A DNA stretch of 64,000 bases from an uncultured Clostridia bacterium (GTDB taxonomy: Bacteria > Bacillota > Clostridia > Oscillospirales > QAKW01): NCBI GenBank assembly GCA_944385895.1, contig CALWYZ010000006.1, positions 1-64,000 of the forward strand, read 5' to 3'. The position numbers and the translations under genes were made by a program. Below, piece by piece: positions 1 to 64,000 of the stretch (position 1 is its first letter; every line of letters starts with the position of its first letter). The notes beneath the pieces were generated by a model that was not told where the DNA came from, did no database searches, and worked only from the letters and a program-made list of their open reading frames with translations.

Positions 1-67
1 AGCAGGAAAATATATGCGCCGTTAATCGTTCAATTTTGCGTGTTATGGTATCATTTATAACAAACAG

Positions 68-347
68 CAGCAGATACTGCCGCACACCAGAGGATACCAC
101 CGCACACCAGCGGACACCACCTCGCCGCAGCGGATACCACCTCACCGCAGCGGACATCACCGCACCGCAGCGGATACCACCACGCCGCAGCGGATACCAC
201 CTCACCGCAGCGGACATCACCGCACCGCAGCGGACACTACCACGCCGCAGCGGACATCACCGCACCGCAGCAGATACTGCCGCACACCAGCGGATACCAC
301 CTCACCGCAGCGGACATCACCGCACCGCAGCGGATACTACCGCACCG
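68..347. repeat. 20-bp tandem repeat array, 14 units
   Basis: Fourteen contiguous 20-bp units follow the pattern CAGCGGAYAYYACCNCNCCG, with substitutions but no length change. Several higher-order blocks recur, for example alternating GGATACCACCTCACCG and GGACATCACCGCACCG units. The array sits about 30 bp beyond the stop codon of the DAHP synthase gene, at the 3' end of the aromatic operon. An open frame on the plus strand crosses it only because 20-bp units give a 60-bp (20-residue) periodic translation without stops; I do not regard that frame as a gene. The units do not look like CRISPR repeats because there are no spacers. Function is unknown. Confidence 0.95.
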
Positions 348-378
348 CAAATGAGATTTGATAACTTTGTGACTGATA

Positions 379-1410
379 TTACTTAAGCGTTTCAGCTATA
401 TCATATATTAACTTTTCGGTTTTCTCCCAGCCCAGACAAGGGTCTGTAATGGATTTACCGTATATATGCTCCCCAATTTTCTGTGCGCCGTCTTCAATAT
501 AGCTTTCGATCATAAGACCTTTGACCATCTTTCTTAAATCAGGGTTGTGGTTGCAGCTGTGAACAACATCCTTGGCAATACGAACCTGCTCAAGGCACTG
601 TTTTGAAGAGTTAGCGTGATTGGTATCGATTATAACCGCCGGATTTTCAAGACCGGACTTGCCGTACAGTTCATGTAGGTTGACAAGATCCTCATAGTGG
701 TAATTTGAAATATTTTTACCGGAGAAGTCAACATAACCGCGCAAAATAGCATGGGCAAAAGGATTGCCGTTGCTTACGACCTCCCAGCCGCGGTAAATGA
801 ACATATGCTTGTTTTGAGCTGCGGAAATAGCGTTCATCATGATTGAAAGATCACCGCCGGTGGGGTTTTTCATGCCGACGGGAATGTCAAGACCGCTTGC
901 CGTAAGCCTGTGCTGCTGGTTTTCAACAGAACGCGCGCCGATAGCAACGTATGACAGAAGGTCGGACAAATATCTGTGATTATCGGGATACAGCATTTCA
1001 TCAGCACATGAGAATCCGTATTCTGAAAGCGCGCTCATATGCAGATCGCGGATAGCAACTATGCCCTTGAGCATATCGGGATTTTCGTCCGGATCAGGCT
1101 GATGCAGCATACCCTTGTAGCCGGTGCCGTTGGTACGCGGCTTGTTGGTATAGATACGCGGAATTATGATAATTTTATCCGAGACTTTGTCCTCCACCCT
1201 GCGCAGTCTTGAAATATAATCAAGTACCGCCGTGCGGTTGTCGGCTGAGCAGGGACCGATAACAAGAATAAACTTATCCGATTCGCCTTTAAATACTTTT
1301 GCAATCTGCTCATCTCGGCGTTTTTTCTGCTCCGCCATTTTTTCGGAGACAGGATACTGCTGCTTAATAACCTGAGGAATGGGAAGTTTTCTTAGAAAAT
1401 TCATGTTCAT
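379..1410 (-). CDS. 3-deoxy-7-phosphoheptulonate (DAHP) synthase, class I AroF/AroG type
   Basis: This enzyme condenses phosphoenolpyruvate with erythrose 4-phosphate, the first step of the shikimate pathway in the cytoplasm. The 343-residue length and the motifs GPCSAD (about residue 53), IPRIYTNKPRTNGTGYKG and the LHQPDP stretch are those of the E. coli AroF/G/H subfamily, with no fused chorismate mutase or ACT domain. The ATG overlaps the stop of tyrA as ATGA, and AAAGGAG lies just upstream. It is the last gene of the operon, so the first enzyme of the pathway is encoded last. The feedback-sensing class (Tyr, Phe or Trp) cannot be told from sequence reading. Confidence 0.95.
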   Translation of the reverse strand: MNMNFLRKLPIPQVIKQQYPVSEKMAEQKKRRDEQIAKVFKGESDKFILVIGPCSADNRTAVLDYISRLRRVEDKVSDKIIIIPRIYTNKPRTNGTGYKGMLHQPDPDENPDMLKGIVAIRDLHMSALSEYGFSCADEMLYPDNHRYLSDLLSYVAIGARSVENQQHRLTASGLDIPVGMKNPTGGDLSIMMNAISAAQNKHMFIYRGWEVVSNGNPFAHAILRGYVDFSGKNISNYHYEDLVNLHELYGKSGLENPAVIIDTNHANSSKQCLEQVRIAKDVVHSCNHNPDLRKMVKGLMIESYIEDGAQKIGEHIYGKSITDPCLGWEKTEKLIYDIAETLK

Positions 1411-2279
1411 TTGTCGTTTTTCTCCTTTTTGTCAAATCTTTGCCGGCGATTTGTAGATGTGCGCATCATATCGCGCATGCCCTCACGGTCACCGTTTTTA
1501 AGTTTTGTATATAACTCGTCAAACGAGCGTCTGAACTTATCCATTTCCAGAAGCAGAGGCTCACGGTTGAGTAAAAACAGCTCGCTCCACATATCGTCGT
1601 TTATTTTCGCTATTCTTGTAAGATCGCGGAAAGAGTCGCCGGTATAGTGCTCCAGACCCCGAAAATCGTTGCAGCACATCAGAGACACTGCTATGCAGTG
1701 CGTAAGCTGGGACAGGTACGCTATCATTTCATCATGCATCTGGGGGCTCAGTTCCGACACGTCTGCAAACCCGAGAGTCTTTCCAAGATCACGGCAAAGC
1801 TCAATAGCTGACGCCGTGTTTTTTGATGTCGGAACAACTATATAATTGGCCTGACTGAACATTTTATCGTTTGCATTTTCCACGCCGTATACTTCCTTAC
1901 CTGCCATCGGGTGCGCGGCAATAAATTCTATGTCCGGTCGAAGAAATTCCTGTATTTCAAAAACGATACAGCACTTAACGCCGGTGACGTCGGTAATAAC
2001 ACAGCCGGGTTTGAAATATTTTTGGTTGTCAATAAGCCATTGCTTGAATACGTTAGGATAGAGCGCAAAAACGGCAATATCCGCCTGTCCTATAAGCTCG
2101 GGATCTATCTGAGTGGTGCCTTTATCTATTATCCCGTGTTCCAGCGCGTAGTCGATTGATTTCTGTGACCGCGTTATGGCGCTCACTTTAAATCCCTGTC
2201 TTTTAAGAGACATTGCGTAGCTGCCGCCCAGAAGTCCTAGGCCTACAATCAGAATATTCATGTTTTTGTCAAGCTTCAT
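1407..2279 (-). CDS. tyrA: prephenate dehydrogenase
   Basis: It oxidatively decarboxylates prephenate to 4-hydroxyphenylpyruvate using NAD(P), committing carbon to tyrosine. The N-terminal nucleotide-binding motif GLGLLGG lies near residue 13, and HPMAGKE near residue 123 is the conserved substrate-binding region. At 290 residues it is a monofunctional TyrA without chorismate mutase and with no clear ACT domain. The ATG at 2279 has GAGAGG about 8 nt upstream. It is separated from aroA by a 344-nt spacer full of short GC-rich repeats, the only large gap between structural genes of the operon, and overlaps the DAHP synthase gene by 4 nt. Confidence 0.93.
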   Translation of the reverse strand: MKLDKNMNILIVGLGLLGGSYAMSLKRQGFKVSAITRSQKSIDYALEHGIIDKGTTQIDPELIGQADIAVFALYPNVFKQWLIDNQKYFKPGCVITDVTGVKCCIVFEIQEFLRPDIEFIAAHPMAGKEVYGVENANDKMFSQANYIVVPTSKNTASAIELCRDLGKTLGFADVSELSPQMHDEMIAYLSQLTHCIAVSLMCCNDFRGLEHYTGDSFRDLTRIAKINDDMWSELFLLNREPLLLEMDKFRRSFDELYTKLKNGDREGMRDMMRTSTNRRQRFDKKEKNDK

Positions 2280-2367
2280 ATTATTAACCTCTCAATTGAG
2301 AATTTTAAAATGTAATGTTATGTGCGAGCGGTAAAAAGCCGCAGTTTAAAACAGGTATAAAATTGTC

Positions 2368-2622
2368 GCCTGTGCCCGCGGTCGGTGCCTGCGGTTGGTG
2401 CCTGTGCCCGCGGTCGGTGCCTGCGGTCTGAGCCTGTGCTCGCGGTCGGTGCCTGCGGTCTGAGCCTGTGCCCGCGGTCGGCGCCTGCGGTTGGTGCCTG
2501 TGCCTGCCGTCGGCGCCTGTGCCCGCGGTCGGTGCCTGTGCCTGCAGTCGGCGCCTGTGCCCGCGGTCGGTGCCTGCGGTTGGTGCCTGTGCCCGCGGTC
2601 GGCGCCTGTGCCTGCCGCCCCC
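2368..2622. repeat. mixed 19-bp/13-bp tandem repeat array between aroA and tyrA
   Basis: Fifteen head-to-tail units all start with GCCTG. Ten are 19 bp (type GCCTGTGCCCGCGGTCGGT) and five are 13 bp (type GCCTGCGGTTGGT), the short form lacking the six internal bases. The array fills the spacer between the aroA stop codon (2624-2626) and the tyrA start, ending 1 nt from the stop. It is much richer in G+C than the flanking genes. Open frames on the plus strand across it are by-products of the repetition. The remaining 2280-2367 is ordinary AT-rich sequence with no gene. Confidence 0.95.
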
Positions 2623-2623
2623 G

Positions 2624-3877
2624 TCAGTCCTCTAGTCTGCGTATTTGCGCGCCCAGCCCCTCAAGTCTTTCAAAAAAGTCAGGCATGCTCTTGTTAACAG
2701 CCTGAGCGCCGACTATTGTTCCGCCTGTCACAGTGCAGAGTACAGACAGTGCCATGACAATCCTGTGGTCGTTGTGTCCCGTAAGCGGCTGTGTGGGTTT
2801 TTTGAGACCGCAGCCGACAGTTATGCTGTTTTCGTGCACAGAGACTTTAACGCCCATTTTGGAAAGCTCGTCTGCCATTGCAGCGCCTCGGTCGCTCTCT
2901 TTTATTTTAAGCCGCCTTGTCCCTGTCAGAACACCGCCGTTATTTGCTGCCATTGAGGCCATCAGTACCGGAGCCAGATCCGGGCAATCGGACACGTCTA
3001 TAACAGGAGCGGATTTTGTAATAAGCGAAAAATGCTCCAGACATACCCTGTCTCCCTGAAGACTGTTAGTATCTACGCCTGTCACTTCAATTTCGTGACC
3101 GACTGTGTTGAGTGCATAGAAAAAGGCTGCGTTTGACCAGTCGCCTTCAACCGTATAGTTCACAGCGCGATAGTGTTGAGATCCGGGTATATATATGCTG
3201 CCGTCAAAAATATCCGTCGTAACCGAGAAAGTCTTCAGTGCCGACTGTGTCAGCTTTATATACGGCAGACTTTCAATTTTGCCCTCCGTCATTATTGTAC
3301 TGTCTTTGGCCAAAAGCGGCAGTACAAACATAAGTCCGCTTATAAACTGGCTTGATATGTCCGCCTGTACATGAAAAGTGTCGGGTTTAAGTCTTCCGCA
3401 CACTGTGACGCTTTGGTCTGATTGTTCAAAAACAAATCCGTATTTTTTGCAAAGTGTTTCGTACACCGAAAGAGACCGTGAAAACAGCCGGCTTGTTCCG
3501 CACAGTGTAAACCTCTGCCCTGTCACAAGGCAAAGCGGTATAATAAATCTCAGTGTACTGCCGCTCTCGCCGCACTGTATTATGCGTTCGTTCTGTCCGT
3601 TAAAAGCATCCGCACAGCTCCCGGCGCTGTCGGCAATAAGTTCGTTGTAGGCGTTGGAGCCGTTTATCGTTATGCTGTTAGGGTTTTTCGTTATAATAGC
3701 CCCCAGTGTTTCAAGGGCGCAGGCGGTAGCATTTATATCATCTGAGTAGGATATGTTTTCAATGCTGCATTTTTGTCCCGACAAAAACGCGCATATAAGC
3801 GCGCGGTGCGCCATGCTTTTTGAAGGCGGAGCGTTTACCTTTCCGTGTATTTTTCCTGCGCTTATCTCAACTATCAA
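2624..3877 (-). CDS. aroA: 3-phosphoshikimate 1-carboxyvinyltransferase (EPSP synthase)
   Basis: It transfers the enolpyruvyl group of PEP to shikimate 3-phosphate. The N-terminal PSKSMAHRAL (residues 18-27) carries the substrate-binding lysine, LKIKESDR near residue 324 is the conserved second-domain motif, and GHNDHRIVM follows. The 417-residue length is normal. The start is TTG with AAAGGAG about 8 nt upstream; an ATG-initiated start in a sensible place is not present, and the reading frame overlaps the end of the aroE-aroK fusion by 11 nt, implying translational coupling. Its stop codon abuts the repeat array that separates it from tyrA. Confidence 0.95.
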   Translation of the reverse strand: MIVEISAGKIHGKVNAPPSKSMAHRALICAFLSGQKCSIENISYSDDINATACALETLGAIITKNPNSITINGSNAYNELIADSAGSCADAFNGQNERIIQCGESGSTLRFIIPLCLVTGQRFTLCGTSRLFSRSLSVYETLCKKYGFVFEQSDQSVTVCGRLKPDTFHVQADISSQFISGLMFVLPLLAKDSTIMTEGKIESLPYIKLTQSALKTFSVTTDIFDGSIYIPGSQHYRAVNYTVEGDWSNAAFFYALNTVGHEIEVTGVDTNSLQGDRVCLEHFSLITKSAPVIDVSDCPDLAPVLMASMAANNGGVLTGTRRLKIKESDRGAAMADELSKMGVKVSVHENSITVGCGLKKPTQPLTGHNDHRIVMALSVLCTVTGGTIVGAQAVNKSMPDFFERLEGLGAQIRRLED

Positions 3878-5111
3878 AGCCGTACTCCTTTAAAATCAGT
3901 TCTGTAATGGCAGCTATATCCGCATCAGCGTCAATCTCAATGTCGCAGCTTTGGCGGTAGACGGGCAGGCGTGTTTCATATAGCTTTGCAAGCTTTTTTC
4001 TGTCATCTGACAGCGGACGCGTGTCGGTCACGGGCAGTTTGTCTATAGGACGGTTTATAAAGCAAAGCCTTCCGTTTTGTTTTAAAGCCGTGACGTTGTG
4101 CCTGTTTAAAACGGCACCGCCGCCTGTTGCGATTACCGCCTGGCACTGACAGCTCACAGAGTCTATTACCTCAGATTCTATCTTTCTGAAGAGCGGTTCT
4201 GAGCCTTTAGCAAAAATATCCGGTATCGACATTTTTTCCCGCTCAACGATTTTTTCATCAATGTCAATGAATTCTCTGCCAAGCCGCTGTGCGATTATCT
4301 GTCCGAGCGTGGTTTTTCCGCAGCCCGGCATACCTATAAGTACTATGTTCTGTTTTTCACGCAGAATATCGTCGTATACCCTGTCGATATCCCGCCTGCA
4401 AAATTTTTCACCGCAGAATTTTTCCGCTGCAAAAACTGCTTGTGCCACAAGCATATACAGTCCTCCGGCGGCAGGTATTCCTCTGTCTAGTGCCTGCATG
4501 ACAAGGCGGGAGCGCAGCGGATTGTATACGGCATCAAGCACTCCGCAGACATTCGGGAAGCGGTCAAGCTGTACCGCCGTATCATCAAGCTTTGGAAACA
4601 TGCCGCAGGGAGTGGTGTTTATAATTATTTCAGCATCGCTGTGGCAGGCATACAGCTGATCATAGCTGATGCAGCCGTCTTTTGCGGATCTGGAAACCCG
4701 GTATGCCTCCAAGGCGCCGCAGTGCTCAGCGACAGCCAGCGCAGTTTTTGAGGTGCCGCCGCTGCCGAGTATAACTGTCTTTTTATTTTTAAAGTCTATT
4801 CCCGCATTCTGTGCCAGCGCTTTCATACCGGAAAAATCGGTGTTGTATCCGTAAAGCATGCCGTCTTTGTTTACAATGGTGTTGACAGCGCCGATATCTT
4901 TTGCGGTGTCGCTGATATGGTCAAGGTATGGGATAACATCCTGTTTATAAGGAATTGTTACGTTTATTCCTTTAAACATCCTTGAGCGCATAAACTCATC
5001 AAGCTGTTGCGGTTCCAGCTCTAAAAGCTGATAGTCATAATTGCAAAGCCTTGAGTGTATTGTTTTTGAAAAGCTGTGAGCAAGCTTTCTGCCTATGCAT
5101 CCGTATTCCAT
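3867..5111 (-). CDS. fused shikimate dehydrogenase - shikimate kinase
   Basis: One 414-residue chain joins two consecutive-in-pathway activities. Residues 1 to about 250 are AroE: SFSKTIH substrate-binding motif, catalytic Lys in TIPYKQD (K56), Asp in NTDFSG (D92) and the nucleotide-binding GSGGTSKT near 116. Residues about 253-414 are AroK: Walker A GMPGCGKT at 260-267, a DIDEKI stretch and GGGAV. AroE reduces dehydroshikimate and AroK phosphorylates the shikimate formed, so the fusion could channel shikimate. The ATG follows TGAGGTGA. Fusion of AroE with AroK is known in some bacteria, but the usual arrangement is two genes. Confidence 0.95.
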   Translation of the reverse strand: MEYGCIGRKLAHSFSKTIHSRLCNYDYQLLELEPQQLDEFMRSRMFKGINVTIPYKQDVIPYLDHISDTAKDIGAVNTIVNKDGMLYGYNTDFSGMKALAQNAGIDFKNKKTVILGSGGTSKTALAVAEHCGALEAYRVSRSAKDGCISYDQLYACHSDAEIIINTTPCGMFPKLDDTAVQLDRFPNVCGVLDAVYNPLRSRLVMQALDRGIPAAGGLYMLVAQAVFAAEKFCGEKFCRRDIDRVYDDILREKQNIVLIGMPGCGKTTLGQIIAQRLGREFIDIDEKIVEREKMSIPDIFAKGSEPLFRKIESEVIDSVSCQCQAVIATGGGAVLNRHNVTALKQNGRLCFINRPIDKLPVTDTRPLSDDRKKLAKLYETRLPVYRQSCDIEIDADADIAAITELILKEYGFDS

Positions 5112-5115
5112 CTTG

Positions 5116-6198
5116 TCACCTCAGCCAGTCCGCACCGAATCTTGAAGCCAGTAAGTCGACAACAGTTAAAGCACAGACGCTGTCCACAACAGTGCGTGCG
5201 CGATGTACGATGCAGGGATCGTGTCTGCCCTTTGCGCTGATAACTGTGTTTTGACGTGATTTAAAGTCGACAGTCTGCTGCGGTTTGAAAATAGTCGGTG
5301 TCGGTTTAATTGCGGTGCGCATAACTATCGGCATACCGTTTGTAATCCCGCCGTTGATACCGCCGTTTGAGTTTTTGGTTGTGACGACATTGCCGTTCTT
5401 AATCACAAACGGATCGTTTGCAGCTGAAGCGCGCATTTTTGCGATTGCGAATCCGTCGCCGAATTCTACGCCCTTTACTGCCGGCACCGAAAACACGGCG
5501 TGTGAGAGCATGCCCTCAACGCTGTCAAACCACGGGTCTCCCACACCGGCGGGCATACCCATTATTACAGTTTCCAAAATACCGCCGACGCTGTCGCCGT
5601 CGTTTTTTGCGCAGACTATTGCATCCTTCATCTTTTGAGCCGCCGTATCGTCAAGCGCTGCAAAATCGGTATTGTCCAGCTTATCAAAATCCTTTTTAAA
5701 ATCGTCAAACGAACGGTCGCTGATACCGGCACATTCGCTGATGTGTGTTGCGATACTCACGCCTTTTTTCAAAAGTATTTGTATGGCAACAGCACCCGCC
5801 GCCGTAAGAGCAGCCGTGACTCTTCCGCTGAAATGCCCTCCGCCTCGGTAGTCCTCAAACCCGTTATATCTTTTAAAAGCCGTATAATCGGCATGTCCCG
5901 GGCGTGCTTTTCCGTAGTCGTAGTCTTTGGAGCGTGTGTCACTGTTGGGAATGATGACCGTTAACGGCGTACCGCATGTCCTGCCATCAAACACGCCGCT
6001 TATTATCTGAAACCGGTCTTGTTCGGTGCGCGATGTTGAAATGCTGCCGGCAGGTCTGCGCTTATCAAGCTGACGGCTGATAAAGCTATGATCGATCTCC
6101 AGTCCTGCAGGCAGTCCGTCAATGACGCAGCCTATATATGCGCCGTGACTTTCGCCGAATATAGTAACGCTGACGCTGTTTCCGAAAGTGTTTTTCAT
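5116..6198 (-). CDS. aroC: chorismate synthase
   Basis: It converts EPSP to chorismate by phosphate elimination with reduced FMN. GESHG near residue 14, the RPGHADYTAFKRYN stretch and the DYRGGGHFSGR segment are all family signatures, and the 360-residue length is typical. The ATG overlaps the stop of aroB as ATGA. As in other Firmicutes, reduced flavin must be supplied by another enzyme or by an intrinsic reductase activity, which cannot be told here. It lies in the centre of the aromatic operon, four bases before the aroE-aroK fusion. Confidence 0.96.
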   Translation of the reverse strand: MKNTFGNSVSVTIFGESHGAYIGCVIDGLPAGLEIDHSFISRQLDKRRPAGSISTSRTEQDRFQIISGVFDGRTCGTPLTVIIPNSDTRSKDYDYGKARPGHADYTAFKRYNGFEDYRGGGHFSGRVTAALTAAGAVAIQILLKKGVSIATHISECAGISDRSFDDFKKDFDKLDNTDFAALDDTAAQKMKDAIVCAKNDGDSVGGILETVIMGMPAGVGDPWFDSVEGMLSHAVFSVPAVKGVEFGDGFAIAKMRASAANDPFVIKNGNVVTTKNSNGGINGGITNGMPIVMRTAIKPTPTIFKPQQTVDFKSRQNTVISAKGRHDPCIVHRARTVVDSVCALTVVDLLASRFGADWLR

Positions 6199-7196
6199 AT
6201 TCTTAGTTCTCCCGCAAGCTCTCTGAGCCTTGTTTTATCCAGCTTTTGAGTTTCAAAGCTGCCTATCTGTCCGACATATATGCCGGTTATCGTATCCCCT
6301 GATTTTTTCTTGTCATGAAGCATGGCGTTTACAAGTTTATCCGGGTCTGCCTCAAAGCGTGTGGGAAGCCCGAGTCTTTCCAGCACCTTAGCAAGCCGTG
6401 CGCGTACAGAGTCAGAGCACATTGGCAGCATACCTATCGCTACGCATTCACCGTGATACAGTTTCCCGCCGCTTTCGCTTTCAACAGCATGCGCCAGCGT
6501 GTGTCCGAAATTTAAAACACGGCGCAGTCCGGATTCGTGTTCGTCCTGCTCGACAACACGTTTCTTTATTAGCAGACTGCGGTAGATTATAGTATCTATG
6601 TCCGCGCTGTCCGATTCTATCATTTCAAACAGCTCTCTGTCGCATGTGACCGCCATTTTTACCGCTTCTGCAAGACCGTTGGAAATTTGGCGTTTTGGAA
6701 GGGTGGACAGTGTGTCCGGGTCGATTATAACTGCACGGGGAGGATAAAACGCTCCCACTATGTTTTTATAGCCTTCAAAATCTATCGCGGTCTTGCCGCC
6801 TATTGATGAGTCGACCTGTGAAAGGACGGTTGTCGGTATGTTGTAAAAATCAATACCGCGCATGTAGCATGCCGCTGCAAAGCCGGTAAGGTCGCCCACG
6901 ACGCCTCCTCCGACCGCTGCGGCACAGTCATAGCGTGAAAGCCCCATGTCGGTGAATTGTTTCAGAAGCATTGCAAAGTTTTCAAGGCTTTTTGAGCTCT
7001 CACCCTGCGGCAGGGTTATGATCCTTGCAGATTTGCACTGGTCCGCTATCAGCTTTGAATAGCTTTCCGGTACGCCCGTATCGGTAACGATGGCGACAGT
7101 TCGGTCAAGCTTCAGTATTTTTCCGGCATTTTGCAGGGCGCCTCGCTTAAGTGTTATTTCATAACCGCCTGACGCGGTTTTAACAGGTATTATCAT
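6195..7196 (-). CDS. aroB: 3-dehydroquinate synthase
   Basis: It cyclises DAHP to 3-dehydroquinate with NAD and a divalent metal. The NAD-binding stretch GGGVVGDLTGFAA near residue 92, the PTTVLSQVDSSIGGKTAID motif and the metal-binding histidines in NFGHTLAHAVE mark the family. The 333-residue length is slightly short but complete. The ATG at 7196 has GGAGAGA 5 nt upstream. That RBS-start block is the last member of a 40-bp repeat array lying between aroB and pheA; the upstream copies carry degenerate versions of the same RBS and start. Confidence 0.95.
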   Translation of the reverse strand: MIIPVKTASGGYEITLKRGALQNAGKILKLDRTVAIVTDTGVPESYSKLIADQCKSARIITLPQGESSKSLENFAMLLKQFTDMGLSRYDCAAAVGGGVVGDLTGFAAACYMRGIDFYNIPTTVLSQVDSSIGGKTAIDFEGYKNIVGAFYPPRAVIIDPDTLSTLPKRQISNGLAEAVKMAVTCDRELFEMIESDSADIDTIIYRSLLIKKRVVEQDEHESGLRRVLNFGHTLAHAVESESGGKLYHGECVAIGMLPMCSDSVRARLAKVLERLGLPTRFEADPDKLVNAMLHDKKKSGDTITGIYVGQIGSFETQKLDKTRLRELAGELRI

Positions 7197-7200
7197 ATTG

Positions 7201-7350
7201 TCTCTCCGCTAATGTAAAATCATTAAATATTATCGTATCGTCTCTTAGCTAATGTAAAATCATTAAATATTATCGTATCGTCTCTTAGCTAATGTAAAAA
7301 TTTTAAACATTATCGTATCGTCTCTTAGCTAATGTAAAATTTATTAAATG
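7201..7350. repeat. 40-bp direct repeat, 3.75 copies, between pheA and aroB
   Basis: Three full 40-bp units start at 7201, 7241 and 7281 and a partial one at 7321, each beginning TCTCTYNGCTAATGTAAAA and ending TATCGTATCG. They fill the pheA-aroB gap and reach into the last codons of pheA (stop at 7344-7346). Read on the transcribed strand, each unit contains AAGAGACGATACGATAAT, closely resembling the true aroB start region GGAGAGACAATATGATAAT. The array therefore looks like local amplification of the aroB translation-start region, with the extra copies having lost the RBS and ATG. Unit 2 is nearly identical to unit 1, so expansion seems recent. Confidence 0.95.
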
Positions 7351-8432
7351 GAAATTTCCTTTTCAAAAGAGCCTACGACCTTAACGTCCATGCAGTGAGG
7401 AGCGAGCTGGCTGAGCATGCGCCTGCCCTCAAAGGAATTGATACATCCCTCGCCCTCGGCATAAAAGTAATAGCTCCAGCTCAGTTCTTTTGTCGGACGG
7501 CTCTTGAGTGCGCGAAGGTTAAATCCGTTCTCGCCGATAGCAGAAACCGCTCGTCCCAGACAGCCGGGTTCATTTTTGACGGTAAACAGCATAATAAAGT
7601 TATTGTCGTTAATGCTCTGAGCTTTCTGCGCTCTTGAAAACACTGCAAAGCGAGTGGTGTTTTTACCGCTCTCATTTATGTGGGACTGTAAAATTTTAAG
7701 TCCGTATTTGGCCGCCGCGTCTGTGCTTCCGATAGCTGCAAGCTCGTGCTTTCCCTCTTTTGCGACAAGTTCTGCCGCAACTGCCGTATTTACCGCTTCT
7801 ATGCTTTCAAAGCCATGGCGTCTGATATACCCTGCGCACTGTCCCAGAGCCTGTGGGTGGCTGATGACGCTTTTCACCTGATCCATTGTAGTGCCTTTGA
7901 CAGCAAGCAGGTTTTGAACAATCTCAGCCTGGTATATCCCGTTTATGTACAAAGGTCCGAAAAACGCAAGATCCATTACCTGTCCCACATCTCCGTTGTA
8001 GCTGTTTTCTATCGGAAGGAGCGCACAGTCGCACTCTCCGTTTACAACCGCGTCATATGCGGCTTTAAAGTCGGGACAGCTGACTGTCTGACCCTGCGGG
8101 AATATCTTTTTTGCTGCTATATCCGCAAATGCCCCCGGTACGCCGCTGTAAGCGATTTTCATACCGGTTATCAGTCTGCGCTGATAGTTTTTGGATATAT
8201 CCATTTCACTCTGAAGAAAATTCACATAAAATTCACGCAGAGTATCGTCCGAAATAAACTCACTGTTGCGGGTTATGACCTGAGCCTCTCTTGCCGTATC
8301 CTCTATCGGCATACCGCGCTGAGCCTTATAGAGCGCCACCTCCCGCACCGCCGACATGCGCTTTTCAAATAACTTTGCCATTTCTTTGTCACATTCATTT
8401 ATTTCCCTGCGTGCTTTTTCGATATCCGCCAT
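7344..8432 (-). CDS. pheA: bifunctional chorismate mutase / prephenate dehydratase (P-protein)
   Basis: It turns chorismate into prephenate and then phenylpyruvate, the committed path to phenylalanine. Residues 1 to about 88 are an AroQ-type chorismate mutase (paired helices with the EINECDKEMAKLFEKRM stretch), about 91-275 the prephenate dehydratase with the catalytic-site GKNTTRF motif, and about 285-360 an ACT domain with LKSRP, the Phe-sensing site known in this family. The ATG follows AAGGGAG. It is the first structural gene of the operon and lies behind the leader-peptide attenuator, so both transcription (attenuation) and activity (ACT feedback) probably respond to aromatic amino acids. 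Confidence 0.95.
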   Translation of the reverse strand: MADIEKARREINECDKEMAKLFEKRMSAVREVALYKAQRGMPIEDTAREAQVITRNSEFISDDTLREFYVNFLQSEMDISKNYQRRLITGMKIAYSGVPGAFADIAAKKIFPQGQTVSCPDFKAAYDAVVNGECDCALLPIENSYNGDVGQVMDLAFFGPLYINGIYQAEIVQNLLAVKGTTMDQVKSVISHPQALGQCAGYIRRHGFESIEAVNTAVAAELVAKEGKHELAAIGSTDAAAKYGLKILQSHINESGKNTTRFAVFSRAQKAQSINDNNFIMLFTVKNEPGCLGRAVSAIGENGFNLRALKSRPTKELSWSYYFYAEGEGCINSFEGRRMLSQLAPHCMDVKVVGSFEKEISI

Positions 8433-8467
8433 GTATTTTCTTACTCCCTTAAAATTTTCAGAATAAA

Positions 8468-8515
8468 AGCCCGCAATCCTATACTTTTTAAAATGAGTAT
8501 AACTGATTGCGGGCT
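8468..8515 (-). terminator. intrinsic terminator of the aromatic operon attenuator
   Basis: AGCCCGCAATC (8468-8478) and GATTGCGGGCT (8505-8515) form a perfect 11-bp stem, extended by an internal TATAC/GTATA pairing, and on the transcribed strand the stem is followed by TTTTATT. It lies between the leader peptide stop and the pheA ATG, about 36 nt before that ATG. That position means it must be conditionally bypassed for pheA-aroF expression. Confidence 0.85.
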
Positions 8516-8530
8516 ATCTATCGTATTCAG

Positions 8531-8547
8531 CGCTTGATTTTCAAGCG
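8531..8547 (-). promoter_or_regulatory. pause-type hairpin overlapping the leader peptide stop
   Basis: CGCTTGA and TCAAGCG form a perfect 7-bp stem with a 3-nt loop covering the last leader codons and stop. In leader-peptide attenuators the first hairpin at the leader stop pauses polymerase. Whether it also pairs alternatively with the terminator arm needs folding. Confidence 0.5.
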
Positions 8548-8603
8548 GATTTTGCGCACAGACAGTCCGTATATGAATAGTAGTAAAATCGATTGATATA
8601 CAT
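8541..8603 (-). CDS. Tyr/Phe-rich leader peptide of the aromatic operon
   Basis: A 20-codon frame starts with ATG 25-30 nt after the predicted transcription start, preceded by AAAGAAAGG. Its sequence begins MYINRFYYYSY, so six of the first eleven residues are Tyr or Phe, including three consecutive Tyr codons (TAC TAC TAT). It ends at a TGA inside a small hairpin and is followed by a strong terminator before pheA. This is the expected design of a leader peptide whose translation stalls when charged tRNA-Tyr or tRNA-Phe is scarce, allowing readthrough. It is too short for usual gene callers. Function is inferred from composition and position. Confidence 0.8.
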   Translation of the reverse strand: MYINRFYYYSYTDCLCAKSA

Positions 8604-8636
8604 TGTAAATCCGTGCACCTTTCTTTATTTTTAATA

Positions 8637-8665
8637 ATAATACATCAATCTTCCCTGTTTGTCAA
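8637..8665 (-). promoter_or_regulatory. promoter of the aromatic operon
   Basis: TTGACA (8660-8665) and TATTAT (8637-8642) are separated by exactly 17 bp on the minus strand. Transcription should begin near 8630, about 27 nt before the leader peptide ATG, giving a leader of about 200 nt. Confidence 0.85.
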
Positions 8666-8680
8666 TGAAAAATTCAAATT

Positions 8681-8698
8681 TGTGAATAAAAATTCACA
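8681..8698. terminator. short AT-rich inverted repeat at the end of the DeoR-type gene
   Basis: TGTGAAT and ATTCACA form a perfect 7-bp inverted repeat with a 4-base loop, covering the stop codon of the regulator gene and lying 16 bp upstream of the aromatic operon -35 box. It could be a weak terminator of the regulator gene or a protein-binding site for the downstream promoter; T-rich sequence follows on the minus strand. Confidence 0.4.
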
Positions 8699-9425
8699 CG
8701 ATAAGCTTGTGCGCACATTCAAAATCAGGATTTTTATCCGTGATCATAAGGTCAACGCCGCTTGACCTTGTTACGAAAAAAGCTGCGCTTTTATTGAATT
8801 TCGAGCTGTCGCACAGCAGTATTTTTTTATCCGTGCCCGAAAATACCGCCCGCCGAAGCTCGGTTTCCGTCTGGGAGTAGTCGGTGACGATCCCGGTTTC
8901 GCTGACTGCTGACGAGGAGAAAAACATTATGTCGAAGTGAAAATCTCCGGCGTATTTTATCGCGCGGCTCCCGACAAAGCAAAGCGAGCTTTCTATGAGC
9001 CTGCCGCCCGTACAGTGTACGTCAAATCCGAAATCGGCAAGCTTTGCGGGAAGCACGGCGCTGTTTGTGACAACAGTCAGATTTTTTCTGTTACGGAGAA
9101 AATCGCCTATGTGCATACATGACGTTGAGCCGTCTATAAACACGGTATCGCCGTCTGACACAAGCTTTGCCGCGGCTCGGCTCATGCGTATTTTTATTTC
9201 CCGTCCCGACCCCGTGCGAAAATCAAACGGCACCGCAAGTCTTCTGTCGTTTACTATCGCCGCTCCTCCGTGGCTTCGCTGTATAAGTCCGCGCCGCGCA
9301 AGCTCAGAGAGGTCTCTGCGTATTGTCGGCAGACTTGCGTACAGACTGTCTGCAAGATAGCCGACCGTTGCATATTCTTTTTCGTTAAGTATTTCAATTA
9401 TCTTTTCCTGCCGCTCGTTTTTCAT
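8694..9425 (-). CDS. DeoR/GlpR-family transcriptional repressor
   Basis: The N-terminal 60 residues form a DeoR-type winged helix (ATVGYLADSLYASLPTIRRDLSELARRGLIQRSHGGA), and the rest is the sugar-phosphate-sensing DeoR C-terminal domain with the VFIDGSTSC segment. I chose the ATG at 9425 (MKNERQ) because AGGTGAAG lies 5 nt upstream; a TTG 11 codons earlier is less likely. It is divergent from the HAD phosphatase and the glycerol-1-phosphate dehydrogenase-like gene, with overlapping promoters and an inverted repeat between them, so it most likely represses that pair and itself. The effector is unknown; family members respond to phosphorylated sugars. Confidence 0.9.
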   Translation of the reverse strand: MKNERQEKIIEILNEKEYATVGYLADSLYASLPTIRRDLSELARRGLIQRSHGGAAIVNDRRLAVPFDFRTGSGREIKIRMSRAAAKLVSDGDTVFIDGSTSCMHIGDFLRNRKNLTVVTNSAVLPAKLADFGFDVHCTGGRLIESSLCFVGSRAIKYAGDFHFDIMFFSSSAVSETGIVTDYSQTETELRRAVFSGTDKKILLCDSSKFNKSAAFFVTRSSGVDLMITDKNPDFECAHKLIV

Positions 9426-9433
9426 ATCTTCAC

Positions 9434-9523
9434 CTGACTGATTTTGATTGTTTATCAATTTTACAGCCGAATATTGACCGATTGATACATTTATATTATA
9501 ATAAATCAGTCAGAATAAATCAA
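9434..9523. promoter_or_regulatory. overlapping divergent promoters with inverted-repeat operator
   Basis: The plus promoter is TTGACC (9474-9479), 17 bp, TATAAT (9497-9502), and the minus promoter is TTGATT (9518-9523), 17 bp, TATAAT (9495-9500), so the two -10 boxes overlap. CTGACTGATTT (9434-9444), at the regulator's RBS, recurs inverted as AAATCAGTCAG (9503-9513), inside the minus promoter spacer and just after the plus -10. These are good candidates for DeoR half-sites that could loop and shut both promoters. Confidence 0.75.
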
Positions 9524-9538
9524 TAGGAGACTGCAGAT

Positions 9539-10261
9539 GTGGATATATCGAAAATAAAGCTTATCGCCTTTGACCTTGACGGCACGCTCACTCAGCATAA
9601 AAGCCCGCTGACAGAGCAAAACCGCGCCGTTTTGGAGGCGCTGTCAAAAAAATATAAGCTGATTATGGCGGGCGCGGGCATGTGCCGCAGAATTTTTGAG
9701 CAGATGGGGCGGTTTCCGATAGATATAATCGGAAATTACGGAATGCAGTACGCGCAGTATGACGAAACTACGCGCGATCTTGTCATTAAGGAGGATAACA
9801 CCGCGCCGTGCGACAGAGCGTCTGTTGAAAAACGGGTGAGCGCGCTGCGTAAAAAATACGGATATACTTATTTTGCGGGCGACAGCGTTGAATACCATTC
9901 CTCCGGTTGCGTCACTTTTCCGCTGCTGGGAACAAAAGCGAAAATCGAGGATAAGCTCGCTTTCGATCCTGACAGGTCAAAGCGGTGCGCGATCTATGAC
10001 GACGTTAAGTCGGTATTCCCCGATTACACCGTGTTTGTCGGCGGTTCTTCCTCATTTGATATGGCGCCGTTTCCCTATAATAAATACTATGCACTGGACA
10101 AATACTGCAAAGAGCACGGGTATTTGCACGATGACGTCGCATATGTCGGCGATGATTACGGTCCCGGCGGCAACGATGAATCGGTGTACCTGTCCGATTT
10201 CAATTTTGTGACGACAGACGATTACATGGGTTTTCCAGAAATAATGAAAAAATTTCTGTAA
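9539..10261 (+). CDS. HAD-superfamily phosphatase, phosphomannomutase/SPP-like (subfamily IIB)
   Basis: Motif I is FDLDGTLT (residues 11-18) with both catalytic Asp residues, followed by a IIB-type cap and a C-terminal metal-binding GDDYGPGGND. The GSSSFDMAPFPYNKYYAL stretch resembles cofactor-independent eukaryote-type phosphomannomutases and sugar-phosphate phosphatases. The start is GTG, with AGGAG 10 nt upstream; an overlapping ATG one base earlier is out of frame. It lies 14 bp before the glycerol-1-phosphate dehydrogenase-like gene and shares its promoter. Substrate is not determined; a small phosphorylated polyol or sugar from the neighbouring dehydrogenase is a reasonable guess. Confidence 0.85.
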   Translation: MDISKIKLIAFDLDGTLTQHKSPLTEQNRAVLEALSKKYKLIMAGAGMCRRIFEQMGRFPIDIIGNYGMQYAQYDETTRDLVIKEDNTAPCDRASVEKRVSALRKKYGYTYFAGDSVEYHSSGCVTFPLLGTKAKIEDKLAFDPDRSKRCAIYDDVKSVFPDYTVFVGGSSSFDMAPFPYNKYYALDKYCKEHGYLHDDVAYVGDDYGPGGNDESVYLSDFNFVTTDDYMGFPEIMKKFL

Positions 10262-10275
10262 GGAGGAATTTTTTA

Positions 10276-11547
10276 ATGGACATAAACGAGCTTTTGAAAG
10301 GCAGAAAAAACTGCGGGTGCAAAAAAGATCATAAGTGCGAAATCGAGCATGTCAGGATAGGCAGCGGTGTTATAAATGAGCTGCCGCAGCTGAGCCGGAA
10401 ATACAAAAATATTTTGATTGCTGCCGATAACAATACCTACCGCGTATGCGGCAGCCGTGTGGCAAAGCTGCTGGAGGATAAGACGGAGTGCGTCAAGGTG
10501 TTTGACGGACCGGGACTTCTGATCCCAAACGAGGATGCGATAGCAGGGCTCAGCGCATGTCTGACGCAGAAAACCGACCTTATAGTCGGCGTGGGCTCAG
10601 GGGTAATAAACGATCTTTGCAAATATGTCAGCTATAAAAATAATCTTCCGTATTTTATAGTGGCAACGGCGCCGTCAATGGATGGATTTGCATCATCAGG
10701 CGCCGCGATGATCACCAATAACATGAAAACCACCTTCAGCGCACACGTGCCGGCGGCTGTTATAGGCGACGTAGATGTTTTAAAAGAGGCGCCGATAGAA
10801 ATGATAAGGTCGGGGTTCGGAGATATTATAGGCAAGTATTCGGCGCTGTGCGACTGGAAGCTGTCCGAGCTTGTAAACGGCGAGTATATGTGCAAATATG
10901 TATATGACCTTACATATTCTACCGTTGAGCGTACAAAACAGCTTGCCGACGGCATAGAAAAGCGTGACGCCCAGGCAATAAAGACGCTTATGGAAGCGCT
11001 TGTTATTGTCGGTATAGCTATGGCGTATGTCGGGAATTCGCGTCCGGCCTCCGGCAGCGAGCATCATTTGTCTCATTACTTTGAAATCACCGGTATCATT
11101 AAAAACCGCGGATATTTGCTGCACGGAATAGATGTTGCGTATTCTGCGGTTCAGACTCAAAAGCTGCGCCAAAAAATCATCGCACTTGGCACGATGCCGG
11201 ATAAAACTTATGTATTTGACCGTGCAAAGTGGGAAGAACATATTCGTAAAAGCTACGGTTTTGCCGCAGACGGAGTGATAGAGCTTCAGGATAAACTGGG
11301 ACTTTATAATGCCGGGCTTGAAAAAATCTACCGAGAAAAATGGGATAAAATAATTGAAATACTAAAACAAGCCCCGTCTGCTGAAAATCTTTGCGGCGTG
11401 CTTGATACAGTGGGAATAAACTATGCGGATTTTGAAAAGTTTTACGGCAGGGACGTTATAGACGATGCTGTGCTGTATGCAAAGGATCTTAAAGACAGAT
11501 ATACGGTTTTATGGCTGTATTTTACACTTTTTGCAGACAGTAAATAA
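10276..11547 (+). CDS. sn-glycerol-1-phosphate dehydrogenase-like protein (AraM/EgsA family)
   Basis: This is an iron-alcohol-dehydrogenase-fold protein of the AraM/EgsA family, whose characterised members reduce dihydroxyacetone phosphate to sn-glycerol 1-phosphate. The nucleotide-binding segment VGVGSGVINDLCKY near 104, the TAPSMDGFASSGAAM motif, and the metal ligands in DIIGK and GSEHHLSHYFE fit that family. The N terminus carries extra cysteine/histidine-rich residues (KNCGCKKDHKCEIEH), seen in some members. It follows the HAD phosphatase with a strong AAGGAGG and is the last gene before a terminator. In Bacillus the product feeds heptaprenylglyceryl phosphate synthesis by PcrB; no pcrB is nearby, so its use here is open. 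Confidence 0.88.
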   Translation: MDINELLKGRKNCGCKKDHKCEIEHVRIGSGVINELPQLSRKYKNILIAADNNTYRVCGSRVAKLLEDKTECVKVFDGPGLLIPNEDAIAGLSACLTQKTDLIVGVGSGVINDLCKYVSYKNNLPYFIVATAPSMDGFASSGAAMITNNMKTTFSAHVPAAVIGDVDVLKEAPIEMIRSGFGDIIGKYSALCDWKLSELVNGEYMCKYVYDLTYSTVERTKQLADGIEKRDAQAIKTLMEALVIVGIAMAYVGNSRPASGSEHHLSHYFEITGIIKNRGYLLHGIDVAYSAVQTQKLRQKIIALGTMPDKTYVFDRAKWEEHIRKSYGFAADGVIELQDKLGLYNAGLEKIYREKWDKIIEILKQAPSAENLCGVLDTVGINYADFEKFYGRDVIDDAVLYAKDLKDRYTVLWLYFTLFADSK

Positions 11548-11562
11548 TTTGGAATTTTTAAA

Positions 11563-11583
11563 AAGCGGAGTAATACTCCGCTT
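11563..11583 (+). terminator. intrinsic terminator after the AraM-type gene
   Basis: AAGCGGAG and CTCCGCTT form a stem with a 5-base loop, followed by an uninterrupted T run. Confidence 0.9.
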
Positions 11584-11619
11584 TTTTTTATATACTTTAG
11601 ATGAGAGTGCCACCTCAAT

Positions 11620-11648
11620 TTGACAAATATCTCAGGCTTTGATATAAT
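11620..11648 (+). promoter_or_regulatory. promoter of the ATP-grasp/PHP/deacetylase genes
   Basis: TTGACA and TATAAT match consensus exactly with a 17-bp spacer, 29 bp upstream of the ATP-grasp ATG. Confidence 0.88.
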
Positions 11649-11677
11649 TCTACATAATATAAATTACGGAGAAGAAT

Positions 11678-12802
11678 ATGACGGCTATTGTCACCGACGT
11701 ACATTATAGAATGTCGACAGCACTTATACGCGATCTTGCAGACGCAGGAGTAAATGTTATCGCCTGCGAATATGACTGCTTTAGCGATCCTGTCGGTTTT
11801 TATTCACGTGGTGTATCAAGGCGTCAGGTCATATCTTATGATGATGCAGTACAGCAGCTGCTTATGCTTTGCAAGGACGTTTATCAGAGTACGGGCTGCA
11901 AGCCGGCGCTTATGCCGGTCGGGGCAAAAACCCTTGAGGCGGTAAGCCGCAGCAGGGACAGATTCAAAGAGGTGTGCGGGATTGCGGTGCCTGATATAGA
12001 GCAGCTGGAGCTGTTCAATGACAAGGCGGCGGTTTCGCGGCTTGCCCAAAAGCTGTCGGTCCCGGTGCCGGCTCAGTACGAGCTTTCAGACAAGATTATT
12101 TATCCGGTGGTAGTAAAACCGGTTTGCGGTGAAAAAGCGGGACTGACTGCGGCGCAGCGGTATGTTATAGCCTCAAGCACAGCCCGGCTTGAGCAGGCGT
12201 ATGAAAAATTTTATAAACTGACAGGACAAAAACCTATTATATGCGAATATCTGAGCGGCGGGGGTGCAGGCTGCTCAGTTGTGGCGGTAAACGGTAGGGT
12301 TGCGGCGCATATATGTCATAGACGCATACGGGAGTATCCCGTGTCGGGTGGGCCGTCCAGCTGCTGTGAAAAAATAGAGTCGGATCAGCTTTTAAAATAC
12401 GCGTCAGCAATGATAGAGCATACGGGCTATACGGGTGTTGCCATGTTTGAATTTAAAGCAGACGCGCGGGGTGAGTACAGGCTTCTTGAAATAAATCCGA
12501 GAGTGTGGGGAACATATCCGCTGACACGCGTGAGCGGGAGCAATTTTTCATATATTTGGTTTTTGGCAAGCCTTGGTTTGCCGCTTTGTAAATTTGAGGG
12601 CGGAAAATCAGTTAAAATGGTGTACTATCCCTCTGATTTTGCCGCGATGCTGGGATATTTGAAGCGGGCTCAACCCGGCAAATTTTTTGCCGGACTTTGT
12701 GATCTTATAAATCCGAGGGTCAAAAACGGACTTAGCGAAAAAGGCGACAGGGCTCCGTACAGGGCTTATCTTCGATCGATTTTGAAACGAGGACGTAAAT
12801 GA
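11678..12802 (+). CDS. ATP-grasp domain protein (carboxylate-amine ligase type)
   Basis: The 374-residue chain has an N-terminal preATP-grasp fold, a central ATP-grasp domain (YPVVVKPVCGEKAG near 143, VFEF-like VAMFEFKADARGEYRLLEINPRVWGTYP near 250) with the metal-binding E and N of LEINPR. Such enzymes join a carboxylate to an amine or thiol through an acylphosphate. The substrate cannot be recognised; related proteins work in peptide or cell-surface modification. ATG follows GGAGAAG. The last bases and stop are part of a 23-bp sequence repeated at the start of the following PHP gene. It appears cotranscribed with the PHP protein and a polysaccharide deacetylase. Confidence 0.85.
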   Translation: MTAIVTDVHYRMSTALIRDLADAGVNVIACEYDCFSDPVGFYSRGVSRRQVISYDDAVQQLLMLCKDVYQSTGCKPALMPVGAKTLEAVSRSRDRFKEVCGIAVPDIEQLELFNDKAAVSRLAQKLSVPVPAQYELSDKIIYPVVVKPVCGEKAGLTAAQRYVIASSTARLEQAYEKFYKLTGQKPIICEYLSGGGAGCSVVAVNGRVAAHICHRRIREYPVSGGPSSCCEKIESDQLLKYASAMIEHTGYTGVAMFEFKADARGEYRLLEINPRVWGTYPLTRVSGSNFSYIWFLASLGLPLCKFEGGKSVKMVYYPSDFAAMLGYLKRAQPGKFFAGLCDLINPRVKNGLSEKGDRAPYRAYLRSILKRGRK

Positions 12803-12857
12803 GCAGTGCTGCATGCAGTGATCATTTTTAAAATTTTTGAAACGAGGACGTAAATGA
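12780..12857. repeat. 23-bp direct repeat duplicating a stop/RBS/start junction
   Basis: The sequence TTTTGAAACGAGGACGTAAATGA occurs at 12780-12802 and again at 12835-12857 with no mismatch. The first copy encodes the last residues and TGA stop of the ATP-grasp protein. The second supplies GAGGACG and the ATG of the PHP gene. Between them, the first copy's ATG opens a ten-codon frame that ends at TAA. The layout suggests that an original ATGA overlap was duplicated and separated by 55 bp. Confidence 0.95.
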
Positions 12858-13570
12858 TATTAAAAGCCGATTTGCATGTGCATACAACCGCTTCAGACGG
12901 TCGTTGCAATATCGATGAGCTTATTTCCCGGGCAAAGAAATGCGGGCTGGACGCCATGGCGATTTGTGATCACAACATGTGCACTCCCCTGCCCGAAACC
13001 GATTTTATCCTTATACCGGCCACTGAGATCTCCACAAACGTGGGGCATGTTGTCGGTCTTTACGTTACGGATATCGATTTTGAGAGGCTGCGCGCAAACG
13101 GTATTGCTGATGCGGCGGCTGCGGTAGAGCAGATCCACGCCCGAAACGGTCTTGCGGTACTTGCGCACCCGTTTGAGTATAAAAGCGCAGTAAAAGAAAA
13201 ATTTGACGGTATTGCATTTGATTTTATAGAGACGGCAAACTCACGCGCGCCGATGAAAATTAAAAACGCAAACGAACTTGCTGTCATGTACGCGCAGTCT
13301 CGAAAACTCCCTCAGACCGGAGGCAGCGATGCGCACGGAAGCGACGAGCTGGGCGGGTCGTACACCGAGATAGAGTGTGACAGCGCGCTGCAGCTTGAAT
13401 CGGCTCTCAGACAGGGCAAAACCCGCGCAGTGTTTGTAAGGCGCTGCCGGTGGATACAAAAAGGAAAAACACGTCTCAACCTTTCCCGAAAAAACCCTAA
13501 TCCTAAAAAGACCGCAAAATCACTTGTGTATTTTGCATACACGCTTTTGCGTGAAATATTTGATTTATAA
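12854..13570 (+). CDS. PHP-domain metal-dependent phosphoesterase
   Basis: PHP-fold hydrolase with the four metal-binding signatures: DLHVHTTASDG (residues 6-16), CDHN near 38, PATEIS near 57 and the C-terminal GGSDAHG. Stand-alone PHP proteins of this size hydrolyse phosphomonoesters or nucleotides; PHP YciV/TrpH-like enzymes degrade 3'-phosphorylated nucleotides. The start uses GAGGACG 5 nt upstream, carried by the second copy of the 23-bp repeat. It lies between the ATP-grasp protein and a deacetylase, whose RBS AAGGAGG begins right at its stop, so the three genes are probably cotranscribed. The precise substrate is unknown. Confidence 0.87.
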   Translation: MILKADLHVHTTASDGRCNIDELISRAKKCGLDAMAICDHNMCTPLPETDFILIPATEISTNVGHVVGLYVTDIDFERLRANGIADAAAAVEQIHARNGLAVLAHPFEYKSAVKEKFDGIAFDFIETANSRAPMKIKNANELAVMYAQSRKLPQTGGSDAHGSDELGGSYTEIECDSALQLESALRQGKTRAVFVRRCRWIQKGKTRLNLSRKNPNPKKTAKSLVYFAYTLLREIFDL

Positions 13571-13583
13571 GGAGGTTTGAAAC

Positions 13584-14918
13584 ATGTCGCTTGTGACAAA
13601 GGCGATAGGCTGTGCAAAAAAGATAAAACATCGGTTTTCCGACAGAGCCCGGCAAAATCGGCCGGTTTACCTCTGTCCTGTTCGCCGTATAGAACGCGTG
13701 GCTCTGAATGAACGTGTGGCGGCTATGACCTTTGACGACGGGCCTTGCGCTCTGCCGGCAAATCCGTCAGACAACGGGAAACCGCTTACGCTCAATCTGA
13801 TTGAAACGCTTGAAAAATACGGTGCGCGCGGCACTTTTGACGCTGTGGGCGATACGTCTCAAAACTATCCGGATAAACCCGGTAAAGAGGGCTCGGTATT
13901 TTGGGGCGGGATCAAGTTTGACCATTATCCCGATTTCGGCAAAGACAGCTTCGGCGGTGTAAAAAACTGTCCCGAGCTTGTAAAGAGGATACTTGACGGC
14001 GGGCATGAGATCACAAGCCACACCTGGGCGCATGTTCTGTTCGGACCCAAGCCTCTGGTTTACGGACGGCGCGATCCGCTCAACAAAACAGAACAAGTAA
14101 TTTCAGATCTTACTGAAATGCATAGTTTCATGAAGGACAACTACGGCTATGACATAAAGCTTTCCAGACCGCCGCATTATGTAGACAATACCAAAGACGG
14201 ATTTTCCGCGTATGATGCATATGCGGTCATGGGGTATCAGTATCTTGCCGCAAGCTTTGACGGTGCGGGCTGGCTTCCGCTGTCGTCTTATGAGGCAGAG
14301 GTTGAGGCGACATGGAAACCTATAGAGCAAAAGCTTATGCAGGACCCGGATTATTTTTGCGGTCAGATAATATTCCAGAAGGACGGATACAATATGGCGC
14401 GCCGCTCACCGGTGGTGCACGGGCTTGAAAAACAGCTTGAGCTTTTGACTGAGTACGGCTATCGTATAGTGACTGTGTCAGAGCTTTTAAAGATGTGTCC
14501 GTTTGCCGACCTGAGTCCGGGCGACGAAAATTTCGGACATGCCAAAAAGCTGCTGGATATGGGTCTTTGTATCTGCTATCGTGACAATACGGTGCGGCAG
14601 CAGAATCTGCTGACGCGCGGGGAACTGGCGATGATGCTCAATGGCAGTAAAACCGCGTATAAGCGTATTGAGCTTGTGCGTGCAAGGAAAAATCCGGCAT
14701 CAGACGTATCCTTCAGACACCCGTATGCCGCTGCGATAGCCTGTGCAGTTGAAAACAGCGAGATGACACTGACCATGGGCAGGTTTGTGCCGAATATCCC
14801 GGTGACTCCGGCAGAGTTTGCCTCGGCGTGCAAAAAGCATTTCGGCTGCGATATAACTGCACCCACAGCTCCCGTTTCACGTGCTGCCGCCATAAGGGCG
14901 CTTTCAAACGCTCTGTGA
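13584..14918 (+). CDS. polysaccharide deacetylase-family protein with C-terminal SLH-like repeats
   Basis: NodB-type deacetylase domain in residues about 40-300, with TFDDGP near 50 (the metal-binding Asp pair) and HEITSHTWAH near 140 (metal-binding His residues). Residues about 305-444 contain two stretches resembling S-layer homology repeats, each with the F/A-D start, an A..L....G core and a TRGELAMML or TPAEFASAC ending. SLH repeats anchor proteins to cell wall polymers, yet no signal peptide is visible at the N terminus, which is basic but not hydrophobic. Either a different start or non-classical export is needed, or the repeats have another use. Strong AAGGAGG precedes ATG. Confidence 0.82.
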   Translation: MSLVTKAIGCAKKIKHRFSDRARQNRPVYLCPVRRIERVALNERVAAMTFDDGPCALPANPSDNGKPLTLNLIETLEKYGARGTFDAVGDTSQNYPDKPGKEGSVFWGGIKFDHYPDFGKDSFGGVKNCPELVKRILDGGHEITSHTWAHVLFGPKPLVYGRRDPLNKTEQVISDLTEMHSFMKDNYGYDIKLSRPPHYVDNTKDGFSAYDAYAVMGYQYLAASFDGAGWLPLSSYEAEVEATWKPIEQKLMQDPDYFCGQIIFQKDGYNMARRSPVVHGLEKQLELLTEYGYRIVTVSELLKMCPFADLSPGDENFGHAKKLLDMGLCICYRDNTVRQQNLLTRGELAMMLNGSKTAYKRIELVRARKNPASDVSFRHPYAAAIACAVENSEMTLTMGRFVPNIPVTPAEFASACKKHFGCDITAPTAPVSRAAAIRALSNAL

Positions 14919-14930
14919 TATAGACTTTAA

Positions 14931-14961
14931 AAAAACCGTGACCTTTAAGGTCACGGTTTTT
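14931..14961. terminator. intrinsic terminator, symmetrical
   Basis: A 15-bp perfect palindrome, AAAAACCGTGACCTT against its complement, ends the deacetylase gene and has A and T runs on both sides, so it can also stop transcription coming from fucI on the other strand. Confidence 0.92.
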
Positions 14962-15058
14962 ATATCTGAAATGTATTGCGTGATTTGTCTTGACACGCAT
15001 GAGTATAGGAGCTTTTTACTGCTCAGATACAGCGGCTTTTACTTTAATCAAACAAGAA

Positions 15059-16843
15059 TTATTTATAAAGCGGGCCGTATGCCTTGCATGCTGCAAAATC
15101 GGCGGCCTGGGGGTTGTCGGTACCGAATGCGAAAAAGCTGTGCGGGCGGAAAATGTCGGAGCTGTCGACATTATGCATGCTTACAGGTATTCTCAGCATG
15201 GAAGCTAAGGTTATAAGCTCAGCTCCTACATGACCGTAGACAGTCACACCATGATTGGCGCCCCATGCTGCCATTACACTGTAAACGTCCTTGAATGCGC
15301 CTTTGCCGGTAAGCCGAGGTGCAAACCAGGTGGTAGGCCAGGTCGGGTCGGTGCGGCTGTCCAGCGCTTTATGTATCTGATCGGGAAGGTCAACAGTGCA
15401 GCCTTCCGCTATCTGAAGCACGGGGCCTATGCCGTCCACTATGTTCACTCTGAGCATGGTTACGGGCATCTGCGCTCTGCAGCGGAAGTGGCTTGAAAAT
15501 CCGCCGCCTCTGAAATATTCATAATTTGCACGGCACCAGTCTGTGGCTTCAAGACATGCTTTTATATCGGCGTCTGTCATTTCCCAGTACGGTTTCATGC
15601 AGCAATTTCCGTTTTTATCTTTTGCGGCACCGCTGCCGTCAAGAGCGGTCGCACCTGAGTTGATAAGATGTATAAACCCGTCCTTTGCGGCGCCGTCCGG
15701 AGCAATGCCGCTTACACGTTTGCATGACTCAGGGCTCCAATAAGTACGTACGTCATGGAAGCATGGCGCGCAGTCGGACACCAATGTGCCCAGAAGCATG
15801 GAAATGCCGTTCAAGGTATCGTTTTCAGTAGCAAATGCTGTGGGTGCCTTGGGTCCGTTCCAGTCAAAGGTGGACGCCATTATAGCTTCAGAAAAGTCAG
15901 CATTGGGCAGCCAGTCTGTCCAGTTGCGCTGGCCCTGGAATCCGCCGGCAACGGCGTTTTTGCCGCGCGCCTCCTCCAGCCAGCCCATCTGACGCAGCTT
16001 GTCGTTTCCAAACAGGATATCACGTATCACAATAGTCATTTTGACTATAAACTCCCAGTCCTTGTCGGCGGGCACGACCTTGGAGCGGGTAACTATCTGC
16101 GCCAGCTTTTTGCCTGCGTTGCAGTCAAAGCCCTCTTTGCAGTTGGCTTTGACCCAGGCAAGCGCTTTTTCGTACTCGTCCTTGTCGTATATTTCAAGAG
16201 TTATGCGCCGCAGCACCTCGCTCATGTCCACCCATTCTGCACGAATGCCGAAATATTTGCGGAAAACGTCGGCGTCACAGCGGCTTCCGGCAATACCCAT
16301 AGCGATTCCGCCGATATTGACATATGCCTTATTTTTCATCCAGCCGACCGCAACTGCGGCTTTTGCAAATCTGAGTATTTTTTTCTGTACATCGTCCGGT
16401 ATGACGCTGCAGTCTATATCGCACACCTCTTTGCCGTAAATGGAAAAGGCAGGCAGGCCGTTTTGAGCAAATGCAGCCATTACCGCCGCCAGATACACAG
16501 CACCCGGACGCTCCGTGCCGTTAAAGCCCCAGACTGCCTTTATTGTATGCGGATCGGTATCCATTGTCTCCGAGCCGTAGCACCAGCACGGAGTTACCGC
16601 AAGCGTTGCGACTACGTTCTGTCCTGCAAACTGACGCGCGCATTTTGCCGCCTCCGCGCCGCCGCCTATGGTAGTGTCGCTTATGACGCACTGAACCGGT
16701 GTCGAATCAGGATAGCGCAGATTCTCTTCTATAAGCTTTTTGGCAAGTATCGCCATATCCATTGTCTGCTTTTCAAGTCCTTCGCGTATACCGCCCTGTC
16801 TGCCGTCGATTGTGGGGCGAATACCGATTTTAGGATAGTCCAT
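15059..16843 (-). CDS. fucI: L-fucose isomerase
   Basis: It converts L-fucose to L-fuculose (and often D-arabinose to D-ribulose) with Mn2+. The protein starts [21 protein letters not shown], contains [16 protein letters not shown] and [17 protein letters not shown], and at 594 residues has the family length. The ATG follows AGGAGGTAAT. It stands alone, with no fucK, fucA or fucose permease in the window, although an alpha-L-rhamnosidase occurs at 42.8 kb, suggesting use of deoxyhexoses from plant or host glycans. The upstream 16844-16944 holds a TATAAT with only a weak -35, compatible with activator control. Confidence 0.95.
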
Positions 16844-16944
16844 GGTATTACCTCCTGTGATTTTTTTATTTAATTATAAATCCGCTTTTTGGGCAGTTAC
16901 ATTGATATTAAGTTAAATTTTATGTGTTTTTCGGCATAACGGCA

Positions 16945-16972
16945 TAAAAAAGCGGACGCATCAACGTCCGCG
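16945..16972 (-). terminator. intrinsic terminator after the thioesterase gene
   Basis: GCGGACG and CGTCCGC form a stem with a 6-base loop, followed on the minus strand by TTTTTT. It ends the deacetylase-thioesterase operon just upstream of fucI. Confidence 0.88.
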
Positions 16973-16982
16973 GATAGTAAAA

Positions 16983-17714
16983 TTATTTGTTTACCGTTGC
17001 AGTAAATACTTTTTCGTTGTTGTCCGTAACAGCTTCTATGTAGAAACCCTGACCGTCGGTGCCGCGGTATAGACAGAGAGCATCACCTTCAAAACACTGG
17101 CGCTTATAATTCATTTCAAAGGTCTTTATATGTATATCTCGCATTTCGGCACAGCTGAAGCAGTCCTGAGCCATTTTTATGTATGAAATATTGTTTACAT
17201 GTCCGTTTATATCGAGGTCGGAAAGGCGAATTATTTTTTTATAGACAAAATCGCTGTCATTTAACTTTAGCGAAAAATTCGAGTATTTTTTTACGACGCG
17301 TCTGGTAAGATATTCTGGGAAAAGCTCACCAAGCTTGTCAGACCTTAATACCTCAAAGCTGTCCTTGTCGATTATGCACCAGTCGGTATAAGCATTTATA
17401 CAGCTTTTGCGATCGGCATCCAGCAGCTCAAAACAGCGCCCGAAGCGCATAATACCCGGCTTCAGCGGCCATGTTACGATTGTTGCGGATTCTCCGTTTT
17501 CCATAAATCTGTCTATTTCAAACCTGACTTTTGCTATTACCCATTTTGCGCCGTGCTTATTTAAAACGTCATTGTACCCGACGCCCATTGCGTTGGTATG
17601 CAGAGTTACGGCGTACTGAAACATGCTCATAGCGCCGGCAATGGATAAGCGTCCGTCAAAGCCGACGTTGCTTACATTTATTGAGCTTTGCATGGAAAAT
17701 ATATTTTCCGTCAT
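16983..17714 (-). CDS. acyl-ACP thioesterase (FatA/FatB-like, double hot-dog)
   Basis: The 243-residue product matches bacterial acyl-ACP thioesterases, which release fatty acids from acyl carrier protein. The N-terminal hot-dog domain begins with SSINVSNVGFDGRLSIAGAMSMFQ. The C-terminal domain has the catalytic DINGHVNN motif, with Asn and His as in plant FatA. The ATG at 17714 overlaps the stop of the preceding deacetylase gene (ATGA) and uses the GGAGG inside that gene, so a longer in-frame reading upstream is not used. The pairing of a thioesterase with a deacetylase is unexplained. Confidence 0.88.
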   Translation of the reverse strand: MTENIFSMQSSINVSNVGFDGRLSIAGAMSMFQYAVTLHTNAMGVGYNDVLNKHGAKWVIAKVRFEIDRFMENGESATIVTWPLKPGIMRFGRCFELLDADRKSCINAYTDWCIIDKDSFEVLRSDKLGELFPEYLTRRVVKKYSNFSLKLNDSDFVYKKIIRLSDLDINGHVNNISYIKMAQDCFSCAEMRDIHIKTFEMNYKRQCFEGDALCLYRGTDGQGFYIEAVTDNNEKVFTATVNK

Positions 17715-18553
17715 AATGAAACTTTGCCTCCGGCAGGAATTTTGTATATGTTTTTGCAGTTCAATCTCACCCATACATCGCAAGCGCTCGGATTTATAAC
17801 AGTAAGTCCGTCTGCCGAGTAAATAAGTGAATTGAAAGCCTGTACATAGTCATAGACCTGTATGTTTGTAGCATACCAGATATCGTCTCTTGCCGACACT
17901 CTTTTGAAGAAGTTTTCTATCACGTCCCAGTTGTTATCCGTTTCAAACTCGTAGGAGTGCCCCCACAGATAGAACAGATACGGAGCGTATCTGACATCAT
18001 CGTTGATAAACTTGTCTGCAAGCTCAAAAAGCCGGGCATCCTTATGGTGGCAGGTGGGGTTGAGGACCAGCCAGTTTTCGGGGATATCGAAGGAGCGGGT
18101 AGATACTATCGTTCTGGCGTAAACAATGCCGCAGCTTTTTAAAACTGAGATAGTTCTGTCGTCATACTTGCCGCAAGGATATGCGTGCCCGCGGCAGATA
18201 ACAGAGAACTGCTGCTCTATGTTCCGCCTGTCTTCCAATATTTCATATACGGCTTCACCTATCGGTATATCCGGCAAAAAAGCATGGTGCAATGCGTGAG
18301 TAGCCACCTCAAAAAGCGGCTGATCTTTATAAGTTTTAAGACATTCTTCAAAAGACATCGGTCGGTGATAGCGGCCGGGCTCAAATACTTTGCCGGGCTT
18401 GGAATAATTGCCTGTGCTGATATTGAAGGTGCCTGCAATACCGTATTTTTTCATAAGCTCACACAGTTTCATATCCTGCTGTACACCGTCGTCATAGCTG
18501 AGTGTAAGACATTTGTCGCGGCCTTCCGGAAAACGCATATGCAGATTGTTCAT
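17711..18553 (-). CDS. polysaccharide deacetylase-family protein
   Basis: NodB-like carbohydrate esterase family 4 fold: LTLSYDDGVQQD near residue 17 supplies the catalytic/metal Asp pair and ATHALHHAF near 84 the metal His residues. The rest, including CRGHAYPCGKYDD, matches cytoplasmic-type members of the family. There is no signal peptide, so the substrate is likely soluble or intracellular. The ATG at 18553 follows GAGGTG by 7 nt; an upstream GTG in frame overlaps that RBS and is unlikely. It overlaps the acyl-ACP thioesterase gene by 4 nt and shares the promoter at 18621-18649. Confidence 0.85.
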   Translation of the reverse strand: MNNLHMRFPEGRDKCLTLSYDDGVQQDMKLCELMKKYGIAGTFNISTGNYSKPGKVFEPGRYHRPMSFEECLKTYKDQPLFEVATHALHHAFLPDIPIGEAVYEILEDRRNIEQQFSVICRGHAYPCGKYDDRTISVLKSCGIVYARTIVSTRSFDIPENWLVLNPTCHHKDARLFELADKFINDDVRYAPYLFYLWGHSYEFETDNNWDVIENFFKRVSARDDIWYATNIQVYDYVQAFNSLIYSADGLTVINPSACDVWVRLNCKNIYKIPAGGKVSL

Positions 18554-18620
18554 CAAAATCACCTCAAAAATGTATATCCGTACTGCGCGGCTGCGGATAT
18601 ACTTTTAATCTCTGAAAATC

Positions 18621-18687
18621 ATTTTAGCATTTTATGTAATAAATGTCAAGCCAACTTATTGTAAATCAGGTAAATATATTATATAAT
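18621..18687. promoter_or_regulatory. divergent promoters (deacetylase operon / trmK operon)
   Basis: Minus strand: TTGACA (18644-18649), 17 bp, TAAAAT (18621-18626), driving the deacetylase-thioesterase pair. Plus strand: TTGTAA (18659-18664), 17 bp, TATAAT (18682-18687), driving the trmK to tsaD run. The two do not overlap and no operator was recognised. Confidence 0.8.
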
Positions 18688-18717
18688 ATATTTTATAACA
18701 TTGATTCTGGAGGTACT

Positions 18718-19383
18718 ATGCTTGATACCAGGCTGAATATGATATATGACCTGATACCGCAGAGCGGTCTGATATGCGATATCGGTGCGGATCACTGCAA
18801 GCTTGCTATCCATGCTGTAAAGCAGGGCAAAACAAAGTACGCGCTTGCCACTGACCTTCGACGCGGTCCGCTTGAGGCATCTGCCAGAAACGTAAGTGCA
18901 AACAGCCTTTCAGACAGGATACGTCTGCTGCAGTCCGACGGATTTTTGAATATACCTGCCGATATTTTTGACCATACCGACTGTTTTGTCATCGCAGGCA
19001 TGGGGGGTCAGGTAATACAGGGTATACTTGAGGGCAGGCATACCGATAAATGGCTTGTTTTGCAGCCTATGAACGCAGTATATGAGCTGTGTGAATACTT
19101 GGCGGATGCGGGTTACGATATAAAAAAACGCGTGTTTTGTCGTGATGCCGATAAATTCTATACGGCGATTATTTGCAGGCATGACGGAAAAAAACGCAAT
19201 GTAAGTTATTTTGCGGGTGCTGTCCGAGACGTAAACTTTAGCATGTTTCTTGAAAAAGAGCTGAATAGAATACAAACGGCGCTGCACGGAATCAGTCTTG
19301 CCCGCAGTCCGGACATGCTGCAAAAACAGAGACTGGAACATCTCAGAATTATATTATTAGAGGAGAAAAACAATGAAAGTTAA
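18718..19383 (+). CDS. trmK: tRNA (adenine22-N1)-methyltransferase
   Basis: SAM-dependent class I methyltransferase of the TrmK family, which makes m1A22 in tRNAs. The SAM-binding start is LICDIGADHCKLAIHAVKQGK near residue 17 and the catalytic-loop equivalent is VIAGMGGQVIQGIL near 88. The 221-residue length is typical. I chose ATG 18718 because GGAGG lies 8 nt upstream; an upstream in-frame extension lacks an RBS and overlaps the promoter. It overlaps the Nif3-like gene by 11 nt, the arrangement found in many Firmicutes. Confidence 0.92.
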   Translation: MLDTRLNMIYDLIPQSGLICDIGADHCKLAIHAVKQGKTKYALATDLRRGPLEASARNVSANSLSDRIRLLQSDGFLNIPADIFDHTDCFVIAGMGGQVIQGILEGRHTDKWLVLQPMNAVYELCEYLADAGYDIKKRVFCRDADKFYTAIICRHDGKKRNVSYFAGAVRDVNFSMFLEKELNRIQTALHGISLARSPDMLQKQRLEHLRIILLEEKNNES

Positions 19384-20122
19384 GGATATTGTTGAAGCGC
19401 TTGATGTGATAGCGCCGTTTGACGGTGCGTGCGACTGGGATAATTGCGGGCTTATGTGCGGCGATCCGGATGACGGCGTGTCACGTGTGCTTGTAACGCT
19501 GGACGCGGATATGTACGCACTCGAACTTGCATTAAAACATCAGTGTACCGCCGTTGTAAGCCATCATCCGCTTATATTTGACGGTTTGAGATCCGTTACA
19601 GCCGCGCATCCTGTGTACAGCTATATAAAAAACGGAATAGCGGTAATATCGGTCCATACATGCCTTGATGCAGCGGACGGCGGAATCAACGATCTGCTGG
19701 CGCAGGCTGCGCTGATACAGGACCCCCAAAAGCTGTATATGGACGGCTGCGCTCTGGGCAGATACGGCATCGCAGAGTGCAAAGACCCTTATGAGTATAT
19801 AGACGCAATAAAAAGCAGGCTTCCGTCAAACCGTGCGGATTATTTACTCAGCAGACCGATAAAACGCGCAGCTGTTGTAAGCGGTTCGGGAGGCAGCGCA
19901 ATAGAGCTTTTAAAGACATATGACTGCGATACGCTCATAACCGGTGAGGCTAAGCACGACCATTTTCTGTATGCTCAAAACAACGGCTTAAATCTTATTA
20001 CGCTCGGGCATTTTGAAACGGAAAATATAATTATCGAGCCGCTTGTATCCAAACTGTCGCAGATGCTTGTTCAGACAGAGTTTATTGGCTCAGACAGAAC
20101 AAAATTCATAAAACGGAGATAG
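19373..20122 (+). CDS. Nif3-like dinuclear metal centre protein (YqfO family)
   Basis: It belongs to the widely conserved NIF3/YqfO family, which forms a toroidal hexamer with a two-metal site in each subunit; its activity is disputed (GTP cyclohydrolase I-like or phosphoesterase roles have been proposed). Metal ligands are in VVSHHPLIFDGL near residue 63, VHTCLDAADGGIND near 99 and the C-terminal GHFETEN. The 249-residue length is the short form without the inserted PII-like domain found in Bacillus YqfO. AGAGGAG precedes the ATG. It follows trmK with an 11-nt overlap. Confidence 0.9.
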   Translation: MKVKDIVEALDVIAPFDGACDWDNCGLMCGDPDDGVSRVLVTLDADMYALELALKHQCTAVVSHHPLIFDGLRSVTAAHPVYSYIKNGIAVISVHTCLDAADGGINDLLAQAALIQDPQKLYMDGCALGRYGIAECKDPYEYIDAIKSRLPSNRADYLLSRPIKRAAVVSGSGGSAIELLKTYDCDTLITGEAKHDHFLYAQNNGLNLITLGHFETENIIIEPLVSKLSQMLVQTEFIGSDRTKFIKRR

Positions 20123-20125
20123 ACT

Positions 20126-21850
20126 ATGTCGCTTGATGCGTGCTTTCTGACTTTTCTTACAGAACAACTCAACAGTCGTCTTTGCGGTATGCGTGTTGAA
20201 AAAATATTCATGCCATCGCGTGACGAGAGCGTTTTTGTGCTTAGAGGCAGGGAAAAACTTCGTCTGCTGATAAGTGCGTCTACCAACTCTCCAAGAATAT
20301 CCCTGACTACAGCCGAAACGGAAAATCCCGCCTCTCCGCCCACTTTTTGTATGGTGCTGCGCAAGCATTTTCTCGGCGGCAGGATAACCCGTGTGTATAT
20401 GCCGGAGTTTGAGCGGTACACGGTAATAGAATTTGAGTGTAAAAATGATTTTTTCGAGCCGGTAAAGAAGAATATCGTATGCGAGCTTATGGGCAGGTCT
20501 TCAAATATGATCCTTACTGACGGCGACGGCAGAATAATAGACGCGATACGAAGATGCGATCTGTCAGGCGGCAGATCGATACTTCCGTCGGCGCGCTTTG
20601 AGCCGGTGCAAAAGCAGGAGGGAAAAATCGCTTTTACCCGGCTTTCGGATATCCGTATACTTGTATCAAATCCGGAGCAGACACTCGACCGTGCCATTAT
20701 GGAAAAGGTCAGCGGAATATCTCCGGTAAATGCAAGGGAAATAGCGTACCTTTGTACCGGCGCATGCGATACCAGGTGCAAAGAACTGTCGGCTGAAGAG
20801 CAAAAAAAGCTTGAGGATACTGTTATCAGAATACAGTCGGATATAAAGTCGGGCAGATGCGTGCCTACGGTGGTGCTTAAAGCTGAAAATAAAGAGCCTG
20901 TTGATTTTTCGTTTATGCCTATAACCCAGTACGGCAGTTATTGTATAACAGAAACATTTAACACGCCCTCAGACGCGGTCGAGAGATTTTTTTCAGAATC
21001 TTCCAGAAAAATGCGATTTGAGCAGAAGACGCGCGACCTGTCACAGCTTATATCCCGGTTGTCATCCCGTATTGCAAGAACTATGGCGGTACGCCTTAAA
21101 GAGCTGGATGATTCGGCAAAAGCACAGCAGTACAGGCTTTACGGCGAGCTGATAAACGCCAATCTTTACCGTTTGGAAAAAGGTATGACAAAATTTGAGG
21201 CGCAGAACTATTACGACGACTGCAAGGCGGTAACGGTGCCGCTGAACCCAAAGCTTTCTCCCGGCCGGAATGCCCAGGCATATTTTAAAAAATATACAAA
21301 GGCGAAAAACTCCGCGGCGATACTGGAGCAGCTTATCAATAAGGACCGGCAGGAGCTGAGCTATCTGGAGAGCGTCAGCCTTGCGCTGAGCGAGTGCGAC
21401 AGTATATCCGAGGCGCAGGAGATACGCAGTGAGCTTATACGCGGCGGATATATCCGCCGCTCAAAGTCTGCTTTACGCGCACCGGCAAAAGCCGGTGAGC
21501 CTAAAAAGCTTGAATACGGCGGATTTACCATACTTGTCGGTAAAAATAATACTCAAAACGACATTGTGACGGTAAAGCTGTCGCGAAAGGACGATATCTG
21601 GCTGCATACAAAATCCGTGCACTCTTCGCATGTGCTGATTTGCAGTAAAGGCAGAACTCCGCCTGACGATGTGATAGAATATGCCGCATCAGTCTGCGCA
21701 TATTACAGCAAGGCAAGAAACGATAAAAAGGTGGAGGTTGACTACTGTCCTGTACAGAATGTAAAAAAGCCTGCCGGCGCAAAGCCGGGCATGGTGGTTT
21801 ATGATAATTACCGTTCCGTAACGGTACAGCCATTGGAGGTGGTGCAATGA
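20126..21850 (+). CDS. rqcH: NFACT-family ribosome quality control protein RqcH
   Basis: RqcH binds stalled large ribosomal subunits and recruits tRNA-Ala to add C-terminal Ala tails. Residues 1 to about 210 are the NFACT-N domain, then a helix-hairpin-helix (EKVSGISPVNAREIAYL), a long coiled coil about 290-430, and the NFACT-R domain with DIWLHTKSVHSSHVLI near 490. The 574 residues match bacterial RqcH/FbpA proteins, often annotated as fibronectin-binding. Its ATG follows CGGAGATAG, 4 bp after the Nif3-like stop, and its end overlaps coaX. It places translation quality control in the same transcript as tRNA modification genes trmK and tsaD. Confidence 0.92.
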   Translation: MSLDACFLTFLTEQLNSRLCGMRVEKIFMPSRDESVFVLRGREKLRLLISASTNSPRISLTTAETENPASPPTFCMVLRKHFLGGRITRVYMPEFERYTVIEFECKNDFFEPVKKNIVCELMGRSSNMILTDGDGRIIDAIRRCDLSGGRSILPSARFEPVQKQEGKIAFTRLSDIRILVSNPEQTLDRAIMEKVSGISPVNAREIAYLCTGACDTRCKELSAEEQKKLEDTVIRIQSDIKSGRCVPTVVLKAENKEPVDFSFMPITQYGSYCITETFNTPSDAVERFFSESSRKMRFEQKTRDLSQLISRLSSRIARTMAVRLKELDDSAKAQQYRLYGELINANLYRLEKGMTKFEAQNYYDDCKAVTVPLNPKLSPGRNAQAYFKKYTKAKNSAAILEQLINKDRQELSYLESVSLALSECDSISEAQEIRSELIRGGYIRRSKSALRAPAKAGEPKKLEYGGFTILVGKNNTQNDIVTVKLSRKDDIWLHTKSVHSSHVLICSKGRTPPDDVIEYAASVCAYYSKARNDKKVEVDYCPVQNVKKPAGAKPGMVVYDNYRSVTVQPLEVVQ

Positions 21851-22611
21851 TTTTAACGGTAGATATAGGCAACAGCAATATTGTTCTGGGTGTATTCAGA
21901 GATGATAAGCTGTGTCTGACTCTCAGGATAAAAACAGACGTAACACGCACAAGCGATGAATATGCGATAAACTTAAACAGCATGCTGAGAATAAACGATA
22001 TTGACATATCGTCGATAGACGGCGCGATAATATCGTCTGTCGTACCGAATCTGTCCGTGCCGGTTTCCACTGCTATCGAGACGGTGATAGGCAAGGCCCC
22101 GCTTATTGTAGGACCGGGAGTCAAAACCGGATTGGATATACGAATTGACAACCCGTCACAACTTGGATGCGACATGGTGGTCGATGCTGTTTCGGCGATA
22201 CACAGCTACGGTGCGCCTTCGATAGTTATAGACATGGGAACGGCAACGACTTTTTCCGCAATCGGAAGAGAGGGGCAGTATCTGGGAGCTGCGATAACGC
22301 CGGGCGTTCGCGTGTCAATGAACGCTCTGGCGCAGAGCGCGGCTCAGATATCCCAGATAAATATAGACACTCCCAAAAAGGCGATAGGCACAAATACAAC
22401 CGATTCACTTAAAAGCGGAATAGTACTCGGATATGCGTCGATGCTGGACGGTATAACAGATCGTTTTGAAAAAGAAATAGGTGCGCCCTGCAAAGTTATT
22501 GCCACGGGCGGACTGTCAGGACTTATAATCCCCCATTGCAAGAGGGAAATAATACACGATAAGGATTTATTGATAAAAGGACTTTTATTGATATATAATA
22601 AGAACGTATGA
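21847..22611 (+). CDS. coaX: type III pantothenate kinase
   Basis: It phosphorylates pantothenate, the first step of coenzyme A synthesis, in the cytoplasm and is insensitive to CoA feedback in characterised members. The ASKHA-fold signatures are TVDIGNSNIVLGVF at the N terminus, GPGVKTGLDI near 92, DMGTATTFSAI near 126 and ATGGLSG near 220. The length of 254 is normal. The start ATG overlaps the rqcH stop (ATGA), with GGAGGTGG just upstream, and the end overlaps the thioredoxin-reductase-like gene. Confidence 0.95.
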   Translation: MILTVDIGNSNIVLGVFRDDKLCLTLRIKTDVTRTSDEYAINLNSMLRINDIDISSIDGAIISSVVPNLSVPVSTAIETVIGKAPLIVGPGVKTGLDIRIDNPSQLGCDMVVDAVSAIHSYGAPSIVIDMGTATTFSAIGREGQYLGAAITPGVRVSMNALAQSAAQISQINIDTPKKAIGTNTTDSLKSGIVLGYASMLDGITDRFEKEIGAPCKVIATGGLSGLIIPHCKREIIHDKDLLIKGLLLIYNKNV

Positions 22612-23459
22612 AAAAAGATGTGATTATAATAGGCGCCGGGCCGTGCGGCGCGACAGCGGCAATATACGCGGCAAGGGCGGGGCTTGAGGTTATGGTGTTT
22701 GACAACGGTCAGAGCGCGCTCTTAAAAGCGGATAAGATAGAAAATTATTACGGCTTTGAATCGGTATCCGGTAAAGAGCTTTATGAAAAAGGCATAAAAC
22801 AGCTTGAAAGCCTGGGAGTTGAGAGAGTTTGCGGTCAGGTGCTGTCTGTTGTGTGGGACGGTGCGTTCACTGTCGGCACCGATGCCGGAAAATATACAAG
22901 TGACGCTCTTCTTATCGCCACGGGAGCCAAGCGCGAAAAGCCGCCGGTGCCCGCCTTTGATGACTATCTGGGCAGGGGCGCCAGCTACTGCGCGGTATGC
23001 GACGGTTTCTTTTACAAAGGCAGGGACGTGGCGGTCATAGGCTCAGGGCAGTACGCGCTTTCCGAGGCAAGGGAGCTTGCAGGCTTTTGCCGCACCGTAT
23101 ATATTCTGACAAACGGTCAGAGGCAGACTGCGGATTTTTCCGGGTTTGAGGTCTGCAGCTCAAAAATTTTGGGCATAGAGGGCGACCAGAGCATAACCGG
23201 CGTTGCGCTTGAAGATAAAATCATACCGGTATCGGGGATTTTTGCGGCTGTCGGGGTCGCGGGCGCCGTGGATTTTGCAAGACATATAGGCGCTGCTGTA
23301 AAGGGCTCGTCGATACTGGTCAACGACAGGAATGAGACCAATATCCCCGGTCTGTATGCGGCAGGCGACTGCACCGAGGGCATAAAGCAGATAGGCACCG
23401 CGGTCGGAGCGGGTATAACGGCCGCCATGCAGATGATAAAATATGTAAAAAGCAAATAA
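22608..23459 (+). CDS. thioredoxin reductase-like FAD disulfide oxidoreductase
   Basis: FAD-binding GAGPCGATAAIYAARAG near residue 8, NAD(P)-binding GSGQYALSEA near 145, the redox pair in YCAVC (Cys near 128 and 131) and the C-terminal FAD motif GLYAAGDCTEGIKQIGTA support a thioredoxin-reductase-like enzyme. At 283 residues it is about 25-30 shorter than standard TrxB, mostly in the NAD(P) domain, where the canonical HRR basic cluster for NADPH is missing. It may therefore use NADH or ferredoxin-linked electrons, or reduce another partner. The ATG overlaps coaX. A TrxB name is not certain. Confidence 0.85.
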   Translation: MKKDVIIIGAGPCGATAAIYAARAGLEVMVFDNGQSALLKADKIENYYGFESVSGKELYEKGIKQLESLGVERVCGQVLSVVWDGAFTVGTDAGKYTSDALLIATGAKREKPPVPAFDDYLGRGASYCAVCDGFFYKGRDVAVIGSGQYALSEARELAGFCRTVYILTNGQRQTADFSGFEVCSSKILGIEGDQSITGVALEDKIIPVSGIFAAVGVAGAVDFARHIGAAVKGSSILVNDRNETNIPGLYAAGDCTEGIKQIGTAVGAGITAAMQMIKYVKSK

Positions 23460-23510
23460 TGCTGATCCGCTTTTGAGCGGAAGTTAAAATAATTTTAAGG
23501 TTTCAACAAT

Positions 23511-24434
23511 ATGGACGGAAAATTTACGGAAAATACCGCGTTTATGCGTTTTGACAGCGGTGCGTGGACAAAGACTCGGATATTATTGCGAAACGAATTG
23601 AAGCAGATACCGCAGCACAACGGTACGGTATTCGGGCTGAGCGTCAGCCAGACGGTTCGTATAAGCCCTGATGACAGCGGCGGCGCGGCTTTGTTTTGTG
23701 TAAAACAGGCAATAACCCGCCTGAATATATCGGCGCAGGGAAGTCTTCTGCCTATGGCTGATGAGGGAGCCGTGCTTGAGGCGTTGATGATGCTTGTCGA
23801 CAGTCAGCGGGATAAACTCTATGACGGAGGCAGGTTTTTTGCGGTCATATCTCTTTTTTCAGCCGATATGTCGCTGTCGCCCTATCCGGTTGACAGCGCT
23901 TGTCTTACAATTGATTTGTGGTATGATAAAAGCGAGCCTTCAATCGCGGCTTTGAATGTGTGCATTGACCGTACTTGGGCGGACAGTGAGCATATCAGGG
24001 GTCGGCTTGCGCAAAAAAATGGTTATGACAATGCGGTATTGCTTGACAGAGTGTATAAAAAATACATACTGGGACTTGCCGGTTCAAATATTTTTCTGCG
24101 CACCGATCAGTATGTGATAACCCCTGCAGAACAGGACGCTCACAACGGAATAACAGCCGGATGCGTTATTGAACTCATGCGTGGATGGGGTATTGAGGTG
24201 AAAGAATGCCGCATATCCATGGACGAGCTCGTGCGGCTTTATTCTGAGGGCAGACTTTTAGAGGCGTTTGCTACTGATACCTTAAATATAGTAATGTCAA
24301 TCGTAAAGATAAGCAATCCCGGCTCGGATATAGAGCTTAAAAAAGGCAAGCTTGCAAAAAAACTATTTGATGCGGTAAGGCATATCGAGCGCGGTACTTA
24401 TCCAGCGCCCACGGGGTGGATACAGAGGATATAA
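23511..24434 (+). CDS. degenerate class IV (branched-chain) aminotransferase-like protein
   Basis: The chain follows a BCAT fold: TVFGLSVSQTVRI in place of the usual YGQEIFEGLKAY, a small-domain/large-domain layout, NGYDNAVLLDRVYKKYILGLAGSNIFLR, ITAGCVIELMRGWGIEVKECRISMDEL and EAFATDTLNIVMSIVKI. However, where family members have K-x-GGNY with the PLP-forming lysine about 19 residues before the GYD stretch there is no lysine, and the Glu of E-G-x-x-N that contacts the PLP ring nitrogen is replaced. I infer a pseudoenzyme or a PLP-independent role. The start ATG has only weak Shine-Dalgarno sequence; M12 is an alternative. It overlaps the pseudouridine synthase gene by 1 nt. Confidence 0.7.
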   Translation: MDGKFTENTAFMRFDSGAWTKTRILLRNELKQIPQHNGTVFGLSVSQTVRISPDDSGGAALFCVKQAITRLNISAQGSLLPMADEGAVLEALMMLVDSQRDKLYDGGRFFAVISLFSADMSLSPYPVDSACLTIDLWYDKSEPSIAALNVCIDRTWADSEHIRGRLAQKNGYDNAVLLDRVYKKYILGLAGSNIFLRTDQYVITPAEQDAHNGITAGCVIELMRGWGIEVKECRISMDELVRLYSEGRLLEAFATDTLNIVMSIVKISNPGSDIELKKGKLAKKLFDAVRHIERGTYPAPTGWIQRI

Positions 24435-25336
24435 TGAGAAAACTGGAATATATAATCGACAGTGATTTTGCAGGCAGGCAGGTGCTTGCGTTTTTAAAGG
24501 CTCACGGCTACTCATCACGCATGATAAAAGATCTTAAAAAGAATCCGCACGGCATCATGATAGGCAACAAGAAAGTAACGGTGCTAAAGCAGCTGCGCCG
24601 CGGCGATAAACTGACGATATATATAAAGGATCCGGCGCAGACATCGGTGCTGCCTGTCAAGCTTCCGATTGATATAGTGTATGAGGACAAAGACGTCATA
24701 GTATGCAATAAGCCTGCGTTTATGGCTACGCACCCGTCGCAGGGCAATTTTGATAATACGCTTGCCAACGCGCTGGCGTATCATTTTCAGCAGACAGGTC
24801 AGCAATGCGCGGTACGGTTTGTAAACCGACTTGACAAAAACACGAGCGGACTGATACTTGCCGCCAAAAATGCGTATGCGTCGGCGGTGCTTTCTGATGA
24901 TTTGAGGCAAAAACGCATTGCCCGGACATATCTGGCGTTTGTAGAGGGCTGTCCGGAGCCGGAGCAGGGAGTGATAGACGCGCCGATAGCGAGACAGGAG
25001 TGTACTGTGATAAAGCGCTGTGTCGATTTTGACAGGGGTGCTGTCGCTGTCACTCACTATAAGGTGCTGTGCCGAGGTGATTTTTCGCTTTTGCGTCTGT
25101 GGCTTGAAACGGGGCGAACTCATCAGATACGTGTACATATGTCATATATAGGTACGCCCGTGGCGGGCGACTTCCTTTACGGTCATGAATTTTCCGGGGG
25201 CATGCAGCGTCATGCCCTGCATTCTGCCAGTCTTGAATTTTATCATCCGCTTACAGGTGAGAAAATGAGTTTTGAATCGGATCTGCCGGAGGATATGGTC
25301 ACGATTTATAAAAAACAGTGGGGAGAGTATAGATGA
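24434..25336 (+). CDS. RluA-family pseudouridine synthase
   Basis: S4-like N-terminal domain (residues about 8-70) followed by the catalytic domain with VNRLDKNTSGLILAAKN, which holds the catalytic Asp, and ETGRTHQIRVHMSYIG near 225. RluA/RluC/RluD-type enzymes isomerise specific uridines in 23S rRNA (or tRNA) to pseudouridine. The ATG at 24434 overlaps the stop of the previous gene as TAATG and follows AGAGGA; a GTG 6 codons upstream is the only alternative. The end overlaps polA. The exact target position cannot be inferred. Confidence 0.9.
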   Translation: MRKLEYIIDSDFAGRQVLAFLKAHGYSSRMIKDLKKNPHGIMIGNKKVTVLKQLRRGDKLTIYIKDPAQTSVLPVKLPIDIVYEDKDVIVCNKPAFMATHPSQGNFDNTLANALAYHFQQTGQQCAVRFVNRLDKNTSGLILAAKNAYASAVLSDDLRQKRIARTYLAFVEGCPEPEQGVIDAPIARQECTVIKRCVDFDRGAVAVTHYKVLCRGDFSLLRLWLETGRTHQIRVHMSYIGTPVAGDFLYGHEFSGGMQRHALHSASLEFYHPLTGEKMSFESDLPEDMVTIYKKQWGEYR

Positions 25337-27849
25337 AACTGCTTGTTTTTGACGGCAATTCAATAATAAACCGTGCGTTTTACGCGATAAAAAACCTTAC
25401 CGCGGGAGACGGCACTCCTACAAATGCGATATTCGGGTTTTTAAAGCTGTATTTCAAGTACTTTGAAATGACGTCGCCCGATATGGTAGCCGTTGCCTTT
25501 GATGTCAGAGCAAAAACTTTCAGACATGAAATGTACCCTGAGTATAAAGCTCAGCGTCACGGAATGCCGGATGAGCTTGCCTGCCAGCTTCAGCCGCTCA
25601 AGGATATACTTTCGGCAATGAATGTGAAAATGTATGAGCTGGAGGGGTATGAGGCAGACGATATAATCGGGACGCTTTCCAGGTATTGTGAGGATAACGG
25701 TCATATGTGCGATATCGTCTCGGGCGACCGTGACGACTTTCAGCTGATAAGTGAACATACCCGTGTGATTATGCCCGTTACCCGCGCAGGCATGTCAGAG
25801 GTTGAGGTTTACGGTCTGCCTCAGATAGAGGACAAATACGGAATAAGCCCCAAATCCATTGTTGATCTCAAAGCTATAATGGGAGACAGCTCGGACAATA
25901 TAAAAGGTGTGCCCGGTATCGGAGAAAAGGGAGCTCTTGAGCTTATACGCAGATTTGAAAGCCTCGAGGGTGTTTATTCCAACCTTGACAGTGACAGCAT
26001 AAAGCCTTCGGTACGAGCAAAGCTTGAAAACGGCAGAGAGAGCGCTCAGCTATCAAAACGTCTTGCGGCTATAAATCGGTATGTACCGATAGAAATCTGT
26101 GATGACGATATGATGGCGCGCGGGTATGACGTCCAGACGCTGATTCCGCTTCTTCAAAGGTACGGGCTGACAAGCATTATAAAACAGCTTGAACCGGAGG
26201 CTGAAAAACAGCAGACAGTTACAACGGTTTGCAGCAAATCGGTAAGCGCGGCGGAATACCTTGACCGTTTCAGAAAGAGCGGGCTGTATTTTATGATAAG
26301 CGACGGCATAATGTACGCGCTGACAGATGACGGCGTGTGCAGCGTGACAGATCCGGACAGCCTTCTTACAGACAGCAGCATCGAAAAGTTCACTTTCAAG
26401 CCAAAGGATATATATAAGCGGCTTTTACACACCGTTGGTGATATATCACCGTTTTATGATATTGAGGTTGCACAATATGTAATCGATCCGTCTGAAAGCG
26501 CGTATACGCCTCAGAGAATATTGGATAGGTACTGCGATGTTAAGGCGGCACAGGACAGTGTTGTTTTGACTTTTGTGGCAAATATGCCAACGATAGTAAG
26601 CTCGCAGCTTGAAACATTAAAAGAGCGCGGTCAGCTCAGGCTTTTATATGAAATTGAATTTCCGCTGACGGTGGTGCTGGCAGATATGGAAAACTGCGGC
26701 TTTTATGTTGACAAAAAAGCGCTTGAACGTTATTCTCAAAAGCTGACGCTGGAAATTGAAAAGCTGGAAAAGAATATTTATGAGCTTGCGGGAGAGCAGT
26801 TTAATATCAATTCACCCAAGCAGCTGGGTATAGTGCTTTTTGAAAAATTAGGATTGCCGCACGGCAAAAAGACAAAATCCGGATACTCGACAAGCGCACA
26901 AATTCTTGAAAAGCTGTCGGGTCGCCATGAAATAGTAGACCTGATCCTGGAATACAGAAAATATGTAAAGCTCAAAAGCACCTACTGTGACGGGCTTTTA
27001 AAGCTTATAGGACCTGACGGCAAAATACACACCAGCTTTAATCAGACTGTCACGCAGACAGGGCGTATATCCTCAACAGAGCCAAATCTTCAAAATATTC
27101 CCGTGCGCACCGAGCTTGGCCGTCAGCTGCGTACAATGTTTGCAGCGTGTGATGATAATGTTCTTGTTGATGCGGATTACTCTCAGATAGAGCTCAGGGT
27201 GCTGGCGCATATAGCGGACGATAAGAAAATGCAGGCGGCGTTTGAGCGCGGTGAAGATATACACACCGTAACGGCGGCAAGTGTATTCGGCGTGCCTGCC
27301 GATTTTGTCACCCCTGAGATGCGCAGACTTGCAAAAGCAGTCAACTTTGGAATAGTTTACGGAATATCCGACTTTTCTCTGGCCCAGGATATAAAGACGA
27401 CGCGTGCACAGGCAAGACAGTACATCGACAGCTATCTGGGTCTTTACAGCAATGTAGCCGCATATATGAAAGAAGTGGTTGAAAAGGCTCACCGTGACGG
27501 GTATGTGACGACGCTTTTCGGCCGCCGCAGGTATCTGCCTGAGCTTGAGTCGTCAAATTTCAATATCCGTTCATTCGGAGAACGCGCGGCGATGAACGCG
27601 CCTATCCAGGGTACAGCCGCGGATATAATAAAAATTGCTATGATAAATACCAGACGAGCGCTTATAGACAGCGGTCTGAAGGCAAAGCTGATACTTCAGA
27701 TCCATGACGAACTGATAATCGAGGCGCCTGAGCATGAAAAGGATAAGGTCTGCTCTTTACTTGTACAGCAGATGGAAAGTGCAGTAAAGCTGAGTGTCAG
27801 ATTAAAGGTGGATGTGGAATGGGGCAAAACATGGTACCAGTGCAAATAA
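25333..27849 (+). CDS. polA: DNA polymerase I
   Basis: Replication and repair polymerase: an N-terminal 5'-3' exonuclease/flap endonuclease (VFDGNSIINRAFYAIKNL, FDVRAKTFRHEMYPEYKAQR, EADDIIGTL, SGDRDDFQLI, GDSSDNIKGVPGIGEKGA), a central remnant of the 3'-5' exonuclease domain, and the family A polymerase with motif A DYSQIELRVLAH, motif B RRLAKAVNFGIVYG and motif C QIHDELIIEAP. The metal-binding DxE and related acidic residues of proofreading are not visible in the central part (about 300-470), as in Bacillus-type Pol I, so proofreading is probably lost. Length 838 residues. ATG overlaps the pseudouridine synthase stop. Confidence 0.95.
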   Translation: MKLLVFDGNSIINRAFYAIKNLTAGDGTPTNAIFGFLKLYFKYFEMTSPDMVAVAFDVRAKTFRHEMYPEYKAQRHGMPDELACQLQPLKDILSAMNVKMYELEGYEADDIIGTLSRYCEDNGHMCDIVSGDRDDFQLISEHTRVIMPVTRAGMSEVEVYGLPQIEDKYGISPKSIVDLKAIMGDSSDNIKGVPGIGEKGALELIRRFESLEGVYSNLDSDSIKPSVRAKLENGRESAQLSKRLAAINRYVPIEICDDDMMARGYDVQTLIPLLQRYGLTSIIKQLEPEAEKQQTVTTVCSKSVSAAEYLDRFRKSGLYFMISDGIMYALTDDGVCSVTDPDSLLTDSSIEKFTFKPKDIYKRLLHTVGDISPFYDIEVAQYVIDPSESAYTPQRILDRYCDVKAAQDSVVLTFVANMPTIVSSQLETLKERGQLRLLYEIEFPLTVVLADMENCGFYVDKKALERYSQKLTLEIEKLEKNIYELAGEQFNINSPKQLGIVLFEKLGLPHGKKTKSGYSTSAQILEKLSGRHEIVDLILEYRKYVKLKSTYCDGLLKLIGPDGKIHTSFNQTVTQTGRISSTEPNLQNIPVRTELGRQLRTMFAACDDNVLVDADYSQIELRVLAHIADDKKMQAAFERGEDIHTVTAASVFGVPADFVTPEMRRLAKAVNFGIVYGISDFSLAQDIKTTRAQARQYIDSYLGLYSNVAAYMKEVVEKAHRDGYVTTLFGRRRYLPELESSNFNIRSFGERAAMNAPIQGTAADIIKIAMINTRRALIDSGLKAKLILQIHDELIIEAPEHEKDKVCSLLVQQMESAVKLSVRLKVDVEWGKTWYQCK

Positions 27850-28268
27850 CTCCGTATGAGCATACAGATTTTTCGGAGTGTGCGCGGCTGATGTCGTTTT
27901 GTGTAGGAAATGATGCGCGGCAGGAGCTTCGGGAGTATCTGAACAATCCGTCGGTACGTGTTTTCTGTGCACGCGGCGACAGACTGTACGGCGTGATACT
28001 TTTGCTGCTTTCTCCTGACTGCTGCGATATACTTGATATCGCGGTGGACACTCCGGTACGCCGAAAAGGCGTGGCGGGAGCGCTTGTCAGGCATGCGGAA
28101 GATGTTTGCCGAAAGTCAGGTATTGGCAGCATGATGCTCGAGGTGCGTCTTTCAAACACTGCGGCACGTGAATTTTATAAAAGCTATGGCTTTATAGAAA
28201 TTTCACAGCGCAAAAATTATTACAGTTCACCGACAGAGACAGCGGCGGTAATGAAAAAGGAGATATAA
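27819..28268 (+). CDS. rimI: ribosomal-protein-alanine N-acetyltransferase-like GNAT protein
   Basis: GNAT acetyltransferase of RimI type, placed directly before tsaD as in many Firmicutes. The acetyl-CoA-binding motif is VRRKGVAGALVRHAEDVCRKSG near residue 82, followed by LEVRLSNTAAREFYKSYGF, the RimI-typical substrate region. The 149-residue length is typical. I keep the ATG at 27819, with AAAGGTGG 8 nt upstream inside the end of polA (31-nt overlap); ATG 27831 is a possible alternative. RimI acetylates ribosomal protein S18 in E. coli; substrate here is inferred from family and neighbourhood. Confidence 0.87.
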   Translation: MGQNMVPVQITPYEHTDFSECARLMSFCVGNDARQELREYLNNPSVRVFCARGDRLYGVILLLLSPDCCDILDIAVDTPVRRKGVAGALVRHAEDVCRKSGIGSMMLEVRLSNTAAREFYKSYGFIEISQRKNYYSSPTETAAVMKKEI

Positions 28269-28306
28269 GCCCGCCGCTGCAAAAATTCAGCGGCAAGGAG
28301 AAGAAA

Positions 28307-29332
28307 ATGAACATACTTGCAATAGAAAGCTCCTGTGATGAAACGGCAGCGGCCGTGGTAAGGGACGGGCGTCAGATATTATCAAACGTCGTTTTTTCGC
28401 AGATAGATATACATAAGGTGTACGGCGGAGTGGTGCCGGAGATCGCCTCGCGCTGTCATGTAGATAAAATTTCTGCGCTGGTGCGAAAGGCGGTTGACGA
28501 CAGCGGATTGGGAATAGGACAAATCGATGCAGTTGCGGTGACCGCCGCACCCGGCCTTATAGGCGCGCTGCTTGTCGGTTTGAATTTTGCAAAGGGCTTT
28601 GCATATTCAAACCGGCTTGATCTTATACCGGTGCATCATATACGTTCGCATATAGCCGCAAACTATCTTGCCTACCCGTCGCTTGAGCCTCCGTTTCTTG
28701 CAATGGTGGTGTCGGGCGGGCATTCACATATAGTAAGCGTAAACGGTTACACCGATTATAAAATAGTGGGTATGACGCGGGATGACGCGGCGGGCGAGGC
28801 ATTTGACAAGGGCGCGCGCGTGCTCGGACTTCCGTATCCGGGCGGAGTAGAGATGGACAGGCTGTCCGTTACCGGTAACCCTAAAGCTATCAAATTCCCC
28901 AGGGTCAGCTTTAAGGACAGTCCGTTTGACTTTTCCTTTTCCGGCGTCAAGACAGCTATTATTAATTACGTCCACACCGCACAGCAGCGCGGCCAGTTGC
29001 TCAATAAGGCGGATATAGCGGCATCCTATAGCGACGCGGTGACAGATGTTCTGACTGATAAGTTTTACAGCGCCGCCGCGGAGTTTGGAGCAAATAAACT
29101 TGTAGTTGCAGGAGGGGTGTCTGCCAACAGCATGCTTCGTCATAAGCTTGAAACGCGACTGCCCTCAGGCTGCCGCCTGTTTATTCCGCCGCTGTATCTT
29201 TGCGGTGATAACGCCGCTATGGTGGCATCGCAGGGATTTTATGAGTATAATGCAGGTTTTATTGCAGATCTTGACCAGAACGCGGCAGCGACAGCCGATA
29301 TAGAAAAACCATTATGTAAACCAAAACAATAA
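28307..29332 (+). CDS. tsaD: tRNA N6-threonylcarbamoyladenosine transferase subunit
   Basis: TsaD (Gcp/YgjD) transfers the threonylcarbamoyl group onto A37 of ANN-decoding tRNAs, with TsaB and TsaE. It begins ILAIESSCDETAAAVV, contains the metal-binding HHIRSHIAANYL (HxxxH) near 108, VVSGGHSHIV near 135 and VAGGVSANSMLR near 265. The 341-residue length is typical. AAGGAGAAG precedes ATG. It ends the run that started with trmK at 18718; partner genes tsaB and tsaE are not in the window. Confidence 0.96.
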   Translation: MNILAIESSCDETAAAVVRDGRQILSNVVFSQIDIHKVYGGVVPEIASRCHVDKISALVRKAVDDSGLGIGQIDAVAVTAAPGLIGALLVGLNFAKGFAYSNRLDLIPVHHIRSHIAANYLAYPSLEPPFLAMVVSGGHSHIVSVNGYTDYKIVGMTRDDAAGEAFDKGARVLGLPYPGGVEMDRLSVTGNPKAIKFPRVSFKDSPFDFSFSGVKTAIINYVHTAQQRGQLLNKADIAASYSDAVTDVLTDKFYSAAAEFGANKLVVAGGVSANSMLRHKLETRLPSGCRLFIPPLYLCGDNAAMVASQGFYEYNAGFIADLDQNAAATADIEKPLCKPKQ

Positions 29333-29545
29333 ATAAGTTTTCAACGGATTTATTGTTCGCAAACAAACAAAAATGACGCAAAAATCATAATTTTTACTGT
29401 AAACATGCCGTTTTAGGGTATGTTCAAAACTCTGTTCAAAATGTTAATAACTAATTTTGGTAATTATTTATCTAAAAATATTATGTAACTTAAAAAAGTG
29501 AATTTTATTGATCATTTTCTTGCAATAAAGCCGCTAAAAAGTAAA

Positions 29546-29571
29546 AAACAGCTATACTTTAATAGCTGTTT
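29546..29571. terminator. bidirectional terminator between tsaD and putP
   Basis: AAACAGCTAT and ATAGCTGTTT pair with a 6-base loop, with T runs on both strands, serving the converging tsaD run and putP. The rest of the 29333-29623 gap is AT-rich and shows no gene. Confidence 0.9.
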
Positions 29572-29623
29572 TTTTAAATTTCATAAAAATATTTACAGGC
29601 TGCAATCCTGTGTATTAAAGGCA

Positions 29624-31180
29624 TTATTTTGCTTTGCAATCTTTTACGGTCTGATCAAATTCGGCAAGCATTTGCTTATCCGGCTTTGCGGTTGCAAGGC
29701 TTACCACAACAAGTACAATAAGACCGAACAGGAATGCGGGCAGCAGCTCGTAGATGGCAAAAATGCCTCCCAGCTTAGAAATGCCGTATTTCCAAATAAA
29801 TACCATTGCGCCTCCGGCAATCATTCCCGCCAGAGCGCCCCATTTTGTTGAGCGCTTCCAGAACAGCGCTGCCAGCATAACAGGCCCGAAAGATGCACCA
29901 AAGCCTGCCCATGCAAAGGATACTACCTGAAATACCGAAGAATTTGGATCTCTTGCAAACAAAATTGCCAGCGCGGTTATGCCGACAACCGACAGCCTTG
30001 CTATCAGCATTGATTTTTTATTGGACAGCTTAACAGAAAAGAAGTTTTCGCAAATATCGTTTGTAACACCGCTTGCCGCCGTAAGCAGCTGAGAGTCTGC
30101 GGTGGACATGGTTGCTGCAAGTATACCGGCAAGTATAACTCCTGCGGCGAGTGCGAATATGTATCCGTATCTGCTTATTGTCTGTGCTATTTCGATTATG
30201 ACCGTTTCCTTGTTAGGATCGGAAGGATCAGCTATAACCAAAGCTTGTACAAGTGCATAACCCGTAATTCCTATAAGTACTGCTATACCCATTGAAACTA
30301 TTACCCAGACCGTTGCCACACGTCTTGAGGTTTTAAGCTTTTTAGCGTCTTCGATAGCCATAAAGCGCAAAAGCACATGCGGCATACCGAAGTATCCGAG
30401 TCCCCAGGCCAAAAGTGAAGCTATCGGCAGAATGCCAAACGGAACCGAAGTGCCGGTGGATGCATCGTAATATGAATTTAAAGACAGATACCCCGGTAAA
30501 CTTTTGACGCTTTCTATTATTCCGTCAAAGCCGAATGCCGCGTTGCCTGCGCTGCCTGTCGCCTCACCGAAGCCTATAACCACAATAAGCGCTATTGTCA
30601 TTACTATCGACTGAACAAAGTCTGTGGTACTGGCGGCGAGAAATCCGCCCATAACACAGTAAAGACAAATGACGACAGCGCATACGATCATCGCACCAAG
30701 ATAATCTACGCCAAGGAAAGTGGAAAACAGCTTTCCGCAGGCCGCAAACCCCGATGCGGTGTACGGCACAAAGAAAATTATAATAATAAGCGCGGCGATA
30801 AGGCTAAGTATGTTTTTATCGTCCTTGTAGCGTTTAGAAAAAAATTCCGGTATTGTGATCGCATTTATTTTATGCGAATAAATGCGTATACGTTTGGCAA
30901 CAATAAGCCAGTTAAGATATGTACCTATTGCAAGTCCCAGCGCCGTCCAGGTAGGCTGAGCAAGTCCGGTCAGCATTGCAAGTCCGGGCAGTCCCATTAA
31001 AAGCCATGAACTCATGTCCGAGGCTTCAGCGCTCATTGCCGTGACAAACGGTCCCAGCTTTCTGCCGCCCAGATAGAAATCGTCGGTATTTTTGTTTCTT
31101 TTAGAGCAAAAATAACCTATTATCAGCATGCCGATAAGGTATATGCCGATAGCGATAAGAATCAGTGCTGTTGATTTCAT
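29624..31180 (-). CDS. putP: sodium/proline symporter (SSS family)
   Basis: A 518-residue membrane protein with about 13 hydrophobic segments of the solute:sodium symporter family. The N-terminal part with STDDFYLGGR-like NTDDFYLGGRKLGPFVTAMSAEASDMSSWLLMGLPG and the A(M)ST(A)DSQLL stretch near 365 resemble PutP closely, including conserved Na+-site residues. It should import proline with Na+ across the cytoplasmic membrane. RBS AGGGGGAAAG precedes ATG. It has its own promoter at 31213-31241 and stands alone; no proline-degrading gene is nearby. Confidence 0.92.
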   Translation of the reverse strand: MKSTALILIAIGIYLIGMLIIGYFCSKRNKNTDDFYLGGRKLGPFVTAMSAEASDMSSWLLMGLPGLAMLTGLAQPTWTALGLAIGTYLNWLIVAKRIRIYSHKINAITIPEFFSKRYKDDKNILSLIAALIIIIFFVPYTASGFAACGKLFSTFLGVDYLGAMIVCAVVICLYCVMGGFLAASTTDFVQSIVMTIALIVVIGFGEATGSAGNAAFGFDGIIESVKSLPGYLSLNSYYDASTGTSVPFGILPIASLLAWGLGYFGMPHVLLRFMAIEDAKKLKTSRRVATVWVIVSMGIAVLIGITGYALVQALVIADPSDPNKETVIIEIAQTISRYGYIFALAAGVILAGILAATMSTADSQLLTAASGVTNDICENFFSVKLSNKKSMLIARLSVVGITALAILFARDPNSSVFQVVSFAWAGFGASFGPVMLAALFWKRSTKWGALAGMIAGGAMVFIWKYGISKLGGIFAIYELLPAFLFGLIVLVVVSLATAKPDKQMLAEFDQTVKDCKAK

Positions 31181-31212
31181 TTCTTTCCCCCTAATATATT
31201 ACTTTTTTGTAA

Positions 31213-31241
31213 ATCATATCATATACGGATTAATGTTTCAA
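31213..31241 (-). promoter_or_regulatory. promoter of putP
   Basis: TTGAAA (31236-31241) and TATGAT (31213-31218) lie 17 bp apart on the minus strand, 33 bp upstream of the ATG. Confidence 0.75.
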
Positions 31242-31248
31242 TAATTAT

Positions 31249-31938
31249 TCAGTACGGCATAAATACTTTTTGTCCGTCTGTTACTTTAAAATTTTTGGTT
31301 TTCAATATATAAAGAAGTTCGTTGTTGCAGGTAATGGGTCTGTCAGTAAGTATAGCGGCGTTTCTCATGTATTCCCTGCTGTGATAATCCGAACCATATA
31401 CAGTAAGCATATTGAATTTTTGTGCCCATACCGCGGCTATATCGTTTCTTGAATCGTGAGTTGTGCAGAAATTACCTGCCTCTATGCCGTCTATGTACTC
31501 CGGCGCTGTTATAGTCATGTTGTTCCTGAATGGGTGCGCCTGAAAAACAAGTACTCCGCTTTGATGAAAAATCGGATACAGCTCTTTGATGGTTTTGTTC
31601 ATTACATTTCCGAGATTTAATATAAACTGCTCGTCCACACCGTAAATCAGGTAATCGTTCATATTTTTATTGACTCTCAGTTCCATACCGCATAGTACGT
31701 TTATTCTGCCGTTTGCATATTTTTTTGCACGTCTGTAATCATCCAGATAGATACTTGCCGCCTCTCTGTAATCACTGATATGCGGCAGTATCACATCAAA
31801 CAGAGTGGGACTCATGTGATTTGTTATGACCACAGTGGAATATCCGTTTTCAATATATTGTTCTATCATATCCTCCGGCTCTGTATGTGCACATTTGCTT
31901 GCCGGAGCTGTGTGTACGTGCAGCTCTGTTTTATACAA
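31249..31938 (-). CDS. PHP-domain protein, histidinol-phosphatase-like
   Basis: Metal-binding signatures ELHVHTAPASKCAHTEPEDMI at the N terminus, ITNHMSP near 39, CGMELRV near 82, QAHPFRNNM near 135 and YGSDYHSREYM near 178 place this 229-residue protein in the PHP phosphoesterase superfamily. The substrate is unknown. The initiation codon appears to be TTG, with TGAGGTGA 11 nt upstream; no ATG occurs near the motif-proximal N terminus. It has its own promoter, divergent from the YfiH-like gene, and reads toward putP, which also has its own promoter. Confidence 0.83.
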   Translation of the reverse strand: MYKTELHVHTAPASKCAHTEPEDMIEQYIENGYSTVVITNHMSPTLFDVILPHISDYREAASIYLDDYRRAKKYANGRINVLCGMELRVNKNMNDYLIYGVDEQFILNLGNVMNKTIKELYPIFHQSGVLVFQAHPFRNNMTITAPEYIDGIEAGNFCTTHDSRNDIAAVWAQKFNMLTVYGSDYHSREYMRNAAILTDRPITCNNELLYILKTKNFKVTDGQKVFMPY

Positions 31939-31959
31939 AATCAGTTCACCTCAGGTTGA

Positions 31960-32022
31960 ATTATACATCAGAGAAAAATTAAAGTCAATGTTATTGAAAT
32001 ATCATATTTGTTCATATATAAT
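31960..32022. promoter_or_regulatory. divergent promoters (PHP gene / YfiH operon)
   Basis: Minus: TTGACT (31983-31988), 17 bp, TATAAT (31960-31965). Plus: TTGAAA (31994-31999), 17 bp, TATAAT (32017-32022). Both have consensus -10 boxes. The -35 boxes are only 5 bp apart, so the two polymerases would compete. Confidence 0.82.
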
Positions 32023-32040
32023 ATTAAAAAGGAGACGACT

Positions 32041-32892
32041 ATGACTGACAGCTTTTATTTTGACAATACAGACGGTGTTGTTACACTCAGATGCCGCGCT
32101 CTGGATCGTGCGGGGTTTAAAAAGCACTGTTTTACAACTCGCAAGGGTGGGGTCAGTCTGGGATTTTTGGCTCAAACCAATTTATCTTTTTCCCGTGAGG
32201 ACAGCAAAAACGTGTTTGAAAACTATCGGCGAATTTTCAATGCGGTAGGATTTTCGTCAGTAGCTGTTCTTTCAAATCAGCAGCATACGGATAAAATCTT
32301 GACTGTTGATGACGGTCTTTCGGGATCAGAGCTTTTTTCGGTGCGGCGTGAAGCTGACAGCAGTTTTGCAGGCGGTGTTTTTTACACGGCAAAAAATGCG
32401 GCGGACGGTTTTGTGACAGATCAAAAGGATATTTGTCTTGTAACGTTTGTTGCTGACTGTGTGCCTGTAATAATTGCAGATCCCGTTAAAAAAGCGGCAG
32501 CGTGCGTGCATTCGGGCTGGCGCGGGACAGCAAAGGGCATAAGCGGTGCGGCAGTCGGTAAAATGTCGGAAAACTACGGGTGTGATCCAGCCGATTTGAT
32601 AGCGGCAATCGGTCCGTGTATAGGCGCCTGCTGTTATGAAGTCGGACGTGATGTGTATGATGAATTTACATCGGAAAATACCGATTTTTCCCGATTTTTT
32701 ACTCCGATTAATGATGAAAAATATATGCTTGATATGAACGGTGCAAACCGTTTTGTGTTAGAACGCGTTGGCCTGAAACCCGAAAATATCCATATAAGCT
32801 ATGAATGTACATGCCATAACAGTCTGCTTTACTATTCACACAGAGCAACAAAAGGAAAGCGCGGCAATATGTCCGCCATGATAGAAATATGA
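32041..32892 (+). CDS. YfiH/LACC1-family purine nucleoside phosphorylase ("polyphenol oxidase")
   Basis: DUF152 family protein of 283 residues. Characterised relatives act on purine nucleosides (phosphorylase, adenosine deaminase and methylthioadenosine phosphorylase activities) with a Zn-binding site made by two His and one Cys; here they are in SNQQHTDK, ADCVPVII and VHSGWRGTAKGI, with GPCIGACCYEVG and the SYECTCHNSLLYYSHRATKGKRGNM ending. I chose ATG 32041, which has AAAGGAG 7 nt upstream. Its stop overlaps the start of the substrate-binding lipoprotein, suggesting a nucleoside-related operon. Confidence 0.9.
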   Translation: MTDSFYFDNTDGVVTLRCRALDRAGFKKHCFTTRKGGVSLGFLAQTNLSFSREDSKNVFENYRRIFNAVGFSSVAVLSNQQHTDKILTVDDGLSGSELFSVRREADSSFAGGVFYTAKNAADGFVTDQKDICLVTFVADCVPVIIADPVKKAAACVHSGWRGTAKGISGAAVGKMSENYGCDPADLIAAIGPCIGACCYEVGRDVYDEFTSENTDFSRFFTPINDEKYMLDMNGANRFVLERVGLKPENIHISYECTCHNSLLYYSHRATKGKRGNMSAMIEI

Positions 32893-34352
32893 AGAGAATT
32901 ATTGTTATAGTTTTAATAATATCGCTGATGTTTGCTTTAGTCGGCTGTGAAGCGGTCATTGATCCCCAGACCTCAGTATTGGGTGCATATGTCCAGGATG
33001 AGCAACAGCAGCAAGAAACTATTCAAAAAACAGAAATGTCGGCTCTTTATTATAAGGATATGGACACAAATCCGGTGACGACAACTTGTTATGCAAACAG
33101 TGAGATCTTGAAACTTGTATACTGCCCTCTTATACGTACCGATGATAATTTTAAGCCGTATTGTGTACTGGCAGAGAATTATGTGCAAAGCGGACTGACA
33201 TTGACGGTTAAATTACGATCAGATTTATTGTTTTCAGACGGAACTGCTGTGACGGCAGCGGATGTTGTTAAAAGTTTTGATGCGGCAAAGAAAAATACCG
33301 ATTCACCCTATAACCGTCAGGTAAATCTTATGGAGCGGTATTACGCAGAGGATGACCTGACTTTTGTCTGCATACTACAGCAGCAGGTGTTGGAAAGTGC
33401 CGTCCTGCTTGACATACCGATCATGAAAAACGGTGAGAGCGGAATTGGCTGCGGACCGTATATCTTTTCACAGATCAACGGTAAAAATGTTCTTGTTGTA
33501 AATGAAAGTTATTTTGAGACCCCAAGTGTTCCTGTTATATATTTGCTCGAGACTAAAAACGACGAAAATATAACCAGCCTTTTTTCGGCGGGAGAGCTTG
33601 ATATTATTTTGGCTGCTCAGAACAGCAGCCTGTCCCTTACATCGCTTAGGGATTATTCGATTATAAGCTACCCTTCCAATAATTTTATTTATATAGGAAT
33701 TAACTTTGCAAATGAAAAACTTGCAGATCCAACTGTCAGGCGCGCATTATCTAAAGCTATCGATAGGGACAGTATTGCGTCGCAGTCACTTGTCGGGCTT
33801 GCAGATTCTGCTGAATATCCGTTTAATCCAAATTGGTACTGCATGGATAACATTACAGCAAAATATACGGATGATGTCAATTTGTCAGTACTTGGAGATT
33901 TGTCTTTCAGTATGGCAATACCATCGGGCAGCGATATTAAAAAAACTGTTGCCCAGGGCATTTCCGACAGCCTGAAGGCTTGCGGAGTTACGTTGAATAT
34001 TATTGAGCTTGATCCTGCACAATTTGAGGTGCAGGTCAAAAACGGTGCATATGATCTGTATTTAGGCGAAACGGCAATCTCCCGCACAATGGATCCGACC
34101 TTTCTTTATGCTTCGGGAGCTGCTTTGAATTACGGCGGATACTCTGATGCAGAGCTGGATGCAGCTTTTTTACAGTTTAAAAATTCCGAAATAACGCTTA
34201 TGCAATACCTTGATCAGTTTTCGTCGCGTATGCCTGTAATACCGGTTGTGTTTAGAAAAAATGTGATATACTGTGACAAAAACATAACAGGCTTTACCAT
34301 GCAATCGCCGTGGAACAGCTTTGGCAATTTTTTATCGGTGAGACTTACATGA
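32889..34352 (+). CDS. ABC-type oligopeptide-family substrate-binding lipoprotein
   Basis: Family 5 (OppA/DppA-like) extracellular solute-binding protein. The N terminus is a lipoprotein signal peptide: MKR, a hydrophobic stretch, and the lipobox ALVGC at about residues 16-20, so the mature protein should be anchored outside the cytoplasmic membrane. The SBP-5 core includes LRSDLLFSDGTAVTAADVVKSFDAA and a central YIGINFAN...VRRALSKAIDRDSI stretch. At 487 residues it is slightly short. No permease or ATPase gene is adjacent, so it must borrow a transporter or act as a sensor. The operon links it with YfiH and a uridine-kinase-like protein. Confidence 0.88.
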   Translation: MKRIIVIVLIISLMFALVGCEAVIDPQTSVLGAYVQDEQQQQETIQKTEMSALYYKDMDTNPVTTTCYANSEILKLVYCPLIRTDDNFKPYCVLAENYVQSGLTLTVKLRSDLLFSDGTAVTAADVVKSFDAAKKNTDSPYNRQVNLMERYYAEDDLTFVCILQQQVLESAVLLDIPIMKNGESGIGCGPYIFSQINGKNVLVVNESYFETPSVPVIYLLETKNDENITSLFSAGELDIILAAQNSSLSLTSLRDYSIISYPSNNFIYIGINFANEKLADPTVRRALSKAIDRDSIASQSLVGLADSAEYPFNPNWYCMDNITAKYTDDVNLSVLGDLSFSMAIPSGSDIKKTVAQGISDSLKACGVTLNIIELDPAQFEVQVKNGAYDLYLGETAISRTMDPTFLYASGAALNYGGYSDAELDAAFLQFKNSEITLMQYLDQFSSRMPVIPVVFRKNVIYCDKNITGFTMQSPWNSFGNFLSVRLT

Positions 34353-34882
34353 CTGAGATTTTGAGGCTTATCAAGCAGTATAAAAAGCGTCCTCTAATAA
34401 TAGCAATAGACGGAATGTGTGCGGCGGGAAAGACAACGCTTGCTGAAAAGCTTTCAGCGGCGCTGAATGCTCCGGTGATACATACCGATGACTTTTTTAT
34501 ACCGGCACGACAGCGGACAGGCTGTGAAAATATCAATATCGATGTCGGGCGTTTTTTTAATGATGTTCTAATTCCTCTTAAGAAAAATATAGGTTTTTGC
34601 TATGATGTTTTTGACTGTAAAATCCAAAAAATGAGTTTTACACGGCAGATTGAAAAGAGTGAATTTTATATTATAGAGGGCTGTTACTGTATGTATCCGC
34701 AATTTGCTGATATATATGATATCAAGGTATTTATGGAAATTGATGCAAAGCTTCAGCGTACACGACTTGCTTTAAGAGAGAGCGCCGATAGTGTAAAGCA
34801 GTTTGAAAGCAGATGGATACCGTTTGAAAACAGATATTTTGAACTATATAAAATAAAAGAAGGGTGTGACATAATATTATGA
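34349..34882 (+). CDS. uridine kinase-like P-loop NTPase
   Basis: A 177-residue kinase-like protein with Walker A GMCAAGKTT near residue 22, HTDDFFIPARQRT (the acceptor-site motif of uridine/cytidine kinases) near 47 and a FMEIDAKLQRTRLALRE stretch resembling the LID. It probably phosphorylates a nucleoside or related small molecule. The ATG at 34349 overlaps the stop of the lipoprotein gene (ATGA); its own stop overlaps the next start. It is shorter than Udk, so the true substrate may differ. Confidence 0.82.
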   Translation: MTEILRLIKQYKKRPLIIAIDGMCAAGKTTLAEKLSAALNAPVIHTDDFFIPARQRTGCENINIDVGRFFNDVLIPLKKNIGFCYDVFDCKIQKMSFTRQIEKSEFYIIEGCYCMYPQFADIYDIKVFMEIDAKLQRTRLALRESADSVKQFESRWIPFENRYFELYKIKEGCDIIL

Positions 34883-35988
34883 TGACAAAAAGAGACATGT
34901 GCGGCGATAAGGTGTCGCTGCTGGGGTTCGGGTGCATGCGGTTTCCTGTCAAGAATGAAAAAATAGACCGTGAGAAAGCATCTGAAATGCTGCAATATGC
35001 GTATGAGCACGGTGTTAATTATTTTGATACGGCATACCCTTATCATAACGGAGAGAGCGAGGAATTTGTAGGGCAATTTCTGTCCAAGCTTCCCCGCGAC
35101 AGTTACTATCTTGCCACAAAGCTTCCGATGTGGGCTGTTGACAGTCGTGAAAAGGCGATTGAAATATTTGAAGAACAGCTGAAAAAGCTTAAAACCGACC
35201 ATGTTGACTTCTATTTGTTCCATGCGCTCAGCCGCGACAGATTTGAGCTTATAAAAAAGCTGGGGCTGTACGAGCTGTTTGACGATATGAAAAAGCAGGG
35301 ACGGATACGTCATTTGGGTTTCAGCTTCCATGACAGCTATGAGGTGTTTGAGGATATCATCAACTACCGGGACTGGGATTTTTGTCAGGTCCAGTTCAAT
35401 TATATGGACACCGATTATCAGGCGGGGCTGAAAGGCATCAAGCTCTGTGAAGACCGCGGAATATCGGTGATAGCGATGGAGCCTATCCGCGGCGGTTCGC
35501 TCATCAATTTGCGGGATGATATTAAGTCAGTATTTTCAAAGTATGACGATCGCTCAACGGCAGCGTGGGCGCTTGGCTGGGTTGCAAGTCATACTGCAAT
35601 AAAAACAGTGCTCAGCGGGATGTCCGCAATGGAACATGTAATAGATAATGTCAATACTTTTGATAACTTTTCGGTATTTAATGCAAGTGAACTTGCAACG
35701 GTGGCAAGCGTTGCAAAAAAGGTGCGTGACTCGCGTTTCAATACCTGTACAAAATGCAGATACTGCATGCCTTGTCCGGCGGGAGTGGATATTCCGGGCA
35801 ATTTTGCAGTCATGAATGAGTATGCAATGTTTAACGATCAGGCAAAAGCCCGCCGTCGATTCAGTGAGCTTGATGGAAGTGCGGATAAATGTGTGCAGTG
35901 CGGAAAATGCGAAACACTGTGTCCTCAGCATATTTCTATACGTGAGGACTTGAAAAAAGGAATAAAACTGTTTAAAAAGAATTCCTGA
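34879..35988 (+). CDS. aldo/keto reductase with C-terminal 4Fe-4S ferredoxin domain
   Basis: Residues 1 to about 270 are an aldo/keto reductase TIM barrel with FDTAYPYHNGESEEFVG (catalytic Asp and Tyr), TKLP (Lys) and FYLFHAL (His). Residues about 285-345 hold two cysteine clusters, CTKCRYCMPCPAGVDIP and CVQCGKCETLCPQHI, able to bind 4Fe-4S centres. Such fusions are common in anaerobic Firmicutes and may take electrons from ferredoxin rather than NADPH. It is the last gene of the YfiH operon, overlapping the kinase-like gene by 4 nt. Substrate unknown. Confidence 0.92.
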   Translation: MMTKRDMCGDKVSLLGFGCMRFPVKNEKIDREKASEMLQYAYEHGVNYFDTAYPYHNGESEEFVGQFLSKLPRDSYYLATKLPMWAVDSREKAIEIFEEQLKKLKTDHVDFYLFHALSRDRFELIKKLGLYELFDDMKKQGRIRHLGFSFHDSYEVFEDIINYRDWDFCQVQFNYMDTDYQAGLKGIKLCEDRGISVIAMEPIRGGSLINLRDDIKSVFSKYDDRSTAAWALGWVASHTAIKTVLSGMSAMEHVIDNVNTFDNFSVFNASELATVASVAKKVRDSRFNTCTKCRYCMPCPAGVDIPGNFAVMNEYAMFNDQAKARRRFSELDGSADKCVQCGKCETLCPQHISIREDLKKGIKLFKKNS

Positions 35989-35994
35989 ATTTAT

Positions 35995-36026
35995 AAAACC
36001 GGCAGACCAAACGGTCTGCCGGTTTT
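35995..36026. terminator. bidirectional terminator
   Basis: AAAACCGGCAGACC and GGTCTGCCGGTTTT pair perfectly over 14 bp with a 4-base loop. It lies between the converging aldo/keto reductase and metallophosphoesterase genes. Confidence 0.93.
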
Positions 36027-36090
36027 ATATTTGTTTAAAATTTATGCCGCACAATTTTGCTTTGTTTTGACCGGCATTATTAAAACAGAA

Positions 36091-37224
36091 TTATTTTATT
36101 AGCTCGAGAGTTTCGCCGCCGACAACTTCATGATCCTTGTTGGTAAACTCCACTTTCATTTTATCTTTGTCAAGCGTCATGGCACAGCCGATAAAATCCA
36201 CCATTTTTCTGCCTTCACGTATATCACGTGAACCTACGATCACGGGACAGATCTGACCCTTGCTGTCAAGGGGGCCTCCCTTGTGGCTTATCATAGTACA
36301 GTGCAGGTGACCGGAAATCATCGCCTGAGGTCTTACGTTCTGTTCGAGAAGATCCAGCCATTTTTTGAACAGCGGCTGTTCAATGTCAAACGGAGGGGCT
36401 ATTGTATGGGAAAACGGATTATGTACGATCACGAGTCTGTATTCGACGCCGGGTGCGTTATACTCCTCGTCTGCGTTTTTGATTATATCCTCAAGATATT
36501 TTGTCTCTTCCAGCCTGAACTGATGGCATGAAACTGTATGTCCGTATTCTGCATGGTCGTCCGATTTATCCTCACCGCAGTCCATTACTATGCCCCATAA
36601 CCTGCCGAGTCTGAAGGTAAAATATGAATGACCGTTTTCCGTAGGGGTATATTCTGCTATGTTTTCGGCGTAAAAGCCGCGGGTATCGTGGTTGCCGCGT
36701 GAAAATACACAAGGACGTCCGCCGCCTGTGATCGCTTCGCACAGCTTGAAGATAAGATCAAAGTTTTTGATGTCGCCGCTGTGATCGGGGATATCTCCGT
36801 TAAGTATAAGCAGGTCTATGTCGTCGCCGAAATATCCCCCGGCCTGTGAAGGCATGGTAAAGTGACCGTGAGTGTCGGACAGATGATATATCTTTATAGG
36901 TCCCTTGGGATTTACGGGCTTGAATTTGTAAGTCGCGCTTACAGGGTCTTCCGTTTTCGGAAAATACGGGGTGCGGTCGATTATTCTGCGGTAGTTTATT
37001 GTGTATTCTCCTGCCTTGTCAAGCTCGGACATCGGAACGTTGACTCTGTGCATACGTGTCGAAGAACGAACGATACCGTTGGAGTGGTCATAATAATCAA
37101 CGCCGTTTACCGTCACCCAGAACAGTAAGTCCGTTCTTGCGGCGACCATGATCTGATAGTAGTCCTTGACTGCAAAGACTGCGGGGGTGCATTTCAACTC
37201 ATGAAGATATTCCTGAATTTCCAT
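36091..37224 (-). CDS. calcineurin-like metallophosphoesterase
   Basis: The catalytic domain starts near residue 130 with LSDTHGHF, then LILNGDIPDHSGD, FSRGNHDTRGF and the C-terminal VHNPF and SGHLHC, the five metal-site blocks of the family. The first 120 residues look like an Ig-like, purple-acid-phosphatase-type N-terminal domain. No signal peptide is present, so it is probably cytoplasmic. The substrate (phosphomonoester, diester or nucleotide) is unknown. It is 10 bp downstream of the radical-SAM-linked gene and ends the minus-strand run that begins with the M23 peptidase. Confidence 0.87.
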   Translation of the reverse strand: MEIQEYLHELKCTPAVFAVKDYYQIMVAARTDLLFWVTVNGVDYYDHSNGIVRSSTRMHRVNVPMSELDKAGEYTINYRRIIDRTPYFPKTEDPVSATYKFKPVNPKGPIKIYHLSDTHGHFTMPSQAGGYFGDDIDLLILNGDIPDHSGDIKNFDLIFKLCEAITGGGRPCVFSRGNHDTRGFYAENIAEYTPTENGHSYFTFRLGRLWGIVMDCGEDKSDDHAEYGHTVSCHQFRLEETKYLEDIIKNADEEYNAPGVEYRLVIVHNPFSHTIAPPFDIEQPLFKKWLDLLEQNVRPQAMISGHLHCTMISHKGGPLDSKGQICPVIVGSRDIREGRKMVDFIGCAMTLDKDKMKVEFTNKDHEVVGGETLELIK

Positions 37225-37234
37225 ACTGTTACCT

Positions 37235-37888
37235 CTACTTAAAAATATTTAATTTGTCGTCATAAAAAGCGGTTCTGCATACATAAGCACCGTGCACGTC
37301 AATACCGTTTTGATCCATTGCGGATATAACGTATGAGGGGCTTAAGCTTTCACCTGCTGAACAGCTTAATATTACAAACATATTAATAATACCATCATTT
37401 TCTGAAAGGTCAAGACGTTTTATAAATTTTGTTATATCCAAAACCTGCTCTGAGCGCTTGGTCTTTTTGAGCATCATAACAGGTGATGAAAACAGCTTAT
37501 TTATATCGCTGCAGCTGTTTTTGCAGGAAAATTCAATATTGTAGCCCGCGTAGGCGATTTCCTTCATTTTGCGTTCGGGCAGATACACATCACGTATTTT
37601 GAGCACGGGAGGGAATGCTTTAATAAACGCGTTTTTGTCGAGCTCTGCCCCCTTATTCAGACGAAAATCCATGATTTCGCATATGCTTTCGTATCCAAGC
37701 GACAGCGGCGGGGTAAAGACCAGGTGCGGACGCGGAGAAAAGCCCTCGGTCATCCAGATATCCAGTCCTGAGCGGCGCAGGGCGCGGGACACGGTACGTA
37801 TGAGATCCAGGTGAGAAAAATAGACCGCGGCGCCAGTCTTTTCAAACACGGCGCGTACATCGTCAAACGGCACAAAATCGCTCATCAC
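37235..37888 (-). CDS. radical-SAM-linked protein, TIGR03936/DUF2344 family
   Basis: The N-terminal VYFSHLDLIRTVSRALRRSGLDIWMTEGFSPRPHLVFTPPLSLGYES is the hallmark of the DUF2344 family that always accompanies TIGR03960 radical SAM proteins. It resembles the RNA-binding part of tRNA- and rRNA-modifying enzymes, but its function is not established. It overlaps the radical SAM gene by 26 nt and follows the usual Clostridia order. In related genomes ribonuclease G and ribosomal proteins L21/L27 come next; here a metallophosphoesterase does. Confidence 0.88.
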   Translation of the reverse strand: MMSDFVPFDDVRAVFEKTGAAVYFSHLDLIRTVSRALRRSGLDIWMTEGFSPRPHLVFTPPLSLGYESICEIMDFRLNKGAELDKNAFIKAFPPVLKIRDVYLPERKMKEIAYAGYNIEFSCKNSCSDINKLFSSPVMMLKKTKRSEQVLDITKFIKRLDLSENDGIINMFVILSCSAGESLSPSYVISAMDQNGIDVHGAYVCRTAFYDDKLNIFK

Positions 37889-39728
37889 ACTTACCTCCGT
37901 CCATCAGTTTTGACGCGCCGCAGCCGGTGCAGCCCTGGGCGCAGTTGCGTGTAGTCTTTTCGGCGTATGCCTTTTGCGCTTCGTTTTGCAGGTATTTTTT
38001 TGTAACGCCCGCGTCTATAAAATCCCACGGCAGTATCTCGCTGAAATCGCGTTTGCGGTGGGCGTAAAAATCCTTGTCGATGCCGCATTTTTCAAATGCC
38101 GAGCTCCAAGCCTGCCTGTCAAAGAACTCGTCCCACGCCTCCAGCCGCGCGCCGGAGCGGCAAAGCTCGTATAAAACCGCGCCCAGCCGTCTGTCGCCGC
38201 GCGCCAGCACCGCCTCTGCCTCAGACATGTACGGCTCGTGCAGGGAGATCTGGGCTTTGATGGTTTTGAACCGTTCTCTCAGCATACGCTGCTTTTCAAA
38301 AACAGTATCGCAGTCGTCCTGCGCCTCCCACTGGAACGCGGTAAACGGCTTTGGTACAAATACCGATGCGGATGAGGTTATCGTTACGTGTCTGTTGCGT
38401 TTAGACTTGTCCACGCTGAAAAATATATCCACTATATGCGCCGACAGATCGGCTATCGCATCAATATCGCTTTCTGTCTCCGTGGGCAGGCCTATCATAA
38501 AATACAGCTTAACAGATGAATTGCCGTTTTCAAACGACATCCTGCAGCTTTTCTCGATATCCTCCATAGTGACATTTTTATTTATAACGTCGCGCAGGCG
38601 CTGTGAGCCCGCCTCAGGCGCAAAGGTAAAGGTGGATTTTTTTACGCGCGTTATTTTTTCCGCAAGCTCCTTGGGGAAATTGTCGATACGCAGCGACGGC
38701 ATAGACAGATTGATTTTTTTATGCTCTGTCAGTATCAGGAGCTTGTCTACAAGCTCCTGGATATACGGATAGTCGCTTGATGACAGCGAGCAGAGGGACA
38801 GCTGATCGTGTCCCGTACAGTCAAGCAATACCTTTGCCTGTCTTGTCAGAGTCTCTGTGCTTTTTGCCCTGAGCGGGCGGCAGAGCATGCCCGCCTGGCA
38901 GAAACGACAGCCGCGGATACAGCCGCGAAACAGCTCGATAGTGACCCTGTCGTGGACAACGTCAATATAAGGCACTATTTGAGTTTTCGGAAAAAACATC
39001 GAGTCGAGGTCCTGCTCTATTCGTTTTGTGACTTTTTCGGGCACGTCGCTGTCGATAGGGCAAAACTCGGCTATCGTACCGTCGGGATTATAGCTTGTCC
39101 TGTAAAGCGCCGGCGCGTAAACGCCGGTGATATGCGTCGCCTCTTTTAAGAACCGGTCTTTTGAGTAACCGTTTTTTCTGGCGGTATCATAAAGAGCACA
39201 CAGCTCAGTCAGCTGAGTCTCCCCTTCCCCTATACAGAAAAGGTCAATAAAATCCGCAAGCGGCTCAGGGTTGTATGCGCACGGTCCGCCCGCAATGACT
39301 ATGTTCTTGAGCCCGTGCCGCTGAGCGGCAAAAACGGGCACGTTCCCGAGCCTGAGCATATTGAGCACGGTGGTGTAGCACATCTCGTACTGGAGCGTAA
39401 ATCCGATAATGTCAAATTCGTAAAGCGGCGTTTTGCTTTCAAGAGAAAAAAGAGGAATGTCATTTGACTCAAGCTCTTTTTCAAAATCCGGCCATGGCTG
39501 CATGACCCGCTCGCACCAAAAGTTTTCCTTTTCGTTTATAGCGCTGTACAGTATCCTGTATCCCAGACAGGACATGGCAATATCGTAAATATCCGGAAAG
39601 CAGAACGCAAAGCGCACGTCAATATTTTCCGGATCCTTGACATATTCAAAAAGTTCGCCGCCTGTATACCTGGCCGGCTTTTGTACCCGCAGCAGAATAT
39701 CGCGCAGGCTGTTAATGTCGATTTTCAT
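37863..39728 (-). CDS. B12-binding-type radical SAM protein (TIGR03960 family)
   Basis: About 621 residues from ATG 39728. An N-terminal cobalamin-binding-like domain (DVRFAFCFPDIYDIAMSCLGYRILY, IIGFTLQYEMCYTTVLNMLRL, GGPCAYNPEPLADFID) precedes the radical SAM core, with the CIRGCRFCQAG cluster (CxxxCxxC) near residue 275. The C terminus has another Cys group, NCAQGCTGCG. Function is unknown; partners suggest RNA or ribosome modification. A longer in-frame reading upstream has no RBS and would run through the previous gene; ATG 39728 has AAAGGAT and overlaps the M50 stop as ATGA. Confidence 0.88.
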   Translation of the reverse strand: MKIDINSLRDILLRVQKPARYTGGELFEYVKDPENIDVRFAFCFPDIYDIAMSCLGYRILYSAINEKENFWCERVMQPWPDFEKELESNDIPLFSLESKTPLYEFDIIGFTLQYEMCYTTVLNMLRLGNVPVFAAQRHGLKNIVIAGGPCAYNPEPLADFIDLFCIGEGETQLTELCALYDTARKNGYSKDRFLKEATHITGVYAPALYRTSYNPDGTIAEFCPIDSDVPEKVTKRIEQDLDSMFFPKTQIVPYIDVVHDRVTIELFRGCIRGCRFCQAGMLCRPLRAKSTETLTRQAKVLLDCTGHDQLSLCSLSSSDYPYIQELVDKLLILTEHKKINLSMPSLRIDNFPKELAEKITRVKKSTFTFAPEAGSQRLRDVINKNVTMEDIEKSCRMSFENGNSSVKLYFMIGLPTETESDIDAIADLSAHIVDIFFSVDKSKRNRHVTITSSASVFVPKPFTAFQWEAQDDCDTVFEKQRMLRERFKTIKAQISLHEPYMSEAEAVLARGDRRLGAVLYELCRSGARLEAWDEFFDRQAWSSAFEKCGIDKDFYAHRKRDFSEILPWDFIDAGVTKKYLQNEAQKAYAEKTTRNCAQGCTGCGASKLMDGGKCDERFCAV

Positions 39729-40306
39729 ATATCCTTTACTCCGATCAGCAGTATTGCAAGATAGATACAGATTATCATAAGCGAAAGATTGTATCCTGTT
39801 CTGATAAGTATTATAGCAGAAAAGACCGTTATGGGCAATAGAAATATAACGGATATTATTCTTGTAAGTCTGATAGCATTGGGAATATTGAGATGCATAC
39901 ACAAAAAGCAGTGCAAAGCTCTTCCGCCGTCCAGCGGATATACGGGCAATATGTTGACTAAAAATAACGCAAAATTGGAGAATGCTATAAATACAGTAAT
40001 TTCAGTAAAAACAAAATATCTTGCAATAACTGCAAATACTACAGTTAAGGCCAAGCTTGCAGCGGGACCTGCCAGTGCCGCAGCCGCTTCCTGTCTGTAG
40101 CTGAGTACATTTGTTTTAAGGCCTATTCCGTATTGACTGAAGGATACTGACTGCGTATTGCCTCCCAGTATATGCAAAATGATCATATGCCAGATCTCGT
40201 GCCAAAGCGCACACATCACGGCAAAAAGTGCAAACCATGTCCCGTCAATAACAATAAACGCCGCCATCAGCATAAGCATCAGCGGCGATATTCTATATTT
40301 TTTCAT
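39725..40306 (-). CDS. M50 site-2-type metalloprotease, SpoIVFB-like
   Basis: A 193-residue membrane protein with about six hydrophobic segments. It carries the zinc motif HEIWH (residues 36-40) and the third ligand region NILPVYPLDGGR near 124, both inside predicted membrane segments, as in SpoIVFB, which cleaves pro-sigma-K during sporulation in Bacillus. The preceding gene encodes a SpoIVFA-like M23 protein, reproducing the spoIVFA-spoIVFB order. The start is uncertain: ATG 40306 is preferred, and GTG 40330, 8 codons earlier, is close to GGGGAG. It overlaps the M23 gene by 14 nt. Confidence 0.85.
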   Translation of the reverse strand: MKKYRISPLMLMLMAAFIVIDGTWFALFAVMCALWHEIWHMIILHILGGNTQSVSFSQYGIGLKTNVLSYRQEAAAALAGPAASLALTVVFAVIARYFVFTEITVFIAFSNFALFLVNILPVYPLDGGRALHCFLCMHLNIPNAIRLTRIISVIFLLPITVFSAIILIRTGYNLSLMIICIYLAILLIGVKDI

Positions 40307-41084
40307 AGAGATATGACGCAGGGTCGACACGCTCCCCGTTTATCCTTACTTCAAAATGCAGATGAATTCCCGTACTTTTGCCCGTCGAGCCTATAATACC
40401 CAGTTTACCGCCTGCCGATACTTTGTCTGCTTTTTCAACAGTCACGCTGGACATATGTCCGTAAAAGGTGGAAAGACCTGAGCCGTGGTCAACAATTACA
40501 TAGTTGCCGTAAATATCGCTCTGTCCAGTTTCTGTTACAGTGCCGTCAGCGTATGCATAGATCGTGCTTCCGGGTGAAGCCGCAAGATCAATTCCGTGAT
40601 GTCCCGCGCTTTTTTCGCCTGTTACCGGGTCTGTTCGGCTGCCGAAATTTGATGTGACGGTTGCATTCATTACCGGAACCGCCGTGTCGCTGTCAGCTCC
40701 GCTGCCCAGTGTGTCTATATTCAGCGGCTGGGAAATATAGTTAAAGCTGAGATTATCAGCTGTAAGCAGCATGTCTCCCGATTCACCGTCTGTATTTTCA
40801 GTTGGTTGAGTTTGCTCACTTGTTTCTGTTTTATCCTCTTTTGCTTTATTGAAAAGAGCTTGGCTTATAGTTTCAAGACTTTTGCCTCCGACCGATACGC
40901 TTTTTATGTATTGAATTGCACTGTTCCATAACTGAGGCTTTGAGGTTTTGATATAAAAACCTGCAGCAAAAATAAAAATAGCAATTATCAGAAGCGTTAT
41001 CAAGATTGACCCGCGTTTTTGCTGTCGGGCGTGTTCCATTTCGTCGCGTATTGCCCTGAAAGAGTCCCGTGTGTATCCTTCCAT
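40293..41084 (-). CDS. membrane-anchored M23 (LytM) peptidase-domain protein, SpoIVFA-like
   Basis: Residues 1-25 are cytoplasmic, about 26-46 form one transmembrane helix, and about 50-145 a linker rich in T, E and S. Residues about 146-263 are a complete LytM domain with SNFGSRTDPVTGEKSAGHHGIDLA (first His and Asp ligands), YGNYVIVDHGSGLSTFYGHMS and HLHFEVRING (HxH). All zinc ligands are present, so it may be an active endopeptidase, unlike the degenerate SpoIVFA of Bacillus. The ATG at 41084 uses GGAAGTGA, which is the 3' arm of the tyrS terminator. Confidence 0.87.
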   Translation of the reverse strand: MEGYTRDSFRAIRDEMEHARQQKRGSILITLLIIAIFIFAAGFYIKTSKPQLWNSAIQYIKSVSVGGKSLETISQALFNKAKEDKTETSEQTQPTENTDGESGDMLLTADNLSFNYISQPLNIDTLGSGADSDTAVPVMNATVTSNFGSRTDPVTGEKSAGHHGIDLAASPGSTIYAYADGTVTETGQSDIYGNYVIVDHGSGLSTFYGHMSSVTVEKADKVSAGGKLGIIGSTGKSTGIHLHFEVRINGERVDPASYLYEKI

Positions 41085-41087
41085 AAA

Positions 41088-41137
41088 AAAATCACTTCCT
41101 ATACTTTGTGTTCACCAAATTATATGGAAGTGATTTT
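41088..41137 (-). terminator. tyrS terminator whose 3' arm is the RBS of the M23 gene
   Basis: On the minus strand AAAATCACTTCC pairs perfectly with GGAAGTGATTTT across a 26-nt loop and is followed by more T. The downstream arm contains GGAAGTGA, 8 nt before the M23 ATG. In transcripts that read through from tyrS the RBS would be sequestered; in transcripts that start inside the loop it would be free. Confidence 0.75.
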
Positions 41138-41141
41138 AATT

Positions 41142-42353
41142 TTATTCAACTATTATCTTATAGAAATTCTTTTTTCCTTTTTTAAGGACAGGCTGATTTT
41201 CCAGCTCTGATTTTTCAAACATTCTGTTCGGGTCGTCTATCTTGATGTCGTTAACAGATACACCGCCCTGCATAACAAGCCGTCTGGCCTCGGATTTTGA
41301 CGGTGCGATACCGCCCTGAACCATGATATCCAGAATCGACATACTGTCCTGAACGCTGATTTTTGCCGTCGGCATGTCTGAACTGTCCGTACCCTTTGAG
41401 AACAGCGCCTGAGCCGTAGCCTGCGCTTTCTGCGCTTCTTCTTTGCCGTGGACAAGGCTTGTAAGCTCATATGCCAGTATCTCCTTTGCGCGGTTGAGCT
41501 GTGAGCCTTCCCATTTATCCATCTCGTCTATCTGCTCAAGGGGCAGGAATGTGAGCATTCTGATACAGCGCAAAACATCGCTGTCAGCCACGTTGCGCCA
41601 GTACTGATAAAAATCATACGGGCTTGTTTTTTCCGGATCCAGCCAGACGGCGCCGTTTGCCGTCTTGCCCATTTTTTTGCCCTCCGAGTTCATGAGCAGT
41701 GTGATTGTCATGGCGTATGCGTCCTTGCCCAGCTTTTTGCGTATAAGCTCTGTGCCGCCCAGCATGTTTGACCACTGGTCGTCGCCGCCGAACTGCATGT
41801 TGCAGCCGTAGTTTTTATACAGATGATAAAAATCATAGCTCTGCATTATCATGTAGTTGAATTCAAGGAAGGAAAGCCCCTTTTCCATGCGCTGCTTGTA
41901 GCATTCGGCTCTCAGCATGTTGTTTACCGAAAAGCACGCGCCCACGTCCCGCAGCAGCTCGACATAATTGAGATTCAAAAGCCAGTCGGCGTTGTTGAGC
42001 ATCATAGCCTTGCCTTCACCGAATTCTATAAACCTGCTCATCTGTTTTTTAAAACATTCGATATTGTGGTCGATATCCTCTTTTGTAAGCATTTTGCGCA
42101 TGTCCGTTCTGCCCGACGGATCTCCGACCATGCCCGTGCCGCCGCCCAAAAGCGCTATCGGACGGTTGCCTGCCATCTGCAGCCGCTTCATAAGACACAG
42201 CGCCATAAAGTGCCCTACGTGCAGAGAATCAGCCGTAGGGTCAAAGCCGATGTAAAACGTGGCCTTTCCGTTATCGATAAGCTCGCGTATCTCCTCTTCA
42301 TCAGTCACCTGCGCGATGAGTCCGCGCGCTACCAGCTCGTCGTAAATTTTCAT
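41142..42353 (-). CDS. tyrS: tyrosyl-tRNA synthetase
   Basis: Class I aminoacyl-tRNA synthetase, 403 residues from ATG 42353. The HIGH-type motif is LHVGHF near residue 46, KMGKT near 231 replaces KMSKS, and the C-terminal S4-like RNA-binding domain covers about 340-403 ([18 protein letters not shown]). It is cytoplasmic and charges tRNA-Tyr. AAGGAGAAAATAGA precedes the ATG; an open frame continues upstream only through the T-box leader and is not coding. Control by a T-box responding to uncharged tRNA-Tyr is very likely. Confidence 0.96.
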
Positions 42354-42390
42354 TCTATTTTCTCCTTGAGTTTTCTCTATAATAATAAAT

Positions 42391-42640
42391 CCCTCTGTCC
42401 GATAACGGACAGAGGGCAAAATATATGCGGTACCACCTCTTGATTCCCGCGGACATTGCTGCGCGCGGCTCACGGTGTGACAAAACGGCACACCGGGATA
42501 TAACGGTCCCAAACCGCGGCGCTGCTTACAAAACCGTAATTCGCACTTTTGCATCCTCCGCCCCTTTCACCGACCGGGACGTCTCTGAAATCACAATGCA
42601 AACGCTACTTTTTTCTGCTCAAACGCAGTGCCGAAATATT
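42391..42640 (-). promoter_or_regulatory. T-box leader (tRNA-Tyr sensing) of tyrS
   Basis: On the minus strand the leader contains an AGTAG block and GGTGAAAG of stem I, a likely specifier GAAT-TAC-G (TAC, Tyr, at 42536-42538), and the T-box sequence GAGGTGGTACCGC (42427-42439). It is followed by a strong terminator CCCTCTGTCC-loop-GGACAGAGGG (42391-42416) with a T-rich tail. Uncharged tRNA-Tyr should bind and favour the antiterminator. The specifier is my reading; the T-box and terminator are unambiguous. Confidence 0.92.
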
Positions 42641-42654
42641 TTGAATTTTTAATT

Positions 42655-42683
42655 ATTATATATATTTGCCCGCGCACTGTCAA
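42655..42683 (-). promoter_or_regulatory. promoter of tyrS
   Basis: TTGACA (42678-42683) and TATAAT (42655-42660) on the minus strand have a 17-bp spacer and match consensus at every position. Confidence 0.9.
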
Positions 42684-42736
42684 GTCCTTTTATGCTCCGA
42701 TATCAAAACAGCACCCAAAACTTTCAAAACACCCTC

Positions 42737-42765
42737 TTGTTTAATTATAAAAATAATTTTATAAT
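42737..42765 (+). promoter_or_regulatory. promoter of the rhamnosidase gene
   Basis: TTGTTT (42737-42742), 17 bp, TATAAT (42760-42765), 40 bp before the ATG. The -35 is imperfect, which leaves room for an activator. Confidence 0.7.
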
Positions 42766-42805
42766 AGGTCTGTAAATTATTTCTTTTAGAAGGGAACAAA
42801 ATACG

Positions 42806-44995
42806 ATGATTTTAAATGCACATTCGATAACATCGTCGCTTATCGGCAATGATGATAAAGCAATGGTATTCCGTAAAAGCTTTACCTGTAAGAAGGTAAA
42901 AAGCGCTTGCCTGGAGATAACGGCATACGGTATTTATGAGGCCGTTATTAACGGCAGCCGCGTCGGAAATTTTGTGCTCGCTCCCGGCTGGACGAGTTAT
43001 TCCAACCGTATTCAGTATCAGACCTATGATATAACGGATATGCTCGGCTCTGACAATACTATCGATATATCCGTGGCTACCGGCTGGACTTACCGTATGG
43101 GTTATCGACAGACGACTGAGCGCAAGTCGGTCTGCGCCATTGCCGCTATCGGTATTGACTATGAGGACGGAACGCATGAAGAGATATACACCGACGAGAC
43201 GTGGGAAGTAGTTTCCTCTCCCGTTGAGTTTGCAACTCTTTATGACGGAGAGCGCTACAACGCGGCGTATACGGAAATAAACTATACACAAACAGCGGAA
43301 AAGACCCCTAAGAGACACGGAATAGACAGGGGGCTGCTGGTGCCGCAGGAGGGTGAGCCGATTGTCGAGCATGAGAGCTATCCCGTCAGAGAAATAATAC
43401 ATACGCCGGCGGGTGAGACGGTTCTTGATTTTGGTTATAACCTTGTGGGATATGTTGAAATTACTCTTGAGGACGCAAAGGCGGGAGATGAAATTTCCTA
43501 CACACATGCCGAAATTCTTGATAAGCACGGTAATTTCTATACCGAAAATCTGCGTTCTGCTCAGCAGCGCATTACATATATTGCTCGTGACGGCAGACAG
43601 ACATATAAGCCGCACTTTACGTTTATGGGCGGCAGATATGTTCGGCTTGATAAATATCCGTACGAGGTTAAGCCTGAAAATTTCCGTTTTATCGTTATTC
43701 ATTCGGATATTAAGCGTACCGGTTACTTTGAGTGCTCGGACGAGCGCGTGAATACTTTGTTTGACAATATCATACGCGGTCAGCGCGGAAACTATGTCGA
43801 TGTGCCGACTGACTGTCCGCAGCGTGACGAGCGTCTGGGCTGGACGGGCGACGCCGAGGTGTTTGTACGCGCGGCGGCATACAATTTCGATGTAGATAAG
43901 TTTTTCAGAAAATGGCTGTTTGATTTGATTCTCGACCAGCGCGGCGACGGCTCTGTACCGTCGATAATCCCCGACATTCCAGGCCTTGCCATGGTCAAGT
44001 CTGCGGCGTGGCAGGACGCGGCGACTGTCTGTCCATGGGAGATTTACCTTGCCTACGGCGACCGCGGGCTTTTGGAGCGCCAGTTTGAGTCAATGTGCCG
44101 CTACGTGAATTTTATCGACCGTTTCGGCGGCGACAAATATATGTGGAACGCGCCGTATTCGCATTTCGGCGACTGGCTTGCCATGGATAAGCCGGACGAC
44201 AACTGCGGCGGAACCGATAAGAAGTACATTGCACAGGCATATTTTGCGCTGTCAACAAGCATCGTGATAAAGGCCGGTCATGCTCTGAGCAAGGATGTTT
44301 CTTATTATGAGGAGCTTTACAAAAACGTAGTTGACGCTTTCAGGACTCACTATATGAAAGACGGAGTCCCCGTTTGCAGGACCCAGACGGCATGCGTGCT
44401 CGCGCTTCATTTCAACCTCTGTGATGAGAAGGACAGAAAGCCGACGTCCGACCTTCTGTGCCGGCTTATACACGAGCGCGGCGATACTCTCAGCACCGGC
44501 TTTGTCGGTACGCCCTATATACTGCACGCGCTTTCCGAGACGGGCAACAGTGAGCTTGCCTATACCCTGCTCCTGCAGGACAAATTCCCGTCCTGGCTCT
44601 ATTCGGTAAAACTTGGCGCCACCACGATATGGGAGCACTGGAACGGAATAGATGAAAACGGCAATGTCTGGAGCCCGTCCATGAACTCATACAACCATTA
44701 CGCATACGGCGCGGTCGCCGACTGGATGTACGGCGTGGCGGCAGGAATCAATACAAGTCAGACAGAGCCCGGATATAAGCATATCATTTTAAAGCCTGTA
44801 CCCTCAAAACAGCTCTCGTATGTAAAAGCTTCCGTAGACACACGCTGCGGCACCGTAAAATCTCAATGGCAGATACACGGCGACAGCGTTACCTATAAGT
44901 TTACCGTGCCCGGCGGCTCGACTGCGGATATAATAATCGGCAGCAAAAAGATGACAGTCGGCGGCGGCGATTACGAGTTTACAGAAAAGCTATGA
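42806..44995 (+). CDS. alpha-L-rhamnosidase (GH78)
   Basis: Glycoside hydrolase family 78 enzyme that removes terminal alpha-L-rhamnose. The N-terminal beta-sandwich domains (about 1-280, with ITAYGIYEAVINGSRVGNFVLAPGWTSYSNRIQYQTYDIT) lead to the (alpha/alpha)6 barrel with DVPTDCPQRDERLGWTGDAEVF near 331, containing the conserved acidic residues, and a C-terminal beta domain. There is no signal peptide, so it acts inside the cell on imported oligosaccharides or glycosides. At 729 residues it is a compact member. GAAGGGA precedes the ATG. It overlaps hemW by 4 nt, an unusual neighbour, and no rhamnose catabolic genes are nearby. Confidence 0.93.
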   Translation: MILNAHSITSSLIGNDDKAMVFRKSFTCKKVKSACLEITAYGIYEAVINGSRVGNFVLAPGWTSYSNRIQYQTYDITDMLGSDNTIDISVATGWTYRMGYRQTTERKSVCAIAAIGIDYEDGTHEEIYTDETWEVVSSPVEFATLYDGERYNAAYTEINYTQTAEKTPKRHGIDRGLLVPQEGEPIVEHESYPVREIIHTPAGETVLDFGYNLVGYVEITLEDAKAGDEISYTHAEILDKHGNFYTENLRSAQQRITYIARDGRQTYKPHFTFMGGRYVRLDKYPYEVKPENFRFIVIHSDIKRTGYFECSDERVNTLFDNIIRGQRGNYVDVPTDCPQRDERLGWTGDAEVFVRAAAYNFDVDKFFRKWLFDLILDQRGDGSVPSIIPDIPGLAMVKSAAWQDAATVCPWEIYLAYGDRGLLERQFESMCRYVNFIDRFGGDKYMWNAPYSHFGDWLAMDKPDDNCGGTDKKYIAQAYFALSTSIVIKAGHALSKDVSYYEELYKNVVDAFRTHYMKDGVPVCRTQTACVLALHFNLCDEKDRKPTSDLLCRLIHERGDTLSTGFVGTPYILHALSETGNSELAYTLLLQDKFPSWLYSVKLGATTIWEHWNGIDENGNVWSPSMNSYNHYAYGAVADWMYGVAAGINTSQTEPGYKHIILKPVPSKQLSYVKASVDTRCGTVKSQWQIHGDSVTYKFTVPGGSTADIIIGSKKMTVGGGDYEFTEKL

Positions 44996-46077
44996 TTTCT
45001 GTTTATTTACACATACCGTTTTGTAAGCAAAAATGCAATTACTGCTCTTTTTATTCTCTGACGGATTTTGACAAAGAGGAATATATAAGTGCTATTATAC
45101 GATGCGTAGAATATTGGGGCAAAAAAACAAAACAAAAAGCTGATACTGTATATATAGGCGGCGGCACACCGAGTGTGCTGCCGCCAAAGCTCATTTGCAG
45201 GCTTTTAGAATCCGTATATGATAATTTTACTGTTGAAAGCGGAGCGGAAATAACGATAGAGGCAAATCCCGAGAGCTGTGACAAGGAATTTCTGACCGCG
45301 GCGCGAAGCTGCGGCATAAACAGGCTGTCGCTGGGGATACAGTCGTTTTGTGATGCGGAGCTTGCCGCGGCAGGCAGACTGCATACCGCGGCCGATGCGC
45401 GGCAGGCGGTGAGCAGAGCAAGAGAGCTGGGTTTTGACAATATAAGCTGCGATCTTATTTTCGGACTGCCGCTTCAGACATGTGACAGTTTTTGTCACAG
45501 TATTGATACGCTTGTCGGTCTTGATATCGAGCATATTTCGTGCTATAATTTACAGGTGGAGGACGGTACGCCGTTTGCACGGTCGAAAATTTCACTGCCT
45601 TGTGAGAGTGAACAGGAAAAAATGTATTACCTTGCCTGCAATATTCTGGAATCGGCCGGCTATAGTCATTATGAAATATCAAATTATGCAAAGCCGGGCT
45701 TTGAAAGCCGTCATAACAGCGCCTACTGGACAGGCAAAGACTATCTCGGTCTGGGACCTGCAGCACACTCTAAAATCGCAGATACCCGATATTCCTATGC
45801 CGCCGATGCATGCGGATTTGTTTCAAAAACAGATTTTGAGTTTGATACCGCCGAGAAGATAGAGGACGCTTTTTTTGAAAAAATCATGCTGTCTTTGCGC
45901 ACGTCAAAGGGATTGGAACTGTCGCGGCTTTGCCGCAGCGGCGAGTTTATAAACAGACTCTGCAAAGAGGGGCTTGCAAAGACTGAAAACGGAGTGCTCA
46001 GGCTTACCGACCGAGGGTTTTATCTTTCAAACAGCATAATTGCCGACATCTCGCTGTTAGAGGAAAACAGCAATTAG
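44992..46077 (+). CDS. hemW: radical SAM protein HemW
   Basis: HemN-like radical SAM protein; characterised HemW proteins bind haem and deliver it to apoproteins rather than oxidising coproporphyrinogen. It begins ISVYLHIPFCKQKCNYCSFYS with the CxxxCxxC cluster at about residues 10-17, then YIGGGTPSVLPP and IEANPES, SLGIQSFCDAEL and the HYEISNYAKPGFESRHNSAYW region. Length 361 residues. Its start overlaps the rhamnosidase stop as ATGA, so it is probably cotranscribed with it; in other Clostridia it usually follows lepA. Confidence 0.88.
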   Translation: MISVYLHIPFCKQKCNYCSFYSLTDFDKEEYISAIIRCVEYWGKKTKQKADTVYIGGGTPSVLPPKLICRLLESVYDNFTVESGAEITIEANPESCDKEFLTAARSCGINRLSLGIQSFCDAELAAAGRLHTAADARQAVSRARELGFDNISCDLIFGLPLQTCDSFCHSIDTLVGLDIEHISCYNLQVEDGTPFARSKISLPCESEQEKMYYLACNILESAGYSHYEISNYAKPGFESRHNSAYWTGKDYLGLGPAAHSKIADTRYSYAADACGFVSKTDFEFDTAEKIEDAFFEKIMLSLRTSKGLELSRLCRSGEFINRLCKEGLAKTENGVLRLTDRGFYLSNSIIADISLLEENSN

Positions 46078-46086
46078 GAGGAAAAA

Positions 46087-47670
46087 ATGAAAGCATGTCT
46101 GATACAGCCGCTGTATTCTACCGATACGACTCAGGCGGACAGACTTTTTGAGTGGGAAATCGATGCGCTGTGCCGCTGTGATGAAAGCATGGATATGATC
46201 GTTTTGCCGGAGTACAGCGACGTGCCGTGTTTTGTCAGGGACAGGGAAAGCTTTTTGGATATGTCCCGAAAATATGCCGATAAGATCCTGATGAAATCAA
46301 TAGAGACGGCAAAACGGTGCAGAGCGATCGTGTTTTTGAGCATACTTGACGACAATAAAAATACGACCGTTGTTATCGACAGACAAGGCAGTATTGCGGG
46401 AAAATATCATAAACAGCATCTCACCGATTCGGAGGTCATTGACAGAAAGCTTGACAGTGAGTATTCCTTTGAATTCTCAACGCCGTATATCGTTGAGCTG
46501 GAGGGTCTGCGCTTTGGCTTTCTTACATGCTATGATTTTTATTTTTATGAGAATTTTTCCAATATAGCGCGGTTCAGACCGGATATAATTATCGGCTGTT
46601 CACACCAGCGCACCGATACGCATGATGCGCTTGAGACAATGACTGAGTTTTGTGCTTACAACACAAATGCGTATATACTTCGTGCCTCGGTGAGTATGGG
46701 AGAGGATATGCGAACCGGGGGCGGAAGCATGGCTGTCGCTCCTGACGGAGAAATACTTTTGAATATGAAAAGCCGTGTGGGCATGGAATGCGTGGAATTC
46801 GACCCGAAAAAGAAGTATTACAAGCCTGCCGGCTTCAGCAATCCTGACAGTGCGCATTTCGAGTATGTTGAAAAAGGCAGGCGACCGTGGAAATACAGAC
46901 CTGCCGGCAGCGCAATAGCAAGATATGATAAAATAATGCCTTATCCGCGTATCTGCGCCCACAGAGGCTTCAGTACGATAGCGCCTGAGAACAGTATGCC
47001 GGCTTTCGGCGCTGCTGTGGCGCTGGGCGCCGATGAAATAGAATTTGATTTATGGTATACAAAAGACGGACAAATAGTATCAACACATGACAAAAATCTG
47101 TCGCGTACATCCGACGGAGACGGATTTGTGTATGACTATACATATGAACAGCTTATGAAACTGGATTTCGGAGTCAAATTCGGCAAGGAGTTCTGCGGCC
47201 TCAAAATCACGTCTTTTGAGGATATCCTTAAAAAATTCGCGTGCCATACAATTATGAATATACATATAAAAACAGAGCAAAACGACAGCGGTTATGACCC
47301 GAAAAACATTGAAAAAATATTATCTTTGATCGATAAATATGACTGCCGCAGACATGTGTATTTTATGTGCGGCAATGACAGGGTGCTTAAAATGCTCAAA
47401 AGCGCGGCGCCTGATATTTGTCTTTGCCAGGGTGCGGGAGACAGGCCGTGGGACATTGTTGAGCGCGCTTTGGAGAACGGCTGTCAAAAGGTGCAGCTTT
47501 TTAAGCCTTATGTAAACCGGCAGATGATAGAAAAAGCGCATGAGCACGGACTTAGGTGCAATTTGTTTTATACCGATGACCGAGAGGAAGCACGAGAATA
47601 CCTTGATATGGGCATTGATACTATACTGACAAACGACTATTATAGAATTTCACGAGTAATAAAGGACTGA
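46087..47670 (+). CDS. fused nitrilase-superfamily amidohydrolase and glycerophosphodiester phosphodiesterase
   Basis: Residues 1 to about 285 are a carbon-nitrogen hydrolase with a visible Glu-Lys-Cys triad: E42 in LPEYSDVP, K109 in GKYHKQHL and C148 in LTCYDFYF. Residues about 290-527 are a GDPD barrel with CAHRGFSTIAPENSMPAF (His-Arg and Glu-Asn), EIEFDLWYTKDGQIVSTHD and TNDYYRISRVI at the end. The GDPD domain hydrolyses glycerophosphodiesters to glycerol 3-phosphate and an alcohol; the nitrilase domain would hydrolyse an amide. A combined substrate such as glycerophosphoethanolamine with an N-acyl amide is a speculative fit. No signal peptide. RBS TTAGGAGGA precedes ATG. Confidence 0.88.
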   Translation: MKACLIQPLYSTDTTQADRLFEWEIDALCRCDESMDMIVLPEYSDVPCFVRDRESFLDMSRKYADKILMKSIETAKRCRAIVFLSILDDNKNTTVVIDRQGSIAGKYHKQHLTDSEVIDRKLDSEYSFEFSTPYIVELEGLRFGFLTCYDFYFYENFSNIARFRPDIIIGCSHQRTDTHDALETMTEFCAYNTNAYILRASVSMGEDMRTGGGSMAVAPDGEILLNMKSRVGMECVEFDPKKKYYKPAGFSNPDSAHFEYVEKGRRPWKYRPAGSAIARYDKIMPYPRICAHRGFSTIAPENSMPAFGAAVALGADEIEFDLWYTKDGQIVSTHDKNLSRTSDGDGFVYDYTYEQLMKLDFGVKFGKEFCGLKITSFEDILKKFACHTIMNIHIKTEQNDSGYDPKNIEKILSLIDKYDCRRHVYFMCGNDRVLKMLKSAAPDICLCQGAGDRPWDIVERALENGCQKVQLFKPYVNRQMIEKAHEHGLRCNLFYTDDREEAREYLDMGIDTILTNDYYRISRVIKD

Positions 47671-47675
47671 TTAAG

Positions 47676-47942
47676 ATGAAATACACTTATATCCCTCACG
47701 GGGTCTGTTCAAAAAAAATAACTCTGGATGTGGAGGACGGGATTATAAAATCCTGTGAATTTGAGGGCGGATGCAACGGAAATACAAGCGGTATCTGCGC
47801 GCTTGTAAAGGGTATGAAAGCGACGGATGCTGTTGACAGGCTGGAGGGGATCACCTGCGGATATAAGGATACCTCATGCCCCGATCAGCTCGCACATGCA
47901 TTGATTGATATTTTACAGGAGAGCCAAAGCCGTGACGCCTGA
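47676..47942 (+). CDS. TSCPD-domain protein (TIGR03905 family)
   Basis: An 88-residue protein of the TSCPD family, with GVCSKKI near residue 10, FEGGCNGNTSGICALVKGM and ITCGYKDTSCPDQLAHAL. The signature TSCPD motif and three further Cys suggest metal binding. Related domains occur at the end of some ribonucleotide reductases, but the stand-alone function is unknown. RBS is weak (TTAAG). It overlaps the next gene by 11 nt. Confidence 0.88.
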   Translation: MKYTYIPHGVCSKKITLDVEDGIIKSCEFEGGCNGNTSGICALVKGMKATDAVDRLEGITCGYKDTSCPDQLAHALIDILQESQSRDA

Positions 47943-49146
47943 ACTGCTGTCTCCCGCCGGGAATTTTGAAAAACTTTGTGCCGCTCTGCGCTACGGAGCG
48001 GATGCGGTGTACCTTGCCGGGCAGATGTTCGGAATGCGCGCGGGTGCTGACTGCTTTGATAATGACGGTCTGAAAAAAGCCGTGCAGTATTGTCATGCGC
48101 ACGGCAAAAAGGTATACCTTGCGCTTAATACAATGCCGCATCCAAACGAGTATCCGTGTCTTGAAAATTACCTTAGGGAGCTTGAGCCTGTTCCGTTTGA
48201 TGCATATATCGTGGCGGATCTGGGAGTCATGTCCAAGGTAAAAGAAATATCCCCTGAGCGTGAGATACATATTTCAACGCAGGCTTCGGTAGTTTCGGCA
48301 GATACTGCTCTTATGTATTATAAACTCGGAGCCAGGCGGGTGGTACTGAGCCGTGAGCTGACTTTGGACGAAATCAAAAAAATCCGCAGTCAAATACCCG
48401 AAGACCTGGAGCTGGAAGTGTTTATCCACGGTGCGATGTGTGTCTCGTACAGCGGAAGATGCCTTATTTCCAACTATTTTACAAACCGTGACGCAAACCG
48501 CGGTGCGTGTGCACAGCCCTGCCGCTGGGTATATGAGATAACCGAGCCGTCGCGCAGGGATATGCCTCTGGGAATAGAGCAGAACAGTCAGGGCACCTTT
48601 CTTTTCGGTTCAAAGGATCTGTGTATGATAGAGCATATACCCCAGCTTTTGGACAGCAAAGTAAAAAGCTTTAAAATAGAGGGACGAATGAAAAGCGTAT
48701 ATTATGCGGCGGTCACGGCAAATACATACCGTATGGCTATGGATGCGTATCTGCGCGACGGGGATAATTACAGATTCGATCCGGCTTGGCGCACTGAGCT
48801 TGAAAGCGTATCTCATCGGCAATACGATACGGGTTTTTTCTTTGACAGGCCTATGGATGACGCGAAGATCGCCTCAGACAGCGGATATATAAAACCGGTG
48901 TCATATATCGGCGACTGCATAAGCTATGACGCCGATAGCCGGCTTGCCTGCTTTGTGCAGAAGAACAAGCTCTGTGTCGGACAGACCGCCCAGATTCTGT
49001 CTCCGGGATATACCGGCAGACAGTTTACGGTAGAAAAAATGTTTGATGAAAACATGCAGCCGATATCCGACTGCCCTCATCCGTTTATGAAGTTTTTTAT
49101 TAAAATGCCGTTTGAAATTTCACCCGGCGATATATTGAGAGCATAA
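47932..49146 (+). CDS. U32-family peptidase-like protein (TrhP/YrrN type)
   Basis: U32 family member of 404 residues with ELLSPAGNFEKLCAALRYGADAVYLAG at the N terminus and the signature EVFIHGAMCVSYSGRC near 168, whose Cys residues, with those of NRGACAQPCRW, could hold an iron-sulfur cluster. Relatives are annotated as collagenase-like proteases, but TrhP/YrrMNO members make 5-hydroxyuridine in tRNA, the more likely role. The start is GTG 47932, with AGGAGAG 8 nt upstream inside the TSCPD gene; no ATG is available nearby. Confidence 0.9.
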   Translation: MTPELLSPAGNFEKLCAALRYGADAVYLAGQMFGMRAGADCFDNDGLKKAVQYCHAHGKKVYLALNTMPHPNEYPCLENYLRELEPVPFDAYIVADLGVMSKVKEISPEREIHISTQASVVSADTALMYYKLGARRVVLSRELTLDEIKKIRSQIPEDLELEVFIHGAMCVSYSGRCLISNYFTNRDANRGACAQPCRWVYEITEPSRRDMPLGIEQNSQGTFLFGSKDLCMIEHIPQLLDSKVKSFKIEGRMKSVYYAAVTANTYRMAMDAYLRDGDNYRFDPAWRTELESVSHRQYDTGFFFDRPMDDAKIASDSGYIKPVSYIGDCISYDADSRLACFVQKNKLCVGQTAQILSPGYTGRQFTVEKMFDENMQPISDCPHPFMKFFIKMPFEISPGDILRA

Positions 49147-49175
49147 AAAGACCGCACAAAACTGTGCGGTCTTTT
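49146..49175. terminator. bidirectional terminator
   Basis: AAAAGACCGCACA and TGTGCGGTCTTTT pair over 13 bp with a 4-base loop, between the converging U32 and sugar-isomerase-like genes. Confidence 0.93.
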
Positions 49176-49210
49176 GAATATCAAGATTAATGTATGGATT
49201 TTAGCAGAAT

Positions 49211-50119
49211 TTAATATTTTATTTTACGCAGCGAAACAAGATATCTTCCTATCTCTGCAAGATATTTGTATCCGGCGGTCAAAACCGGCTCCGGTCCGGG
49301 AGGTGTGATTTCAAAGCTCAAAACGCCTCTGTAGTTGACCTCGTCAAGAGCGGCCATAAATTCCTCCCAATTAATTCGCATCGGCTTCAGGCGGCAGGGA
49401 GCGCCGTGAGCGGAATACGGGAAAGTATGCAGGTCACACATGCCGTCATTATCATGAGTATGTAAGACCGCAAGCTTGTCGCCGCTTATCCGTATCATTT
49501 CCGCAGCGTCGTCCTGTGTCAGCGGACCGTGTCCGACATCGACGCAGATCCTGAATCTGTCGCCCAGTACGTTGCACATATCTACCATTTCCTGAGCGTG
49601 AGAAAGTATCGTGGAGCAGATATGCCCGTAAACCGGGTCGCTTACCCACATGTTTTCAATACAGCAGTAAACATCGTATTCTTCAAGAGCGGGAATCAGT
49701 CTTTTGTAAAATTCCACTGATTTGTCAAATGCCTCCTGCTTTAAAAGGTCATATCTCCTGCCCGGCATTATTATTGGATGGACTACGCAGTATTTGCTTC
49801 CCAGATAATGCGTGGCTTTAATGGAAGCAACCTGACGTTTAACGATCTCGTCATAATCAAAATCGTAGCCTCCGGGATGGCCGGAAAAGGCGGAATGGGT
49901 CTGGCATACTTCAAAACCCGCAGCATCCGCATGCTTTTTGAGCATCGTAAAATGTTCTTTTATCTGCTGATCTGTCACATTATCGATATCACCGAACATG
50001 CCGGATCTTTCAAAGTACCTTCCCAAAGATAAATCCGTACCGTCAAAACCGCAGTCCTTTAAATATTGAAACTGCTCAGTTTCTCCTACCGGAACGCCGT
50101 TTGTAACCGCAATCTTCAT
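49211..50119 (-). CDS. sugar phosphate isomerase/epimerase-like TIM-barrel protein
   Basis: AP endonuclease 2/xylose isomerase-like barrel of 302 residues. Metal-site residues can be seen in QTHSAF near 71, VVHPI near 111, CIENMW near 154, CVDVGHG near 195, LHTHDNDG near 230 and SFEIT near 270. Such proteins isomerise or epimerise sugars, inosose or hydroxypyruvate. Substrate unknown. I chose ATG 50119 (MKIAVTN), with GAGGGAGATG upstream. It has its own promoter at 50165-50193, divergent from the riboswitch-controlled ATPase. Confidence 0.85.
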   Translation of the reverse strand: MKIAVTNGVPVGETEQFQYLKDCGFDGTDLSLGRYFERSGMFGDIDNVTDQQIKEHFTMLKKHADAAGFEVCQTHSAFSGHPGGYDFDYDEIVKRQVASIKATHYLGSKYCVVHPIIMPGRRYDLLKQEAFDKSVEFYKRLIPALEEYDVYCCIENMWVSDPVYGHICSTILSHAQEMVDMCNVLGDRFRICVDVGHGPLTQDDAAEMIRISGDKLAVLHTHDNDGMCDLHTFPYSAHGAPCRLKPMRINWEEFMAALDEVNYRGVLSFEITPPGPEPVLTAGYKYLAEIGRYLVSLRKIKY

Positions 50120-50164
50120 AAAACACATCTCCCTCTATGACGGCATTTGCCGTATTTCAAAAAA

Positions 50165-50241
50165 AGTATAACAGATGATACAGCATATTTCAATAGAATT
50201 TATTATTTAACATTGACAAAAATGATTGTTTGGGTTAATAT
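50165..50241. promoter_or_regulatory. divergent promoters (isomerase-like gene / cation ATPase)
   Basis: Minus: TTGAAA (50188-50193), 17 bp, TATACT (50165-50170). Plus: TTGACA (50213-50218), 17 bp, TAATAT (50236-50241), starting transcription just upstream of the riboswitch. Confidence 0.78.
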
Positions 50242-50256
50242 TAAATAAATAAAAAA

Positions 50257-50414
50257 CCGTTGAGGGAGTAGTTTGCACGAAAGTGTGGCAATGTCAACAT
50301 CATGGCGCAATACTGCCTGGTATTGTCTTAAATAACCAGACTCATGTACGGAATTTGTGGGATCGGTCATAATTGACTGAAAATCGGCAAATACTGTACA
50401 TGGGTTTTTGTTTT
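50257..50414 (+). promoter_or_regulatory. yybP-ykoY-type (Mn2+) riboswitch with terminator expression platform
   Basis: The aptamer (50257-50351) closes by CCGTTGAG with CTCA...ACGG and contains GAGGGAGTAG near its 5' end and a CCAGACTCA block near the 3' end, the conserved elements of the yybP-ykoY family, which senses Mn2+. The 3' closing strand also starts a second stem: 50343-50357 pairs with 50388-50402 (14 of 15 positions), followed by TTTTTGTTTT, an intrinsic terminator. Aptamer closure and terminator are mutually exclusive, so ligand binding should turn expression on. The family assignment is by eye. Confidence 0.8.
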
Positions 50415-50436
50415 AAAACAAAGAGGAGAATTTTGT

Positions 50437-53067
50437 ATGAACTACCATTTAAAAGAAAGCGGCGAAGTTTTGAAGGAACTTGCGTCGTCAAAAGACGGAC
50501 TGTCTTCAGCATCCGCTGCCTCCAGAGCCGAAAAATACGGGAAAAATATGTTGGAGGAGAAAAAGGGTCCGGGGATTATCAAAAGATTTTTCATGCAGCT
50601 TGCTGATCCTATGATAATAGTATTGCTTATAGCGGCGGCACTGTCCGGAGTGACGGCGGTATACAGCGGCGAGTCGCTGGCTGACGTGTTTATTATTTTG
50701 TTTGTCGTAGTATTGAATTCGGTGCTGGGAGTGGTGCAGGAGAGCAAGGCCGAGGAGGCGATAGCTGCGCTGAAAACTATGACGGCGGCACATTCCAAGG
50801 TGATGCGTGACGGCAAACTGCAGTCGATAAAAAGCGAAGATCTGGTCCCGGGCGATGTTATCCTGCTTGAGGCGGGGGACGCTGTGCCTGCCGATGCGCG
50901 TATTATAGAGTGTGCGTCAATGAAGGCGGAGGAATCGGCGCTTACCGGAGAATCGGTGCCGGTTGTAAAAACAAGCGATGTAATAGGTTCCGGACAGACA
51001 AAAATTGCTCTGGGCGATCGTAAGAACATGGTGTATATGGGTTCAACCGTAGTATACGGCCGTGGAACTGCGGTAGTATGCAATACTGGAATGTCCACCG
51101 AAATGGGTAAAATCGCGGATGCATTGGCAAAGGCGCAGGATAATGCAACTCCTCTCCAGAAAAAGCTTGCAGGGCTGTCCAGAATACTTACGCTTCTTGT
51201 TTTGGGAATATGCGTGGTTATATTTGCTGTCAGCCTGTTAAAGTCCGGCAGTGTGACAACAAACAGTATTTTGGAATCATTTATGCTTGCGATCAGCCTT
51301 GCGGTTGCCGCAATACCGGAAGGACTTGCAGCGGTTGTTACTATCGTTTTGTCGATCGGAGTTACTAAGATGTCAAAGCAAAACGCCGTCATCCGCAAGC
51401 TTACAGCTGTTGAGACTCTGGGCTGTGCACAGGTTATCTGTTCCGATAAGACAGGTACTCTTACCCAAAACAAAATGACGGTAGTGGAGACTTACGGTGA
51501 GGATGAAAAATCACTTGCTGCTGCAATGGCACTTTGCACAGATGCAGAATATGATAATGATGCAAAAGAAGCTGTAGGGGAACCCACAGAATGTGCTCTT
51601 GTAAACTATGCTGCAAAAATCGGATTTAATAAAAATGAGCTCAAGTCAAAAATGCCCCGTGTAGGAGAAGCCCCGTTTGACTCAATGCGTAAGATGATGA
51701 CTACCGTCCATGAATGCGGTCAAGAATATACTCAGTATACCAAGGGCGCTCCGGATGAAATACTGGCACGGTGTACTCATATAGCAACAAAAGACGGTAT
51801 TGTCGAATTGACTGATGAAAAACGCGCAGAGATAATGACAAAGAATAAGGATATGGCAGACAGAGCATTACGCGTTTTGGCGGCAGCATTTCGCAGGTAC
51901 TCACGTCTTCCGTCAGAAATGACGCCTGAAGTTTTGGAACGTGAGCTTGTATTTACAGGGCTTTACGGAATGATAGATCCGATCCGTCCCGAGGTGAAAG
52001 CGGCGGTCGACAAATGCCGTGATGCAGGAATCAGCGCTGTCATGATAACCGGCGACCATATTGATACTGCTGTTGCTATTGCCAAAGACCTGGGGTTGAT
52101 TACCGACCCGTCACAGGCGATCATGGGTCAGGCTTTAGACAGTATGAGTGACGATGAGCTTGATGAAAACATAGAAAAATACCGAGTATACGCCCGGGTA
52201 CAGCCTGAACATAAGGTGCGTATCGTATCAGCGTGGAAGAGAAAAGGCAAGGTAACTGCCATGACGGGTGACGGAGTTAATGACGCACCGTCTATAAAAA
52301 CAGCCGATATAGGTATCGGCATGGGCATCACAGGTACAGATGTCACCAAAAACGTGGCGGATATGATATTGGCGGACGATAACTTTGCCACTATCGTCTC
52401 CGCTGTCGGCGAGGGCAGAAGGATTTATGACAATATCAGAAAATCAATTCAGTTTCTTCTCTCCTCCAATCTTAGTGAGGTCATAGGTATATTTACTGCC
52501 ACAATGCTGGGAGTCGTACTTTTGGAGCCGGTGCATATTCTTTGGATAAATTTAATAACGGATAGTCTGCCGGCGCTTGCCCTGGGCATGGAAGAGGGCG
52601 AGAAAGATGCGATGAAACGACCCCCGCGTGACTCCAAAGACGGTATTTTTGCCGGCGGAGTCGGGGCGGATGTCATATATCAGGGATTGCTTGTGGCGAT
52701 TTTAACGCTTGCGGCATATTTTATAGGGCATTATATTGAATCCGGAGTATGGGAGATAGCACGCAGCTATGACGGTATTACAATGGCATTCCTGACTTTG
52801 TCCATGGCGGAAATATTCCAGTCTTTCAATATGCGCTCAAGACGTCAGTCTATTTTTACGATAAAAAAACAAAATAAATGGTTGTGGGGTGCCGCTGCCG
52901 CAGCACTTATTTTAACAACCGCTGTAATTTATGTTCCGTTTCTTGTGGAACTGTTTAATTTCACTTCTATTTCCGCCGTTGAGTATTTCACTGCTCTGGG
53001 TCTTGCGTTTCTTATAATCCCGCTTGTTGAAATAGTGAAGTTTATTCAGAGACGGCTTGGAAAATAA
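50437..53067 (+). CDS. P-type cation-transporting ATPase (PMCA/Ca2+ or Mn2+ type)
   Basis: An 876-residue P2-type ATPase with N-terminal cation-ATPase domain, LTGESVPV (actuator) near 170, PEGLAAVV in M4, the phosphorylation site CSDKTGTLTQNK near 335, nucleotide domain KGAPDE, GDGVNDAPS near 610, and about ten membrane segments. The PEGL motif and overall layout are of bacterial Ca2+/Mn2+ export pumps. Control by a Mn-type riboswitch suggests that it exports Mn2+ (or Ca2+) when Mn2+ is high. AAAGAGGAG precedes ATG. It is the last host gene before the mobile element. Confidence 0.93.
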   Translation: MNYHLKESGEVLKELASSKDGLSSASAASRAEKYGKNMLEEKKGPGIIKRFFMQLADPMIIVLLIAAALSGVTAVYSGESLADVFIILFVVVLNSVLGVVQESKAEEAIAALKTMTAAHSKVMRDGKLQSIKSEDLVPGDVILLEAGDAVPADARIIECASMKAEESALTGESVPVVKTSDVIGSGQTKIALGDRKNMVYMGSTVVYGRGTAVVCNTGMSTEMGKIADALAKAQDNATPLQKKLAGLSRILTLLVLGICVVIFAVSLLKSGSVTTNSILESFMLAISLAVAAIPEGLAAVVTIVLSIGVTKMSKQNAVIRKLTAVETLGCAQVICSDKTGTLTQNKMTVVETYGEDEKSLAAAMALCTDAEYDNDAKEAVGEPTECALVNYAAKIGFNKNELKSKMPRVGEAPFDSMRKMMTTVHECGQEYTQYTKGAPDEILARCTHIATKDGIVELTDEKRAEIMTKNKDMADRALRVLAAAFRRYSRLPSEMTPEVLERELVFTGLYGMIDPIRPEVKAAVDKCRDAGISAVMITGDHIDTAVAIAKDLGLITDPSQAIMGQALDSMSDDELDENIEKYRVYARVQPEHKVRIVSAWKRKGKVTAMTGDGVNDAPSIKTADIGIGMGITGTDVTKNVADMILADDNFATIVSAVGEGRRIYDNIRKSIQFLLSSNLSEVIGIFTATMLGVVLLEPVHILWINLITDSLPALALGMEEGEKDAMKRPPRDSKDGIFAGGVGADVIYQGLLVAILTLAAYFIGHYIESGVWEIARSYDGITMAFLTLSMAEIFQSFNMRSRRQSIFTIKKQNKWLWGAAAAALILTTAVIYVPFLVELFNFTSISAVEYFTALGLAFLIIPLVEIVKFIQRRLGK

Positions 53068-53100
53068 TATCGGTATTCTGCTAAAAAGAATATAAAATAA

Positions 53101-53133
53101 AACAACTGCCGGACATTATGTCCGGCAGTTGTT
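53101..53133. terminator. bidirectional terminator after the ATPase
   Basis: AACAACTGCCGGACA and TGTCCGGCAGTTGTT pair over 15 bp with a 3-base loop. It works in both directions, as expected if another gene once converged on the ATPase from the right. Confidence 0.93.
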
Positions 53134-53187
53134 TGTCTCAATAATATAGTTTAGCTTGCTGCATATTGAAAAAACTAAAATACCGAT

Positions 53188-53318
53188 TTATTCCCACTCG
53201 CTCCTGAAAAATAAATCTTAAACAGATTTGCTTATGGGATTTAGCCCGGATTATCTATATTACTTTCATTATTCAGACAGTATGGGCTATCTGATTTTTT
53301 GTTGCCATTCTGTTGCCA
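53188..53318. other. probable left attachment region of the element (guaA 3'-end-like core and arm-type repeats)
   Basis: On the minus strand 53188-53200 reads CGAGTGGGAATAA, identical in its last 12 bases to the usual 3' end of guaA (GAG TGG GAA TAA). About 100 bp inside the element, TGTTGCCA occurs twice (53300-53307 and 53311-53318), 11 bp apart, resembling the arm-type sites bound by tyrosine integrases. No other gene is visible in 53134-53360. The second att copy would lie beyond the window, so this is not proven. Confidence 0.5.
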
Positions 53319-53360
53319 CGGAACACAAGTTCATCTTGTCTACATGGCATCATAATTGCT

Positions 53361-54488
53361 TCAGTTTTTTGCCATCTTCTCTACAACCTCTTGGAATAAG
53401 AGTTCTTCAATAACTTGCTGAACTTTATATTTTATAGTTCTTGCATTTTCACCAGTAGCGGATACCAATGGGCTTACGACAGCATATACCATTTCTGGAG
53501 TTAGCTTGTCTTCATATTCGCTTTTTCTGGCTTCAATTTCACTCTTAACGATCGCATATATCGTATCGCAACCAAAATCATCAAAATGAATCATCTTGTC
53601 AATACGATAAAAAATGGGAAGACCGAGCTGTTTTTTCATTTCATCCTCAGTTTGATAATTGGATGTCAGAATAATTACAATGCCAGACACATCAGCATCA
53701 TACGTCGCGTCTTTGAAAAGGGTGTTATCAAAGAGCGTATAGAATGCTGAGAAAAAGTGTTCAGGGCATTTGTCCAACTCATCAAAAAAGATCAAATTTG
53801 ATTCACGTTCGAGTAGGTCAAACCCAAGGCTTTTACGATTAGATGCATCTCCGAAAAAATACTCTGAATAATTGTTGTTTTTGAACATCGACAAATGCTT
53901 TTCTAAGCACTTACTACCAAAGAACTTTTTGGAAATCTCTCTCACCAATTCGGTTTTGCCCAAACTACTATTACCATACAACATTATTACGTATGGCTTC
54001 TCGCGTTTGACGGTTGTTAAATACCACAGGCTCTTGCTTATTTCCGCAATTGCGTTTTCCTGTCCAAACAAACTCGATGATATGCTTGCGATATTCTCAA
54101 CAAACATTTCGGAATCACGCTTTATTCCATATTCTTCTGATTTAACATCCAACTCGATAAGTGAACGCTTATGTTGATCTTCCAAATATTCTTTAAGAAC
54201 ACGTGGGGGATTGTGAATGAAAATTTCCGCATCATCAGTTGTTAAGTCTTCGATCAAAGGACCCAAACGATCATGTGCTGCCTCTACAATTCCGTGATAA
54301 TTGTTGTTTTTGACAATTAACGTATTTGCGTATTGATCGAAAGTGTAACGGCTCTGTTTTGCTGCATCTGAAAGCTTTACAAGCTCCAGAAAAGTATCCA
54401 CCTCGTCTTCTTCGGGAAAATCCGGCAAAGAGGCATCAAAATAAGCTTTTGAACCGATAATTATATGATATTTTCGCTTATCCTCCAT
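53361..54488 (-). CDS. single-module ClpB/ClpA-type AAA+ ATPase, putative defence component
   Basis: About 375 residues. Residues 1-125 have no recognised domain. Residues about 130-320 are an AAA+ module of the Clp class: SLFGQENAIAEISKSL (sensor to the arginine side), Walker A GNSSLGKTEL near 177, Walker B LIFFDELDKC near 240, ILTSNY (sensor 1) and a FYRIDKMIHF arginine-finger region. The small C-terminal Clp-type domain ends it. The G-Y-V-G pore loop of ClpB D2 is not seen; the position reads EYFFGDASNRKS. It overlaps the DUF6414-like gene by 11 nt with GGAGG before ATG 54488, so the two probably form one complex. Confidence 0.75.
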   Translation of the reverse strand: MEDKRKYHIIIGSKAYFDASLPDFPEEDEVDTFLELVKLSDAAKQSRYTFDQYANTLIVKNNNYHGIVEAAHDRLGPLIEDLTTDDAEIFIHNPPRVLKEYLEDQHKRSLIELDVKSEEYGIKRDSEMFVENIASISSSLFGQENAIAEISKSLWYLTTVKREKPYVIMLYGNSSLGKTELVREISKKFFGSKCLEKHLSMFKNNNYSEYFFGDASNRKSLGFDLLERESNLIFFDELDKCPEHFFSAFYTLFDNTLFKDATYDADVSGIVIILTSNYQTEDEMKKQLGLPIFYRIDKMIHFDDFGCDTIYAIVKSEIEARKSEYEDKLTPEMVYAVVSPLVSATGENARTIKYKVQQVIEELLFQEVVEKMAKN

Positions 54489-55269
54489 TTGATGCCTCCG
54501 CAGTAACACAGGCATATAAAACGTCGTAAAGTGTTACATTTTCAATTTCTTTCTGAGCATTTGCAGTGTCGGTTTTACCCTTAATTTCAATTTCTGATGG
54601 ATACAAATCAGCTAAAGTTTGAGGCTTTTCAGCGGTTGATATTAAGCGCTCCATTTTACTTATCTCCTGGATAAAATCAAAGCGCATTTTATCAAAACTC
54701 CCCACAGGTATACAATATAACGTCATGGTTGTTGTAAGCAGATCATTTCGCTTATAGTTACTTACAAATGCCGAATTATTAAAGCGGACATAGCGTTTTT
54801 CATCTACCTTATAAGTATCGTAGCCATCATAGCTATCCATCACAGTTTTGAATTCTTTTGTATCTAAGCCATCAATTCCGCCCTTGACGATTTTGAGATA
54901 TCCTCCAGCAACTCTAAGTGATGTTGAAGAATTTTCAATATCAGAAAGCTGGATGTTAGGGATAGACACAAGAAGTGGTTTTAGTTTTTCAAATTCAGAA
55001 ATTTCCGTTGATGATATAGTTGTCGTGCTGTCTCTTTTGATAACATAAGACGCATCAATTTTACCGGTAAACAAAAAAGAAATTCGTGAAACCAGAGGAA
55101 CTTCCAGCTTCAATTTTGCTGATGCCTCCGTGGTAATAGAGGCTTGAGTTTGAGCCGTAGAAGATACATCGGTTACTCTTGACAGTTCACCATGATCTCT
55201 TTCCTGCAAAATATTACGAATGGTCTCTTTGTCAAAATAAATAATCTTATTTATAGCCTTTTTAGTCAT
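54478..55269 (-). CDS. DUF6414-like protein, partner of the AAA+ ATPase
   Basis: A 263-residue protein that starts KKAINKIIYFDKETIRNILQERDHGELSRV and continues with an alanine/threonine-rich stretch and repeated VGxF and GGYLK-like segments, reminiscent of DUF6414-type proteins; I am not certain of the family. No catalytic motif, signal peptide or membrane helix is visible. AAGGTGG precedes the ATG. It is the first gene of a two-gene minus-strand operon and overlaps the AAA+ gene, whose start codon lies inside its last codons. A substrate-recognition or toxin role would fit, but this is inference. Confidence 0.6.
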   Translation of the reverse strand: MTKKAINKIIYFDKETIRNILQERDHGELSRVTDVSSTAQTQASITTEASAKLKLEVPLVSRISFLFTGKIDASYVIKRDSTTTISSTEISEFEKLKPLLVSIPNIQLSDIENSSTSLRVAGGYLKIVKGGIDGLDTKEFKTVMDSYDGYDTYKVDEKRYVRFNNSAFVSNYKRNDLLTTTMTLYCIPVGSFDKMRFDFIQEISKMERLISTAEKPQTLADLYPSEIEIKGKTDTANAQKEIENVTLYDVLYACVTAEASNGG

Positions 55270-55311
55270 TTAATCACCACCTTAGGCAGATGTTACTTAT
55301 TGTCTGTAGAT

Positions 55312-55340
55312 TTATTGTATTCATTATTGTATCATATAAT
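55312..55340 (+). promoter_or_regulatory. promoter of the controller/restriction gene operon
   Basis: TTATTG (55312-55317), 17 bp, TATAAT (55335-55340). The -10 lies only 16 bp from the ATG, so the mRNA leader would be nearly absent, a feature also known for controller genes of R-M systems. A TACAAT-containing promoter for the opposite gene overlaps this region but is less clear. Confidence 0.65.
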
Positions 55341-55356
55341 ATGGAGGTTTGCAAGT

Positions 55357-55581
55357 ATGGATATTGTAAAAGTTTTTGGAACAAACGTGAAGCACTATCG
55401 GCAGGCGTTGGGCATCTCCCAAGAAGCCTTTGCTGAGAAGTGCGGGCTTCACAGAACATATATCAGTGCAATCGAGTGTTATCGCAGAAGTATATCTCTT
55501 GAAAATATTCAGCGTATAGCCGATGCACTTGAGGTTGAAACATACGAATTATTCATTGAGGAGAAAGCAAAAAATGGATGA
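55357..55581 (+). CDS. XRE-family controller protein of the R-M system
   Basis: A 74-residue helix-turn-helix protein: FGTNVKHYRQALGISQEAFAEKCGLHRTYISAIECYRRSISLENIQRIADALEVETYELF. The HRTYISAIE recognition helix and size are typical of C (controller) proteins that time restriction gene expression. I chose ATG 55357, with GGAGG 10 nt upstream; an upstream in-frame extension would run through the promoter. It overlaps the next gene by 8 nt in the restriction gene operon. Confidence 0.85.
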   Translation: MDIVKVFGTNVKHYRQALGISQEAFAEKCGLHRTYISAIECYRRSISLENIQRIADALEVETYELFIEEKAKNG

Positions 55582-55882
55582 ATTAGAAAAAGTTAAGCAG
55601 CTTTTGGAAGCGCATCAAGGAAAAGGTAATACAATTTCAGCAGGAGAGATCGAGCAAAGACTCGGATATCCTACAGAAGACACTCATGCAAAAGGACGAA
55701 GATTAGTTGAACGCTGTGCCAAGAAATATGGGATTCCGGTTTCTGGAGATACTTCTGGTTACTTTATAATGACGAATCAATCCGAACTCGACGAATACAA
55801 AGCCAATCTTCGATCAAGGGCTAAAAAAATACAAGATCGCGAAGAATTGATGGAAAAGAATTTTAAGGGGTGGAACAAATGA
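55574..55882 (+). CDS. small winged-helix-like protein in the restriction operon
   Basis: A 102-residue protein of unknown function. The first 70 residues (LLEAHQGKGNTISAGEIEQRLGYPTEDTHAKGRRLVERCAKKYGIPVSGDTSGYFIMTNQ) look like a winged helix, and the C-terminal 35 residues are a charged helix. Similar small proteins occur near phage and R-M genes. The ATG at 55574 has GAGGAG upstream inside the controller gene; the stop overlaps the restriction gene start as ATGA, so the three are translated as a unit. It could help recognise DNA or regulate; nothing proves either. Confidence 0.6.
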   Translation: MDELEKVKQLLEAHQGKGNTISAGEIEQRLGYPTEDTHAKGRRLVERCAKKYGIPVSGDTSGYFIMTNQSELDEYKANLRSRAKKIQDREELMEKNFKGWNK

Positions 55883-56469
55883 AATACACACTGAAAAACG
55901 AGAACATAGAAAGCTACAATGAGAGTGATACTTTCAGCTTTCCAAAATACACTTCTCAGCTAATCAACTGGGCAAATCAAAATGCACAAGGCACTCGTCC
56001 TGTTGTTGTCGGTCAGATGTCCGAGTTATTTCCGGAGTTTATGGCTTCTGGCAAAGAAATCACCATTGAAAACTGGCACGATTGGTATGTAGAAAGATAT
56101 CCCGATGCCTTTGACAAAGCAACTGATAAGATTTATGCACAGGTGCAGAATCTCCGTGATGCCATTCCGCTTATTGATCGTGAAATGGTTAAACATTGGG
56201 TCGAAGATCTCGTTATTGCTAAGACCTTTAACGGCATGTATGTTCAGAAGGCGATTTTAGCTTCTCTTGCAGAACGCAAAGGTACAACTTATCGTCTTGC
56301 TACTCCCGAAGAAGAATCTGTTGGTATTGACGGCTATGTTGGCAATGTTCCTTATTCCGTAAAGCCTGATACATACAAAACTATGGGGCGTTTATCTGAA
56401 ACAATCGCTGTTAAGATGATCTACTACACTAAAACTAAGACCGGCTTGACCATTGAAATTGAAGACTAA
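55879..56469 (+). CDS. MjaI-family type II restriction endonuclease
   Basis: A 196-residue protein that matches the MjaI restriction enzyme family in FPKYTSQLINWANQNAQGTRPVVVGQMSELFPEF, WHDWYVERYPDAFDKATDKIYAQVQNLRDAI, WVEDLVIAKTFNGMYVQKAILASLAE and ATPEEESVGIDGYVGNVPYSVKPDTYKT. The last stretch probably provides the PD-(D/E)XK-like catalytic residues (E, D and K of SVKPDTY). Characterised family members recognise CTAG; the specificity here is predicted, not shown. AAGGGG precedes ATG 55879. It faces the methyltransferase gene across a 34-bp gap containing a terminator. Confidence 0.85.
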   Translation: MKYTLKNENIESYNESDTFSFPKYTSQLINWANQNAQGTRPVVVGQMSELFPEFMASGKEITIENWHDWYVERYPDAFDKATDKIYAQVQNLRDAIPLIDREMVKHWVEDLVIAKTFNGMYVQKAILASLAERKGTTYRLATPEEESVGIDGYVGNVPYSVKPDTYKTMGRLSETIAVKMIYYTKTKTGLTIEIED

Positions 56470-56475
56470 CATTTA

Positions 56476-56499
56476 GGGCGGAGGCGAAAACCTCCGCCC
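56476..56499. terminator. bidirectional terminator between R and M genes
   Basis: GGGCGGAGG and CCTCCGCCC pair perfectly over 9 bp with a 6-base loop, with T-rich sequence on the plus strand, isolating the converging restriction and methyltransferase transcripts. Confidence 0.9.
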
Positions 56500-56503
56500 G
56501 TTT

Positions 56504-57778
56504 TCAATTAGGAAGTGAATTTAGGAATTTCTTTTGACAGGTATATTCAAACGATGTGTCGACATCTACATATCCTGTTCTGACCAAATGGTTGTTTATA
56601 AAGGTTTTATTATCAAGATACACATAGCACATCAGATTGTTTTCTGCATCGTATTTTATAGTGTCATACTTTAAGAAAACCTTTCGTTTATGGAATTTCT
56701 CTTGTAAGAAACTGATAGCTTGTCCTTGATATAGCGGGTTAGGTTTGATGCCCAGCAGACGAACGACAAGTCCATTACTAAGTTCAATTTTATCAGAGGA
56801 AATTACTTGCTTTACGCCAAAAAGTTCATCACGTTTTGCTTCAGACTGATCAATCTTTGAACCGAATTGAAGTTTCTTTACATCAACCTTTTTGTCCATT
56901 CGATGTGGATCACTGAAAATATAAGGGAGCTGATCAAAAGAAGAAATGTTTCCGATTTCGTCTTCTGTAAAAATCACCTTTGTATCCTCGCCTAATCTGA
57001 GTTGATCTGCTCCTAATTTCTCACGAATGATGGGTTCAAAATCTCTGTTGATTTCATAACCAATAGAATTTCGACCAAGATTCTTTGCTGCAAGCGATGT
57101 CGTACCACTCCCTGCAAACGGATCAAATACTGTTTCTCCTGCGAAGGAAAACATCTTAATCAGTCGTTTGGGAAGTTCTTCCGGGAACATGGCGAGGTGT
57201 CCCATCTGCTTGGCGCCATTGAAATTCCAATGAGAAGAAAAATACTGTCCCCACTCTTCTTTTGTCATTGCAGACTGTTCCTTTTGCTGTTGAGTGGGCT
57301 TAGGAGCATTACCTAATTTTTTGAAAAGCAGAATAAACTCATAATCCATTTTAAGGATACCATTACGAGGATAAGGAAAACTTCCCATAATAGCACCGCC
57401 ACCAGAGGTATTCGTAGTCGTCGTTTTCTGCCAAATGATCGCTCCCATGTAGTCCATACCGAGAGATTCACAGAAACGAATAATCTCTGTTCTGATCGGA
57501 ATAACTTTGTATCTGCCATAATATACGGAACGAGCAAACTGATCTCCGATATTGATACACAATCTGCACCCATCAGATAGAACACGGTTGCACTCTTTCC
57601 ATACCAAATTCAAATTATTTATGTATTCTTCGTAGCTGTCGTTAAAACCAATCTGATCCTCCGTGCCATAATCTTTTAACTGCCAGTATGGAGGCGACGT
57701 TATAATTAGCTGCACAGATTTATCTTTGATTTGGTTGAGCGAACGACTATCACCAAATATGATTTTATGTTCAGTCAT
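56504..57778 (-). CDS. site-specific DNA methyltransferase (class beta) with C-terminal SNase-like domain
   Basis: Residues 1 to about 270 are a class beta amino-methyltransferase: motif IV SPPYW (28-32) comes before the SAM-binding motif I FDPFAGSGTTSLA (218-230). SPPY is typical of N4-cytosine enzymes, in line with the m4C enzymes that protect CTAG. Residues about 320-420 are unlike normal methyltransferases and fit the staphylococcal nuclease fold: ISSDKIELSNGLVVRLLGI, GQAISFLQEKFHKRKVFLK, NLMCYVYLDNKTFINNHLVRTGY. The catalytic Glu (DTPE) and second Arg (DxxGR) of SNase are absent, so the domain is probably for DNA binding. Cotranscribed with the XRE gene upstream. Confidence 0.85.
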   Translation of the reverse strand: MTEHKIIFGDSRSLNQIKDKSVQLIITSPPYWQLKDYGTEDQIGFNDSYEEYINNLNLVWKECNRVLSDGCRLCINIGDQFARSVYYGRYKVIPIRTEIIRFCESLGMDYMGAIIWQKTTTTNTSGGGAIMGSFPYPRNGILKMDYEFILLFKKLGNAPKPTQQQKEQSAMTKEEWGQYFSSHWNFNGAKQMGHLAMFPEELPKRLIKMFSFAGETVFDPFAGSGTTSLAAKNLGRNSIGYEINRDFEPIIREKLGADQLRLGEDTKVIFTEDEIGNISSFDQLPYIFSDPHRMDKKVDVKKLQFGSKIDQSEAKRDELFGVKQVISSDKIELSNGLVVRLLGIKPNPLYQGQAISFLQEKFHKRKVFLKYDTIKYDAENNLMCYVYLDNKTFINNHLVRTGYVDVDTSFEYTCQKKFLNSLPN

Positions 57779-57792
57779 AGCAAAGTCCTTTC

Positions 57793-58005
57793 TTACTTAA
57801 CGAGTTCACCATTGCCTAAAACAAAGTATTGTTCGTATGTAACATCCAAAGCCTTTGCAATTTGATTAAGCTCGTCCTGGGTTATTGTATTTCGTTTGAG
57901 TTTAGCGTTAAAATTCTGTGGTGTTTGGTTAATCCTACGAGCAAGCTCTGATAAACTCACACCGGTTCTTACGCACAAAACACGAATCTGTTCTGAAGTA
58001 GTCAT
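57793..58005 (-). CDS. XRE-family regulator of the methyltransferase gene
   Basis: A 70-residue helix-turn-helix protein: TTSEQIRVLCVRTGVSLSELARRINQTPQNFNAKLKRNTITQDELNQIAKALDVTYEQYF. The ATG at 58005 has AAGGAGAGG 7 nt upstream. It precedes the methyltransferase gene by 14 bp on the same transcript, while another controller heads the restriction transcript, so R and M genes each have a private regulator. Direct repeats flank its own -10, suggesting that it represses itself and the methyltransferase gene. Confidence 0.85.
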   Translation of the reverse strand: MTTSEQIRVLCVRTGVSLSELARRINQTPQNFNAKLKRNTITQDELNQIAKALDVTYEQYFVLGNGELVK

Positions 58006-58027
58006 AAACACCTCTCCTTAGATCTTC

Positions 58028-58064
58028 TGATTGATATTATATACTATTTGATTGATAATGTCAA
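58028..58064 (-). promoter_or_regulatory. promoter of the XRE-methyltransferase operon with direct-repeat operator
   Basis: TTGACA (58059-58064), 17 bp, TATAAT (58036-58041) on the minus strand is a perfect promoter. TGATTGATA occurs at 58028-58036 and 58049-58057, exactly 21 bp (two helical turns) apart, flanking the -10 box, an operator-like layout. Confidence 0.85.
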
Positions 58065-58099
58065 CCCATTCGGTTTAAACAATATGAGAATACACTAAA

Positions 58100-58134
58100 T
58101 TACCGCCCACAAGAATGTATCCTATAGGCGGTAA
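58100..58134 (-). terminator. terminator of the DUF6061 gene
   Basis: TTACCGCC and GGCGGTAA pair over 8 bp with a 19-nt loop just after the DUF6061 stop, followed on the minus strand by TTTAG. It separates the mob module from the R-M cargo. Confidence 0.65.
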
Positions 58135-58141
58135 ATTTCAC

Positions 58142-58387
58142 TCAACTATCAAACGGCTTATTCACAGTTACAGTTTTCAGATAGGTTTCGGGATTGCCGT
58201 TTAGTATCAGCTCGGCATATCCTACCGGGTCATTGTAGATCAGATAGTCCAGCTCTGACCTCTGATACATATTGTCGGCAATCTCATTCTCCACAGCGGT
58301 GCAGTCGATGGAGATTATCGCGCCGTCTGCCATTTTCAGTTCCACGCAGGCAGTTTCCATATTGAACTCACAGGACAGAATTTTCAT
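58142..58387 (-). CDS. DUF6061-like small protein of the mob module
   Basis: An 81-residue protein (MKILSCEFNMETACVELKMADGAIISIDCTAVENE...YDLIYNDPVGYAELIL-type) common in Firmicutes integrative elements, where it accompanies the relaxase. Function unknown. The ATG at 58387 overlaps the stop of the upstream small gene (ATGA), with AAGGAGGCAAGAG just upstream, so both are translated together. Confidence 0.7.
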   Translation of the reverse strand: MKILSCEFNMETACVELKMADGAIISIDCTAVENEIADNMYQRSELDYLIYNDPVGYAELILNGNPETYLKTVTVNKPFDS

Positions 58388-58683
58388 CACTCTTGCCTCC
58401 TTAATCTTTCGGTATTTTTCTTCGCCAGTTCGCTTGCAGCCTTGCGGCGGTTTTCGTCATAGGGGGCGGTCAGCTTGAACCCGAAACGCCCCTTGCTGAC
58501 TTCAAAGGTCATACAGCCATTTCCGTCATCGTCGATCAACCGGCACTCAGAGGGATATTTCCCGGCGTACTCGGTAAGCCTGTTTTTGAGTGCGGTATTG
58601 TAGGTACAGACCTCGATCATGCTGTCTGCTTCGTTAAAATAGATGTTGGTTGTTTTCTGTTTCTTGGAAAGACCTGTTTTCAT
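58387..58683 (-). CDS. small hypothetical protein of the mob module
   Basis: A 98-residue protein beginning MKTGLSKKQKTTNIYFNEAD, with a beta-rich middle (MTFEVSKGRFGFKLTAPY) and a basic C terminus. It is often found beside relaxase genes in Firmicutes elements; I do not know its function. CAGGAGG precedes the ATG. The relaxase gene is 146 bp upstream, with an inverted repeat between. Confidence 0.7.
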   Translation of the reverse strand: MKTGLSKKQKTTNIYFNEADSMIEVCTYNTALKNRLTEYAGKYPSECRLIDDDGNGCMTFEVSKGRFGFKLTAPYDENRRKAASELAKKNTERLRRQE

Positions 58684-58750
58684 AAAACCTCCTGTTTTTC
58701 ACGAATTTTTCTCAGCTCATCATCTGCAAAAGTGGGCTGATTTTTGGATG

Positions 58751-58791
58751 GGGAGCGCTCAAATGATGCGCTGTACGATTTGAACGCTCCC
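58751..58791. other. imperfect 14-bp inverted repeat downstream of the relaxase gene
   Basis: GGGAGCGCTCAAAT and ATTTGAACGCTCCC pair at 13 of 14 positions across a 13-nt loop. It lies between the relaxase and the small hypothetical gene. There is no T run, so an intrinsic terminator is not obvious; a protein-binding or oriT-related site is possible. Confidence 0.6.
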
Positions 58792-58829
58792 ATTTAGAAA
58801 TTTACGATTTTTCCAGCTCTACACGGGAA

Positions 58830-60017
58830 TCAGCGGTTCTCGTCTCTTGTGGTGGTTTTGCCTCTATTTCGAGAGAAATACGACCACAGATTGTTTCGAG
58901 AAATCACATCCTCGTAGGTTCGGAGCCTACTGCGTAGGCGCTCATTTTCCTGTTCTACGTTGGCGGAGTTGAGCTTGTTGCGAACAGATTTATATTCGGA
59001 AAGCTCCTTGGTTGCCGCTGCCAATTTTCTTGTGAGATCGGCTACCGTGTTTTTCAATTCTGCGATCATCTTGTGTGCGGCATCCAGGGCTTTCTGTAAT
59101 TTGTGTTCTTTTTTCTCTTGGGCAACATATTTCTTTGCGGCGGTTGATAGGCTTTCGTACTCCGAGCGTTCCAACGTAACCTTTGAAGAAAGCACCATTG
59201 GTTTTGCCTCGATTTTCTCAACGGCTTCGATTGCGACATTTTGTTTTTGAATTTTCTCCACTTTCTTTTCCAAAGCGGAATACTCTTGTGCTTTCTGTTC
59301 CGTCTGCTGCGTCAGCTCGGCAAGTTCCTCTTGACGCTTCTCACGTTTATACTCCAAAACGCTGAGATGTTCACGCTGCTCGCCTTTTTGCTCCCACTCG
59401 ATACCGTGCTCTAACATAATTTCTGCAAGGGCTTCTTTTTCCTTCTGTACCCACAGATCACGCTCTGTCAGAGAACGTCCTTCGCCGGTAATTCCTTGAT
59501 CGGCAAGTGCCTGTTTTAGCGATACACGGGTGGAAAGTCCTCGCTTGCTTCCGGTGGTAAAGGGAATGAAGTCGATGTGAAGATGTGGCGTTGCTTCATC
59601 CATGTGGAGATGTGCGGAGTACACGTGGAGCTGCGGATTGCGTTCAAGGAAACTGCGGTAAAACTTATCCAAGATGGTTTTTGCCAACTCTGCGTTTTCT
59701 CCTTCGGCGGACATATCCTCTCGGTTGCCTACCTGGAAAATTACTTCATAGAAAGTTTTTTCCTGTTTGCCATCACGGATTTTTTCGTAATAGTTTTCGA
59801 TGCAACGGTCTTTGCGTTTTTGCTTTGCGTTGAACTCTGCCAGAGCTTCATCGAACAATTCGTGATACGCTTGTTCTATGGGAGTATAACAATACTCGAT
59901 ATTCAGATGAGTGCGTGTCGGGTCAACATTCTCTGCGGTGTAGGTTCGGCGGTTGTGAGCAACTACGCCATCACCGGACATTGCGCTGATTGTTCGTTTT
60001 ATAGGCGTCACCTCCAA
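58830..60017 (-). CDS. MOBV-type relaxase (Mob/Pre family)
   Basis: It nicks oriT and pilots single-stranded DNA during mobilization. Residues 1 to about 215 are the relaxase domain with the HLHMDEATPHLHIDFIPF metal-binding three-His motif near 135, as in MobM of pMV158; SAMSGDGVVAHNRRTYTAENVD follows the N terminus. Residues about 220-395 form a long coiled coil with many E, K and A residues. Length 395. The start is unclear: the frame begins at TTG within GGAGGTG; the first ATG is residue 13 and lies 27 nt from that RBS. It probably works with the MobC-like protein. Confidence 0.85.
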   Translation of the reverse strand: MEVTPIKRTISAMSGDGVVAHNRRTYTAENVDPTRTHLNIEYCYTPIEQAYHELFDEALAEFNAKQKRKDRCIENYYEKIRDGKQEKTFYEVIFQVGNREDMSAEGENAELAKTILDKFYRSFLERNPQLHVYSAHLHMDEATPHLHIDFIPFTTGSKRGLSTRVSLKQALADQGITGEGRSLTERDLWVQKEKEALAEIMLEHGIEWEQKGEQREHLSVLEYKREKRQEELAELTQQTEQKAQEYSALEKKVEKIQKQNVAIEAVEKIEAKPMVLSSKVTLERSEYESLSTAAKKYVAQEKKEHKLQKALDAAHKMIAELKNTVADLTRKLAAATKELSEYKSVRNKLNSANVEQENERLRSRLRTYEDVISRNNLWSYFSRNRGKTTTRDENR

Positions 60018-60068
60018 AATAGCGGTTATTTAATTGATATTCCTTTCGCCGCCGCAGCGGCGGGTTTT

Positions 60069-60407
60069 GTTACTTTTGCCAAAAGTAACGCAAAAGCACT
60101 TTTGACAGCGGAGCCATCAAAAGTGCATTGCGCTCTCCGAGGGGGTATGCGGCTTCTGCGGAAGCCTCTGCCGATTTTGTGATTAGCACCTGGTACCCAA
60201 ACCGCAAAAATCGGTGTGGGCGGTTGTTCACTCGCAACGGGATTTTGCTCATTTCACCCTCCCACTTGGCAGAGAAGATTTTGAAAATCCTCTCTGCCAT
60301 CCATCTTCAAATCTGCGGATTTTTCGATGGGGACGGGAGCTGCGAGGGGCTGTGTCAGCCAATGCTTTGCCTTGTCTGCCATCCACAGGAGCGTGACACG
60401 CTCCTGT
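60069..60407. other. inverted-repeat-rich gap upstream of the relaxase, candidate oriT
   Basis: The 389-bp gap 60018-60406 has no convincing gene. Four inverted repeats occur: 60069-60089 (GTTACTTTTG), 60096-60126 (GCACTTTTGA, 11-nt loop), 60268-60298 (GGCAGAGA, with inner pairing) and 60385-60407 (ACAGGAGCGTG, 11-bp stem). Relaxase oriT sites usually lie just upstream of the mob gene in such repeats; the nick site cannot be located by reading. Confidence 0.5.
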
Positions 60408-60661
60408 CATAGCTCCCAAGGAGAAGTAGTCCAGCGGTAGCTCTGCGGCACTCCACGGCGGTCAAGATATTCCTGCCTTGCCTGTTCCCGCTGTTCTTCG
60501 GTGGGGGCTGTCTTGTATTGAGAATAGAGCTGTCGGTTGAGCATGGCATCCAGTTTTTGCTCCAAGCCTTGCCGGATTTCCTCATCGAAATCGTCCTCAC
60601 CGTTCAAGTGGTAAAGTACCAGATCGACGAACAGCTCATAGGGTATCTGTACGTTTTTCAT
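60407..60661 (-). CDS. small hypothetical protein of the mob module
   Basis: An 84-residue acidic protein, NVQIPYELFVDLVLYHLNGEDDFDEEIRQGLEQKLDAMLNRQLYSQYKTAPTEEQREQARQEYLDRRGVP, widespread in Clostridia integrative elements, sometimes misnamed complexin. Function unknown. I chose the inner ATG 60661 because homologues begin with it, though the RBS there is weak. It lies between the ATPase and relaxase genes. Confidence 0.65.
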   Translation of the reverse strand: MKNVQIPYELFVDLVLYHLNGEDDFDEEIRQGLEQKLDAMLNRQLYSQYKTAPTEEQREQARQEYLDRRGVPQSYRWTTSPWEL

Positions 60662-60700
60662 TCGCTTCGTTTCCTTTCGCTTCCGCAACGATAGCGACGA

Positions 60701-60750
60701 TTGCGACGGTGATATTGGTGGTATCGTTTTAACCGTTGCGACCGTCGCAA
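60701..60750. other. inverted repeat with GTCGC motifs downstream of the ATPase gene
   Basis: TTGCGACGGT and ACCGTCGCAA form a perfect 10-bp inverted repeat 30 bp apart, and further GCGACGA and CCGTCGCA copies flank it. It lies 15 bp past the ATPase stop. It could be a replication iteron-like, regulatory or termination site; nothing decides. Confidence 0.5.
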
Positions 60751-60764
60751 CCGTCGCACTCGGT

Positions 60765-61922
60765 TTAATTTGTTGTGTAGGTCAGCGTCACACGTCTGCC
60801 AGAGTGCTTGGCTTTGTTCTCATAACTGATACCGTATTCGTCCATCAGCCTGCCGCACTTGACGTTCAAATACTTTGTTAAGGCATTTGCCGCCATACCG
60901 GTATTGAGAGCTTCTGCAAGCTCTGAGGGAGAGCCTGTCCACTCCGGTTGTTCCGAAGAGACCAACCTTGCCACCGCTTCCAGTACAGGATCGGGCGGCT
61001 CTCTATGTAGCTCGGTTTCAGTTCTATCCAAGTTCCATATCTGCGTGTTCGGGTCTTTGATCAGATAGAGGATTTGATCTTGCTGATCTCGTCCAACCAC
61101 ATCAATGGTTGCCTCCAACGCTGTACGCTTTTTCTTCTGCATGAGCAGGGAGCCGTCTGCACATCCGAGCAATCCTGTCGTACCGGAGATCATTTCAAAG
61201 GTATCTCCTGCAGGCTGCTTTCTTGTGTGGTGGACAATCAGAACGCAGATGCAATGCTTGTCTGCGAATTGTTTGAGCCTGCCGATGATTTCATAATCGC
61301 TGGCGTAGCTGTATGCCTCGCCGCCAACCTCACGGATTTTTTGCATGGTGTCTATGATGATGAGCTTGGTGTCATGATGTTCGTTTATAAAAAACTCAAG
61401 CTGTTCATCAAGCCCGTTTCCGATTTTGTTTGCCGCTGTTGCAAAATAGAGATTGCTGCTGTCCTCCACGCCGTACATCATAAACATTCGGCTTTGGATT
61501 CTCTGATAATCGTCCTCCAATGCAAAGTAAAGAACTGTACCTTGATGCACTTCGTACTCCCACAGCTTTTTGCCTGTGCTGATGTGATATGCGATCTGCG
61601 CCACCAAGAACGATTTGCCGATCTTCGGCGCACCGGCGAGGATATACGCCCCTCCGTAGAGCAAACCGTCGATGATGGGCGGTCTGCTCTTGTAAGGAGT
61701 CTGATACAGTTCAGTCATGGAGACTGTGTGCAGATAGTGCGGGTCTGCCATACGGCGCATCTGACGATAGATTTCTTCAAGATTTTCCGTAGAATTTTCG
61801 TCCGGGTAATTGAATTCCGTATCGGAAGTGGGTATAATATTATTAATGTTTTGAACGGACTGCCTTTCATCTGCGCTAACAGATGTTGCAAGGGCAGTCT
61901 TTTCTTTTGTGTCAATTACCAT
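60765..61922 (-). CDS. RecA-fold ATPase (RepA/AAA_25-type replicative helicase-like)
   Basis: About 385 residues. The ATPase core has Walker A GAPKIGKSFL near 97, LYFALEDDYQRIQSRM near 130, Walker B LIIIDTMQKI near 185 and VLIVHHTRKQ near 232, as in plasmid RepA hexameric helicases. The C-terminal 90 residues look like a winged helix. It may serve replication of the excised element. Start at ATG 61922 is preferred (GGAGG 9 nt upstream); ATG 61928 is close. It overlaps the MobC-like gene by 11 nt. Confidence 0.87.
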   Translation of the reverse strand: MVIDTKEKTALATSVSADERQSVQNINNIIPTSDTEFNYPDENSTENLEEIYRQMRRMADPHYLHTVSMTELYQTPYKSRPPIIDGLLYGGAYILAGAPKIGKSFLVAQIAYHISTGKKLWEYEVHQGTVLYFALEDDYQRIQSRMFMMYGVEDSSNLYFATAANKIGNGLDEQLEFFINEHHDTKLIIIDTMQKIREVGGEAYSYASDYEIIGRLKQFADKHCICVLIVHHTRKQPAGDTFEMISGTTGLLGCADGSLLMQKKKRTALEATIDVVGRDQQDQILYLIKDPNTQIWNLDRTETELHREPPDPVLEAVARLVSSEQPEWTGSPSELAEALNTGMAANALTKYLNVKCGRLMDEYGISYENKAKHSGRRVTLTYTTN

Positions 61923-62247
61923 AGGCATCGTCCTCCTTCATTCCATCCATAATGCTTGCAATCAGATTGATGGTGTCGATCAGTTCATCATTCACCCCCT
62001 CACCGGCTTCAATGCGTCGAAGCTCATCCAGGACGGCGGCAAGCTGATCTCTGAGTGCCTTGTACACTCTCGGATTGCCCTGTGCCACCACATCCTTGCA
62101 GAGAAGTCTGCGAGTGATATAGTCATGTTTGGTAAGTCCTGTGAGTTTTACAGCGAGGTCAATCTGTGCGTTTTCTTCGTCCGATACTCGGAACGCTACC
62201 GTTCTGTTTCTCCATCGGTTGTGGTTGTCCATGTTCTTTGCTGACAT
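61912..62247 (-). CDS. MobC-like mobilization accessory protein
   Basis: A 111-residue protein with a ribbon-helix-helix-type start (NRTVAFRVSDEENAQIDLAVKLTGLTKHDYITRRLL) and a helical C terminus, typical of MobC-family oriT-binding proteins. It should help the relaxase open oriT. ATG 62247 has AGGAG 9 nt upstream; ATG 62253, overlapping the integrase stop, is the alternative. It is translationally coupled to the ATPase gene. Confidence 0.82.
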   Translation of the reverse strand: MSAKNMDNHNRWRNRTVAFRVSDEENAQIDLAVKLTGLTKHDYITRRLLCKDVVAQGNPRVYKALRDQLAAVLDELRRIEAGEGVNDELIDTINLIASIMDGMKEDDAYGN

Positions 62248-62249
62248 AA

Positions 62250-63323
62250 TCATGCTCTCCTTTCCATATTCAATTTATCTGCCATCTCCGTCTGTTTGGA
62301 CGGGAACAGATGAGCGTAATTGTAAGTGATGTCGATACTCTCATGCCCCACACGGTCTGCAATCGCCGTAGCAGAGAAACCCATGTCAATCAAGTGCGAA
62401 ACATGGCTGTGACGAATATCGTGGATTCTGATACGCTGTACGCCCGCTTCCTGTGCGCCTCTTGCCATCTCTCTGTGCAGGCCGCTTTTGGTTACAAGGA
62501 ACATCCTATCGTTCATACCGACATCGTAGAGCTGTCTGAGATAGTCCTGTATTTCCTCAATGAGAAACTGCGGCATAGTGATGATGCGGTTGCTCTTTTC
62601 TGTTTTGGGAGTAGTGATAACATCACGTCCGTTCAAACGCTGATAGGACTTGTTGATGCTCACCGTACCTTTCTTGAAATCGAAGTCTGCCGGGGTGAGT
62701 GCCAACAATTCACCCTCACGGATACCGCACCAGTAAAGCATTTCAAATGCGTAGTAGAACTGGGGCTTGTCCATCATCACTTCTGCGAATTTCAGATATT
62801 CCTCTTTCGTCCAGAACAGCATTTCTCGGTTTTTCTTCTTTCCCATGCTGCCGGCTTTCCTGCAAGGATTTTCTTGGAGGTTGTAGAACTTCACCGCATG
62901 GTTGAAGATGGCGCTGAGCTGATTGTTGATCGTTTTGAGATATACGGGCGAAAGGGCTTTTCCGTTTTCGTCCTTGTAATTCATAAGCTCGTTTTGCCAT
63001 GTGATGATCTGCTGGGCGGTGATGTTAGACATCTTCAGCTTGCCGAAGTACGGCAGCAGCTTTGAACGGATGATATGCTCCTTGGTTGCCCATGTGTTTT
63101 CCTTGATGCGGGTCTGCATATCTGCCGTGTACTGCTCCACGAAGCTCTTGAAGGTCATATCCAGATCGGCTCTCGCTTTATTGAGCTGTTCACGCTCCCA
63201 AGCCTGTGCTTCACGCTTGGTCTGAAAACCACGCTTCTGTGTCTGCTTCTTTTCTCCCGTCCAATCGGTGTAGCGGTAGATCACTCGCCAAGTGCCTGTT
63301 TTTTCTTCTTTATAAACTGCCAT
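62250..63323 (-). CDS. tyrosine recombinase/integrase (Tn916 Int-like)
   Basis: A 357-residue site-specific recombinase that integrates and excises the element. It has an N-terminal arm-binding domain (TWRVIYRYTDWTGEKKQTQKRGFQTKREAQAWE), a SAM-like core-binding domain (about 60-165) and a catalytic domain with the Arg in CGIREGEL, HDIRHSH, GHE and the nucleophile in YNYAHLF. All active-site residues are present. RBS GGAAGTGATCAA precedes ATG. It follows the excisionase-like gene by 4 bp. Confidence 0.95.
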   Translation of the reverse strand: MAVYKEEKTGTWRVIYRYTDWTGEKKQTQKRGFQTKREAQAWEREQLNKARADLDMTFKSFVEQYTADMQTRIKENTWATKEHIIRSKLLPYFGKLKMSNITAQQIITWQNELMNYKDENGKALSPVYLKTINNQLSAIFNHAVKFYNLQENPCRKAGSMGKKKNREMLFWTKEEYLKFAEVMMDKPQFYYAFEMLYWCGIREGELLALTPADFDFKKGTVSINKSYQRLNGRDVITTPKTEKSNRIITMPQFLIEEIQDYLRQLYDVGMNDRMFLVTKSGLHREMARGAQEAGVQRIRIHDIRHSHVSHLIDMGFSATAIADRVGHESIDITYNYAHLFPSKQTEMADKLNMERRA

Positions 63324-63327
63324 TTGA

Positions 63328-63519
63328 TCACTTCCTTTCCGTTCCGTTGTAGCAGAACTTTTCCATAAAATATTTGCGGTTGACCCTTCCTGCGATGGTC
63401 ATATACCCTTTTGCTTTCAGCTCCTTATTGAGCTGCTGCATGACTTTGTAGGAATGGGAGATAGAGATCCCAAGCTCCTTTGCCACGTCCTCGACTCTCA
63501 TAAAGTTGTTTTCGTTCAA
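63328..63519 (-). CDS. excisionase-like small HTH protein
   Basis: A 63-residue protein with a MerR/Xis-type helix-turn-helix (MRVEDVAKELGISISHSYKVMQQLNKELKAKGYMTIAGRVNRKYFMEKFCY). Such proteins bend DNA and direct the integrase to excision. The start is TTG, with AGGAGG 8 nt upstream; an internal ATG (residue 7) is less well placed. It is the gene just before int, and its start overlaps the stop of a possible small upstream frame. Confidence 0.82.
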   Translation of the reverse strand: MNENNFMRVEDVAKELGISISHSYKVMQQLNKELKAKGYMTIAGRVNRKYFMEKFCYNGTERK

Positions 63520-63662
63520 TAAGCGTACCTCCTGTGATTTGTTGATCTGCGGTTGACTGATGGTTTCCTGCGGCTGTTATTCAGTTGTTTTGAATTGCTT
63601 TGTAAATCACCCCTTTCACTGATTCGGAATTTCAGAGAGGAAAAATCAACGGTCTTTTCCAA
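63516..63662 (-). CDS. possible small basic protein translationally coupled to xis
   Basis: A 48-codon frame starts at TTG (63660-63662) after AAGGA and ends at TGA overlapping the TTG start of the excisionase-like gene (TTGA). The product begins MEKTVDFSSLKF and ends in a very basic stretch, NNSRRKPSVNRRSTNHRRYAY. The xis RBS AGGAGG lies inside its last codons. The overlap suggests real translation, but the frame is short and has no recognised homologue, so this is a candidate only. The rest of 63663-63829 shows no convincing gene. Confidence 0.35.
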   Translation of the reverse strand: MEKTVDFSSLKFRISERGDLQSNSKQLNNSRRKPSVNRRSTNHRRYAY

Positions 63663-63829
63663 AAATCCTTAAAACATTGATTCAGATTCCCATTGACTTT
63701 GCTCTCTGAGCTTTTGGCATAATTATCCTTATTTCGTGTCGGATACTTTCTTGTCGCCTCCGATTTGCCCGAGCGAGTATTATCATGCCGTTTTTAGGAA
63801 ATTAAGCGTATTTGTTTAGCCTCGCCATT

Positions 63830-63929
63830 ATTATACTAAACATTTATGTTTATGTCAAGAGGTTTGCAGAAAAATATTAAACAAATTTATTTAAGGTATC
63901 TTGACTATCCTAAACAAATATGTTATAAT
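63830..63929. promoter_or_regulatory. divergent promoters with TAAACA operators
   Basis: Minus: TTGACA (63853-63858), 17 bp, TATAAT (63830-63835), for the xis-int-mob operon. Plus: TTGACT (63901-63906), 17 bp, TATAAT (63924-63929), for the XRE regulator. A perfect palindrome TAAACAT-TT-ATGTTTA (63837-63852) fills the minus spacer, and TAAACAAAT-like copies occur near 63811, 63879 and 63911. This is likely the binding array of the adjacent XRE protein. Confidence 0.8.
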
Positions 63930-63966
63930 GTTAAAAACAAGACATATACGATAGGAGAGAATGATT

Positions 63967-64000
63967 ATGGCTATTGGCGAAAGAATCAACTTTTTCCGCA
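63967..64000 (+). CDS. XRE-family regulator of the element (partial, cut by window end)
   Basis: Only the first 11 codons are visible: MAIGERINFFR, a start typical of XRE helix-turn-helix proteins in Clostridia integrative elements. AGGAGAGA lies 9 nt upstream of ATG 63967; ATG 63961 is too close. It probably represses both promoters in the divergent region and so controls excision. The family cannot be proven from so little sequence. Confidence 0.6.
   Translation, partial: MAIGERINFFR

Follow-up and report, generated by a model that had tools for sequence, protein, structure and literature searches.

The window, that is, the whole 64,000-nucleotide stretch of DNA from an uncultured gut Clostridia bacterium that was analyzed, carries an aromatic amino acid biosynthesis operon on the minus strand. 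The preliminary description of this DNA has a complete aromatic operon running from pheA to the DAHP synthase gene. Protein family matches confirmed this content, which is pheA-aroB-aroC-aroE/K-aroA-tyrA-aroF:

7344 to 8432, minus strand: pheA, chorismate mutase-prephenate dehydratase (NCBIfam; start at 8432)
6195 to 7196, minus strand: aroB, 3-dehydroquinate synthase (TIGR01357)
5116 to 6198, minus strand: aroC, chorismate synthase (TIGR00033)
3867 to 5111, minus strand: aroE-aroK fusion (shikimate dehydrogenase / shikimate kinase)
2624 to 3877, minus strand: aroA, EPSP synthase (TIGR01356, below the curated cutoff)
1407 to 2279, minus strand: tyrA, prephenate dehydrogenase
379 to 1410, minus strand: aroF/G-type DAHP synthase (TIGR00034)

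The pheA-aroB gap (7188-7349) is occupied by four tandem repeats of 40 bp that are 90% alike; a G+C-rich tandem array with units of 19-64 bp, unusual inside an operon, lies between aroA and tyrA (2368-2619), and another, of 20-bp units, directly follows the DAHP synthase gene (67-349). The T-box previously noted before tyrS is real (42632-42409, minus strand; 63 bits, E 2e-11, core AGAGGTGGTACCGC), although it falls below the Rfam gathering score of 93, so that standard Rfam annotation would miss it. No leaders for other amino acids were found at biosynthetic genes in the window, an absence that is weak evidence because the scan is strict: its limit on the length of the terminator loop excludes even the pheA leader. 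The segment 53056-53197 gives a weak match to AaHKsRNA41 (31.5 bits; gathering score 97) that resembles a 3'-end terminator, and its minus strand holds a Tyr/Phe-rich mini-ORF with an adjacent terminator.

The region upstream of pheA contains the following features, listed in the direction of transcription:

8637 to 8665, minus strand: sigma-A-type promoter, as read from the sequence (TTGACA 8665-8660, 17-nt spacer, TATTAT 8642-8637)
8609 to 8618, minus strand: segment 1, GUGCACGGAU, adjoining the leader ribosome-binding region and pairing with GUCUGUGCGC of segment 2 (8563-8554)
8541 to 8603, minus strand: predicted leader peptide ORF MYINRFYYYSYTDCLCAKSA (ATG 8603 to TGA 8541; 20 codons), conserved in four congeners
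8577 to 8588, minus strand: putative sensing run F6-Y7-Y8-Y9 (TTT TAC TAC TAT), with Y8 and Y9 as codons -4 and -3 before segment 2 in the codon profile of 35 leaders
8555 to 8569, minus strand: segment 2, antiterminator 5' strand CGG-A-CUGUCUGU-G-CG, inside leader codons 12-16
8531 to 8547, minus strand: 7-bp hairpin CGCUUGA-AAA-UCAAGCG over the leader stop codon, nested in the antiterminator loop
8510 to 8523, minus strand: segment 3, antiterminator 3' strand CG-AUAGAUAG-C-CCG, overlapping the terminator 5' arm (8515-8510)
8462 to 8515, minus strand: intrinsic terminator (3:4), stem 8515-8468, then TTTTATT

The consensus promoter and the 20-codon Tyr/Phe frame of the preliminary description are thus both in place, and a TTGACA-17/18-TAnnnT promoter precedes nearly all sibling leaders. 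The aromatic residues of MYINRFYYYSYTDCLCAKSA are Y2, F6, Y7, Y8, Y9 and Y11 (6 Tyr/Phe in 20 codons), and the predicted ORFs of the family are rich in codons for the products of the pathway (242 Tyr/Phe among the 766 residues of 35 leaders). The claim of a ribosome-binding site is borne out in part: site-like sequences are present, but AGAAAGG is located 14 nt from the ATG, and the nearer ACGGA is weak. The leader in this genome therefore has a ribosome-binding site that is weak or badly spaced, which counts against an attenuator; good AGGAG sites are present in many other members of the family.

The 11-bp terminator stem with a T tail just before pheA was recovered as described, occupying 8515-8462 between the leader and the first structural gene, with a G+C-rich stem (AGCCCGCAAUC/GAUUGCGGGCU) extended by an AU-rich upper stem. 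The leader folds at -54.7 kcal/mol compared to -34.1 +/- 4.0 kcal/mol for dinucleotide shuffles (z -5.1). Terminator and leader were found in all 4 species of the genus, with 2 compensatory pairs in the terminator stem, and a scan for a Tyr/Phe-rich ORF combined with a Shine-Dalgarno sequence and a terminator yielded 1 off-target match in ~180 kb of DNA from relatives, both strands included; given this recurrence, chance can be excluded. The hairpin reported at the stop codon does exist (8547-8531). We rejected it as the key switch because it lies within the antiterminator loop and its conservation stops at the genus; in G009 and G011, its place is retained and its sequence altered.

An alternative pairing with the terminator arm, which the attenuator reading calls for, was identified as the helix between segments 2 and 3. 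This helix is the best fold when the RNA upstream of the Tyr codons is blocked and the terminator 3' arm is removed, and segment 3 takes in the first six bases of the terminator 5' arm; the folding and the compensatory changes both indicate that antiterminator and terminator are mutually exclusive. When the position of the ribosomal A site is varied (L001 fold, MFE of the free RNA), the antiterminator forms in full with codons 5-7 in the site, loses part of its pairing at codon 9 and no longer forms from codon 11 on. Antiterminators built by hand, in which UGCG was paired with the CGCA of the terminator arm, were abandoned for lack of conservation (L004).

The 38-nt leader core shows only two differences among the four congeneric species, both at synonymous third positions (ACG/ACA and TGC/TGT). 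Both of these changes (G to A and C to T) are compensated in segment 3 (C to T and G to A, respectively), and the first is compensated again in the terminator 3' arm (arm 4), where GCGGG becomes GCAGG. Thus, one base of segment 3, being matched in both segment 2 and arm 4, tracks its two alternative partners, as the mechanism requires. Compensation on this scale was reached in 31 of 500 shuffles, which with four sequences is no more than suggestive. In a 14-sequence alignment built without reference to structure, compensatory changes were detected in 7 of the 11 antiterminator pairs, with 92% of the cells paired; none of 500 shuffles equaled this result, and every slid control was far worse. 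For example, one antiterminator pair is G-U in the genus of the window, U-A in the next genus and G-C in others. An alignment of 35 sequences gave 8 of 11 compensated pairs (36 cells; 0 of 500 shuffles), with p values that are optimistic because the members are related and because the structure guided this alignment; for the latter reason, the 14-sequence covariation is the cleaner result. Furthermore, the pairing of segments 2 and 3 exceeds that obtained when the peptides are recoded with synonymous codons (Fisher 1e-17 for 25 leaders that are not independent); in this test, L004, L005, L030 and L035 were individually no better than chance.

A third helix, between segments 1 and 2, is present in the MFE fold (duplex p 0.008 in the window). 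Pairing of the Shine-Dalgarno region with segment 2 exceeds shuffles at p<0.05 in 18 of 31 leaders (joint Fisher 1.7e-19, the 31 leaders not being independent). With this pairing found across the family, segment 2 has two rival partners, segments 1 and 3, and segment 3 likewise has two, segments 2 and 4. The E. coli attenuators of trp and pheA are arranged in this way, and that of pheA follows the same 1:2/2:3/3:4 logic as the element described here. Judging from its parts and its three mutually exclusive helices, from the covariation of antiterminator and terminator, and from the codon spacing, promoter and gene association considered in this work, the element is very probably a classical 1:2/2:3/3:4 ribosome-mediated transcription attenuator of the aromatic operon.

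Under the proposed mechanism, when there is no translation, segment 1 would pair with segment 2 and the 3:4 terminator would form. With charged tRNA-Tyr scarce (or tRNA-Phe too, via the mixed run), the ribosome would halt with Tyr8 or Tyr9 in the A site and with its leading edge at approximately the start of segment 2, which would then pair with segment 3; the resulting 2:3 antiterminator would let RNA polymerase read through into pheA...aroF. When both Tyr and Phe are plentiful, the ribosome would proceed to the stop codon, mask segment 2 in its 3' half and so leave the terminator free to form. We infer these dynamics, along with the size of the signal and its nature, in which Tyr weighs more than Phe. 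The 1:2 helix could possibly add a further feature, closing the leader to late ribosomes.

The distribution of Tyr and Phe codons bears on the amino acid that is sensed. With the codon containing the first G of segment 2 taken as codon 0, codon -4 encodes Tyr in 32 and Phe in 3 of the 35 leaders, and codon -3 encodes Tyr in 28 and Phe in 5, or 60 Tyr and 8 Phe among the 70 codons combined; from codon 0 onward, both residues are scarce. The Tyr codons thus lie at a fixed distance from the antiterminator strand, such that a ribosome stalled on them would leave segment 2 free: with codon -4 or -3 in the A site, the leading edge of the ribosome would lie roughly where segment 2 begins. Together, the position of the Tyr run and the ribosome footprint point to Tyr first and Phe second, and the signal is probably Tyr-tRNA with a contribution of Phe. 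The mixed Tyr/Phe run is, however, compatible with either amino acid as the signal and counts against reading the element as a Tyr attenuator. The same attenuator could instead sense Phe, with the Tyr codons incidental: pheA, the first gene here, leads to phenylpyruvate, the 35 leaders contain 115 Phe residues alongside 127 Tyr, and the FYF leader of Corynebacterium glutamicum aroR reportedly answers to Phe only (PMC11802643). We consider this alternative unlikely given the preponderance of Tyr at the two codons correctly spaced from segment 2, the single Phe and five Tyr in the leader of the window, and the inclusion of tyrA and DAHP synthase in the operon.

Tyr is encoded in the 35 leaders by both TAT (83 codons) and TAC (42), so it is the residue, rather than the exact RNA, that is kept. 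For the stretch after the Tyr run, the opposite applies: a GGGCUGCCCGU-like segment is read in another frame in 3 of the 35 leaders (KGCPSS in L149 and RAARLM in L150, for example) and hence is conserved as RNA. This observation, together with the covariation of the nucleotides of the stretch with segment 3, renders highly improbable a nascent-peptide arrest of the tnaC/ermC type, in which a conserved C-terminal D-C-L/S would stall the ribosome on a free metabolite, even if the residues C-terminal to the Tyr run are conserved within the genus.

An initial combination of a pattern scan and an examination of pheA-proximal DNA appeared to confine the leader to the genus; this was wrong, the leader of the relatives being located further upstream. 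In other genera, the operon opens with a class I/II aminotransferase gene (PF00155), and the leader precedes this gene, ~1.3 kb from pheA, or else precedes the DAHP synthase gene (PF00793). Examples of such leader peptides include MYINRFYYCGSDFCSACLCKR, MADMIHRFYYCNTDFLSTADCER, VKMTANLFYYYFTTDCLCAAA, MAGFYFYYFMNADCRNAD, MFGKEFYFYYYFSTDCLPSFKNAAE and MKNKFYFYFYYFKKGCPSSVISED; the orthologous leaders accordingly possess the Tyr/Phe runs and terminators anticipated in the preliminary description. Taken together, the antiterminator, the orthologous leaders and the fixed Tyr spacing support, at the level of sequence comparison, its reading of the element as a Tyr/Phe leader-peptide attenuator.

The order and the class were searched with a covariance model (R1), and a second model (R2) was built from 35 members. 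Among sampled genomes, R1 detected the element in 35 of 388 from the order and in 6 of 245 from the class; R2 detected it in 7 of 391 class genomes, four of them outside the order, and, among 388 genomes across the phylum, only in the window's own family. All these counts are lower limits because the search filters were strict. Every one of the 33 inspected loci is at the head of an aromatic operon, next to pheA (11), the aminotransferase gene (14) or the DAHP synthase gene (8), as read from the first residues of the protein, with examples of each type confirmed by Pfam; L171, with pheA, is a 34th such locus. Recurrence at the heads of aromatic operons only, the antiterminator covariation and pairing beyond synonymous nulls leave a constitutive terminator accompanied by a small chance ORF, with no regulation at all, as the least probable account of the element.

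Several other leaders were noted in the course of these searches. G127, which belongs to a different family of the order, has the Phe/Tyr leader MRQPKFLSKEFFFYYQGFYFSAGNFCCNKTS and a strong terminator of its own immediately ahead of pheA (L035, 1220-1500); pairing of segments 2 and 3 above chance was not found in this leader, which we did not assign to the family and which is perhaps of independent origin. L091 and L096 carry Phe-rich leaders, MY(V/I)MNARFFNGFF(G/D)FSFF(E/G)(R/K)SDLCCRE(S/K), before a DAHP synthase with a ferredoxin-like domain, and in these, GUUGCCGUG copies the terminator 3' arm. L059-L063, from five species of one genus, form a sister subfamily with leaders of the RFYYYxGTDRRNSV type and a different antiterminator (CGGAUCGC/GCGAUCCG in some); they were not detected by the covariance model at the cut-off used.

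No Rfam model of this kind of RNA or any other, the amino acid leader families (Phe_leader, Leu_leader and others) included, reached the gathering score in the window or at 20 sibling loci, the best model at the pheA leader being Leu_leader with 13 bits. At the pheA leader, neither the T-box core motif nor a match to the T-box covariance model (RF00230) was found, and the core motif is also absent from the leader loci and from up to 20 kb around pheA of the relatives. These results, along with the retention of Tyr in spite of TAT/TAC variation, leave very little room, even less than for peptide arrest, for a metabolite riboswitch or T-box-like RNA with an accidental short ORF, notwithstanding the structured leader with its terminator, the commonness of T-boxes in Firmicutes and the presence of one before tyrS in this very window.

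Dozens of the sampled genomes, belonging to many families, carry the attenuator, yet it is absent from every RNA catalogue searched, Rfam 15 included. A literature search found no description of this family or of a Tyr-sensing leader peptide; most subscription journals were outside that search, so the novelty is provisional. A more far-reaching proposition, for and against which we see the chances as even, is that this is an undescribed family of Tyr-sensing attenuators spanning several Clostridia families, that it is the main RNA control of their aromatic operons and the first leader peptide with tyrosine as the primary signal, and that its 1:2 helix closes the ribosome-binding region of the leader, restricting the sensing to ribosomes that load right behind RNA polymerase. 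In this one genome, tyrS appears to be under a T-box and the entire aromatic operon under a leader-peptide attenuator, two different sensors of tyrosine supply. The 35 aligned sequences, with their strong covariation, provide a ready model for annotating aromatic operons in gut metagenomes, and the existence of a tyrosine-sensing leader peptide becomes a directly testable question.

Tyr and Phe genes of Firmicutes are usually said to be under T-boxes. A 2005 comparative survey placed tyrosine under T-boxes and phenylalanine under attenuators (PMC1262725). The statement of the preliminary description that Firmicutes mostly use T-boxes or TRAP needs adjusting: leader-peptide attenuators are already documented there for His and Leu, with Phe as a candidate (PMC2965389, PMC9413887, PMC5794164, PMC8632094). 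Leader-peptide attenuation as such has long been known, from trpL and pheL of E. coli and from trpL and aroR of C. glutamicum (PMC11802643, PMC4046766). The pheL-pheA attenuator of E. coli similarly places a leader peptide before a bifunctional CM-PDT gene (PMC11802643); it is, however, a Phe leader of gammaproteobacteria, and no Rfam leader model reaches threshold here. The aroR leader of C. glutamicum aroF likewise is a mixed Phe/Tyr leader before a DAHP synthase (PMC11802643, PMC4046766) but belongs to Actinobacteria, has a short FYF run and is reported to respond to Phe, not Tyr (PMC11802643). In Acholeplasma, uORFC-13-1 upstream of aroF combines a uORF, a promoter, a terminator and an aromatic gene, as does the present element, but contains Phe codons, is confined to Acholeplasma and environmental DNA, and has no antiterminator described in the text (PMC8632094). 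The His attenuators proposed for hisS/hisZ in Firmicutes (PMC2965389), including those of the Bacillus cereus group, and for the his operons of Peptostreptococcaceae and Erysipelotrichales (PMC9413887) are also of the classical type within the usually T-box-dependent Firmicutes but pertain to histidine, other operons and other lineages. The Leu-rich ilv-leu attenuator of Staphylococcus aureus is another leader-peptide system of Firmicutes, one with genetic support, that differs in its dedication to branched-chain amino acids and to Staphylococcus (PMC5794164). Given these precedents for His, Leu and candidate Phe, the attenuator of the aromatic operon represents a new family rather than a new principle: apparently, a known mechanism in an undescribed family.
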